Assembly: GCA_902514865.1 (NCBI GenBank)
Contig: CABXSI010000003.1
Span: forward strand, 1-42,099
Direction of reading: 5' to 3'
DNA length: 42,099 nucleotides
DNA from: an uncultured SAR116 cluster alpha proteobacterium
Lineage (GTDB): Bacteria > Pseudomonadota > Alphaproteobacteria > Puniceispirillales > Marisalimonadaceae
In this document: one piece after another, positions 1-42,099 of the stretch
How the letters are laid out: each line of letters begins with the position of its first letter
Position numbering within the stretch: the stretch's first letter is position 1
Program-made: the position numbers and the translations under genes
The notes under the pieces: generated by a model
Seen by the model: only the letters and a program-made list of their open reading frames with translations
Told to the model about the DNA's origin: nothing
Database searches by the model: none

Positions 1-2225
1 ACAAAAAAGGTCGCCCTGGTAAGTTAGAAATAACACCAACAACACCTTTAATTAGTTCTCATGATTTATCCTTGGCATACTCACCAGGTGTAGCAACGCC
101 ATGTATTCAGATAGAAAAGACACCCGAAACAATTTATGACTATACTTCAAAAGGAAATATAGTTGCAGTTATCTCAAATGGAACAGCTGTTTTAGGTCTT
201 GGTAATATTGGTGCTTCTGCATCAAAACCTGTTATGGAGGGAAAGGCTGTATTGTTTAAAAAGTTTGCTGATGTTGATGGTATTGATTTAGAAATAGATA
301 CGGAAGATACAGAAAAATTTATTGACGCAGTTTCCTTACTTGAGCCAAGTTTTGGCGGTGTTAATCTAGAAGACATTAAAGCTCCTGATTGTTTTATAAT
401 TGAACAAAGATTAAGAGAAAAAATGAAGATACCAGTTTTTCACGATGATCAACATGGTACAGCAATTGTTACTGCTGCTGGAATAATAAATGCACTGCAT
501 TTAACTAATAGAAAAATAGAAGAAACAAAGTTTGTTTGTAATGGGGCAGGTGCGGCCTCTATAGCTTGTGTTGAACTTTTAAAAGTTATGGGAGCACAAA
601 ATAAAAACATTATTTTAGTAGACCGAGATGGGGTTATATACAAAGGTAGGCAGACTAATATGAACCAGTGGAAATCTGGGCATACTGTGGACACAAAAGC
701 TAGAACTTTGGAAGATGCTTTTAAAAATTCAGATGTTTTCTTAGGATTATCTGTTCCAGGTTCTGTTACAAAAAAAATGGTGAAAAGTATGGCTGAGAAA
801 CCAATTATATTTGCTATGGCAAATCCAATACCAGAGATTATGCCAGAAGAAGTAAGAAGTGTAAGGTCAGATGCTATTATAGCTACTGGAAGATCTGATT
901 ATCCTAATCAAGTAAATAACGTGCTAGGATTTCCTTATATCTTCAGAGGTGCCCTTGATGTAAGAGCAACCATGATTAATGATGAAATGAAGATTGCTGC
1001 AGCAAATGCTATTGCTGAATTAGCTAGAAAGGATGTACCTGATGAGGTTAATGCTGCTTATCATGGAGTACAACTACATTACGGTAATGATTACATAATA
1101 CCCGCACCTTTTGATCCAAGACTTATTTCGTCTGTATCATCTGCAGTTGCGAAAGCGGCAATGGATACTGGCGTTGCAAAAAAACCTATTAAAAATCTAG
1201 AAGCATATAGAAGAGAATTAGAAGGTAGAACTAACCCTATAGCCTCTATTCTCGAACCAATAAAATCAAGAATAAAAAATAAAAAACAGAAAGTTGTTTT
1301 TGCTGAGGGTGAAGAAGAAAAAACTATACGAGCAGCGTTGTCATTTTATAATTCAGGTTTTGGAATACCAATCTTAATTGGAAGAGAAAATAGAGTTAAA
1401 GAAACTATGGAACAAGTTAACTTAGAAGGTCTAAATGAATTAATAATTCATAATGCCAGTTTAAGTAAAAGCAATCAAAAATATACAGATAGTCTATATA
1501 AACGACTTCATCGATACGGACAATTAAGAAGGGATTGTCAAAGATTAATTAACCAAGATAGGAATGTTTTTGCTGCATCTATGGTATCTGCTGGTGACGC
1601 AGATGCTATGGTAACTGGAGTTACTAGGCCTTTTGGACGATGCTTTGATGACATCACAAAAGTTATTTCTACAAAAAATGATGAAAGTTTTTTGTCAATG
1701 TCTATGATGGTTTCTAAAGAGCGAACTGTTTTTATTGGTGACGTTAATATACATGATATGCCAAATGCTGAACAATTAGCTAATATTGCCACTGGCATAG
1801 CTAATACTGTAAAAAATTTAGGTTATACTCCCCGTGTAGCCTTATTATCATTTTCTAATTTTGGAAGCTTAACCAGACCTAGCTCAAAAAACTTAAAAGA
1901 AGCAGTAAATATATTGAATACTAGGAATGTTGATTTTGAGTTTGACGGAGAAATGACACCTGAGGTCGCGTTAGATTATGATCTAATTAAGGATAATTAT
2001 CCATTCTGTAGACTTTCTGGACCTGCCAATGTTCTAATTATGCCAAGTCTTTTATCTGCCAATATTTCTTTTAAGTTATTACAAAAACTCGGAGGAGGTT
2101 CAATCTTAGGTCCTCTAATGATAGGCGGGGAAAAACCATTTCAAATTGTACAAATGGGCTCATCTGTGTCAGACATTGTTAATTCTGCATCTATTGCAAC
2201 TTATAATTCATTATATTCTAATTAA
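1..2225 (+). CDS. maeB: NADP-type malic enzyme with C-terminal phosphotransacetylase-like domain (5' partial)
   Basis: The enzyme oxidatively decarboxylates malate to pyruvate, yielding reduced nicotinamide cofactor. The reading frame is open to the window edge (first full codon at base 3) and upstream codons read GRPGKLEITP, so the TTG at 72 in the ORF track is internal; only about 15-20 N-terminal residues are missing compared with the usual ~750-residue MaeB. Seen in order: the YSPGVA motif, the metal/catalytic stretch PVFHDDQHGTA, a nucleotide-binding GAGAAS loop, then from about track residue 400 (KVVFAEGEEEKTIRAA) a PTA-like domain running to the end. In this family that domain is regulatory rather than a working phosphotransacetylase. 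The 3' end overlaps the convergent kinase gene by 8 bases. NADP preference is inferred from the family. Confidence 0.93.
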   Translation, partial: KKGRPGKLEITPTTPLISSHDLSLAYSPGVATPCIQIEKTPETIYDYTSKGNIVAVISNGTAVLGLGNIGASASKPVMEGKAVLFKKFADVDGIDLEIDTEDTEKFIDAVSLLEPSFGGVNLEDIKAPDCFIIEQRLREKMKIPVFHDDQHGTAIVTAAGIINALHLTNRKIEETKFVCNGAGAASIACVELLKVMGAQNKNIILVDRDGVIYKGRQTNMNQWKSGHTVDTKARTLEDAFKNSDVFLGLSVPGSVTKKMVKSMAEKPIIFAMANPIPEIMPEEVRSVRSDAIIATGRSDYPNQVNNVLGFPYIFRGALDVRATMINDEMKIAAANAIAELARKDVPDEVNAAYHGVQLHYGNDYIIPAPFDPRLISSVSSAVAKAAMDTGVAKKPIKNLEAYRRELEGRTNPIASILEPIKSRIKNKKQKVVFAEGEEEKTIRAALSFYNSGFGIPILIGRENRVKETMEQVNLEGLNELIIHNASLSKSNQKYTDSLYKRLHRYGQLRRDCQRLINQDRNVFAASMVSAGDADAMVTGVTRPFGRCFDDITKVISTKNDESFLSMSMMVSKERTVFIGDVNIHDMPNAEQLANIATGIANTVKNLGYTPRVALLSFSNFGSLTRPSSKNLKEAVNILNTRNVDFEFDGEMTPEVALDYDLIKDNYPFCRLSGPANVLIMPSLLSANISFKLLQKLGGGSILGPLMIGGEKPFQIVQMGSSVSDIVNSASIATYNSLYSN

Positions 2226-3189
2226 GAAATGTTTTGAGAGGAACTCTAGGTCTTGCACCGATATGTTTAATTATATCTGCAGCTACCTTACTTCCTAATT
2301 TGCCACAATCTTCAATTGAGTAGTTATTAGTTAAACCAAACAAAAACCCCGAAGCAAAAATATCACCTGCACCAGTTGTATCAACTAGATCATTCACTGT
2401 AATTGGAGTTACTAAATTTTCAATCTGATTTTGAAAAACGATGGAACCTTTAGATCCCAAAGTAATTGCTCCAACCTCAACATTTTCTTTAATTTTTTTT
2501 AAACTTTCTTGCAAATTCAATTGATATAAACTTTGTATCTCTACCTCATTAGCAAAAATAATATCAACAAATTCATTAATTAAATCAGAAAATTCTTCTC
2601 TATGTCTATCCACACAAAATGAATCTGACAAACTTAAGGCCACCTTACAATTATGAAATTTAGCTAATTTACAACAATAATAAATGGCTTTTTTGGCTTC
2701 AGATTGGTCAAATAAATAGCCTTCTATGTAAATTATTTTGCTATTCATAATTAAATCTTTGTTAATACAATCTATATTAAATTGAACACTTGCTCCTAAA
2801 TATGTATTCATGCTTCTTTCTGCGTCTGGAGTAACTAAGACAATACTCTTTGAGGTTTTTCCCAATGTCTGAGTAATTTTATTATCAAAAAAAACACCAG
2901 AATTATTAAGATCTTTTGAAAATAAAATTCCAAAATCGTCGTTACCTATTTTTCCGATAAAAGAACAGTTTCCCCCAAATGAACTGAAACCTACTGCAGT
3001 ATTTGCTGCACTACCACCAGAGATTATGATTGGATTTTTTAAATGATCTAAAATTAAATTAGATGACTTTTCATCTATAAGTTGCATAGATCCCTTTGGG
3101 ATTTTTAGTTTTTTCAAATTTTCATCCGAAAATTTAGAAATGATATCTACAATAGCGTTCCCTATAAAACAAACTTGATAATTTGACAT
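2218..3189 (-). CDS. PfkB-family carbohydrate/adenosine kinase
   Basis: This is a ribokinase-fold kinase, probably adenosine kinase-like, transferring phosphate from ATP to a nucleoside or sugar hydroxyl. The N-terminal PfkB signature appears as GGSAANTAVGFSSFGG (about residues 60-75), followed by GKIGNDDFG, and the C-terminal signature DTTGAGDIFASGF holds the anion hole and the catalytic Asp. The length of about 323 residues is normal. Two starts are possible. ATG at 3195 is only 3 bases from AGGA, while ATG at 3189 (MSNYQVCFIG) has 9-base spacing, so I prefer the second. The gene converges on maeB with an 8-base overlap. Alphaproteobacterial homologues are usually called adenosine kinase, but the true substrate cannot be read from the sequence. 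Confidence 0.85.
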   Translation of the reverse strand: MSNYQVCFIGNAIVDIISKFSDENLKKLKIPKGSMQLIDEKSSNLILDHLKNPIIISGGSAANTAVGFSSFGGNCSFIGKIGNDDFGILFSKDLNNSGVFFDNKITQTLGKTSKSIVLVTPDAERSMNTYLGASVQFNIDCINKDLIMNSKIIYIEGYLFDQSEAKKAIYYCCKLAKFHNCKVALSLSDSFCVDRHREEFSDLINEFVDIIFANEVEIQSLYQLNLQESLKKIKENVEVGAITLGSKGSIVFQNQIENLVTPITVNDLVDTTGAGDIFASGFLFGLTNNYSIEDCGKLGSKVAADIIKHIGARPRVPLKTFLN

Positions 3190-3256
3190 TATCATTTTTC
3201 CTAAAAATTAATTTTTAATTAGACTTAATAGTTAACAATATTTATGAATATCATTT

Positions 3257-3811
3257 ATGAAATCAAATCTAAACAAAATTATTTTAAACTTTACCTTAAT
3301 TTTATTTCTTAGTTCGTGCCATACTTTCGAACATCAAAACATTTTTCTTGATACTAAAAAAAAAGCTGAGAGGCAGAATAAAGAAATAGATAATTTGGAA
3401 GGAAAAAGTACAAAGACTGAAATTGATTACATTGATAAAAACAAATCCTCACACGAAATTGAAATGGCACCTATAAACGTGCCCAAAAAGAAACAAAGGG
3501 TTAAAACTGTTGCCCTTAGTAAAAAAATAAATATTCCTAAAACTAAAATATTTGAACTTCATGTGATTAAAAATTGGTCTGAAAAAAAGTTAATCCAAAA
3601 GATGGGACAAAGTGATTTTATCAAAGAAGAAGGCCAATTAAAAAGTTATCAATATTATTTTTCAAGCTGTTTTTTAGATATTTTCTTTCTTAAAACAAAG
3701 AATGGTTATTATGTAAATCATATACAAACACGATCCACAAAACTTTATGGAAAGATTAAACCTGAAAAATGTTTAAAGGAAATAACTAAAAAAATTAATA
3801 GAAATCCGTAA
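3257..3811 (+). CDS. Hypothetical lipoprotein
   Basis: I do not recognise a named family. The N-terminus has a lipoprotein signal: Lys, a hydrophobic run, then the lipobox LSSC with Cys at about residue 21, predicting a membrane-anchored periplasmic protein. Residues 30-95 are charged, Lys-rich and probably unstructured. The C-terminal ~75 residues (KNWSEKKLIQKMGQSDF onwards) look folded and contain two Cys that could pair. Its layout of a Gly-x-Ser/Pro motif, a Tyr-rich strand and a SSCFLDIFF strand recalls small SmpA/BamE-like lipoproteins, but this is only a resemblance. It ends 3 bases from the convergent dapB stop. No clear ribosome binding site precedes the ATG. Confidence 0.7.
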   Translation: MKSNLNKIILNFTLILFLSSCHTFEHQNIFLDTKKKAERQNKEIDNLEGKSTKTEIDYIDKNKSSHEIEMAPINVPKKKQRVKTVALSKKINIPKTKIFELHVIKNWSEKKLIQKMGQSDFIKEEGQLKSYQYYFSSCFLDIFFLKTKNGYYVNHIQTRSTKLYGKIKPEKCLKEITKKINRNP

Positions 3812-3814
3812 TTC

Positions 3815-4627
3815 CTACCCACCGTTTATTAGAACATCTGATAAACTGTATAAACCAGGATCTGCTGTCGCAGCCCAATAAGACGCTCTCAAAGCTCCAG
3901 ATGCAAAAATTGACCTGTCTGTAGCCTTATGAACTAATTCTATTCGTTCTCCAGAGCTGGAAAAAATTACAGAATGTTCTCCTACAACATCCCCTCCTCT
4001 TAAGACTGCAAAACCTATTTCGGATTCTTTTCTTTTTCCAACAATACCGTCTCTTGAAACTGACTTCACACTTGATAAATCTTGACCTCGTGCTTCCGCT
4101 GCTGATTTTCCAAGTAACAATGCTGTACCCGATGGAGCGTCTATTTTATGTTTATGGTGCATCTCTAATATTTCAATATCCCATTCAGCACCTAACATTT
4201 GTGTTGAATTTGAAACTAAACTTGACAATAGTGTTACTCCTATAGAGAAATTTGCAGAATAGACTATAGGAATCTTTTTAGATAAGTTAAGTAATTCTTC
4301 TTCTTGAAGTTTATTCAATCCAGTAGTTCCTATTACTATAGACAAATTGTTTTCATAGCATTTTCTTGCGTGAAACATGGTTGCCTCTGGAACAGTAAAG
4401 TCAATAAGCACGTCTGAATTTTGAAATAAAGATGAAGTATCGGTATTTAATTCTTTATAAATCTTGGCCTTACCAACTAATATTCCAATATCAATACCAA
4501 CCTCATCTTCATTCGGTAAACAAGTGGAACTAGATAAGTTAAATTTTTCATTTTCTAAAATTAAGCCAAGTAAAGTTTTGCCCATGCGACCATTTCCACC
4601 TGGAATAGAAACAGAGATTTTTTTCAT
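3815..4627 (-). CDS. dapB: 4-hydroxy-tetrahydrodipicolinate reductase
   Basis: DapB reduces the dihydrodipicolinate-stage intermediate with NAD(P)H in the diaminopimelate/lysine pathway, feeding peptidoglycan and lysine synthesis. Visible motifs are the N-terminal Rossmann loop GGNGRMGK and the family signature EMHHKHKIDAPSGTA, which carries the catalytic His pair, Lys and substrate-binding residues. From the ATG at 4627 (MKKISVSIPG) the protein is 270 residues, close to the E. coli 273. The longer track start (MYNNNLCNCKKELN) adds a non-homologous leader and is rejected. The gene lies 51 bases downstream of dnaJ on the same strand and is probably cotranscribed with dnaK-dnaJ. Confidence 0.95.
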   Translation of the reverse strand: MKKISVSIPGGNGRMGKTLLGLILENEKFNLSSSTCLPNEDEVGIDIGILVGKAKIYKELNTDTSSLFQNSDVLIDFTVPEATMFHARKCYENNLSIVIGTTGLNKLQEEELLNLSKKIPIVYSANFSIGVTLLSSLVSNSTQMLGAEWDIEILEMHHKHKIDAPSGTALLLGKSAAEARGQDLSSVKSVSRDGIVGKRKESEIGFAVLRGGDVVGEHSVIFSSSGERIELVHKATDRSIFASGALRASYWAATADPGLYSLSDVLINGG

Positions 4628-4678
4628 ATTTAGCTCTTTTTTACAATTACATAAATTATTGTTATACAAAAATAATGA

Positions 4679-5779
4679 TTATTGTATTAGTTTTTTAAAT
4701 CTACTAGTCTTGGGACTAATTTTGTCCACACCTAAATCTTTAATTTGTTTAAATAAATCTTCTTGTTTTCTTGAAATACCAACTGGCGTCTCCACATTTA
4801 TTTGTACATACTGATCACCTCTAGCTCCACCTCGAAGACCGGGCATACCTTTACCTTTCATTCGTAAACGAGTACCACTTTGTGTGCCAGAACTTAAGTT
4901 CATTTTGGCTTTTGAACCATCGATACAAGGAACTTGTATTGAATTCCCTAAAACAGCGTCAATAAATGATACAGGAACCTCAATAAATGTATCTTTTCCA
5001 TCTCTTTGAAATATAGAGTGGTCTTTAATATCAATGAAAATATATAAATCACCTGGTGATGAGCCCCTTGCACCAGCTTCTCCCTCACCTGAAAGGCGAA
5101 TTCGGGTCCCATTATCTACACCTGCAGGCACATTTACAGAAAGTTTTTTATTTTTATTTACTCGTCCCTGACCTTTACAAACTCTACAAGGATCTCCAAT
5201 GATTTCGCCTGCACCAGAACACGCTGCACATGTTCTTTCAATCGTAAAGAAACCTTGTTGCGCTCTTACTTTTCCATAACCACCACAATGGCTACATTGT
5301 TTTGGTTGAGATCCTTTATTAGCTCCTGATCCATTACAAGATTCACACTTAGTTGGTACTGTCAAAGATATTTCAACTTGATCACCTGAGTAAGCTTGCT
5401 CTAGTGATACCGATAAGTCATATCTTAAGTCAGATCCTGTAGATGCTGATCTTCTTTCAGAACCACCTCCCATCCCAAACATATCTTCAAATATGTCAGA
5501 AAATCCACCGCTCCCAAATCCTGAAAATCCTCCAGAAGCTCCTCCACTAGTACCTTGAGAAAAAGCTGCATGACCGTACTGGTCATATGCTGCCTTTTTT
5601 TGAGGATCCTTGAGAATTTCATAGGATTCAGAAATTTCTTTGAATTTTTCTTCGGCTTTTTTATCACCTGGATTTCTGTCAGGATGGTATTTCATGGCTA
5701 GTTTACGATACGAAGACTTAATTTCACTATCTGATGCTGATTTAGATAAACCTAGTATATCGTAATAATCACGTGCCAT
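4679..5779 (-). CDS. dnaJ: Chaperone DnaJ (Hsp40)
   Basis: This co-chaperone delivers unfolded proteins to DnaK and stimulates its ATPase. Domains in order: J domain (residues 1-70) with the essential HPD in KYHPDRNPGD; a Gly/Phe-rich linker (about 75-110); a zinc domain with the four CxxCxGxG-type repeats CESCNGSG, CSHCGGYG, CAACSGAG and CRVCKGQG; then the C-terminal peptide-binding domains. The 366-residue length is typical of a type I DnaJ. It begins 29 bases after dnaK on the same strand with no terminator between them, so it is almost certainly cotranscribed from the dnaK heat-shock promoter. Confidence 0.97.
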   Translation of the reverse strand: MARDYYDILGLSKSASDSEIKSSYRKLAMKYHPDRNPGDKKAEEKFKEISESYEILKDPQKKAAYDQYGHAAFSQGTSGGASGGFSGFGSGGFSDIFEDMFGMGGGSERRSASTGSDLRYDLSVSLEQAYSGDQVEISLTVPTKCESCNGSGANKGSQPKQCSHCGGYGKVRAQQGFFTIERTCAACSGAGEIIGDPCRVCKGQGRVNKNKKLSVNVPAGVDNGTRIRLSGEGEAGARGSSPGDLYIFIDIKDHSIFQRDGKDTFIEVPVSFIDAVLGNSIQVPCIDGSKAKMNLSSGTQSGTRLRMKGKGMPGLRGGARGDQYVQINVETPVGISRKQEDLFKQIKDLGVDKISPKTSRFKKLIQ

Positions 5780-5808
5780 TTTTATACCTTAAGTATATCT
5801 GTATATAT

Positions 5809-7728
5809 TTAGGAAGCGTCTTTTTTTTCTTCGTTATCCTTAACTTCTTCAAAGTCAGCATCCACAACATCTTCTTTGTTTTCATTTGAAGTGTCAGTTG
5901 ATTCAGGGTTTTCTGAATTATTTTCTTGATTTGACTTATAAGCTGCTTCTCCCATTTTCATCATTACTGCAGATAAAGCGGATGTTTTATCTTTTATAAC
6001 TGTTATATCTTCACCTTCAAGTGATGTTTTTACCTCTCCAATTGCATCTTCTACTTCACTTTTAGCGCTAGGATCTGCTTTATCTCCTAAGTCAGTTAAG
6101 GACTTTTCAGCACCATGTATCATTGATTCAGCTTGATTTCGAACATCAATAGCTTCTCTTTTTTCTTTATCTGCTTCTGCGTTATCCTCAGCTTCTTTAA
6201 CCATTCTTTCAATCTCATTATCATCAAGACCACCAGAAGCTTGAATGGTTATATTATGAGCTTTACCAGTAGCTTTATCTTGAGCACTAACATTAACTAT
6301 TCCATTAGCATCAATGTCAAAAGTCACTTCTATTTGAGGAACGCCTCTAGGTGCTGAAGCAATACCTTCGAGATTAAACTCTCCTAGCGATTTATTGTCT
6401 GATGCCATTTCTCTTTCACCTTGAGATACACGAATGGTAACAGCAGATTGATTATCTTCAGCAGTTGAAAATATTTGAGATTTTTTTGAAGGTATAGTTG
6501 TATTTCTATCAATCAATCGAGTAAATACTCCACCTAATGTTTCAATTCCTAGCGATAAAGGTGTCACGTCGAGTAAAAGTACGTCCTTTACGTCTCCCAT
6601 TAACACTCCACCCTGAATTGCAGCGCCTGAGGCTACAACCTCATCAGGGTTAACACCTCTGTGAGGTTCTGTTTTAAAAAAGGTAGTAACAGCTTCAATG
6701 ATTTTTGGCATTCGAGTCATTCCTCCTACCAAAATCACCTCGTCAATGTCACTTGCACTTACTCCAGCATCTTTAAGAGCTGCTTTACAAGGATCAATAC
6801 TTTTAGTAATTAAGTCATCGACAAGACCCTCATACTGAGATCTTGTTAATTTAACATTCAAATGCTTTGGACCACTTGCGTCTGCAGTAACAAAAGGCAA
6901 ATTTACATCCGTTTGAGCCGCGCTTGAAAGTTCTATTTTAGCTTTTTCTGCAGCCTCTTTCATTCTTTGAAGAGCTAATTTGTCCGATCTTAAATCAATT
7001 CCATTGTCTTTTTTAAATTGCTCAGCAATATAATCTATTATACGTTGGTCAAAATCTTCACCACCTAAAAATGTATCTCCATTTGTAGATTTAACTTCAA
7101 AAACACCATCTCCTACCTCAAGGATAGAAACATCAAACGTACCTCCGCCAAGATCGTATACAGCAATCGTTCCGCTTTCTTTCTTATCAAGACCGTATGC
7201 TAAAGCTGCAGCTGTTGGCTCATTAATAATTCTTAATACTTCTAAACCTGCTATTTTCCCAGCATCTTTTGTAGCTTGTCTTTGAGCATCATTAAAGTAA
7301 GCTGGAACAGTAATTACTGCCTTATCAACTGTTTCTCCAAGAAATGCTTCCGCGTCTTCTTTAAGTTTTCTTAAGATAAAACTTGAAACTTCTGAAGGTG
7401 CGTATTCTTGTCCATTAGCCTCAACCCAAGCATCTCCATTTTTGGCAGATACAATTTTATAAGGCACTAGTTCAGAAAACTTCTTTGAATACTTATCGTC
7501 ATTCCTTCTGCCAATTAGTCTTTTGATTGCAAATAGAGTGTTTTCAGGATTCGTAACAGCTTGTCTTTTAGCTGGTTGGCCAACTAATCTTTCATCATCA
7601 GTGATACCAACCATAGAAGGAGTGGTTCTTGCACCTTCACTGTTTTCAATGATTTTTGGTGATTTTCCGTCCATAACAGATACACATGAATTAGTAGTAC
7701 CCAAATCAATACCAATAACTTTAGCCAT
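5809..7728 (-). CDS. dnaK: Chaperone DnaK (Hsp70)
   Basis: This is the ATP-dependent folding chaperone of the DnaK-DnaJ-GrpE machine. The nucleotide-binding domain shows the Hsp70 signatures [10 protein letters not shown] at the N-terminus, [13 protein letters not shown] near residue 190 and [11 protein letters not shown] near residue 330. The substrate-binding domain follows ([14 protein letters not shown]), and the C-terminus is acidic and flexible, with DADFEEVKD recalling the usual EEVD-like end. At 639 residues it is full length. A strong GGGAG site lies 7 bases before the ATG. An 89-bp gap separates it from upstream grpE and contains a convincing sigma-32-type promoter, so dnaK-dnaJ can be induced separately from grpE. 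Confidence 0.98.
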
Positions 7729-7764
7729 TTAAAAACTCCCTAAATTTGAATTACAACATGCTTT

Positions 7765-7792
7765 ATATGGGTTAAGTTGTTGTATTTACAAG
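7765..7792 (-). promoter_or_regulatory. Candidate sigma-32 (RpoH) heat-shock promoter of dnaK
   Basis: On the minus strand, CTTGTAA (-35, bases 7792-7786) is followed after 14 bases by CCCATAT (-10, bases 7771-7765). This closely matches the known RpoH pattern CTTGAAA-N(11-16)-CCCCATNT. It sits in the 89-bp gap between grpE and dnaK, and its distance from the dnaK start is plausible. No CIRCE inverted repeat (TTAGCACTC/GAGTGCTAA) is visible there, which fits sigma-factor control rather than HrcA repression. Confidence 0.65.
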
Positions 7793-7817
7793 ATTATGAA
7801 AAATTTAATTATCATAA

Positions 7818-8456
7818 TTAAACTTCATCTGTTTTTTTTTCTTTAACTTCTTCATCTTTAATTTCTTTTGAGATACCTACCATTGCGGGTCTAACAAGTC
7901 TGTCATGTAATAAATAACCTTTTTGGGAAACCTCAACAACAATACCGGGTTCACTTTCATTTGTTGGAACTTCAAACATAGCCTGATGAAAGTTATAATC
8001 AAACTTTTGACCCAAGGGGCAAATTTGCTTTAAATTATGCTTTTCAAAAGTACTAATTATTTCTTTTTCAACTATATCTAAACCTATGATTAAATTCTTT
8101 ACAGGTTCTGATAATTCAGACTTATCCTTAGGCACAGATTCTAAAGCTCTTTGTAAATTGTCAACAGAAGAAACTAAATCTCTTACAAAAGTAATGTGGC
8201 TATATTTTTTAGCATATTCGATTTCTTTAATCGTACGCTTTCTTAAATTTTCACTGTCTGCCAATGAACGCATTAATTGGTCTTTTAAATCTTTAACTTG
8301 ATTTTCAAGACTATTATTATTTTCAATCTCAGATTCATCAAACTCACTATTAATGTCAGCAAGATTTTCATCAGAAATTTTTTCAGTTTTTTCTATCTTT
8401 TCATCTTCATAATTAACGTCATTATCTATTTTAATTTTACCTTTTTTTTCAGACAA
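7818..8456 (-). CDS. grpE: Nucleotide exchange factor GrpE
   Basis: GrpE releases ADP from DnaK and resets the chaperone cycle. The first ~60 residues are highly charged and disordered. A long helix follows (NQVKDLKDQLMRSLADSENL), then the C-terminal beta domain with the GrpE signature around FDYNFHQAMFEV and GYLLHDRLVRPAMVGIS. At 212 residues it is typical for an alphaproteobacterium. The start is TTG at 8456, fixed by a GGAG site 6 bases upstream (bases 8463-8466). hrcA, often next to grpE in alphaproteobacteria, is absent here, and the divergent neighbour is rph. Confidence 0.95.
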   Translation of the reverse strand: MSEKKGKIKIDNDVNYEDEKIEKTEKISDENLADINSEFDESEIENNNSLENQVKDLKDQLMRSLADSENLRKRTIKEIEYAKKYSHITFVRDLVSSVDNLQRALESVPKDKSELSEPVKNLIIGLDIVEKEIISTFEKHNLKQICPLGQKFDYNFHQAMFEVPTNESEPGIVVEVSQKGYLLHDRLVRPAMVGISKEIKDEEVKEKKTDEV

Positions 8457-8487
8457 TTTTCACTCCACAGATAATTATAATTATGTT

Positions 8488-8520
8488 CAAATAATAAATC
8501 TTTATAAAATTTGCAAGGGG
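8488..8520 (-). promoter_or_regulatory. Possible grpE promoter
   Basis: On the minus strand CCCCTTGCAA (bases 8520-8511) resembles the extended RpoH -35 element (CCCTTGAA), and TATTTG (8493-8488) sits 17 bases further on. The -35 half looks heat-shock-like, but the -10 half does not match the CCCAT pattern. It may instead be a mixed or ordinary promoter (TTGCAA-17-TATTTG). The position, about 30 bases before the grpE start, is plausible. Confidence 0.3.
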
Positions 8521-8608
8521 TAAAATTTTATAATAATTGTAAATACAACTTTAGTATGTTTTAAGTTATTTCTTAATTATAATTTTCTTAATGGAATAGT
8601 GAGTATTT

Positions 8609-9334
8609 ATGTTTATCAGACCCTCAAATAGACAATATAATGAAATGAGAGAAGTATCGTTAGCATCTCAAGTCTCCCCTTATGCAGAGGGTTCATGCAT
8701 GGCTAAGTTTGGTAACACTCATGTTTTCTGTACTGCATCCGTCGATACTAAACTACCACCTTGGTTAAGAAGCTCAGGAAAAGGGTGGATTACAGCTGAA
8801 TATGGTATGTTACCAAGATCAACGCATTTAAGAATGGATAGAGAAGTTGTTAAAGGTAAACAATCTGGCCGCACCCAAGAAATACAAAGACTAATCGGAA
8901 GATCACTCAGATCAATTGTAGATTTGAAAAAATTAGGAGAAAATCAAATTAAAATAGATTGTGACGTAATTCAAGCAGACGGTGGAACGAGAACAGCATC
9001 TATTACTGGGGCTTGGGTTGCACTTTATGGGGCAATTAATTTTTTACTTAAATCTGGAAAAATTTCAGAAAATCCAATATTAGATCAAGTAGGTGCAATT
9101 TCTTGTGGTATTTGGAAAAACAAAGAGATAATTGATCTTGATTATGAAGAGGACTCATCTGCTGAAACAGATGGAAATTTTGTTATGACAGCAAATAATG
9201 GTATTGTTGAAATTCAAACTACTGCAGAAGAAAAACCTTTCAATAAAAGACAATTTCTTAATTTGTTAGATTTGGCTGAACACGGTACGAAGCGTATTTT
9301 CAAAATTCAAAGACATGCTCTTAATTTGGATTAG
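8609..9334 (+). CDS. rph: Ribonuclease PH
   Basis: This phosphorolytic 3'-5' exoribonuclease trims tRNA precursor 3' ends and degrades structured RNA. Recognisable stretches are [13 protein letters not shown] at the N-terminus, the catalytic region [16 protein letters not shown] (about residues 60-80), the RxxR-containing [15 protein letters not shown], and [18 protein letters not shown], which forms the phosphate/active site. Its 241 residues match the family. It opens the rph-rdgB-hemW operon, diverging from grpE across 152 bp. Only 4 bases separate it from rdgB. Confidence 0.97.
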
Positions 9335-9338
9335 TTTA

Positions 9339-9956
9339 ATGAATGAACGAATTTTTAAAGATAAAAAATTAGTTATAGCCAGCCATAATAAAGGAAAGAT
9401 AATTGAGATTAAAGCTTTATTGGCACCCTTGAATATTGAAATTTTATCTGTTTATGATTTTCATATCGAGGAACCGGAAGAAAATGGTGCAACATTTGAA
9501 GAAAATGCATTAATTAAATCTACTTTTGTAACTCAAAAAACAGGATTACCAAGCATATCAGATGATAGCGGAATATGTTTTTCTGATATTAACAATGAAC
9601 CTGGTATTTACTCTGCAAGATGGGCTGGTTCGAACAAAGACTTTGATTCAGCAATGCATAAAGTTAATACTGCTATTAAGAAAGTAAGACGGCCTAACTA
9701 CGATTGTTTTTTCATTTGTTCTTTGTCAATTTCTTGGCCTGATAAATTCGATGTTACAGTTTCTGGAAAAGTACATGGTAAATTTTCATGGCCTCCTAAA
9801 GGGAATAAAGGCTTCGGTTATGATCCTATTTTTAAACCATTGGGGTATGACTTGACTTTTGCTGAAATGGATCCAAATTTCAAACATAAAATAAGCCATA
9901 GATCTATTGCTTTTAATAAATTAATAAATTTATGTTTTCCTGATTTGAAGTGTTGA
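9339..9956 (+). CDS. rdgB: RdgB/HAM1 non-canonical purine NTP pyrophosphatase
   Basis: This house-cleaning enzyme hydrolyses dITP, XTP and related deaminated purine nucleotides to monophosphates so that they are not built into DNA or RNA. The N-terminal nucleotide-binding motif reads SHNKGK (family pattern [ST]xNxxK), the catalytic/metal motif is SDDSGI, and the C-terminus has GFGYDPIF and KHKISHRSIA. I start at ATG 9339 (MNERIFKDKK, 205 residues), 4 bases after the rph stop. The track start at 9315 lies inside rph and adds unrelated residues. The stop is TGA and overlaps the hemW start by 7 bases. Confidence 0.95.
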   Translation: MNERIFKDKKLVIASHNKGKIIEIKALLAPLNIEILSVYDFHIEEPEENGATFEENALIKSTFVTQKTGLPSISDDSGICFSDINNEPGIYSARWAGSNKDFDSAMHKVNTAIKKVRRPNYDCFFICSLSISWPDKFDVTVSGKVHGKFSWPPKGNKGFGYDPIFKPLGYDLTFAEMDPNFKHKISHRSIAFNKLINLCFPDLKC

Positions 9957-11125
9957 TCGAGAATAAAGATAAATTATTGAGCCTTTATATTCACTGGCCT
10001 TATTGTGCGTCAAAATGTCCTTATTGTGATTTTAATTCTCATGTAAACGAAGCATTTGACGTTAAACAATGGATCAAATCATACACAAATCAATTGCTTG
10101 AAATGAATGAACAACTTCTACATCACAACGTGAGTTTTAATAATTTAAATGCTGTTTTTTTTGGAGGGGGAACACCTTCACTAATGCCTCTAGAAATAAT
10201 TGATAGTATTTTAAGAACTGCTTCAAATTTGTTTGGGTTTGAGGAAAATGTAGAAATTTCGCTTGAAGCTAATCCAAGCTCCTACGAAAAAGAAAAATTC
10301 AATAATTTAAAAGAGGTAGGAATTAATAGAATATCTATTGGAGTACAGTCATTAAATGATGAAAATTTAAAATTTCTAGGACGACATCATAGTAGTTTAG
10401 ATGCACAATTAGCTGTAGACCATGCAATGAAAACATTTAATAATGTTTCTGTAGATTTAATATACGCCTTTTATGGTCAAAAACTGTTGCATTGGACAAA
10501 TGAATTGGAAGTATTTCTTAGAAAGAATGATTTACAACATTTGTCACTTTACCAACTTACTATTGAAAATGGTACAAGATTTCATACAGACTATAAAAAA
10601 GGTTTGTTAAATGTAATTGATACTGATCACGCAGCTGATTTTTATGAAAAGTCTAACGAAATATTAAACGATTACAATTTTTTAAAATATGAAGTGTCAA
10701 ATTATGCAAAAAACGGTTTTGAATGCAAACATAATAAAAACTATTGGAAATCCGAAAACTGGATAGGTATAGGTCCGGGAGCATATGGAAGATTATGGTC
10801 ATCAAAGCAAAATATTAAACGAGTCGAGTATCAAAATTATAAGAATCCAAAAACTTGGTTATCTAAAAATATACATAAATCAGAATTTGAAAATATTAAT
10901 TTTTTTAATGACGAAACTTCGGATATTGATACATTAACAATGGGACTTAGATTATATGAAGGAATAGAGACTTTCAAGTTGTTTGATAAATCTATAATAG
11001 AGGGTCATACTTTTAAAAAATTACAAAATAAGAAAATACTAAAAGTTAAAAATGATATGTTAAAAGTAGAAGAAAATTATATGATTAAATTAGATAGTAT
11101 AATTGATTTCTTGTTTAATCATTAA
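9950..11125 (+). CDS. hemW: HemW, radical SAM heme chaperone
   Basis: HemW is a radical-SAM protein related to HemN, now regarded as a heme-binding chaperone for respiratory enzymes rather than a coproporphyrinogen oxidase. The cluster motif CASKCPYC (CxxxCxxC, about residues 18-25) follows YIHWP, the SAM-binding GGGTPS comes next, and CKHNKNYW matches the HemW-type HNxxYW motif. Length is 391 residues. The start is GTG 9950 (or TTG 9953), within the rdgB end, typical of translational coupling. The 3' end overlaps the convergent lipoprotein gene by 11 bases. Confidence 0.93.
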   Translation: MLIENKDKLLSLYIHWPYCASKCPYCDFNSHVNEAFDVKQWIKSYTNQLLEMNEQLLHHNVSFNNLNAVFFGGGTPSLMPLEIIDSILRTASNLFGFEENVEISLEANPSSYEKEKFNNLKEVGINRISIGVQSLNDENLKFLGRHHSSLDAQLAVDHAMKTFNNVSVDLIYAFYGQKLLHWTNELEVFLRKNDLQHLSLYQLTIENGTRFHTDYKKGLLNVIDTDHAADFYEKSNEILNDYNFLKYEVSNYAKNGFECKHNKNYWKSENWIGIGPGAYGRLWSSKQNIKRVEYQNYKNPKTWLSKNIHKSEFENINFFNDETSDIDTLTMGLRLYEGIETFKLFDKSIIEGHTFKKLQNKKILKVKNDMLKVEENYMIKLDSIIDFLFNH

Positions 11126-12584
11126 AGTTACTACATTGTTCAATGTTAGTTATTTTTCCTAGACTTTCTATTTGCATGACATTAATAGGTTTTTTTACAT
11201 AGCCACCAGGTTTTAAAGTTAGACCTGTAATTGGACCTGAAATGTTTTTTAAAAAACTTGAACCATCTTTTTGTTTATCAACATAATTTATACCAATATT
11301 ACCTGAATCAAAACCAGCGTTTGAAAAATAATTTATATTATCCCCCCAAATTTTTCGCCAATAAATTCTAAAATCTTTTTCATTTTTACTTACGATAGCA
11401 GGAAACCAAGCCTTTTCTAGTGAAGGTTCGTTTTTGATTTCTTTAGTATTAAATTTTTCAGTGCCTAGAATTTTTACATACTTAGAATCTACATTGAAGA
11501 ATGCCAATAGTGGGGCTATTTCTAAAACGAACTCTTTACTACCACCTATAAGAATTGAATCAAACCTAGAGTGTAGAGTTTGATTTTCGTTAAATTTTAA
11601 GAAAGTTTTTAAAATTGAAAATAATTTTGATTTATTATTTATTTCATTATTATTAAGTAAAATTTTGTCATACTTATTATTTTTATAATCAGTTATTAAG
11701 TCTATAGATGCATTTGTTAAAATTCTGCCATAATAATTATCAGGAGCGATTAACCCAAAATTTTTATATCCATGACTAAGAGCGCATGAAATTACACTTT
11801 CCACTTGTTCTTCTGGCGAGAATCCTAACAACCAAATGTTATTTTCTCTTAATGATATGTCGTTTGAAAATGTAAGTATTGGTATAAATTTAGATTTAGC
11901 TATAGGCTTAATATCTAATAAAATTTCTCTCCTAAACGGTCCTATAATTAGAGTAGGTTTTAAATTATCAAATAATTTACTTATAGTTTTTTTATTAATG
12001 TTTTTGCCCGTATCAAAATAAATAATTTTGATTTTATTCTTACTAGAATTTAAAACACTAAGATCTAATGCTTTTCTTATTTTTACACCATAATTTGAAT
12101 AAGAACCCGTTAATGGAAGAAAAACTAAGATGTTCTTGTAATGAGTATCATTTTTTTTTACATCAAAATATCTATTATCTAATGAAATTTCACCACTACT
12201 ATTCAAATTTAAATTATCATTACTTGGACTTAAGTTTTGCTCTAACATTTTAAAAACTGCTGATAAAGCTTTTTTTGTTTTTGTTTTTTCTGTAAATTTA
12301 GATTTATCTCTTCCTTGAAGTAACCTTTCATTTCTGAATTCAAAAATTACATCATTGTTTTTTTGTTTCATTATATCTTCTTTTTTATTTAAGATTATTT
12401 TACTTTTAGATACTTTATCTTTGGAAAAATTTTTGTAGTTTAAAACTAATTTGTCATTTTTTGGAATTGCTGTTGAAATTTTATTTTCCAATATTAATTT
12501 ATCTCCATTATTTTGGCATCCATTAATCATTAATAATATACAAAAATATATAAAAGGATTATATTTTGAATTAAAATTATACAT
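11115..12584 (-). CDS. Penicillin-binding protein activator lipoprotein (LpoA/LppC family)
   Basis: The N-terminus is a lipoprotein signal ending in a lipobox LMINGC (Cys about residue 23), pointing to outer-membrane anchoring on the periplasmic side. After ~120 low-complexity Lys/Asn-rich residues there is a periplasmic-binding-protein-like domain: ILVFLPLTGSYSNYGVKIR, LIIGPFRRE, SHGYKNFGLIAPDNYYG. This is how alphaproteobacterial LppC/YraM proteins look. In E. coli the homologue LpoA activates PBP1a peptidoglycan synthase; that function is extrapolated. It diverges from rsmI across 43 bp, as lpoA does in the yra cluster. Confidence 0.82.
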   Translation of the reverse strand: MYNFNSKYNPFIYFCILLMINGCQNNGDKLILENKISTAIPKNDKLVLNYKNFSKDKVSKSKIILNKKEDIMKQKNNDVIFEFRNERLLQGRDKSKFTEKTKTKKALSAVFKMLEQNLSPSNDNLNLNSSGEISLDNRYFDVKKNDTHYKNILVFLPLTGSYSNYGVKIRKALDLSVLNSSKNKIKIIYFDTGKNINKKTISKLFDNLKPTLIIGPFRREILLDIKPIAKSKFIPILTFSNDISLRENNIWLLGFSPEEQVESVISCALSHGYKNFGLIAPDNYYGRILTNASIDLITDYKNNKYDKILLNNNEINNKSKLFSILKTFLKFNENQTLHSRFDSILIGGSKEFVLEIAPLLAFFNVDSKYVKILGTEKFNTKEIKNEPSLEKAWFPAIVSKNEKDFRIYWRKIWGDNINYFSNAGFDSGNIGINYVDKQKDGSSFLKNISGPITGLTLKPGGYVKKPINVMQIESLGKITNIEQCSNFND

Positions 12585-12627
12585 GAATACGCACTTAATA
12601 TTTCGTTATGACAATTAAGGTAATCTA

Positions 12628-13533
12628 TTGAAAAAATTAAGTAAAGAACATCAAAAAAATCCGAATGACTGTGAAATTGAAGATGTTCAAGGTTGTTTAT
12701 ACATTATAGCTACCCCAATTGGAAATTTTAGTGATATTAGCCTAAGAGCAATTCAACTTTTCAATTTTATCGATATATTATTATGTGAAGACACAAGAAG
12801 AACTAAAAAATTATTATCTCACCTCAACATAAATCATAAAAACATGATCTCTTATAATGATAATAATGCTGCAATTAAAAGACCCTATATATTAAAACAA
12901 CTTCTTTTAAACAAAAGTATCGGATTGGTTAGCGATGCAGGAACACCACTAATTTCCGATCCTGGTTATAAACTTGTTCAAGAGTGCTATTTAAATAAAA
13001 TCAGAGTCACACACGCACCTGGTCCTTCATCTGTAATAAACGGTTTAATATTATCTGGTCTCCCTACAAATCAATTTTATTTTGGCGGTTTTGTATCGGC
13101 AAAGAGAAATACAAAAATAAAACAGTTTACTCTAACTAAATCATATCCGATGACGGGTGTATGGTTTGATACTTGTTTAAGGTTAATTGATACTCTGAAT
13201 GTAATGCTTAACATCTATGGAAATAGAAAAATTTCGATAACAAGGGAGCTTACTAAAATTTATGAAGATATAATTTCAAGTGATTTAGAAAACATTGAAA
13301 GTTTAATTAATGAGAAACAATTAAACAATAAACCTTTAAAAGGAGAAATTGTAATTATAATTGGTGGCTATACTAAAAACGACAATATGAACATTAATGC
13401 ATTGAGATTTAACATAAAAAAGAAACTTCAAAAATTTTCACTTCGTGATACTGTTGATTTAACAATTGAACAGACTAATTTTTCAAGAAAATTAATCTAC
13501 AATGAAGCTGTAAAAATTAAAAAAAACTTATAA
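12628..13533 (+). CDS. rsmI: 16S rRNA (cytidine1402-2'-O)-methyltransferase
   Basis: RsmI 2'-O-methylates C1402 of 16S rRNA in the ribosomal decoding centre using SAM. Tetrapyrrole-methylase-fold motifs are clear: YIIATPIGNFSDIS at the N-terminus, CEDTRRTKKLL, VSDAGTPLISDPG (SAM-binding loop) and APGPSSVINGLILSGLP. The start is TTG 12628, supported by AAGG 7 bases upstream. At 301 residues it is slightly longer than E. coli RsmI, with about 20 extra N-terminal residues. It sits back-to-back with the LpoA-like gene and upstream of the DolP-like gene. yraN, which often follows rsmI, is missing. Confidence 0.96.
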   Translation: MKKLSKEHQKNPNDCEIEDVQGCLYIIATPIGNFSDISLRAIQLFNFIDILLCEDTRRTKKLLSHLNINHKNMISYNDNNAAIKRPYILKQLLLNKSIGLVSDAGTPLISDPGYKLVQECYLNKIRVTHAPGPSSVINGLILSGLPTNQFYFGGFVSAKRNTKIKQFTLTKSYPMTGVWFDTCLRLIDTLNVMLNIYGNRKISITRELTKIYEDIISSDLENIESLINEKQLNNKPLKGEIVIIIGGYTKNDNMNINALRFNIKKKLQKFSLRDTVDLTIEQTNFSRKLIYNEAVKIKKNL

Positions 13534-13602
13534 CTAAAAAATAATACTATGAAATTAGATCATATTTATCCAAATTTACACAATTATGCAAAGGTATAAA
13601 AA

Positions 13603-14175
13603 ATGAAAAATTTATTGTTTGTTTCTATTATTACTTTTTTATTACAATCATGTGCACCATTGGCAACTATCGGCATGGTGTCTCTAGGTGCCGCTTCAAA
13701 AGAAAAGGGTATAGGCACTACATTAAATGATAATGTTATTAAAACAAAAATATCAAATTTAATATTTAAACTGGATAAAAATTTAATAAGAGATACCAAA
13801 ATATTTGTAAATAATGGCTCTGTTTTGATAACAGGTAAAGTAAAGAAACCAAGTGAAAAAATTGAATTTACTAAATTATCTTGGAGTGTTCGAGGCGTTA
13901 ATGAAGTGAACAACGAACTTCAAATAACTGATACTTCTTCGATTAAAAATATAGCAAGAGATATAGCTTCGTTGGGGGAAATAAGAGCACGTATTATGTC
14001 AGATAAAGTTGTTAACAGTATAAATTTTTCGATAGATGTTGTGAATGACACAGCTTACATAAGTGGAGTTGCAAGCAGTAAAGAAGAGATGCTAATTGTT
14101 AAAAATCATGCATCAAGCGCAAGATTTGTAAAAGAAGTATATAATTATATCATTATAAATGATGATGAAAGATGA
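13603..14175 (+). CDS. BON-domain lipoprotein, DolP (YraP)-like
   Basis: The lipobox LLQSC (Cys about residue 17) predicts an outer-membrane lipoprotein. Two BON domains follow: about residues 45-110 (NDNVIKTKISNLIFKLDKNL ... VFVNNGSVLITGKV-type strand) and about 115-185 (RARIMSDKVVNSINFSIDVV ... NDTAYISGVASS). This layout equals E. coli DolP/YraP, which binds anionic phospholipids and supports envelope integrity and the BAM complex. The gene lies between rsmI and gshB and overlaps gshB through ATGA. The AAAGG site before the ATG supports the start. Family assignment is firm; the DolP function is inferred from domains and synteny. Confidence 0.85.
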   Translation: MKNLLFVSIITFLLQSCAPLATIGMVSLGAASKEKGIGTTLNDNVIKTKISNLIFKLDKNLIRDTKIFVNNGSVLITGKVKKPSEKIEFTKLSWSVRGVNEVNNELQITDTSSIKNIARDIASLGEIRARIMSDKVVNSINFSIDVVNDTAYISGVASSKEEMLIVKNHASSARFVKEVYNYIIINDDER

Positions 14176-15125
14176 AAAGTAATTTAAAAATTGCTTTTCT
14201 CATGGACCCCTTCGAAAAGCTTAATCTTAAAGGTGACACCACTTTTGCTCTAGCTCTTGAGGCTCAAGCTAGGAACCATGAAATAAACTTTTTTGAGCCA
14301 GATGACCTTCTCTTAAGATCTGGTCAAGTTTTTGCAAATATTTGTAAAATAGAATTAACGTATCAGAATGAAACTCATGATTATAAATATCATGATAAAG
14401 AAATGTCATCTTTAAATCATTATGATGTAGTATTAATGAGACAGGATCCACCTTTTAATATGTCGTATATTACGGCCACTCACATTTTAGAAAAACTTTC
14501 AAATTCTGTATTAGTTGTTAACAACCCATATGAAGTTAGGAATGCACCAGAGAAAATATTTGTAACAAATTTCTCACATTTAATGCCTAAAACTTTAATA
14601 AGCAGAAACCCAACAATAATTCAAGATTTTAGAAAGGAATACAAAGATATAATAATTAAACCTCTATACGGTAATGGTGGCCAAGGTGTTTTTCATGTTC
14701 TACCTAAAGATGAGAACTTTAATTCAATTTTAGAAATGTTTTTTACCCAAAATAGTGAACCTCTTATGGTACAAGAATATTTAAGCGATGTTAGAAATGG
14801 AGATAAAAGGATTATTTTAGTTAATGGTGAAGTTGTGGGAGCTATTAATAGAATTCCTGAAAAGGGAGAAAGTAGATCAAATATGCATGTTGGTGGAAAA
14901 CCAGAAAAAACAACTTTGACAAAGAGAGACAAATTTATTTGTAATGAAATCTCTCAATCCTTAAAAGATAAAGAATTGTATTTTGTAGGAGTAGATATTA
15001 TTGGTGATTATATAACTGAAATTAATGTTACTTCACCTACAGGTATAAGAGAAATAAGATCTTACGACTCAATAGCGATTGAAGAGATTTTTTGGGATTT
15101 TATAGAAAATAAGCTCAGTGTTTAG
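14172..15125 (+). CDS. gshB: Glutathione synthetase
   Basis: GshB ligates gamma-glutamylcysteine and glycine with ATP to form glutathione. The protein has the prokaryotic GSH-synthase N-terminal domain (IAFLMDPFEKLNLKGDTTFA) and an ATP-grasp C-terminal half: IIKPLYGNGGQGVF, VQEYLSDVRNGDKRIILVNG, then GVDIIGDYITEINVTSPTG with the metal-binding Glu/Asn. Its 317 residues match E. coli GshB (316). The start codon overlaps the stop of the BON-domain gene (ATGA). The end overlaps the convergent HIT gene by 4 bases. Confidence 0.97.
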   Translation: MKSNLKIAFLMDPFEKLNLKGDTTFALALEAQARNHEINFFEPDDLLLRSGQVFANICKIELTYQNETHDYKYHDKEMSSLNHYDVVLMRQDPPFNMSYITATHILEKLSNSVLVVNNPYEVRNAPEKIFVTNFSHLMPKTLISRNPTIIQDFRKEYKDIIIKPLYGNGGQGVFHVLPKDENFNSILEMFFTQNSEPLMVQEYLSDVRNGDKRIILVNGEVVGAINRIPEKGESRSNMHVGGKPEKTTLTKRDKFICNEISQSLKDKELYFVGVDIIGDYITEINVTSPTGIREIRSYDSIAIEEIFWDFIENKLSV

Positions 15126-15484
15126 TTCATCATGCTGCCTAAATTCTTTCCTCCCAAAACATGTACATGAAAATGAGGTACATCTTGATTACCATCATCT
15201 CCAGAATTAGTTATAATTCTAAATCCCTTTTTTGAGATTTTATTTAATTTTATTACTTCATTAACTAATTTCCAAAGAGATTCCATTTCTTTAATTGAAG
15301 CGTTTTCCATAAAATCATGAAAATTTAAATACGCATTTTTAGGTATTATTAAAATATGAATAGGTGACTGTGGATTAATATCAGAAAAAGCGAGAGCGTG
15401 TTTATTTTCTAGTATTTTGTTACATGGAATTTCAGATCTTAATATTTTTGCAAATATATTTTGTTTATCATAGCTTTTATTCAT
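15122..15484 (-). CDS. HIT (histidine triad) family protein
   Basis: This is a small nucleotide-binding hydrolase of the HinT type, which typically cleaves AMP-lysine or other purine phosphoramidates. The histidine triad is complete in PHFHVHVLGG near the C-terminus, and the N-terminus IFAKILRSEIPCNKI and FSDINPQSPIHILIIPK match the family. Its 120 residues are typical. It is the last gene of the histidine block, 3 bases after hisE. A HIT gene just downstream of hisE is also known from Azospirillum, so this is an old alphaproteobacterial arrangement rather than chance. Any role in histidine synthesis is unproven. Confidence 0.93.
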   Translation of the reverse strand: MNKSYDKQNIFAKILRSEIPCNKILENKHALAFSDINPQSPIHILIIPKNAYLNFHDFMENASIKEMESLWKLVNEVIKLNKISKKGFRIITNSGDDGNQDVPHFHVHVLGGKNLGSMMN

Positions 15485-15487
15485 GCT

Positions 15488-15802
15488 CTAACTCCTGCTG
15501 TTTTTTTCTTCAAACCCTGATTTTGACTTTCTATTAGATAATTCCTCCCATACTTCTCTAGGATCTATGCCCGTTGATACCCATAACACTAGTAAATGGT
15601 ATATAAGGTCTGCTGATTCATTAATAACACCATCCTTGTTTTTTTTAATAAAATCAATTATTAGTTCTGAAGATTCTTCACCTATTTTTTTTCCTAATAA
15701 TTCAGGATTCTTTATTAAATATGACGTGTAAGACTTATTTTTGCTTTTATTTTTCCTTTTCTTTAAACTATCATACATTTCTCTAATAAATTGATCGTTC
15801 AT
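15488..15802 (-). CDS. hisE: Phosphoribosyl-ATP pyrophosphatase
   Basis: HisE hydrolyses phosphoribosyl-ATP to phosphoribosyl-AMP, the second step of histidine synthesis. The MazG-like fold motif is visible in GEESSELIIDFIKK and NESADLIYHLLVL (metal-binding acidic residues). Length is 104 residues from ATG 15802, which lies one base after the hisF stop. The track start (GTG 15814) lies inside hisF and adds four residues. Neither has a strong ribosome binding site, so translation is probably coupled to hisF. hisI, whose product does the next step, is not in the window. Confidence 0.93.
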   Translation of the reverse strand: MNDQFIREMYDSLKKRKNKSKNKSYTSYLIKNPELLGKKIGEESSELIIDFIKKNKDGVINESADLIYHLLVLWVSTGIDPREVWEELSNRKSKSGFEEKNSRS

Positions 15803-15803
15803 T

Positions 15804-16577
15804 TTAATTTTCACAATCTCTTACAAGAATTCCATTTTTTAACATCTCTTTTTTCACTGATGATATTGAATGAATACCAAAATGAAAAATAGACGCGGCT
15901 AAAACTGCTGAAGCACCGGATTTAAGGACAACATCTACCATATCTTTAGGGTTACCTGCTCCACCTGATGCTATTACGGGTACAGGAACATTTTCAGATA
16001 TTAGCTTAGTAAGGTGCAGATTATAGCCAGCCTTCATTCCATCCGCAGTCATCGATGTTAATAAAATTTCACCTGCTCCATTTTCAACTCCCTGTTTCGC
16101 CCAATTTAGAACATCAATATTTGTTTTTTTTCTTCCTCCATGTGTAGTCACTTCATATCCACAAGGCATAGTTTCACTCTCTATAGCATCAATTGCCAAT
16201 ACAACACATTGGTTCCCAAACTTATCAGAAGAATCTTTTATTATTTTTGGATTTGATACAGCTGAAGAGTTAACTGATACTTTGTCTGCTCCACATTTTA
16301 ACAATTCACGAAAATCATTCAAATTATTAACTCCCCCTCCTACAGTAAGAGGAACGAAACATGACTCAGCTGTTTTTGAGATTACATCAAACATTGTTTT
16401 TCTTTTTTCGTATGTAGCAGAAATATCCAAAAAACAAATTTCATCAGCGCCTGTTTTACTGTATAGGTTAGCTTGCTCAACTGGATCACCTGCGTCTTTT
16501 AAATCGACAAAGTTAATTCCTTTTACTGTTCTTCCATCGTGAACATCAAGGCAAGCAATAACTCTTGTTGATAACAT
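15804..16577 (-). CDS. hisF: Imidazole glycerol phosphate synthase, cyclase subunit
   Basis: HisF is the TIM-barrel subunit that converts PRFAR plus ammonia (made by HisH) to imidazole glycerol phosphate and AICAR. The N-terminal VIACLDVHDGRTVKGINF holds the catalytic Asp and phosphate-side residues, LTVGGGVNN is the first phosphate loop, VVLAIDAIE carries the second catalytic Asp, and VIASGGAGNPKD is the second phosphate loop. The 257-residue length is standard. Its ATG overlaps the hisA stop by one base (TAATG), indicating translational coupling within the his operon. Confidence 0.98.
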   Translation of the reverse strand: MLSTRVIACLDVHDGRTVKGINFVDLKDAGDPVEQANLYSKTGADEICFLDISATYEKRKTMFDVISKTAESCFVPLTVGGGVNNLNDFRELLKCGADKVSVNSSAVSNPKIIKDSSDKFGNQCVVLAIDAIESETMPCGYEVTTHGGRKKTNIDVLNWAKQGVENGAGEILLTSMTADGMKAGYNLHLTKLISENVPVPVIASGGAGNPKDMVDVVLKSGASAVLAASIFHFGIHSISSVKKEMLKNGILVRDCEN

Positions 16578-17332
16578 TAAAATTTTGCCTTTTGAATTTT
16601 ATTTAAAGCCTCTGCAAAAGTAAACTGTTTGTCGTATAATGCTCTTCCAATTATAACTCCTTCAATTCCATTTGAAAATTCATCACTTAATCTCATAATA
16701 TCATTTAATGATGAAACTCCCCCAGAGGCAATAACAGGATGTGGAATAGATTTAGCAAAGTTTTTGGTCTCATTAAGACTAACTCCCTTCAAACTTCCAT
16801 CTCTTGATATGTCAGTATATATTACAGAGCTAATTATGGAAGGATTGAATTTATTAATTAAATCCACGGCTTTAATATTAGATTGATTTTTCCAACCATT
16901 TGAAGCAATCATTCCGTCTCTAACATCTGCACCAATTACAATTTTTTTATAATATTCATTTTCTAAGCCTTTAACGAAATCTGGATTTTCTAATGCTAAG
17001 GTACCTAAAATCAATCTTTCAACAGAGTTTTGCAACCAGAAATCAATATTCTCAATATTTCTAATTCCACCACCCAATTGGATCTTCACTTTATTTTGAA
17101 AAGTTTTTGAAAGTTTTTGTATTATAGTTTTATTAATACTCTTTCCTACAACAGCACCGTCAAGATCTACAATATGCAACCATTTTGCACCCTGATCTAC
17201 AAACCACATAGCTTGATCTATTGGATCATTATTATAAATGGTTTCTTTTTGCATATCTCCAAATAAAAGCCTAACACATTTGCCATCCTTAATGTCTATA
17301 GCAGGGTATAAAATAAAATGTTCTTCTTTCAT
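16577..17332 (-). CDS. hisA: ProFAR isomerase (HisA)
   Basis: HisA isomerises the aminoaldose ProFAR to the ketose PRFAR in histidine synthesis. It is a TIM barrel like HisF: FILYPAIDIKDGKCVRL with the catalytic Asp, LGGGIRNIENI, IGADVRDG, YTDISRDGSLKGVS with the second catalytic Asp, and VIASGGVSSLND. Its 251 residues are normal. It is separated from the upstream GNAT gene by one base, so all genes here probably share one transcript. Family assignment is very secure. Confidence 0.98.
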   Translation of the reverse strand: MKEEHFILYPAIDIKDGKCVRLLFGDMQKETIYNNDPIDQAMWFVDQGAKWLHIVDLDGAVVGKSINKTIIQKLSKTFQNKVKIQLGGGIRNIENIDFWLQNSVERLILGTLALENPDFVKGLENEYYKKIVIGADVRDGMIASNGWKNQSNIKAVDLINKFNPSIISSVIYTDISRDGSLKGVSLNETKNFAKSIPHPVIASGGVSSLNDIMRLSDEFSNGIEGVIIGRALYDKQFTFAEALNKIQKAKF

Positions 17333-17333
17333 T

Positions 17334-17867
17334 TCATAATTCTTTAAAATAATAATAACCAGCTATATATTTGCCGTCTATGAAAACTGATTTTGGATTA
17401 ACCCCAGACTTTGTAAAACCTGCTTGTTCATATAATTGAATAGCCCTAGACTGCGTTTCTCTAACTTCAAGATTTATTACTTTAAACCCATCTTGTTTAG
17501 CTTTTAACTCTGCTTTTTTAAACACCGCTTTTGCTAGACCAAAACCTCTTGCCCAGGGTGCAAAGAAAAAGGTGCTTAAAGTACAAGAATGTGATTGTGC
17601 TTCATTATTTTTAGCGGGCTTTATTAATTGAACCGAACCAGCTATAACATTATCAAGCTTTCCTATAATAAGAATTCGTTCAGGTATCAACAAAACCCCT
17701 TTCCAATAATTTTGTAACGTTCTATTAGATGGTGGTGATATCCATCCAAACCCACCTCCACCTATAATAGCTTCTTCTGTTGCATCACAAAGTTCTTGTA
17801 AATCAACTTTGTTTAAATTTTTGCAAATTTCAGCCTTTACGTTATATTTATTTGTACTTTTTTTCAT
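17334..17867 (-). CDS. GNAT-family N-acetyltransferase inside the his operon
   Basis: A single acyl-CoA-dependent GNAT domain occupies the protein: a hydrophobic core strand VIAGSVQLI, the motif-A-like region FFAPWARGFGLAKAVFKKAE (pantetheine-binding loop RGFGLA at about residues 110-115) and the C-terminal EVRETQSRAIQLYEQAGF that places the catalytic Tyr/Asn region. Length 177. The acceptor is unknown. It is wedged between hisH (14-base gap) and hisA (1-base gap), so it is very likely cotranscribed with them. An unassigned ORF at this place also occurs, as I recall, in Azospirillum-type his clusters. Its link with histidine synthesis is unknown. Confidence 0.88.
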   Translation of the reverse strand: MKKSTNKYNVKAEICKNLNKVDLQELCDATEEAIIGGGGFGWISPPSNRTLQNYWKGVLLIPERILIIGKLDNVIAGSVQLIKPAKNNEAQSHSCTLSTFFFAPWARGFGLAKAVFKKAELKAKQDGFKVINLEVRETQSRAIQLYEQAGFTKSGVNPKSVFIDGKYIAGYYYFKEL

Positions 17868-17881
17868 TTATTATCTTTCAC

Positions 17882-18541
17882 CTAACAACTCCATTTAAGC
17901 CAATTAGAAATCAACTTCTGACCTGATAAACTACTTTTTTCTGGATGAAACTGCACTCCTAAATAATTTTCTTGTCCAACAATTGCAGGAATTTGATGAC
18001 AATAATTAGTGCTGGCAATTAATTGATCAGATTGATTGCCCTCTAAACAGTAAGAGTGAACAAAATAATATTGATCTTTTTCACTTATATGTCTAAGTAT
18101 TGGATGATTATCTTTTTCAAGTAGTAAACTATTCCATCCCATGTGTGGAACTTTAAAATCTCTTCCCAAGTAATCTAAGCCGAAAGTTTTTATCTTGTTA
18201 AAGTTACCACTCAACCAGCCAAAGCCTGAAGTTTTTATTTTTTCTAAACTATAATCAAACATCAACTGCATTCCAACGCAAATACCAAGAAATTTTTTCT
18301 TTTTAAAAAGAACTTGTTCAGATAACACTTCATTCAGACCTTTTATATTTTGTAAACCACTTTTACAATCAGGAAATGAGCCAACTCCAGGTAAGACCAA
18401 AAAATCTGCCGCAGCGATAATGTTGATATTACTTGTAACTATAATTTTACACTTTAGGCTACTGTCAGAAATAGCGTTACTAAAAGCATTTTCAACGGAC
18501 CTAAGATTTCCAGACCCATAATCAATTATGATTAAGTCCAT
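17882..18541 (-). CDS. hisH: Imidazole glycerol phosphate synthase, glutaminase subunit
   Basis: HisH is a class I glutamine amidotransferase that releases ammonia and channels it to HisF. The oxyanion/nucleophile region reads LGICVGMQLM (nucleophilic Cys about residue 87; many homologues have GICLGMQ), and the His-Glu pair is in VQFHPEKSS. The start MDLIIIDYGSGNLRSVENAF is typical. At 219 residues it is full length. It lies 1 base downstream of hisB on the minus strand, in the hisB-hisH-GNAT-hisA-hisF-hisE order. Confidence 0.97.
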   Translation of the reverse strand: MDLIIIDYGSGNLRSVENAFSNAISDSSLKCKIIVTSNINIIAAADFLVLPGVGSFPDCKSGLQNIKGLNEVLSEQVLFKKKKFLGICVGMQLMFDYSLEKIKTSGFGWLSGNFNKIKTFGLDYLGRDFKVPHMGWNSLLLEKDNHPILRHISEKDQYYFVHSYCLEGNQSDQLIASTNYCHQIPAIVGQENYLGVQFHPEKSSLSGQKLISNWLKWSC

Positions 18542-18542
18542 A

Positions 18543-19160
18543 TTAACTATTTCCTAATAATGTGCCTTTGGTGGAAGGTATATTATCTAAATTTTTTAAG
18601 TCAATACTAATAGCATTTCTCAAACTTATTGCTAAAGCTTTGAAACAAGACTCAATAATATGATGAGTGTTTTTACCATACAGATTTTCAATATGTATTG
18701 TAAACCCAGCAGCTTGCGAAAGTGATTGAAAAAACTCTCTAAATATTTCTGTTTCTATGTTTTTAATAGTTATGTTTGGTAGAAAAACGTTCCAAATAAG
18801 CCATGGACGTCCTGATATATCCAAACAACACCTAGTAAGACACTCATCCATTGGTAAATAATTAAAGCTGTAACGTCTTATGCCTCTTTTATCTCCCAAC
18901 GCGTCTTTGATTGCATTGCCTAGAGCCAAACCACAATCTTCCATGGTATGATGCGCATCTACTTTTAAATCACCAAAACAGCTTAGTTCAAGGTTAATTA
19001 AACTATGCTTAGATAATTGCTCTAGCATGTGATCAAAAAAAGGTAAACCAGTAGAAATTGAATTGTTTCCTGTTCCATCTAATTCTACTTTGACATTTAT
19101 TTTTGTTTCATTGGTATTTCTATTAATAATAGATATTCTTTTTTTATTAGATTTTTTCAT
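18543..19160 (-). CDS. hisB: Imidazoleglycerol-phosphate dehydratase
   Basis: This Mn-dependent enzyme dehydrates imidazole glycerol phosphate to imidazole acetol phosphate. Metal-binding His clusters are visible in VDAHHTMEDCGLALG and in KNTHHIIESCFKAL, with FFDHMLEQL in the N-terminal repeat. At 205 residues it is the monofunctional dehydratase and lacks the histidinol-phosphatase half found in E. coli HisB. It is the first his gene of the block, 15 bases downstream of the Smr gene. Confidence 0.97.
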   Translation of the reverse strand: MKKSNKKRISIINRNTNETKINVKVELDGTGNNSISTGLPFFDHMLEQLSKHSLINLELSCFGDLKVDAHHTMEDCGLALGNAIKDALGDKRGIRRYSFNYLPMDECLTRCCLDISGRPWLIWNVFLPNITIKNIETEIFREFFQSLSQAAGFTIHIENLYGKNTHHIIESCFKALAISLRNAISIDLKNLDNIPSTKGTLLGNS

Positions 19161-19175
19161 AAATTATCCAAAGAA

Positions 19176-19628
19176 TTATATTAATTGAGATTTATACTTA
19201 TTTTTAATTCTAACCAACAAAGCACCTGTACCACCAAGTTTACTTGGGGCCGTTTCGTAATTAATTAATAAATTCATATATACTTTATCGTTTAACCATA
19301 TAGGAACTTCTTTTCTCAAAGCACCTCTATTATTTTGGCCTTTACCAGTTATAATCAAAATATTTCTAATATTTTTTTCATAAGCATTGACTATATAATT
19401 ATGCAAAACTACTTTAGCTGTACGTAATCTATAACCGTGGAGATCTATAACTCCTTCAGGATTGTTATTTTTATCTTTTTTAAAAACTTTTAGCCGGGTT
19501 GCTGAAAAATTTTTTTTTTTAATATTTACTAGATTTTTTTTATTGTTTACGAAATTAATATTAAAACTATTAAAATTTGCAACATAGTTTTCCCAGATCT
19601 GCTTATCACTTTTTGAAATAGGAGACAT
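19176..19628 (-). CDS. Smr-domain protein
   Basis: The C-terminal ~85 residues form a Smr (small MutS-related) domain: GVIDLHGYRLRTAKVVLHNY, LIITGKGQNNRGALRKEVP and WLN, with the DLHG and TGKG motifs associated with nuclease or nucleic-acid binding activity in the family. The N-terminal ~60 residues are polar and Asn/Lys-rich. Length 150. In other alphaproteobacteria a Smr gene sits near Tim44-like and mltA genes, and here Tim44-like is directly upstream (4-base gap) while mltA is absent. The specific substrate is unknown. Confidence 0.88.
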   Translation of the reverse strand: MSPISKSDKQIWENYVANFNSFNINFVNNKKNLVNIKKKNFSATRLKVFKKDKNNNPEGVIDLHGYRLRTAKVVLHNYIVNAYEKNIRNILIITGKGQNNRGALRKEVPIWLNDKVYMNLLINYETAPSKLGGTGALLVRIKNKYKSQLI

Positions 19629-19632
19629 TATT

Positions 19633-20262
19633 TTACAAACTTTTTGTTTCTATTAAAGTCCAATTAGGATTTTGATCATTTATTTTTTTTTCAAAAATCC
19701 ATTCGTCTTTTACAAGAATTTCTTTATTTATATCACCATCAATAATTTTTTCGTGTTTATCCATTAACGCTGTAATTTGTAATGTTTCAAAAAAAACGTT
19801 AATCTTAATTGAAGATTTAGTAACTACTGATGATACAATTTTGTTTTTTTCAATAGATTTCAAGTCAATTATTAATGTTTCATTCTCCTTATTTCTGTCA
19901 TCAATAGCTCCTTTAAAACTTTTTAAAACTGACGGTTTTATAAAATTTTTCACATTGTCTAAATTGCCACTAACAAAACTTTTAAGAACCATCTCAAAAA
20001 AAGTTTTTGAACCATCTAAAAAATTAACTGTGTCAAAATTAGAGTCTACTTTCTTAATTTTATCAATTTCTTCATTAGCTAGATCATCATTATTAGATTT
20101 TAATGATATTACGTTTGAATATTGTTTAGATTGTTTTTTTTCGTTTAAACCACTTTCTTCGAAGTCAGTCTTTGTACCTAAAATATTTTTCAATCTAAAA
20201 ATTAAAAAAATTGCTATAACTCCAAAAATTAATATATCTATATATGGAAACCCATTCTGCAT
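19633..20262 (-). CDS. Tim44/TimA-like membrane-associated protein
   Basis: An N-terminal membrane segment (YIDILIFGVIAIFLIFRL, about residues 6-24) is followed by a charged linker and a Tim44-like domain (TFFEMVLKSFVSGNLDNVKNF, later LITALMDKHE-type strands and a final WTLIETKSL). This is the standard shape of alphaproteobacterial Tim44-domain proteins, relatives of the mitochondrial import motor subunit; TimA in Caulobacter is membrane bound with an unclear role. Length 209. It diverges from secB across 125 bp, the usual alphaproteobacterial pairing. Confidence 0.85.
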   Translation of the reverse strand: MQNGFPYIDILIFGVIAIFLIFRLKNILGTKTDFEESGLNEKKQSKQYSNVISLKSNNDDLANEEIDKIKKVDSNFDTVNFLDGSKTFFEMVLKSFVSGNLDNVKNFIKPSVLKSFKGAIDDRNKENETLIIDLKSIEKNKIVSSVVTKSSIKINVFFETLQITALMDKHEKIIDGDINKEILVKDEWIFEKKINDQNPNWTLIETKSL

Positions 20263-20387
20263 GTTTGTAACACCGTTTGTTATAATTGATAATTCTTGAT
20301 ATTATCATATACAAAAAATTAAAAATTAATATTTATTAATATTCATTTTTTTAATATTAATTAAAAATTAATAATTTAGGACTTTTA

Positions 20388-20816
20388 ATGAATAATGTAA
20401 ACGAAAATGAGATATCTAGTATAGAAATAATTAAGCATTACATAAAAGATTTATCGTTCGAAAACCCCCAGTCTATACAAGAAAATAATTTAGAAAATAA
20501 TAAAAATAGTAATATTTCTCAAAATATGAGCTTTGTTCAAACATCATTCGAGAACAACTTTTTCAGTGTTGTTGTGAAATATTCTTGTGAATGCTCTTCT
20601 AAAAAAAGTGGAAATAAACTTTTAGTTTTAGAATTAGATTATTTTGGATTTTTTAAGATTTTGAATAATAAAACATATAACCAAGCTGATTTAACAAAGG
20701 CAGGAGCAAAATTGATATTACCATTTGTGAGGTCAATAATTGAGGATATTACTAATAAAGGAGGAAGTATAAAAATAACTTTAGAAGACGTTGATTTTAA
20801 TTTAGTTAAAAACTAA
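20388..20816 (+). CDS. secB: Protein-export chaperone SecB
   Basis: SecB keeps exported precursors unfolded and passes them to SecA. Family features are IIKHYIKDLSFENPQS at the N-terminus, LLVLELDYFGFFKI in the middle and LPFVRSIIEDITNKGGSIKI near the C-terminus. At 142 residues it is a little shorter than the usual 150-160. It is the only plus-strand gene in the 15-22 kb block, diverging from the Tim44-like gene and converging with dnaQ (4-base overlap). Confidence 0.9.
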   Translation: MNNVNENEISSIEIIKHYIKDLSFENPQSIQENNLENNKNSNISQNMSFVQTSFENNFFSVVVKYSCECSSKKSGNKLLVLELDYFGFFKILNNKTYNQADLTKAGAKLILPFVRSIIEDITNKGGSIKITLEDVDFNLVKN

Positions 20817-21523
20817 TTTTTTATCTTTTCCCAGATGCTATTAGGTATTTCTTCAATAATTTTTTTATGTAATTCATAATCAGAAATATCTAAATATGTA
20901 TTCTTAAAAGCTCTTCTTTCCTTTTTCTGATATAAACTTTTAATGTTAGTCGGTGATATTTCTTGATTTAAATCTGGATACATAGATTCCGAATTAAATT
21001 CTAATTTTGTTTGCCTTCCTCCTATCAATTCTAAATATACATAAGCCAATAGTTTCGCATCTTTAAGTGCACCATGGACCTCACGATCAGATATATCTAT
21101 ATCAAATTTTCTACACAAGGAGTCTAAACTTACTGATTGACCAAGGAAATGTTTTTTAGCTAACAATAATGAGTCAATAATTAGATTTTCATTTAGCCTT
21201 TCTTTTTCACACTTCCTCAACTCTGAGTTAATAAATCCTACATCAAAGGGTGCGTTGTGTATTATGATATTACTATCTGAGACAAAATCAATGAATTGGT
21301 CTGCAATATCAATAAATTTAGGCTTGTCCTTTAAAAATTCTGTAGTTAGTCCATGAATCTGTAACGCTTTAGGATTTGACTCCTTTTCTGGATTTAAGTA
21401 AAAATGGAAATAAGAACCTGTTTGAACATGATTCTCTAACTCTACCATACCAATTTCAACTATTCTGTCCCCGTTGTTGACATCTAGTCCTGTTGTTTCA
21501 GTATCTAAGACAATTTCTCTCAC
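20813..21523 (-). CDS. dnaQ: DNA polymerase III epsilon subunit (proofreading exonuclease)
   Basis: DnaQ is the 3'-5' proofreading subunit of the replicative polymerase. All exonuclease motifs are present: ExoI LDTETTGLD (DxE), ExoII IIHNAPFDVGFIN, and ExoIII REVHGALKDAKLLA (HxxxxxD, DEDDh type). The 236-residue length includes a short C-terminal tail for polymerase binding. The start is GTG 21523, and it overlaps the coaE stop by 4 bases, so the pair is translationally coupled. Confidence 0.97.
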   Translation of the reverse strand: MREIVLDTETTGLDVNNGDRIVEIGMVELENHVQTGSYFHFYLNPEKESNPKALQIHGLTTEFLKDKPKFIDIADQFIDFVSDSNIIIHNAPFDVGFINSELRKCEKERLNENLIIDSLLLAKKHFLGQSVSLDSLCRKFDIDISDREVHGALKDAKLLAYVYLELIGGRQTKLEFNSESMYPDLNQEISPTNIKSLYQKKERRAFKNTYLDISDYELHKKIIEEIPNSIWEKIKN

Positions 21524-22134
21524 AACTTTAAAACTTTCTTTTTAAAGATTATAATTATTAAATAAACAGTGATTATAATTAGACTAATAGACTTTCCATA
21601 AGAGGTGGTAACTAAATATGGGCTTTTATCTTTTTTCCTTTGATCATCCCATTGAGCCTTTTTTATAAGATTTAGTTTTTTTTGATTCATACCTGGTCTT
21701 GCTAATACTCTCCTTTTCTGCGTTTCTGCGTTTGCATATACCAAAAATATATCGTCACAAATCTTATCAGTTCCTGTTTCATATAATAAGGGAACATCAA
21801 GTGCTACTATAGCTGATTTTCCTACGCTTTTTATAAATCCACTCCTTCTTTCTTCAATTTGCGGGTGTATGATACCTTCCAAAATACTCCTATATTTCTT
21901 ATTACTAAAGATTTTTTTACCTAATAAATTTTTATCTATTTTTTTGTCGCTTTTTTCAATTAAAACAACCTCAGGCCATAAGTCATATATTTGTTTTTTT
22001 ACTGCATCATTATATTCTAATATATCTTTAACTTCTGCATCTGAGTCAAAAACGGGTATCTTAAATTTCTTTAACATACTAGCAATAGTGGACTTACCCA
22101 TTCCTATAGAGCCTGTAATACCAATAATTATCAT
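21520..22134 (-). CDS. coaE: Dephospho-CoA kinase
   Basis: CoaE phosphorylates the 3'-OH of dephospho-CoA, the last step of coenzyme A synthesis. The P-loop is GSIGMGKST at the N-terminus, followed by VFDSDAEVK (substrate-site acidic residues) and VALDVPLLYETG. Near the C-terminus RVLARPGM matches the lid region. The last ~25 residues (ISLIIITVYLIIIIFKKK) are unusually Ile-rich but align in position with the family's final strand and helix. Length 204. It is the first minus-strand gene left of the proposed origin and overlaps dnaQ by 4 bases. The stop is TGA. Confidence 0.95.
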   Translation of the reverse strand: MIIIGITGSIGMGKSTIASMLKKFKIPVFDSDAEVKDILEYNDAVKKQIYDLWPEVVLIEKSDKKIDKNLLGKKIFSNKKYRSILEGIIHPQIEERRSGFIKSVGKSAIVALDVPLLYETGTDKICDDIFLVYANAETQKRRVLARPGMNQKKLNLIKKAQWDDQRKKDKSPYLVTTSYGKSISLIIITVYLIIIIFKKKVLKL

Positions 22135-22323
22135 TAATGTTCAATTTTGCCTGTAAATAAACTGTTGATAAATACAACCTATTTGATAATAAATTAATCT
22201 ATATAAACAGAGTATGCATTTATTATTGTTTTAACAACATCTGAGTAAAATGGAAAAAAAAAATTATAAATTGTTAATAAATCGAATTTTTATTATATTT
22301 AAACTAGTTATATTTTAATAACT

Positions 22324-22332
22324 TGTGGATAA
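22324..22332 (-). promoter_or_regulatory. DnaA box (perfect)
   Basis: TGTGGATAA is the exact reverse complement of the consensus TTATCCACA. With its partner at 22349-22357 it forms a 10-bp perfect inverted repeat (TTGTGGATAA / TTATCCACAA) with 16 bases between the arms. Confidence 0.8.
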
Positions 22333-22348
22333 TATTTTGACAATTTTC

Positions 22349-22357
22349 TTATCCACA
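22349..22357 (+). promoter_or_regulatory. DnaA box (perfect)
   Basis: TTATCCACA is an exact match to the DnaA consensus. Its centre is 25 bp from that of the inverted copy at 22324-22332, about 50 bp upstream of hemE. The pair could also let DnaA influence hemE transcription. Confidence 0.8.
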
Positions 22358-22407
22358 ATAATTAAACACTACTACAACTAAAATTACTTCTGAAAAGTTA
22401 AGTTACT

Positions 22408-23433
22408 ATGAACGATGTACTGAGTAAATTCTTTAAACATGAGTATTCTAGCACACCAATTTGGTTTTTAAGACAAGCAGGTAGACACATTCCAGAGTAC
22501 TTTGAAATACGCAACAAAGCGGATAATTTTATAGACTTCTGTTTAAACACAAAATTGATTGTTGAAAGCACAAAGCTACCGTTAAAATATTACGATTTAG
22601 ACGCTGCAATTGTGTTTTCAGATATATTGATGATCCCATGGGCAATGAACAGAAAAGTAGATTTTATTAAGGGTGTTGGTCCAAAATTACAACCTATGGT
22701 TCCTGATGAAACAAAAATTTTGAAAAATATGAATATTTTTCAGAAGCTTGAACCTTTAGAAATGTCAATATCTATCTTAAGAAATGAATTACCTCAATCT
22801 ACAAGTTTAATAGGTTTTGCTGGTGCACCATGGACACTAGCTTGTTATATGATTGAAGGTCAGAGTAGTAAAGATTTTATAAATACCAGAAAAGCTCTAT
22901 GGAATTCAAATAAATGGTTTATGGAATTAATTGATACATTATCTATTTATGTTGCAGAAAAACTTGAAATGCAAGCCAACGCAGGTGCAGATGTTTTAAT
23001 GTTATTTGACTCTTGGTCTCATATGATACCTAATAATTTTTTTAAGGAGTGTGCTATTAATCCCACTGCTAAAATTATTAGTATTTTAAAATCGAAAAAC
23101 ATCACAAAACCAATAATTGGTTTTCCTTTTAAGGCAGGTTCGTCTCTAGTAGATTATTCGTATGAAAGCAATGTTGATTGTATAGCATTGGATTGGACTG
23201 TAAATTTAAATTGGATAAATAAAAATTTAAACCCTTCAGTAGCTATCCAGGGAAACCTCGATCCAGCTTCACTTATTCCATTTAATAGTTATCATTTAGA
23301 TAATATTGTTCTTTCTATTTTAAACGTTATGAAAGATAATAGATTTATCTTTAGTGTTGGTCATGGATTAACTCCGGATTGTAAAATTAAAAATGTCAGA
23401 AAAGTTATTGATATTGTTAGAAACTATAAATGA
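22408..23433 (+). CDS. hemE: Uroporphyrinogen decarboxylase
   Basis: HemE removes four carboxyl groups from uroporphyrinogen III to give coproporphyrinogen III in heme synthesis. The N-terminal signature reads PIWFLRQAGRHIPEY. The usual RQAGRY has His in place of Tyr here. The second signature region is IGFAGAPWTLACYMIEG, and the end has FSVGHGLTPD. Length 341 is normal. It is the first gene to the right of the proposed origin. The stop is TGA, and the hemJ remnant follows within 9 bases. Confidence 0.96.
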   Translation: MNDVLSKFFKHEYSSTPIWFLRQAGRHIPEYFEIRNKADNFIDFCLNTKLIVESTKLPLKYYDLDAAIVFSDILMIPWAMNRKVDFIKGVGPKLQPMVPDETKILKNMNIFQKLEPLEMSISILRNELPQSTSLIGFAGAPWTLACYMIEGQSSKDFINTRKALWNSNKWFMELIDTLSIYVAEKLEMQANAGADVLMLFDSWSHMIPNNFFKECAINPTAKIISILKSKNITKPIIGFPFKAGSSLVDYSYESNVDCIALDWTVNLNWINKNLNPSVAIQGNLDPASLIPFNSYHLDNIVLSILNVMKDNRFIFSVGHGLTPDCKIKNVRKVIDIVRNYK

Positions 23434-23442
23434 AAAAAATAA

Positions 23443-23882
23443 TTGTATTATGATATAATAAAATCTATACACCTTGTGGCTGTTATATCTTGAATGGTTG
23501 GTTTGTTATATTTACCTAGGCTTTTCGTGTATCACAATGATAATGAATATTCTAGTCATATAGATATTACTTTTCTTTTAATGGAGTATCGTTTATTAAA
23601 ATATATAATGAAACCTGCTTTAATAGCCACTTACGCCTTTGGTTTTATTTTAATTTATGAAAATAATTATCTCTTACACGAAAATTATTTTTTACTGAAG
23701 TTATTATTAATTTTATTCTTACTCTGTTTCATATTTATTTATCTATTCTTTACAAAGACTTTAAAAAAGGCTATAAATGTAAAAGAACTAAGTTTTACAG
23801 AATAATTAACGAAATACCAACTATATTAATGATTGCAATTATTATACTAGTTATAGTTAGGCCTAATCTACAAAGTACTTAG
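23443..23882 (+). pseudogene. hemJ: hemJ (protoporphyrinogen oxidase) with in-frame UGA and -1 frameshift
   Basis: HemJ is a four-helix membrane protein oxidising protoporphyrinogen IX in heme synthesis. The track ORF 23494-23805 is only its middle. Upstream in the same frame, from a TTG at 23443, the translation is IHLVAVIS*MVGLLYLPRLF, where family members have Trp at the stop (TGA 23491-23493). Downstream the frame ends at 23805, but the -1 frame gives KFYRIINEIPTILMIAII...VRP, the family C-terminus, ending TAG 23880-23882. The frames join at A AAA AAG (23763-23769). Joined length would be 146 residues, normal for HemJ. The conserved YHG-type His of the penultimate helix also seems lost (LLCFIF). 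The simplest reading is a decaying gene; sequence error or recoding are alternatives. Confidence 0.8.
23763..23769 (+). other. A AAA AAG heptamer at the hemJ frame switch
   Basis: The heptamer is in the correct 0-frame phase (TTA AAA AAG). A -1 slip here continues as GGC TAT AAA TGT..., which is exactly the frame encoding the conserved HemJ C-terminus. A AAA AAG is the slippery sequence used in E. coli dnaX. It is equally a 6-A homopolymer where a natural or technical one-base deletion would be expected. Confidence 0.5.
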
Positions 23883-23905
23883 CAACCCCCCTTTACGAGA
23901 ATTTA

Positions 23906-25165
23906 ATGCACTTAAAAGAATTAAAAGCTAAAAATCCTTCTGATTTGTTAATCTATGCAGAAAGCCTAGACATTGAAAACGCTAGTACTTTAAGAAAACA
24001 AGATATGATGTTTGCTTGTCTAAAAAAGTTAGCGTCAAATGATATTGGAATTTATGGTGACGGTGTATTAGAGGTTTTATCTGATGGATTTGGTTTTTTA
24101 AGATCCCCAGAATCCAATTATTTAGCTGGTCCTGATGATATTTATATATCGCCCAGTCAAGTTAGAAAGTTTGGATTAAGAACTGGAGACACTGTAGAAG
24201 GCCAAATTAGAGCTCCAAAGGATGGAGAAAGATATTTTGCCTTATTGAAAGTTGAAACTATAAACTTTGAATCACCAGAAGCAGTGAGGCATCGGATTAA
24301 CTTTGACAATTTAACACCTCTTTATCCTCAACAAAAAATTAATTTCGAAACTGAGTTTGATCCCAACAATAAGGACATAACAACTAGAGTAGTTGAGATG
24401 GTTGCCCCGATGGGTAAAGGTCAACGTGGTCTCATTGTTGCGCCTCCCAGAACTGGAAAAACAATGATGCTTCAATCAGTAGCACAAGCAATATCAAAAA
24501 ATCATCCAGAAATTTATTTAATTGTACTATTAATCGATGAAAGACCAGAGGAAGTTACAGATATGCAAAGGTCAGTCAATGGTGAAGTTATAAGTTCTAC
24601 ATTTGACGAACCAGCATCAAGACATGTTCAAGTAACAGATATGGTAATTGAAAAAGCAAAAAGATTAGTTGAACATAAACGCGATGTAGTGATTTTATTA
24701 GACTCAATTACAAGACTTGCTAGGGCTTACAATACAGTGATCCCTTCAAGTGGTAAAGTCTTAACAGGAGGCGTGGACGCTAACGCTCTGCAAAGGCCTA
24801 AGCGTTTTTTTGGCGCTGCTAGAAACATTGAAGATGGAGGTTCTCTTACAATTATTGCGACGGCATTAGTAGAAACTGGTTCTAGAATGGATGAAGTGAT
24901 TTTTGAAGAATTTAAGGGAACTGGAAATAGTGAAGTTATTCTTGACAGAAAACTTTCTGACAAACGGACTTTTCCTGCAATTGATGTTACAAAATCTGGG
25001 ACTAGGAAAGAGGAGTTGCTTGTAGAAAAAGACACTTTGTCTAGAATGTGGGTGCTAAGAAGGATTTTAATGCAAATGGGGCCAGTGGAAGCAATGGATT
25101 TTTTATCAGATAAATTAAAGCAGAGCAAATCTAATGAAGATTTTTTTCGAGCAATGAATAAATAA
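23906..25165 (+). CDS. rho: Transcription termination factor Rho
   Basis: Rho is the hexameric RNA helicase that ends untranslated transcripts. The N-terminal Rho domain starts [15 protein letters not shown], the cold-shock-like RNA-binding domain includes [20 protein letters not shown], and the ATPase has Walker [27 protein letters not shown], Walker [17 protein letters not shown] and the Q/R-loop region [20 protein letters not shown]. Length 419 is typical. It starts 23 bases after the hemJ remnant; the hemE-hemJ-rho order is standard in alphaproteobacteria. Confidence 0.98.
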
Positions 25166-25171
25166 GTAAAA

Positions 25172-25187
25172 TGTTTCACGTGAAACA
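25172..25187 (+). other. parS centromere site 1
   Basis: TGTTTCACGTGAAACA is a perfect 16-bp palindrome identical to the ParB-binding consensus. It lies in the 45-bp gap between rho and mnmE, about 2.8 kb from the DnaA boxes and about 4.6 kb before parB. ParB would load here and spread as a CTP-bound clamp. Confidence 0.92.
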
Positions 25188-25210
25188 GGAAAGAATAAAG
25201 TTTAAATAAA

Positions 25211-26509
25211 TTGGACACTATTTTTTCATCCGCCACTAATGCTCAAAAAAGTGCAATTAAAATAATAAGAATTTCTGGAAAAGACGTTTCAAAAATACCA
25301 AAAATATTTTCCTTTAAACCCCCAAAACCAAGAGTTGCGTCATTGAGAAGGCTTTATGACTTAAATAATAATATGATTGATGATGCCGTTGTAATTTTTT
25401 TTCCTGGACCATCATCTGTTACTGGAGAAGATGTTTTTGAAATTCACACGCATGGAAGTCTTATTATTGAAAAAAAAATATATGACTGTTTAGCAAACAC
25501 AAGTAGATTTAGGATTGCAAATAGGGGTGAATTCACAAAAAGAGCTTTTTTAAACGGTAAGATTGATTTAACACAAGCAGAGGGAATAAACGACTTAATA
25601 AATGCCGAAACAGAAAACCAATTCAAATTATCCATTTCACATTATGAGGGCGCATTATATGACAAATTAATATTATGGAGAAGTGATGTCATATTTTTAC
25701 TTTCAAAACTTGAAGCCATGATCGACTTTTCAGATGAAGAGCTTCCTCAAGAAATTGAAGCCTTGTTTAAAAAAAAGCTTTCATATTTAATCAAAGAAAT
25801 GAGAAATTCTATTAAATCTAGCAATTATGGTGAGAGAATTAGAAATGGTTTTGTTGTTACTATTTTAGGCAAACCCAATGTTGGTAAAAGTTCTTTGATC
25901 AACTATTTATCAAATAAAAAAATTGCAATTGTAACAGAAGAAGCGGGAACAACACGAGACGTCCTAGAAGTATTGTTAGATTTTGATGGTTTTCCTGTTA
26001 TATTAAATGATACTGCAGGGTTAAGAAAAACAAACTCAAATGTTGAAAAAATTGGAATTAGTAGAGCATTAAGAAAAGCAGAGGCGTCAGATATAATTTT
26101 AATTTTGTCAGATTGTGGAGATTTTTCTGTTCCAGAATTGAAACGTGGAGCAAAAAAAATATTAGTTCATACCAAATCAGATTTAAAACAAAATTACGAG
26201 GATGATTCGCCTAGAATTTCTGTAAAAAAACATAAAGGAATAAAAGAATTAATTAAAATCATTGTAGATCATTTAAAAATATTAGAACCCAAAGACAGTG
26301 TTTTATTAACTAGAAAAAGACACGTTCAGGGTATAAAAAAAGCTGTTTCTGCGTTAAAACAAATTTCAATTTTAAACTTGTCTAACGATCCAGAGCTTGC
26401 TGCAGAAGATTTAAGAGTTGCCGCTACAGAAATTGGAAATATAACTAATATTATTGACGTTGAAGAGATTTTAGATGATATATTTAATAATTTTTGTATT
26501 GGCAAATGA
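25211..26509 (+). CDS. mnmE: tRNA modification GTPase MnmE
   Basis: With MnmG, MnmE makes the cmnm5 (or nm5) modification of the wobble uridine 34 in several tRNAs. Domains: N-terminal folate-binding domain (DTIFSSATNAQKSAIKIIRI, then FTKRAFLNGKIDLTQAEG), a helical domain, the inserted G domain (G1 GKPNVGKSS near residue 222, G3 DTAG, G4 TKSD), and the C-terminal CIGK motif with the conserved Cys. The start is TTG 25211, chosen because DTIFSSAT matches the family N-terminus; the ribosome binding site is weak. Length 432. The stop is TGA, and mnmG follows after 13 bases. Confidence 0.96.
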   Translation: MDTIFSSATNAQKSAIKIIRISGKDVSKIPKIFSFKPPKPRVASLRRLYDLNNNMIDDAVVIFFPGPSSVTGEDVFEIHTHGSLIIEKKIYDCLANTSRFRIANRGEFTKRAFLNGKIDLTQAEGINDLINAETENQFKLSISHYEGALYDKLILWRSDVIFLLSKLEAMIDFSDEELPQEIEALFKKKLSYLIKEMRNSIKSSNYGERIRNGFVVTILGKPNVGKSSLINYLSNKKIAIVTEEAGTTRDVLEVLLDFDGFPVILNDTAGLRKTNSNVEKIGISRALRKAEASDIILILSDCGDFSVPELKRGAKKILVHTKSDLKQNYEDDSPRISVKKHKGIKELIKIIVDHLKILEPKDSVLLTRKRHVQGIKKAVSALKQISILNLSNDPELAAEDLRVAATEIGNITNIIDVEEILDDIFNNFCIGK

Positions 26510-26522
26510 ATTTAGGTAACTT

Positions 26523-28397
26523 ATGAATAATTTTGATGTTATTGTTGTAGGCGGAGGTCATGCAGGCATAGAAGCAGCATCCTCTTCATCTCGTATGGGT
26601 GCAAATACGGTGCTTATTACTATGGACATTGAAAAAATCGGAGAAATGTCATGTAATCCAGCAATAGGTGGGCTAGGTAAAGGTCATTTAGTACGTGAAA
26701 TAGACGCTCTAGACGGGCTTATGGCAAAAGCCATAGATTTATCCGGTATCCAATTTAGAATGTTAAATCTTTCAAGAGGTCCTGCGGTTCACGGTCCAAG
26801 ATCTCAAGCTGATAGAAAGCTTTATAAAAGTTCTATTCAAAGACTTTTAGAGCTTCAAGAAAATTTATCTATTATTGAAGGTGCGATAAAAGACATCAAA
26901 GTCGAAGGTAACCAAATTAATGGAGTTATATTAGAAGACAATACTTTTTATCGAGCTAAGTCAGTAGTTTTAACCACTGGAACTTTTTTGGGCGGGATAA
27001 TCCATATAGGCAGTCAAAGAATTGCTGCTGGTAGAATTGGCGATAGATCATCTGACATTCTATCAAAAAAAATTAGGCAGTTAAAACTACCTATTGGGAG
27101 GTTGAAAACTGGAACTCCCCCCCGAATAAAAAAAGATACTATTAATTGGGAAAAAGTAGAAATGCAATCTGCTGACTCTGTCCCAACACCTTTCTCTTAC
27201 ATGAATAATAAAATAAATGTTAAACAAATTGAATGTGGAATAACAAGAACCAATGATGCCACGCATAATATAATATCTAAAAATATTAACCTATCTCCAG
27301 TCTTTTCAGGTTCAATTCAGGGTTCGGGCCCCAGATATTGCCCCAGTATTGAAGATAAAGTTCATAGATTTAATGAAAAAAATTCGCACCAAATCTTTCT
27401 TGAGCCAGAAGGTTTAGATAGTCCTTTAGTTTATCCAAACGGTATTTCAACAAGTTTACCAAAAAAGGTTCAAAATGAATTCTTAAAAACGATTAATGGA
27501 TTAGAGAATGCGATTATTGATCAATATGGTTATGCAATAGAGTATGATTACATGGACCCAAGAGCCTTAAAAAGCACTCTTGAAGTAAAATCAATAAAAG
27601 GCCTATTTTTTGCTGGTCAAATAAACGGAACAACCGGCTATGAAGAAGCAGCGGCACAAGGCTTAATAGCAGGGATCAATGCATCAATTAATTTGAGTAA
27701 TAATCCCAAGTGGTTTTTTCTAGATAGATCTGAAGCTTATATTGGTGTAATGATTGACGATTTAATTACAAGAGGTGCACCAGAACCATATAGAATGTTC
27801 ACTTCTAGAGCTGAATATAGACTACTTCTACGTTCTGATAATGCAGATCAACGTCTAACTGATAAAGGGATTAAATTCGGGGTTGTTAACTATGAAAGAG
27901 AAAAATTTTGGCTTAAAAAAAAGGAAAATCTTGATAAAGCTAATAAAATGATGGAAAGCTTATTTTCTAAACCCAGTGAGCTAAAAAAATATAACTTACC
28001 TTCTACTAGGACTGGCAAACCTAGATCACCTAAGGATATTTTGTCGTCAGGAAGTTTTTTTATTAAAGATTTATTTCAGATTTGGCCAAAACTTAAAAAA
28101 ATTCCAGTAGAATTGCACGCACAGTTAGAAACAGATGCCAGATATAATGTTTACTTGAAAAGACAATTAGAAGATATTAAAGCATATAAAAAGGAAACTA
28201 AGATAAAAATTCCAATAAATTTTGATTTTAATCAAATTAAAGGGTTGTCCAACGAAACAAAAGATATTTTGAATAACGTAAAACCAACCACTATTTCCCA
28301 AGTATCAAATTTACCTGGATTCACGCCCACTGCAACATTATTACTTCTTAGGCACATCAAAAAAGTAAATACATTAAAAACTGTTAATGAAGATTAA
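26523..28397 (+). CDS. mnmG: tRNA uridine-5-carboxymethylaminomethyl modification enzyme MnmG (GidA)
   Basis: MnmG is the FAD-binding partner of MnmE in wobble-uridine modification. It begins with a Rossmann FAD motif [14 protein letters not shown], then [47 protein letters not shown] with the conserved GTPPR segment, and [25 protein letters not shown]. The C-terminal helical domain binds MnmE and tRNA. At 624 residues it is full length. It sits 13 bases after mnmE and overlaps rsmG by 11 bases, the classic origin-proximal order. Confidence 0.98.
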
Positions 28398-29034
28398 CTC
28401 TTATAAAGATTTTTGTTTGTTTCAAAATGTTTCACGTGAAACATATGAAAAATTTATTATCTTTCATAAAACACTAATCAAATGGCAAAGCTCGATTAAT
28501 TTAATTAGTAAAAATAGTATAGAAAATATCTGGGCACGACATTTTTTAGACTCAGCACAATTATATAAAATCACAAAAGAAATTAAAGGAAACATTATTG
28601 ATTTTGGATCAGGGGCGGGTTTTCCTGGTTTGATATTAGCGATGATGGGTCACACAAAGATCCATTTAGTTGAATCAGATCAAAAAAAATGTACTTTCTT
28701 ACGTGAAGTTTGCATGCTTACCGATACATATGTTACTATTCATAACAGTAGAATAGAAAATCTAGAATACTTTGAAGTCGATCTTATTACTGCTAGAGCT
28801 TTAGCCCCACTAAATAAGTTGATAGATTATGCAGAAGCTTTTGTAAATAAATCTTCAACAAATCAAAAAATCCCTAAGATGTTGTTTTTAAAGGGCAAAT
28901 CATATAGAAAAGAAATTTCAAACCTAATTCAACAGGAAACTTTTTCTATTGAAGAGTTCGTATCAATTACAGATAAATTTGGTAAAATTTTATACATTAA
29001 TAAAAGAAATATGGTAAATATTAAGAATGAATAA
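28387..29034 (+). CDS. rsmG: 16S rRNA (guanine527-N7)-methyltransferase RsmG (GidB)
   Basis: RsmG methylates G527 of 16S rRNA with SAM; loss is linked to low-level streptomycin resistance. The N-terminus [12 protein letters not shown] and the SAM-binding motif [19 protein letters not shown] (about residues 70-88) are clear, with LIEN-type ARALAPL further on. Length is 215. Its 5' end carries a perfect parS site that encodes NVSRET. It overlaps mnmG by 11 bases and parA by 8. Confidence 0.96.
28428..28443 (+). other. parS centromere site 2, inside rsmG
   Basis: A second perfect TGTTTCACGTGAAACA lies within the rsmG coding region, read as codons for NVSRET. parS inside this gene is known in several bacteria, where the protein motif and the centromere are conserved together. 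It is 3.26 kb from site 1 and 0.6 kb before parA. Confidence 0.92.
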
Positions 29035-29821
29035 TAATCTTAGTCAAATAATTGCAGTTGCTAACCAAAAGGGTGGTGTAGGCAAAACAACCACTGTTGT
29101 CAATTTAGCTACTGCTATGGCTGCTTGTGATAAGAAAACATTAATCATTGATTCTGATCCACAAGGAAATGCTAGTACAGGATTTGGTGTTAAATATAAC
29201 GAAAGAGACAAAGACTTATACTCTATAATTTGTGGCAAAATAAATATAAACAATGCAATAAAGTCTACTATGATCCCAAAACTTGATATAATTCCTACAT
29301 CACCCAATTTGTCTGTTCTTGAACAAGAATTAGTTGATATTCATGAAAGAGAGTTTAAAATTAAAAGTGTATTAAATGATATAAATAATAGTTATGATTA
29401 TATCTTTATAGACTGTCCTCCATCACTAGGGTTGCTTACATTAAATGCGTTATGTGCAGCAAGAAGTCTTATAATTCCGTTGCAAACAGAATATTATGCC
29501 TTAGAAGGACTGTCTCAACTTATCAAAACATTAGAATCCGTTAAAGGTAATTTTAACAAAGATATCGCATTACAGGGTATATTATTGACTATGTATGATA
29601 AAAGAAACAAGATCTGTAAAATGGTATCAAATGATGTTAAAAATCATTTTAGTAACAAGGTTTTTAAGACTGTTATTCCAAGAAATGTTAGGGTTTCTGA
29701 AGCTCCAAGTTTTGGTCAACCAGTTCTGATGTATGATATATCTTGCCCTGGATCACAAGCATATGCGTCTCTCGCAGGTGAAATTATAAATCAAGAGAAC
29801 AATTACAATGAAAAAAAATAA
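29027..29821 (+). CDS. parA: Chromosome partitioning ATPase ParA
   Basis: ParA is a nucleoid-binding ATPase that draws ParB-parS complexes toward the poles. It has the deviant Walker A VANQKGGVGKTTTVVNLA with the signature first Lys, the A' motif LIIDSDPQGNASTG, and Walker B YIFIDCPPSLGLLTLNAL. The C-terminal EYYALEGLSQLIKT and RVSEAPSFGQPV are typical of chromosomal Soj/ParA proteins. Length 264. It overlaps rsmG by 8 bases and parB by 14, so mnmG-rsmG-parA-parB is one tightly coupled unit. Confidence 0.97.
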   Translation: MNNNLSQIIAVANQKGGVGKTTTVVNLATAMAACDKKTLIIDSDPQGNASTGFGVKYNERDKDLYSIICGKININNAIKSTMIPKLDIIPTSPNLSVLEQELVDIHEREFKIKSVLNDINNSYDYIFIDCPPSLGLLTLNALCAARSLIIPLQTEYYALEGLSQLIKTLESVKGNFNKDIALQGILLTMYDKRNKICKMVSNDVKNHFSNKVFKTVIPRNVRVSEAPSFGQPVLMYDISCPGSQAYASLAGEIINQENNYNEKK

Positions 29822-30686
29822 AATTAATAAAACTAGTGGATTAGGAAGTGGTCTATCAAGTTTACTTGGAAGTCAGTTTGAAAAAAAATCAATTTTTTCC
29901 GAAAACACTACCGAAGAATATAGAATGGTTCCAATAGAATTTATTCAACCTGGACCATGGCAACCAAGAAAAAGATTCGACAAAAAGGAACTAGAATCTT
30001 TATCAAAATCCATTAAAAATCAAGGCGTTATTCAGCCTATAATCTTAAAAACGAGGGATGATAAAAGTAAGCATTACTACCTTATAGCTGGAGAAAGAAG
30101 ATGGAGAGCTTGTCAGTTAGCCAAAATTCATGAAATACCCTCAATTATAAGAGATGACATAGACAAGGAAAGAATTGCTGAGTTATCTTTAGTAGAAAAT
30201 ATTCAAAGATCAGAGTTAAATCCAATAGAGGAGGCTGAAGGTTACCAATCTTTGATAGAAAAATATAACTATACACAAGAAGAAATTTCTAAAGCCGTAG
30301 GTAAATCTCGTCCTTACATAGCAAATATTTTAAGGTTACAGGCGTTGTCAGATCTAGCTAAAGAATTTCTAATACAGGAAAAGTTATCTGTTGGTCAAAT
30401 AAGACCCCTTATTGGACATAAAGATACTGATAGCTTGCTTGAATTAATTAATAAAAACAATTTAACCTCACGACAAGTTGAAGCACTCGTAAAGAAACAA
30501 AACAAAAAATTACCGTTATCTAAAAATAATAATTTAGATATTTTAGAATTAGAAAAGGAAATTTTAGAAATTACCGGCATTAAAGCAAAGATTAATTTCA
30601 ATAACCAAAAAGAAAGAGGAAATATAAAATTGGAATGTAAGAGCTTATCTGAATTTAACTATTTATTAAAGAAGATTAAGTCTTAG
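29808..30686 (+). CDS. parB: Chromosome partitioning protein ParB
   Basis: ParB binds parS, loads as a CTP-gated clamp and spreads on DNA to build the partition complex. The CTP-binding region includes GERRWRACQLA and ENIQRSELNPIEEAEG (the GERRxRA and ENxQRxxLxP motifs). The helix-turn-helix follows (YTQEEISKAVGKSRPYIANILRLQ), then a linker and a short C-terminal dimerisation domain. Length 292. The N-terminal GLGSGLSSLLG is a typical ParA-stimulating peptide. Both parS sites in the window are its expected targets. Confidence 0.97.
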   Translation: MKKNKINKTSGLGSGLSSLLGSQFEKKSIFSENTTEEYRMVPIEFIQPGPWQPRKRFDKKELESLSKSIKNQGVIQPIILKTRDDKSKHYYLIAGERRWRACQLAKIHEIPSIIRDDIDKERIAELSLVENIQRSELNPIEEAEGYQSLIEKYNYTQEEISKAVGKSRPYIANILRLQALSDLAKEFLIQEKLSVGQIRPLIGHKDTDSLLELINKNNLTSRQVEALVKKQNKKLPLSKNNNLDILELEKEILEITGIKAKINFNNQKERGNIKLECKSLSEFNYLLKKIKS

Positions 30687-31719
30687 CTTTTTTTTTAGCC
30701 AAGACAGAAACAGACAATATAAATTGGGATAGTAAAGTTTTTTCAGGATATATGCCAATCTTAGTTTTTAATTCAAGATCTATTAGTCTTTTTCGAATTA
30801 AATTAATTTTTTTGAATGACCATAATTTGCATTGGCTAAGGAAAAAGGGCTTTTCTTTAAAAAAAATAGGTGGTTTTAAATTATCTATAGTGACTGAAAA
30901 ACTACTTCCATGTTGACTTAATAAAAGAATTTTCTCAATAGTCTTAAAATGTTTTCCAAACATCCTTATAAGTAAAATATTATTATCTGATTTCTCATAA
31001 ATTTTGTCTAAATAAGACAAAGATATTTTAGTTTCTCCACTTAAACATGAGTTTACAATTTGATTTAAATTTATGTTTTCACTACTGGTGAGTAATTTAG
31101 TAAGTGAATTTTCAGAGATGTTATTATTATTTTCTAAAAAACTTTCTAACTTTTCAATTTCCATTTTATTAGATAATGAGTCTGAACTAAACTTATAACT
31201 TAAATATGATATAAATTCCTCAGAGAAAAAAACTTTATGTTTAAAAAATAAATTGTTTATCTCATTTTTAATTGTACCTCTGTTTTCTTCATAGCATGCT
31301 GTTAAAATGCTATTATTTAATTTTTCAAAATGCTTAACTAGATTACTTTGAGAACTTACATTCCCTGCCTTTATAATAAGTACATAATTCAAGTCTTCCT
31401 TAACGATAGCATCTAAAATAATATTTTCGATATTCTTATTAATCGTTACATTTAACAAATCTAATAAGATAAACCTTCTTTCTGAAAATATACTCAATGT
31501 GTTAATATTATCCTCTAAAATAAACGGATTTTCTTTAAACTCACTACCATCAATTTTAGAAACATTAAAAGGATCAGTTACATTAATATTTAATAATTTA
31601 ATAGACTTTTTGTATAGTAAATCTACCAACCCAAAATTTGTTCCATATAAAAAAATTACTTTATTATTTTGGTTATTACTTTTTATATAATCTATAAAAT
31701 TTTCAGATTTAATTTTCAA
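30676..31719 (-). CDS. holA: DNA polymerase III delta subunit
   Basis: HolA is the clamp-loader subunit that opens the beta clamp. Sequence similarity in this family is low, but VIFLYGTNFGLVDLLYK near the N-terminus, the central NILLIRMFGKHFKTIEKIL and the C-terminal LIDLELKTKIG match the usual pattern (yllyG.d..lv, llralarhf, l...d..lK.g). Length 347 is normal. Position supports it: leuS-lptE-holA beside parB is standard in alphaproteobacteria. It overlaps parB convergently by 11 bases and its start overlaps the lptE stop by 4. Confidence 0.85.
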   Translation of the reverse strand: MKIKSENFIDYIKSNNQNNKVIFLYGTNFGLVDLLYKKSIKLLNINVTDPFNVSKIDGSEFKENPFILEDNINTLSIFSERRFILLDLLNVTINKNIENIILDAIVKEDLNYVLIIKAGNVSSQSNLVKHFEKLNNSILTACYEENRGTIKNEINNLFFKHKVFFSEEFISYLSYKFSSDSLSNKMEIEKLESFLENNNNISENSLTKLLTSSENINLNQIVNSCLSGETKISLSYLDKIYEKSDNNILLIRMFGKHFKTIEKILLLSQHGSSFSVTIDNLKPPIFFKEKPFFLSQCKLWSFKKINLIRKRLIDLELKTKIGIYPEKTLLSQFILSVSVLAKKKAKT

Positions 31720-32198
31720 TCTAATTTGCTTAATATGATTTTTGTTAATACATAAAGTTTGTTCGCTGAACTTTTACTCAATCTTTCCTTAATATGTTTT
31801 AAACTCTTATCATTACTATAGAGTGAATTTGATGAAGAACTTAATGCAGGAAAAGTTTTAATTGAGCCAGACTTGATTAAAATATTTGAACTATTATCCA
31901 CTAGTGAATATTTTACAATTGCTTTTGTTGCATTAAGTACTTTTGATCCATTAACTGACAATGTTTCGTTTAAAACAAAAGAAATGTTAGCATTTAAAAT
32001 AAAGTTAGGTTTGAGATTTTTTTTATTATTAAATTTTCTTTTCAAATACTCTTTGAAAATGAGATTATATCTATCACTCGGTGTTTCAATAGCAACAACT
32101 TTTTCAATATCAGAGCTAGTTTTAGTAATGTCGAAGGATGTGCAACCGAAAGTAAATAAAAGTAGTAAGAATATAAAAAATTTATTTAAAAAAGACAT
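31716..32198 (-). CDS. lptE: LPS-assembly lipoprotein LptE
   Basis: LptE plugs the LptD barrel that inserts lipopolysaccharide into the outer membrane. A lipoprotein signal with lipobox FTFGC (Cys about residue 19) is followed by ~140 residues containing alternating strands (FILNANISFVLNETLSVNG, TKAIVKYSLVDNSSNILIKS) typical of LptE. Sequence conservation is weak, so the call rests on lipobox, size and the leuS-lptE-holA order. It begins 12 bases after the leuS stop. Confidence 0.75.
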   Translation of the reverse strand: MSFLNKFFIFLLLLFTFGCTSFDITKTSSDIEKVVAIETPSDRYNLIFKEYLKRKFNNKKNLKPNFILNANISFVLNETLSVNGSKVLNATKAIVKYSLVDNSSNILIKSGSIKTFPALSSSSNSLYSNDKSLKHIKERLSKSSANKLYVLTKIILSKLD

Positions 32199-32210
32199 GA
32201 CTAGCTATAT

Positions 32211-34733
32211 TTAAATTACAAAGTTTACAATGCGATTTGGAACTATAATAACTTTTTTTGGCGTGTCATTCAAAAACTTTAATATATTTTTTTCCTTTAA
32301 GGCTAATTTTTCTAATTCATCATTGTCCAAATCTTTTTGAACTTTTATAATTGCTCTCATTTTCCCATTAACCTGAATTGGTATTTTTATTCTATCTTTT
32401 TCCTCAAAAGATCTATCAGTTATAGGCCAGCTTTTATTAGCAATTAAACCATTTTCATTTAAAATTTCCCATAATGCTTCAGCTATATGAGGAACCATAG
32501 GGTTAATTAAAATTAACAACTTTTTCGTATTATATAAAATAACACTCTTGTCATCATTATTTAATATTTTATGTGAAGAAATGGCATTAAATAAACTTCT
32601 TATTGATGCTACAGCAATATTGAAATGAAAGTCGTCAATAGATTTTGTAACTTCTTTTATTGTTGTGTTCAATGTTCTTAGTAATTCTTTTTGTTGTTTC
32701 GAGAAGCTAGTAGGAAGTTTATCATGAATATTTTCTACTTCCAAAATGTTAACAAAATTCCATAATTTATTTAAGAACCGCCACGAACCTTCTATACCTG
32801 AATCTGACCATTCCATATCTCTGTTAGGTGGAGAATCAGAAAGCATAAAGAATCTAGCCGTATCTGCCCCATACGTTTTAATTATCTGTTGAGGATCAAC
32901 AACATTTTTTTTGGATTTGCTCATTTTTTCAATTCTTCCAGCGATAACTTCTTCTTTTGTATTTATATGAAAGAATGTATTATTTTCCTTTGTTACTTGG
33001 TTTGGGAAAAGCCATTTTTCTTTTTTAGTTTTAAAAGTTTGATGACAAACCATACCTTGAGTCTGCAAAGAATTGAAGGGCTCTATTAAGTCAATTGTTT
33101 TTACAAATTTTAAAGCTCGCATAAAAAATCTTGAGTAAAGAAGGTGCATCACAGCATGTTCAACACCACCTATATATTGGTCAACAGGCATCCAATATCT
33201 AAACGCTTCGTCAGAAAATGCCTTAGTAGGATTTAAATCTGTAAATCTAGCAAAATACCAACTAGATTCAAAAAAAGTATCAAATGTATCAGTTTCTCTG
33301 ACAGCATTACGATTACATTTTGGACATTTTGTATTCTTCCAAGTCGGGTGTGATACTAAGGGATTACCTTTTGTATCAAAGTTTATGTCATCCGGAAGAC
33401 AAATAGGCAGTTGATCCTCAGGAACTGGAACTTCGCCACAACTGCTACAAAATATTATAGGTATTGGACAACCCCAATATCTTTGTCGAGAGACACCCCA
33501 GTCTCGAATTCTATATGTTACTGTTTTTTTTCCAATTCCTAATTTCTGCAACTCTCTTATACTTATATCAATGGCTTCCTTTGTATTTAATCCATCTAAA
33601 AAATCGGAATTTATGTGTAAGCCATCTCCCATGAAAGGAAGAACATTATTATTTTTAATTACAGGTATAATGTCTAAGGAGTATTTGCTAGCAAAATCAT
33701 AATCTCTTTGGTCATGAGCTGGACAGCCAAAAATAGCCCCTGTTCCATAATCCATTAATATAAAATTTGCTATATAGACTATTAAATTCACATCCTTTTT
33801 AAAAGGATGTGAAACAGTAAGGTTTGTTTTGTAACCTGATTTATCAGCTTTCTCTAGATCTTTAGCTTTGTTAGATTGTTTTTCACAAAACTCTAAAAAA
33901 TCTTTTGCTTTATTGTCATTTTTGGCAATTTTTAATGATAATGGATGTTGTGGAGAAATAGCAATAAATGTTGCTCCAAAAATTGTATCCGGTCTAGTAG
34001 TAAAAATTTCAACGTTATCATCTGAATGATTTATTGAGAAACTTATAGTGGCGCCATTGCTTTTACCAATCCAGTTTCTTTGCATAGTTTTAACTCTATC
34101 AGGCCATTCCTTGAGGTTATCAATTTCGTTAAGTAAGTCTTCAGCAAAATCAGAAATTTTAAGAAACCACCCTTTCATTTTCTTTTTCTCTACTTCTGCA
34201 CCTGATCGCCATCCACGTCCATCAACAACCTGTTCATTAGCTAAGACTGTTTGTTCAATAGGGTCCCAATTAACAACCGTTTCTTTTTTATAGGCAAGTC
34301 CTGCTTTATAGAAATCTAAAAACATTTTTTGTTCAAATTTATAATAATCTGGATTACAAGTCGCTAATTCCCTATCCCAGTCATAAGACAAGCCCATTTG
34401 TTTGAGCTGACTTTTCATAATTTCAATATTTGAGTATGTCCATTTAGACGGAAGCGTACTATTTTCAATAGCAGCATTTTCTGCTGGTAATCCAAATGCG
34501 TCCCAACCCATAGGGTGAAGAACGTTAAAGCCTTGAGCCTTCTTATATCGTGCAACAAGGTCTCCCAAGGTGTAATTACGTACGTGCCCCATATGTATTG
34601 CCCCCGAAGGATATGGGAACATTTCTAACACATAATATTTAGGTTTGTTATAATCAATTTTGGCTTTGAAAATGTCTAATTCATTCCACTTTTTTTGCCA
34701 TTTTTTTTCAATTAATGAAGGGTTGTATTTCAT
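32211..34733 (-). CDS. leuS: Leucyl-tRNA synthetase
   Basis: LeuS charges tRNA-Leu. The class I HIGH motif appears as [15 protein letters not shown], followed by [16 protein letters not shown]; the CP1 editing domain includes [15 protein letters not shown] (the conserved Thr-rich and Asp editing motifs). Zinc-like Cys pairs occur in [12 protein letters not shown] and CPKCNRNAV, and [12 protein letters not shown] is the second signature. The anticodon-binding and C-terminal domains complete 840 residues. It is the middle of the DUF3576-leuS-lptE-holA transcription unit. Confidence 0.98.
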
Positions 34734-34738
34734 ATTTA

Positions 34739-35239
34739 CTAGTTATTCAAAGAATTAATTCTGTAAGTTCGAGCCTCGTTTAAAATATTATCTTCAATCT
34801 TAGACGCCAACTGATCATCAGTATATGTCTCAGTCCAGACACCATTTTTTAATTTTTGAACATGTACTTTAATATTTATGCCGTCTGATCTTAACTCACT
34901 AGTATTTATATATGCCATGATTTTTACCCTTTTATTCTTTATATTTTCATTAACATACCAGTCAGTTATTATCGTTCCACCCAATGCATCAGTTGAAATT
35001 AAGGGTGCAACTGATAAAATATTTAGAGATGCTCTCCATAAATAACCATTTACATTAATAGAACTTGAAGAAGTTCGAGGTTCTAAAATATCACTAAGTG
35101 AGATCCCTTTGCTAGAGTCTTTAGAGAAAATGCCTGGTGTTTTTTTTTCGCCTGTTATTGGGTTGCTAACAATAGAATCATTACTTGAACATCCTAGTAA
35201 AATAATGAAATTTAACATTAATACTAAATTTTTAATCAT
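34739..35239 (-). CDS. DUF3576 lipoprotein
   Basis: The N-terminus is a lipoprotein signal with lipobox ILLGCSS (Cys about residue 17). The body matches the alphaproteobacterial DUF3576 pattern: [32 protein letters not shown], then [23 protein letters not shown] and a Tyr/Arg-rich end [10 protein letters not shown]. Function is unknown. It starts the unit that runs into leuS (5-base gap), which is its usual place. Length 166. Confidence 0.88.
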
Positions 35240-35320
35240 GAAAGTTAGCCTTTTTTTATTTGAAATTAATCTTTTATCAGCATTTAACCATACATCAAAT
35301 AATTAATAACTAAAAGACAC

Positions 35321-35347
35321 AAAAAAAGGCGACTAAAGTCGCCTTTT
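35321..35347 (-). terminator. Rho-independent terminator of the porin gene (may work both ways)
   Basis: GGCGAC TAAA GTCGCC forms a GC-rich 6-7 bp hairpin flanked by seven A on the left and four T on the right. Read on the minus strand from the porin, the hairpin is followed by seven T, a strong intrinsic terminator 20 bases after the porin stop. It is the most GC-rich hairpin I noticed in the window. Confidence 0.9.
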
Positions 35348-35367
35348 GAAAACTAAATTAAAATAAT

Positions 35368-36339
35368 TTAGAATGTTGCTTTAATTGTAAGTTTTGAAAC
35401 AGATCCAGAATCTGCTGTTGTACCTGCACCAGCACCTGTTCCAACTTTATAATCATAATCTTCTACATTTAAATAAGCAGTCAATCCAGATGCAATTGTA
35501 TATGCAACTTCGGCGCCTGTATTTGTATATTCTTCGTTAGAAGTACTATCATCAGTATCTACAGTATGTACAGTGAATGTCATAGCATCAGAAACTTTAA
35601 ATTGAACTGAAGCTCCTGTTGATTCTTCATCTGTGTTAGATGCTTCATAAGTTGCCTGAGAAACAGCGGCAGTTATGTTACCTGAACCAACCTTAACACC
35701 AATAACTTGTGAGTCAATGTCTTGTGTAGAATTTTCAGTTGTACCACTTGCACCACCTATAGTTATAGAAGCGCCTCCAGCAGTCATACCATACTTGGCT
35801 CCAAATTGAGTAGAATCTGCGGAACCTGCTGCACCAGAATCTCGATAAGATATACCAGCAGTCAATCCACCCATTGCTGGAAGATGATATGCAACCTTAC
35901 TAGCATCGCCTTCCAAACCTGCAATGTCTGCATTTAATATTGTGAGTGTGTCTACACCTGTAGCATAGATTTCTTCAGCAGGTAAGTCTGTACTAGCAAC
36001 ACCATAATTGTCACCAACACCATCGTTACCACCAAGGACTAATTTACCAAAGCCACCAGAAATAGACAATGATGATTCATTAATAGCAGAATCTGTATCG
36101 TCTGATTCTACTTCAGTAACCATACCAATAGTTAGACCGCTGTCAGTTTTGTTAGAAAATTTAATAGCAATTTCTGAATCATTAGTCATTGTTGTTCCAT
36201 CATTAGCTGTAATATCAGAGCTAGTTGATGTATACTTCCACTCATAATAACCAGAAATAGAAACATCAGCTATAGCAGTATTTGCTGATAGTGTAGCAGC
36301 TGCAGCAAGTGCAGTTGTGCTTAAAAGTAATTTACGCAT
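35368..36339 (-). CDS. Outer-membrane porin (alphaproteobacterial Porin_4 type)
   Basis: A classic Sec signal peptide (MRKLLLSTTALAAAATLS, cleavage likely after AIA before DVSISG) precedes a ~300-residue beta-barrel with alternating hydrophobic strands, Gly/Asp/Ser/Thr-rich loops, and the terminal aromatic residue of an outer-membrane protein (KLTIKATF). Acidic loops (DSDDTDSAINE-like) suggest a marine, acidic protein. AAGGGG lies 7 bases before the ATG. It stands alone with its own terminator and a long 5' region containing palindromes. Substrate and ion preference cannot be told. Its GC content and codon choice look somewhat higher than its neighbours, as expected for a highly expressed gene. 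Confidence 0.9.
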   Translation of the reverse strand: MRKLLLSTTALAAAATLSANTAIADVSISGYYEWKYTSTSSDITANDGTTMTNDSEIAIKFSNKTDSGLTIGMVTEVESDDTDSAINESSLSISGGFGKLVLGGNDGVGDNYGVASTDLPAEEIYATGVDTLTILNADIAGLEGDASKVAYHLPAMGGLTAGISYRDSGAAGSADSTQFGAKYGMTAGGASITIGGASGTTENSTQDIDSQVIGVKVGSGNITAAVSQATYEASNTDEESTGASVQFKVSDAMTFTVHTVDTDDSTSNEEYTNTGAEVAYTIASGLTAYLNVEDYDYKVGTGAGAGTTADSGSVSKLTIKATF

Positions 36340-36364
36340 TGCGTATCCCCTTTGTATATTAAGC

Positions 36365-36381
36365 TTTCTTATTATAAGAAA
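36365..36381 (+). repeat. Palindrome in the porin leader (TTTCTTAT-T-ATAAGAAA)
   Basis: A perfect 8-bp inverted repeat around one central base lies 26 bases before the porin start, so it is probably in or at the edge of its mRNA leader. It could be an operator or a 5' stem affecting mRNA stability or translation. Function is not shown. Confidence 0.5.
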
Positions 36382-36455
36382 ACAGTTAATTACATTTCCA
36401 CCACAGAAATGTTTTGTAATTATTAATTCAAAAATTAAATAAAAACTAGTAACAA

Positions 36456-36469
36456 TGATATAAATATCA
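36456..36469 (+). repeat. Palindrome TGATATAAATATCA in the porin/yggS intergenic region
   Basis: A perfect inverted repeat (TGATAT, 2-base spacer, ATATCA) lies in the centre of the 222-bp divergent region. It resembles an Fnr/CRP-type dyad, but the half-site spacing (TGAT-N6-ATCA) does not match either consensus. It is a candidate operator for the porin promoter. Confidence 0.4.
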
Positions 36470-36561
36470 CTTATTTGATTTCTTTGTGGTATTTATGCAA
36501 CATAATTAAAATTACAAATTATATATATTATTGTTAAGATTAGATTTTACGGAGAAAAAAA

Positions 36562-37233
36562 TTGGAAAATATTGAAAATAAAAAAAAAAAAATATTAGAA
36601 GACATTCATAAAGCTCATAAGAATAGCAATTTTTCATCATTGCCTTACCCAAGATTGGTTGCGGTTTCAAAAAAACAAGAAGAAAAAAAAATAGTAGAAG
36701 CAATCAAATCTGGCCAAAAATGTTTTGGAGAAAATAGAGTGCAAGAGGCAGAGCTAAGGTGGCAAAAAAGAATTGAAATTTTTAGAGATATAGAATTAAG
36801 ATTAATTGGCCCTCTTCAAACAAATAAAGTAAAACAAGCTCTAAACTTGTTTGATATAATTGAGACAATTGACAGAGAAAAGTTAGCAAAAGAAATTGCT
36901 AATAATTTTAATAATCAATCAAAAACGAGAAGCTTTTATATTCAAATTAATACAGGTTCTGAAATTCAAAAAAGTGGCATAGAAACCTCCGATGCAGATT
37001 CATTTATTAAATACTGTATAAAAGATTTAAAATTACCGATTATTGGCTTGATGTGCATTCCACCACAGAACGAAGAACCTGCAATGCATTTTGCGCTTTT
37101 AAAAAAAATTGCTCATAGGAACGGATTAATCGAGTTATCTATGGGGATGAGTAATGATTTTGAAGAGGCGATTAAATTTGGTGCGACTTCCGTAAGAATT
37201 GGTTCATTATTCTTTGGACCAAGACCAATTTAA
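36562..37233 (+). CDS. YggS/PLPBP family pyridoxal-phosphate-binding protein
   Basis: This is a single-domain PLP-binding protein of the YggS/PROSC family, which buffers PLP and affects amino-acid homeostasis; no catalytic reaction is established. The PLP lysine is in LVAVSKKQ (about residue 38), and FGENRVQEAELRW, RLIGPLQTNKVKQA, IQINTGSEIQKSGI and LSMGMSNDFEEAIKFGATSVRIG are all family signatures. Length 223. The start is TTG 36562 with GGAG 7-8 bases upstream. It diverges from the porin and abuts the end of ribA without a gap. Confidence 0.93.
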   Translation: MENIENKKKKILEDIHKAHKNSNFSSLPYPRLVAVSKKQEEKKIVEAIKSGQKCFGENRVQEAELRWQKRIEIFRDIELRLIGPLQTNKVKQALNLFDIIETIDREKLAKEIANNFNNQSKTRSFYIQINTGSEIQKSGIETSDADSFIKYCIKDLKLPIIGLMCIPPQNEEPAMHFALLKKIAHRNGLIELSMGMSNDFEEAIKFGATSVRIGSLFFGPRPI

Positions 37234-38355
37234 TCACAGAATATGCCCTGATTTTTTTGATTTTGTCTCAAGATATTTTTTATTATATTTGTTAGGCTTA
37301 ATCTTTATGGGTATTCTTTTTGTGACATTTATACCCAATTTAGTTAAATGTTCAATTTTTTTTGGGTTATTAGTAATTAACTTAACTTTGTTAATCTTTA
37401 ATTGTGACAACATTTGTTTAGCTGGATGATATAGTCTTTCATCATCATTAAAACCTAAATTTTCATTTGCTTCTACAGTATCCATTCCAACTTCTTGTAA
37501 AGAATAAGCCCTAAGTTTATTCAATAAACCTATGTCTCGTCCTTCTTGTGCTAAGTAAATGAGTACACCCTCATCAGCCTCTGCCATAATTTTAATAGAT
37601 TGTTTTAATTGTTGTCCACAATCACATTTAAGACTGTCAAGAATATCTCCAGTAATACATTGACTGTGAATTCTTACTAAAGTTTCGTCGCTACACTTTG
37701 AAGGAATTCCTCTGGTTTTCCCAAAAACTAAACAAAAGTGTTCATTTCCCCCATCTTGAGGCCTAAATATTATAATTTCACAATTATCTGTTTCAGCAAT
37801 TGGCACTTTAGCTCTTACTGTAATAGCAAGGCTTTCTGCGTTATTTTGTTCGTAAGAACTTATTTCATTAATATCAACATGTATAAAATTATTTTTATAT
37901 GCCCATTGATTTATATTTTCCGGTGAGACGTTTGATATAATAGACATTAAACCAGCTGGTAGCAGTCTTGATTGTCTTAAGATCAACAAACAACAAGAAA
38001 CAATACTTTTAATGTCCTCTACTATAACACCATTTATAATAGGAATTTTATGTGCAGTTAGTGGCATACAAAGTGACAATATGTCGTGTACAGTCCAATA
38101 TTTATCGATTAAAATTGAGCATGGTTCATTAGTAACTTTTATGCCTATAGCATTACATCTATTACTTGATAATATAATATTGGGCCGAGATAAAGCATGA
38201 TTAGAGAGCTTTTCAACAGTTTCTTTGTCAATCAATTCTGCTGCTACTAGTAGGACCGAAGTACCAAAATTAGGATCAGAAATTACAATCTTCCCACCTC
38301 TTCTAAGCTCTGATATTGCTCTTTCTATGTTTAATGTTAAGGTTGTTTCATTCAT
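37234..38355 (-). CDS. ribA: GTP cyclohydrolase II with degenerate N-terminal RibB-like domain
   Basis: RibA opens GTP to the diaminopyrimidinone that starts riboflavin synthesis. The C-terminal ~200 residues are canonical: RIHSQCITGDILDSLKCDCG (three zinc Cys), LIYLAQEGRDIGLLNKLRAYSLQ (usually RGIGL; Asp here), and LITNNPKKIEHL. The N-terminal ~150 residues (ISELRRGGKIVI) resemble the RibB/DHBP-synthase fold but lack its acidic EDxxREGD catalytic motif, as in many alphaproteobacterial RibA proteins. Length 373. Its start is back-to-back with the response-regulator gene across 51 bp. Confidence 0.92.
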   Translation of the reverse strand: MNETTLTLNIERAISELRRGGKIVISDPNFGTSVLLVAAELIDKETVEKLSNHALSRPNIILSSNRCNAIGIKVTNEPCSILIDKYWTVHDILSLCMPLTAHKIPIINGVIVEDIKSIVSCCLLILRQSRLLPAGLMSIISNVSPENINQWAYKNNFIHVDINEISSYEQNNAESLAITVRAKVPIAETDNCEIIIFRPQDGGNEHFCLVFGKTRGIPSKCSDETLVRIHSQCITGDILDSLKCDCGQQLKQSIKIMAEADEGVLIYLAQEGRDIGLLNKLRAYSLQEVGMDTVEANENLGFNDDERLYHPAKQMLSQLKINKVKLITNNPKKIEHLTKLGINVTKRIPIKIKPNKYNKKYLETKSKKSGHIL

Positions 38356-38406
38356 AATAATATTTTTTTAAAAGCTTACACTAACAAATTCTCGTAAGGG
38401 TATTAA

Positions 38407-39090
38407 ATGGATAAAAATATTTCTATATTAATATACGAAAAAGAAAAAGACTTAAATTCAATTTTATTTCAACTAATGTCAGATGTAGAAGGTTATGAAA
38501 CTTACATAGCCAGTGATCAAAAAAATTTACTAGAGCTGCTCAATAAAAAAAGATTCGATATTTGTGTTTTTAATATAGAAGATATTGAAAGTAAACTTAC
38601 AAATTTTCTAGATATTATTTTAAACAAAAATCAAAATATAAATATGGTTGGTTATAGCAATAATTTATTTGATAATAGCATCAACAATAACTATAAGATT
38701 ATTTTTCTACAAAAACCATTTAAATTTAATTCTTTATTAGAAAAAATAGACAACATAATACTTACTAAAAAAGAATTTAATAAAATAACTTTAATGAAGC
38801 ATATAGAGTTTTCGCCAAATAAAAAAACCTTATATAATCTTAACACAAAAATCATATTGCGTTTGACAGAAAAAGAAAACAATCTATTACATTATCTATA
38901 TAAAAAAAAAGATTTAGAACTAAGTAAAAATGATTTGTTAATTAATATATGGGGTGTGACAGAAAGTATTAACACGCATACTCTTGAAACTCATTTGTAT
39001 AGGTTAAAACAGAAGTTGCTTAAAATAGAACCTAACTTATCTTTTTCGTTAGTAAATAAGAATGGTTTATATTTTTTAAAGTATAACTAA
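38407..39090 (+). CDS. OmpR/PhoB-type regulator with atypical receiver lacking the phospho-acceptor Asp
   Basis: The N-terminal ~115 residues have a receiver-like pattern: ILIYEKEKD where the usual DD pair would be, FDICVFNIED where the phospho-acceptor is Asn56 instead of Asp, GYS (Ser84) as switch residue, and LQKPF with the conserved Lys103. The C-terminal domain is a winged helix of the OmpR class (LRLTEKENNLLHYLYKKKDL ... NTHTLETHLYRLKQKL). It should bind DNA but is unlikely to be phosphorylated in the normal way. Start ATG 38407 has AAGGG 6 bases upstream. No histidine kinase is nearby. The downstream cupin gene may be in the same unit. Confidence 0.82.
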   Translation: MDKNISILIYEKEKDLNSILFQLMSDVEGYETYIASDQKNLLELLNKKRFDICVFNIEDIESKLTNFLDIILNKNQNINMVGYSNNLFDNSINNNYKIIFLQKPFKFNSLLEKIDNIILTKKEFNKITLMKHIEFSPNKKTLYNLNTKIILRLTEKENNLLHYLYKKKDLELSKNDLLINIWGVTESINTHTLETHLYRLKQKLLKIEPNLSFSLVNKNGLYFLKYN

Positions 39091-39105
39091 AATTAATTTT
39101 AAGAA

Positions 39106-39122
39106 ACAGAAAGCATTTCTGT
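39106..39122 (+). repeat. Inverted repeat ACAGAAA-GCA-TTTCTGT after the regulator gene
   Basis: A perfect 7-bp stem with a 3-base loop lies 15 bases after the regulator stop and 60 bases before the cupin gene. There is no following T-run, so it is a weak terminator at best. It could be an operator for the cupin gene or an RNA processing stem. Confidence 0.35.
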
Positions 39123-39181
39123 GATAGAAATTTTATTAAATGGTTTTAATTATAAAGCATACTTTAGAAGGAGAAACTTAA

Positions 39182-40342
39182 TTGAATAAAGATATTTTTA
39201 AAGAAAAAATGGGCAGTGATTTCTTCAACACTTACTTTGGTAAAAAGTTTTTATATAAGCCAAATTTTGTAAACGACATAGAAAATACAATGAACATTAC
39301 GATTTTGGAAAATTTGCTTTCAAAAACAAATATTTGGAACAATAAAAATTTCCTAATGATGCTTGATCAAAAGAAACTAAATTATATAGATTATTCTTCT
39401 TTAGATTTAGATATTACAGGTAATAACTATAGGCCAAATATAGATAAAGTTCAAAGATTAGTATCTAAAGGTGCTTCTATTATTTTGAATGATATAGAAA
39501 AACAAAATTCAGGACTTTTGAAAATAGCATCTGAATTACAAAAATTAACAAATGGAAGATGCCAAGGTAACTTATATTTTTCAATGGCCAGCCATAAAGC
39601 TTTTGGACCTCATTTTGATATGCATGATGTTTTCGCAATACACTTTGAAGGAGAAAAAATATGGAACATATACGAGAATACCGAAAAAGACCCTGTTAAT
39701 CATAGTATTTTCAATTTGAGCATTGAAGAACGGACTAGAAAAGCTGGCAATCTTGTAGAACAAATAACATTAAAACCCGGAGATCTATTATACATACCTA
39801 GAGGACAATTTCATGATGCATTAGCTTCTAAAAATGGAGCTATACACATTGCATTTGGTTTGACATATTTCAAACCCGTAGATTTAATGTCAAGTTTATG
39901 GGAAAAATTCATCTTAAACGATTTCATGAGAAGTGACGTGAAAAAAGATTCTAACAAAGAAGATTTAAAAACTTTACTAACTAAATTCTCTAAAGAAATG
40001 AATTCTATACTCAATTCAGAAGAAACATTAGCGGTATTAACAAACAATATTAAAAATTGGCCTTATGAAATCAAAGAATATTCAATAAAAGACATTGTTT
40101 TTAATGGTATTAAATATGATGTAGATCAGTCAGTAAAGTTTGAAAAAAAAGGGGAAAAGTCATATTTGAAAAATGGGAATAATATAGTTGAGGTTCCTTA
40201 CAAGTTTTCTAAGTTAACAAAATATATTTTAGAAACTAAGTCAATTAACAACAAAGCTCTTTTCAAAACTTTCGAAAACACACCTACAGAAATAATTGAA
40301 GAATGTATAGAAAGTTTAAAAAAAATGAGAATTTTACACTAG
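39182..40342 (+). CDS. Cupin_4/JmjC-like putative 2-oxoglutarate/Fe(II) oxygenase
   Basis: The central domain has the JmjC/cupin metal site: GPHFDMHD (His144-x-Asp146), then FEGEKIWNIYE, and GDLLYIPRGQFHDALA (His211), giving the HxD...H triad of Fe(II)/2-oxoglutarate oxygenases. This resembles ribosomal-oxygenase-type proteins (RoxA/ycfD, NO66/MINA), which hydroxylate ribosomal proteins, but it is clearly divergent from RoxA and the substrate is unknown. The C-terminal ~130 residues look like a helical/winged dimerisation module (TKYILETKSINNKALFKTFE). Length 386. The start is TTG 39182 with GGAG 8 bases upstream. Confidence 0.8.
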   Translation: MNKDIFKEKMGSDFFNTYFGKKFLYKPNFVNDIENTMNITILENLLSKTNIWNNKNFLMMLDQKKLNYIDYSSLDLDITGNNYRPNIDKVQRLVSKGASIILNDIEKQNSGLLKIASELQKLTNGRCQGNLYFSMASHKAFGPHFDMHDVFAIHFEGEKIWNIYENTEKDPVNHSIFNLSIEERTRKAGNLVEQITLKPGDLLYIPRGQFHDALASKNGAIHIAFGLTYFKPVDLMSSLWEKFILNDFMRSDVKKDSNKEDLKTLLTKFSKEMNSILNSEETLAVLTNNIKNWPYEIKEYSIKDIVFNGIKYDVDQSVKFEKKGEKSYLKNGNNIVEVPYKFSKLTKYILETKSINNKALFKTFENTPTEIIEECIESLKKMRILH

Positions 40343-40345
40343 TTT

Positions 40346-40368
40346 AAAAAAAGTTTCTCACAAGAAAC
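40346..40368 (-). terminator. Rho-independent terminator after tRNA-Gln
   Basis: On the minus strand GTTTCT-TGTG-AGAAAC is followed by seven T. It lies about 80 bases after the 3' end of tRNA-Gln and just past the end of the convergent cupin gene, so it would end the ispE/tRNA transcript. Confidence 0.7.
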
Positions 40369-40446
40369 AATTCCTGAACTTCTGAATTAATTAGTATTAT
40401 TTAAGTACAATTAAACTCTAAAATATTTTTTAAAACATAAAATATT

Positions 40447-40521
40447 TGGCTGGGGCGGTAGGATTCGAACCTACGGTACACGAGATCAAAACCCGATGCC
40501 TTACCACTTGGCTACACCCCA
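40447..40521 (-). tRNA. tRNA-Gln (anticodon TTG)
   Basis: The minus-strand sequence folds as a full cloverleaf of 75 bases including encoded CCA. The acceptor stem TGGGGTG pairs with CGCCCCA (one G-U), the D-loop region is AGCCAAGTGGTAAGGC, the anticodon loop TTTTGAT gives TTG, and the T-arm carries GGTTCGAATCC. It resembles E. coli tRNA-Gln closely. A T-T mismatch at the top of the anticodon stem is slightly unusual. It follows ispE by 22 bases on the same strand. Confidence 0.96.
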
Positions 40522-40543
40522 ATATCTTATTGAATTACATTAT

Positions 40544-41440
40544 TTAAAATTTATTTTCAAGCATTTTAGAACAACGAACTCTATTAATACTATAATCTTT
40601 TTTTCTCCCGTACCAGATAAAATATTCATCTTTAAAGTAATGAGAAATTGGTATAATATTTTTATTATCCTCAAATATGCCAAAACATGTTGAACCACTT
40701 CCCGACATACCATAAGCAACTACATTTGGAATACTTTTTAAGATAGATAAAATAGTTTGTATTTGAGGAGCTAAACAAATAGCAGAAGCAAGTAGAGAAT
40801 TATAAATACATACATTTCCTAAAAAACTTTTGCTTTCGTTGGATATATAGGATGAAAAACAACTAAAATGTGAAAAAACTTCTTTAGTGGATAAATGAAT
40901 ATTAGGATTTACTAATAAATAATAATAATTATTTGAAATCTTATTTCTTTTAACTTTATTCCCATAACCACTTATTTTTAAACTTTTGCTTTCCAAACAT
41001 GCAGGTACATCTGACCCAAGTTTGTTTGCAATTTGATAAAGATTAGAAATTGATATTTTGTTTGTATTTTTTTCTTTATTATACAATTTTCTTAATAATA
41101 TCAATGTAGCTGCCGCATCTGCTGAACCACCACCAAGTCCTGCGCCAATTGGTATATATTTATCTAAATAGATTTGAAATTTTTTGTTCCAACCCGTTAG
41201 GTTTCTGAAAGCATTTAATGATTCTAAAATTAGATTATATTTATTATCAATTATCAGTGTTTTTTTATCATAGTTTTGATAAAAAATATCAGTTTCACTG
41301 AACTTAAAAAATATTTTATCTGATAACTCTAAAAAACAAACATCGCTATCCAATAAATGTAAACCACTTTTAGTTTTACCCCTTACAAATAAATTTAGAT
41401 TAAGTTTAGCTGGGGCAATTATTGAATAACAATTATTCAT
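40544..41440 (-). CDS. ispE: 4-diphosphocytidyl-2-C-methyl-D-erythritol kinase
   Basis: IspE is a GHMP kinase of the MEP pathway to isoprenoids, phosphorylating CDP-methylerythritol. The N-terminus APAKLNLNLFVRGK holds the substrate-site Lys/Asn, PIGAGLGGGSADAAATL is the GHMP ATP loop, ANKLGSDVPACL carries the catalytic Asp region, and the C-terminus has YGMSGSGSTCFGIF. Length 298. Its start overlaps the upstream TPR gene by 8 bases, a neighbour pairing usual in alphaproteobacteria. Confidence 0.95.
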   Translation of the reverse strand: MNNCYSIIAPAKLNLNLFVRGKTKSGLHLLDSDVCFLELSDKIFFKFSETDIFYQNYDKKTLIIDNKYNLILESLNAFRNLTGWNKKFQIYLDKYIPIGAGLGGGSADAAATLILLRKLYNKEKNTNKISISNLYQIANKLGSDVPACLESKSLKISGYGNKVKRNKISNNYYYLLVNPNIHLSTKEVFSHFSCFSSYISNESKSFLGNVCIYNSLLASAICLAPQIQTILSILKSIPNVVAYGMSGSGSTCFGIFEDNKNIIPISHYFKDEYFIWYGRKKDYSINRVRCSKMLENKF

Positions 41441-42099
41441 ATTTTTTAATTTTTTCTTGGATACTTTTAATTATATATTTATTTTTTTCATACTTTATAG
41501 CCTTTTTCCACTCAAATATTGCCTCTTTTTTTCTACCTAACATTAGATAGCAATCACCAAGATGGTCTAAAATCTCTGAGCTTTTTGGGAGAATGGCAAT
41601 TGACTTTTCAAGATAAAAGACAGCTTTGTTATAATCTTTTCTTTTAAACTCCACCCAACCTATAGTATCAAGAAAATAGCCATTTTTTGGATCTAAACTT
41701 AAAGCTTTTTTTATTAAATTTAGAGCAAAATCTAAATCTTGATTTTTTAAAGCTAATTTATAAGATAAATAATTTAAAGTATGTGCATCCTTAGGGTTCC
41801 TTTTTAGCAAATCTAAAAACAAAATTTTAGCCTCTTTCCATTTACCAACTTTATCCAAATTTGAAGCATATAAGAAAAGGTCTTGATCATTTTCTCCATA
41901 TATCCGTATTATTTTCTGATATATTTTTATGGATTTAAAATACTCTTTTTTTAACTTGTAGTAATTTGCCAACTTGTATAAGAGAATTTTATTGTTTGGC
42001 CATTTTTTATTAAATTTAAATAATAATTCTTTATAATAACTCTCTTTATTTAGAGATTTTATAATTGATAGTTTTTTTAAATTACTAGGTAAGAGAAAA
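41433..42099 (-). CDS. Tetratricopeptide-repeat protein (5' end outside the window)
   Basis: At least four TPR units are visible (e.g. YLSYKLALKNQDLDFALNLI, TIGWVEFKRKDYNKAVFYLE, HLGDCYLMLGRKKEAIFEWK), forming a superhelical protein-binding scaffold. The track start at 41972 is a TTG inside the gene. The frame stays open to the edge and the extra ~42 codons continue TPR-like sequence (KWPNNKILLYKLANYY), so the gene is truncated by the window. It lies directly upstream of ispE with 8-base overlap. Alphaproteobacterial homologues at this place are large TPR proteins, sometimes exported; that cannot be judged here. Confidence 0.85.
   Translation of the reverse strand, partial: FLLPSNLKKLSIIKSLNKESYYKELLFKFNKKWPNNKILLYKLANYYKLKKEYFKSIKIYQKIIRIYGENDQDLFLYASNLDKVGKWKEAKILFLDLLKRNPKDAHTLNYLSYKLALKNQDLDFALNLIKKALSLDPKNGYFLDTIGWVEFKRKDYNKAVFYLEKSIAILPKSSEILDHLGDCYLMLGRKKEAIFEWKKAIKYEKNKYIIKSIQEKIKKYE

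Follow-up and report, generated by a model that had tools for sequence, protein, structure and literature searches.

hemJ has probably been inactivated recently in a free-living SAR116 bacterium of the genus AAA536-G10, where it appears to persist in place as a unitary pseudogene. As its letters stand, the locus cannot encode a functional HemJ: a TGA replaces an invariant Trp codon near the start, and a missing base further downstream puts the remainder out of frame. We propose that the codon for Trp17 would have become TGA through a G-to-A change and that slippage by one base in a short run of T's would have broken the frame near codon 90, the two events having occurred in either order. hemJ is intact in the three nearest relatives. 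Judging by its HemE matches (89% to SCGC AAA536-G10, 88% to AG-390-L20, and 87% to AG-337-N21), the window, by which we mean the whole 42,099-nucleotide stretch analyzed here, appears to belong to the SAR116 cluster, order Puniceispirillales, and to the GTDB genus AAA536-G10; family names within the order are used as in PMC8547437. The window species is represented by one genome consensus (G000), which is 60.6% complete.

Two lesions interrupt hemJ

The hemE-hemJ-rho order of the window is common to its relatives (Table 1). hemJ starts with TTG, a start shared by close relatives and hence ancestral; positions 23443 to 23493 read TTG TAT TAT GAT ATA ATA AAA TCT ATA CAC CTT GTG GCT GTT ATA TCT TGA, and ATG GTT GGT follows directly. 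Translation from the TTG gives LYYDIIKSIHLVAVIS*MVGLLYLPRLFVYH... (in shorter form, LYYDIIKSIHLVAVIS*MVGLLYLPRLFVYHND...), the asterisk standing for the TGA. A first reading of this DNA, made from its letters alone (the sequence-only reading), had placed an in-frame UGA at a conserved Trp codon of hemJ, and it was right about the gene, the site, and the codon. Each of 46 intact HemJ proteins from the order has Trp at position 17, and Met18 beside it is invariant too; TGAATG is simply this conserved Trp17-Met18 pair (TGGATG) with one G changed and is no special signal. When we searched the genome with the PF03653 profile (cut-off, 34.2 bits), a single locus was matched, in two pieces: positions 23446 to 23784 (model positions 4 to 118; 96.4 bits), with one TGA inside, and positions 23670 to 23864 in another frame (model positions 81 to 145; 53.8 bits).

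The same reading described the stop correctly but missed a second lesion. Alignment with the closest genomes, which it had proposed as a check, included hemJ of G013 (SCGC AAA536-G10), G022, G001, G027, G034, and G035; the relatives have TGG at codon 17, and the window has TGA and, in addition, lacks one base. The window reads ...TTAATTTTATTC... where G013 has TTAGTTTTTATTC, so that a run of five T's in G013 is a run of four in the window. The hemJ frame is thereby broken again about 220 bases downstream of the TGA: past this point the frame of the TGA soon stops, and the conserved C-terminus, roughly the last 40% of the gene, is readable in a shifted frame, out of register with the upstream part.

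The window gene resembles the HemJ/PgdH2 protoporphyrinogen IX dehydrogenase family (PF03653 and TIGR00701, the latter of which annotates HemJ in an intact relative) in sequence, in length, and in its LLYLPRLFVYH and NExPT motifs. Unlike members of that family, it is interrupted twice and can encode no full HemJ: the family similarity is present, but an uninterrupted frame of ∼140 to 150 amino acids is absent, and Trp17 and the C-terminal NExPT motif do not occur in one product with the core.

Table 1. Positions of the hemJ locus, its neighbors, and the divergent hemH genes (window coordinates unless a locus handle precedes them)
Feature	Position	Strand	Basis
hemE, intact, upstream neighbor, ends in TGA	22408..23433	+	TIGR01464
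Probable hemJ pseudogene, entire remnant from its TTG start through the shifted-frame stop	23443..23882	+	PF03653 matches in two frames; alignment with intact relatives
hemJ codons 1-16, ancestral TTG start	23443..23490	+	
Lesion 1, TGA replacing the invariant Trp17 codon	23491..23493	+	
Residual 103-aa ORF, begins at conserved Met18 (ATG 23494), departs from the hemJ frame past lesion 2, stops at 23805	23494..23805	+	
Lesion 2, T run shortened by one base compared with the nearest relative; exact lost base not placeable	23711..23714	+	
hemJ C-terminal part, shifted frame only; FHIYLS and NExPT motifs; TAG at 23880-23882	23715..23882	+	
rho, intact, downstream neighbor	23906..25165	+	99% identical to G013; name from established gene order and similarity
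Divergent hemH	L110:9781-10899 (G007); L111:9792-10928 (G024)		
Viral hemH relative (IMGVR_UViG_3300025137_005831)	L232:2995-4107 = L233:5001-6113		

Clustering of the lesions and age of the probable loss

Alignment of the reading frames of G013 and G022 over the full window, which holds some 43 genes and 39.4 kb of coding sequence, showed hemJ to be the one split gene; the same test on 13.6 kb of a second contig of the genome (C9) revealed no broken gene. That the stop should fall on a Trp codon is weak evidence by itself, since TGG and TGA are one G-to-A step apart, a change that AT-rich genomes would readily supply. What makes error less likely is the clustering: a single gene of 440 bp carries both lesions, and there is none in the rest of the ∼50 kb compared.

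Apart from the lesions, R112K is the sole change in the window hemJ at a position otherwise invariant in the genus, and several intact genomes show no fewer such changes. The loss is recent, since almost every other invariant residue can still be read in the gene. The hemJ branch leading to the window has a dN of 0.050, compared with 0.024 for G013 and 0.028 for G022, and an omega of 0.14 to 0.16 against 0.05 and 0.11 on the sister branches, few changes underlying these values; hemE has changed more slowly on the window branch than on either of the other two (omega, 0.04). A rough binomial test gives a P value of about 0.01 with the background share taken by eye from neighboring genes and 0.07 with an even share. 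These values tentatively suggest a weak relaxation of constraint on the window hemJ and a recent loss.

A JmjC_2/cupin gene (PF08007; positions 39182 to 40342, plus strand), adjoined by a tRNA-Gln gene (40447 to 40521), lies in a stretch that has no counterpart at the syntenic place of G013 or G022; it is likely a lineage-specific insertion.

Alternative explanations for the broken frame

The sequence-only reading left three options for the stop: a fresh nonsense mutation, a sequencing error, or local readthrough. The first fares best. Error in sequencing, amplification, or assembly, which would leave hemJ intact in the cell and put one wrong base and one wrong indel into the consensus, we consider unlikely. 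Both lesions are known from a single assembly consensus, indels in homopolymers are a common type of error, and, the two lesions aside, the gene looks nearly functional, which such an artifact would also give and which counts against a pseudogene. Single-cell and draft genomes do contain errors: alaS of the single-cell genome G013 (L229:2384-5057, on C4) is split into two overlapping frames, yet G022 has the gene whole and the part seen in G000 shows no break, so that the split is likely an error or a lesion in G013. An artifact would, however, have had to strike one short gene twice and to spare every other gene in the window and in the stretch of C9 compared, and hemJ decay is seen independently elsewhere in the genus (see below).

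Readings in which the broken locus still yields a protein fare far worse. UGA as a Trp codon genome-wide, an option that the sequence-only reading had already dismissed, is rejected because TGA is the ordinary stop of 8 of the 43 window genes, including hemE, where it lies at positions 23431 to 23433; these genes contain 105 TGG codons. Local recoding, with UGA read as Trp or another residue and with frameshifting or slippage restoring the C-terminus to give a little HemJ, would account for the continued conservation of core residues. It is nonetheless highly improbable: two independent recoding events would be required, the T run is just four bases long, an Rfam search gave no match around the site, TGA is an ordinary stop in the neighboring genes, and relatives encode the same protein without recoding. 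Readthrough of the stop alone is untenable as a source of HemJ, given the second break. Restart at the ATG that immediately follows the stop, which had been suggested as a source of truncated protein, would make the 103-amino-acid product a working, shortened HemJ or a protein with a new role, and we give this hardly any credence. The ATG is just the codon of conserved Met18, and the product lacks His10, Trp17, and every residue past the frameshift, among them the invariant Arg120, Asn123, Glu124, Pro126, and Thr127 (the NExPT motif).

It is also rather improbable that another known oxidase (a second hemJ, hemG, or hemY), encoded in the ∼40% of the genome that is unassembled, took over and left hemJ as debris. 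This explanation does not contradict a pseudogene; the two differ only over what replaced HemJ. Incompleteness of the genome leaves room for it, but none of these genes was found in the 60.6% that is assembled; the sequence-only reading had named such a second gene, with this locus as debris, as grounds against its own observation. Across 40 genomes of the genus, each genome with hemJ has it at a single locus, HemG (PF12724) is absent, and no HemY passes the TIGR00562 cut-off, either in the genus or in the set of genomes without hemJ; weak HemY matches are mainly N-terminal, which we read as what any FAD-binding protein would give.

hemJ across the genus and order

We searched 40 genomes of the genus. 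hemE is present in 30 of them, and each of these, but no other, has a hemJ match, which lies beside hemE: hemJ is intact in 28, broken in the window genome, and reduced to an old, decayed relic in G007. In G007 (88% complete), hemE and rho are intact and the relic lies between them (on C7, with hemE at 35569 and rho at 36002), the same position as hemJ in the window; it is much older than the window hemJ, with many stops, deletions, and substitutions. In the HemE tree, the two genomes group apart from one another, and the relatives around each have intact hemJ, which argues that their losses are independent. In G041, which belongs to another family of the order (86% complete), the order-wide search found no hemJ match; hemE and rho are retained as in the window, 149 bp apart, but hemJ has been deleted without a recognizable relic. 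Thus, within the limits of incomplete assemblies, at least two other species have lost hemJ independently, one by decay and one by deletion, and loss of hemJ seems to be recurrent in this free-living order, with at least three apparently independent cases.

Several other candidates were not counted. hemJ of G066, from another genus of the family, has stops and frame changes (C12:2047-2477; L209), on an N-rich contig of an assembly with 5% contamination; it may be another loss or just poor sequence. A run of N's lies inside hemJ of G088, and hemJ of G081 ends at a contig edge; neither represents a loss. The contig of G024 ends 7 bases upstream of rho. G082 has hemE without an adjacent hemJ, but its gene order differs and its contamination is 7%. 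Genomes that lack both hemE and hemJ (10 in the genus; G079, G080, G052, and G078 outside it) are uninformative, as the region itself may be missing. G079 and G080, order relatives that are 91% and 98% complete, gave no match to the hemJ or hemE query; their genus possibly reflects a larger loss of heme synthesis. The viral contigs searched contain neither the window hemJ stretch nor hemE, and the phage collection gave no match.

Possible heme synthesis without HemJ

HemJ is the only recognized protoporphyrinogen oxidase that we found in the genus AAA536-G10. A switch to the coproporphyrin route is not supported, since ChdC (PF06778) is absent from the 40 genus genomes. hemE is intact in all three species without a working hemJ (G000, G007, and G041), and hemH is intact in the two that were checked, G000 (C9:21324-22280) and G007. 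These lineages thus retain the decarboxylase that acts before the affected step and, in the two checked, the ferrochelatase that acts after it, but lack the known enzyme in the middle. Intact hemE and hemH would be odd if heme synthesis were being abandoned. In a survey of SAR116, all genera carried heme synthesis genes; its low-GC subclade, which includes AAA536-G10, shows streamlined features, a state tied to few pseudogenes (PMC8547437). Even host-restricted Rickettsia are described as using HemJ (PMC5615194). HemJ has been little characterized; a 2020 review described it as not yet purified and its cofactors as still to be identified (PMC7242693). Heme auxotrophy is reported to be common in aquatic and marine bacteria (PMC11139205).

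HemJ may be conditionally dispensable, either because oxidation takes another route, through a different enzyme or without any enzyme in oxic water, or because porphyrin or heme is taken up; a further hypothesis, which applies to the window only, is that the allele is deleterious and would not last. That several SAR116 lineages without HemJ have protoporphyrinogen IX oxidized by an unrecognized enzyme or non-enzymatically, or complete the pathway with imported porphyrins, is a tentative proposal. Given that the G007 relic is old and that G041 has lost the gene by deletion, at least some lineages without HemJ seem to persist. A gene may have been missed in genomes that are 61 to 88% complete, and so we offer oxidation by an unrecognized route only as a hypothesis. 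While a lone stop codon is an ordinary molecular event, recurrent loss of hemJ is moderately interesting: repeated loss of one step, with neighboring steps kept, offers a naturally occurring group of species for seeking a missing oxidase or porphyrin exchange between marine bacteria.

A divergent hemH in two genomes

G007, which lies on a different branch of the genus tree from the window, differs from it also in carrying a divergent, phage-like hemH, as does G024. The divergent gene occupies the same place, beside the 5-aminolevulinate synthase gene, and the G007 copy is 35% identical to the native hemH of the window genome. In that lineage, the native gene may have been displaced by a hemH of phage type. 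Marine phages, many of them related to pelagiphages, are known to carry ferrochelatases, which are potential auxiliary metabolic genes (PMC11561400). The divergent hemH matches no PHROGs family; the best viral relative of the G007 gene, 87% identical, lies on a 48.9-kb IMG/VR contig, where it adjoins phage primase and DnaB-like helicase genes.
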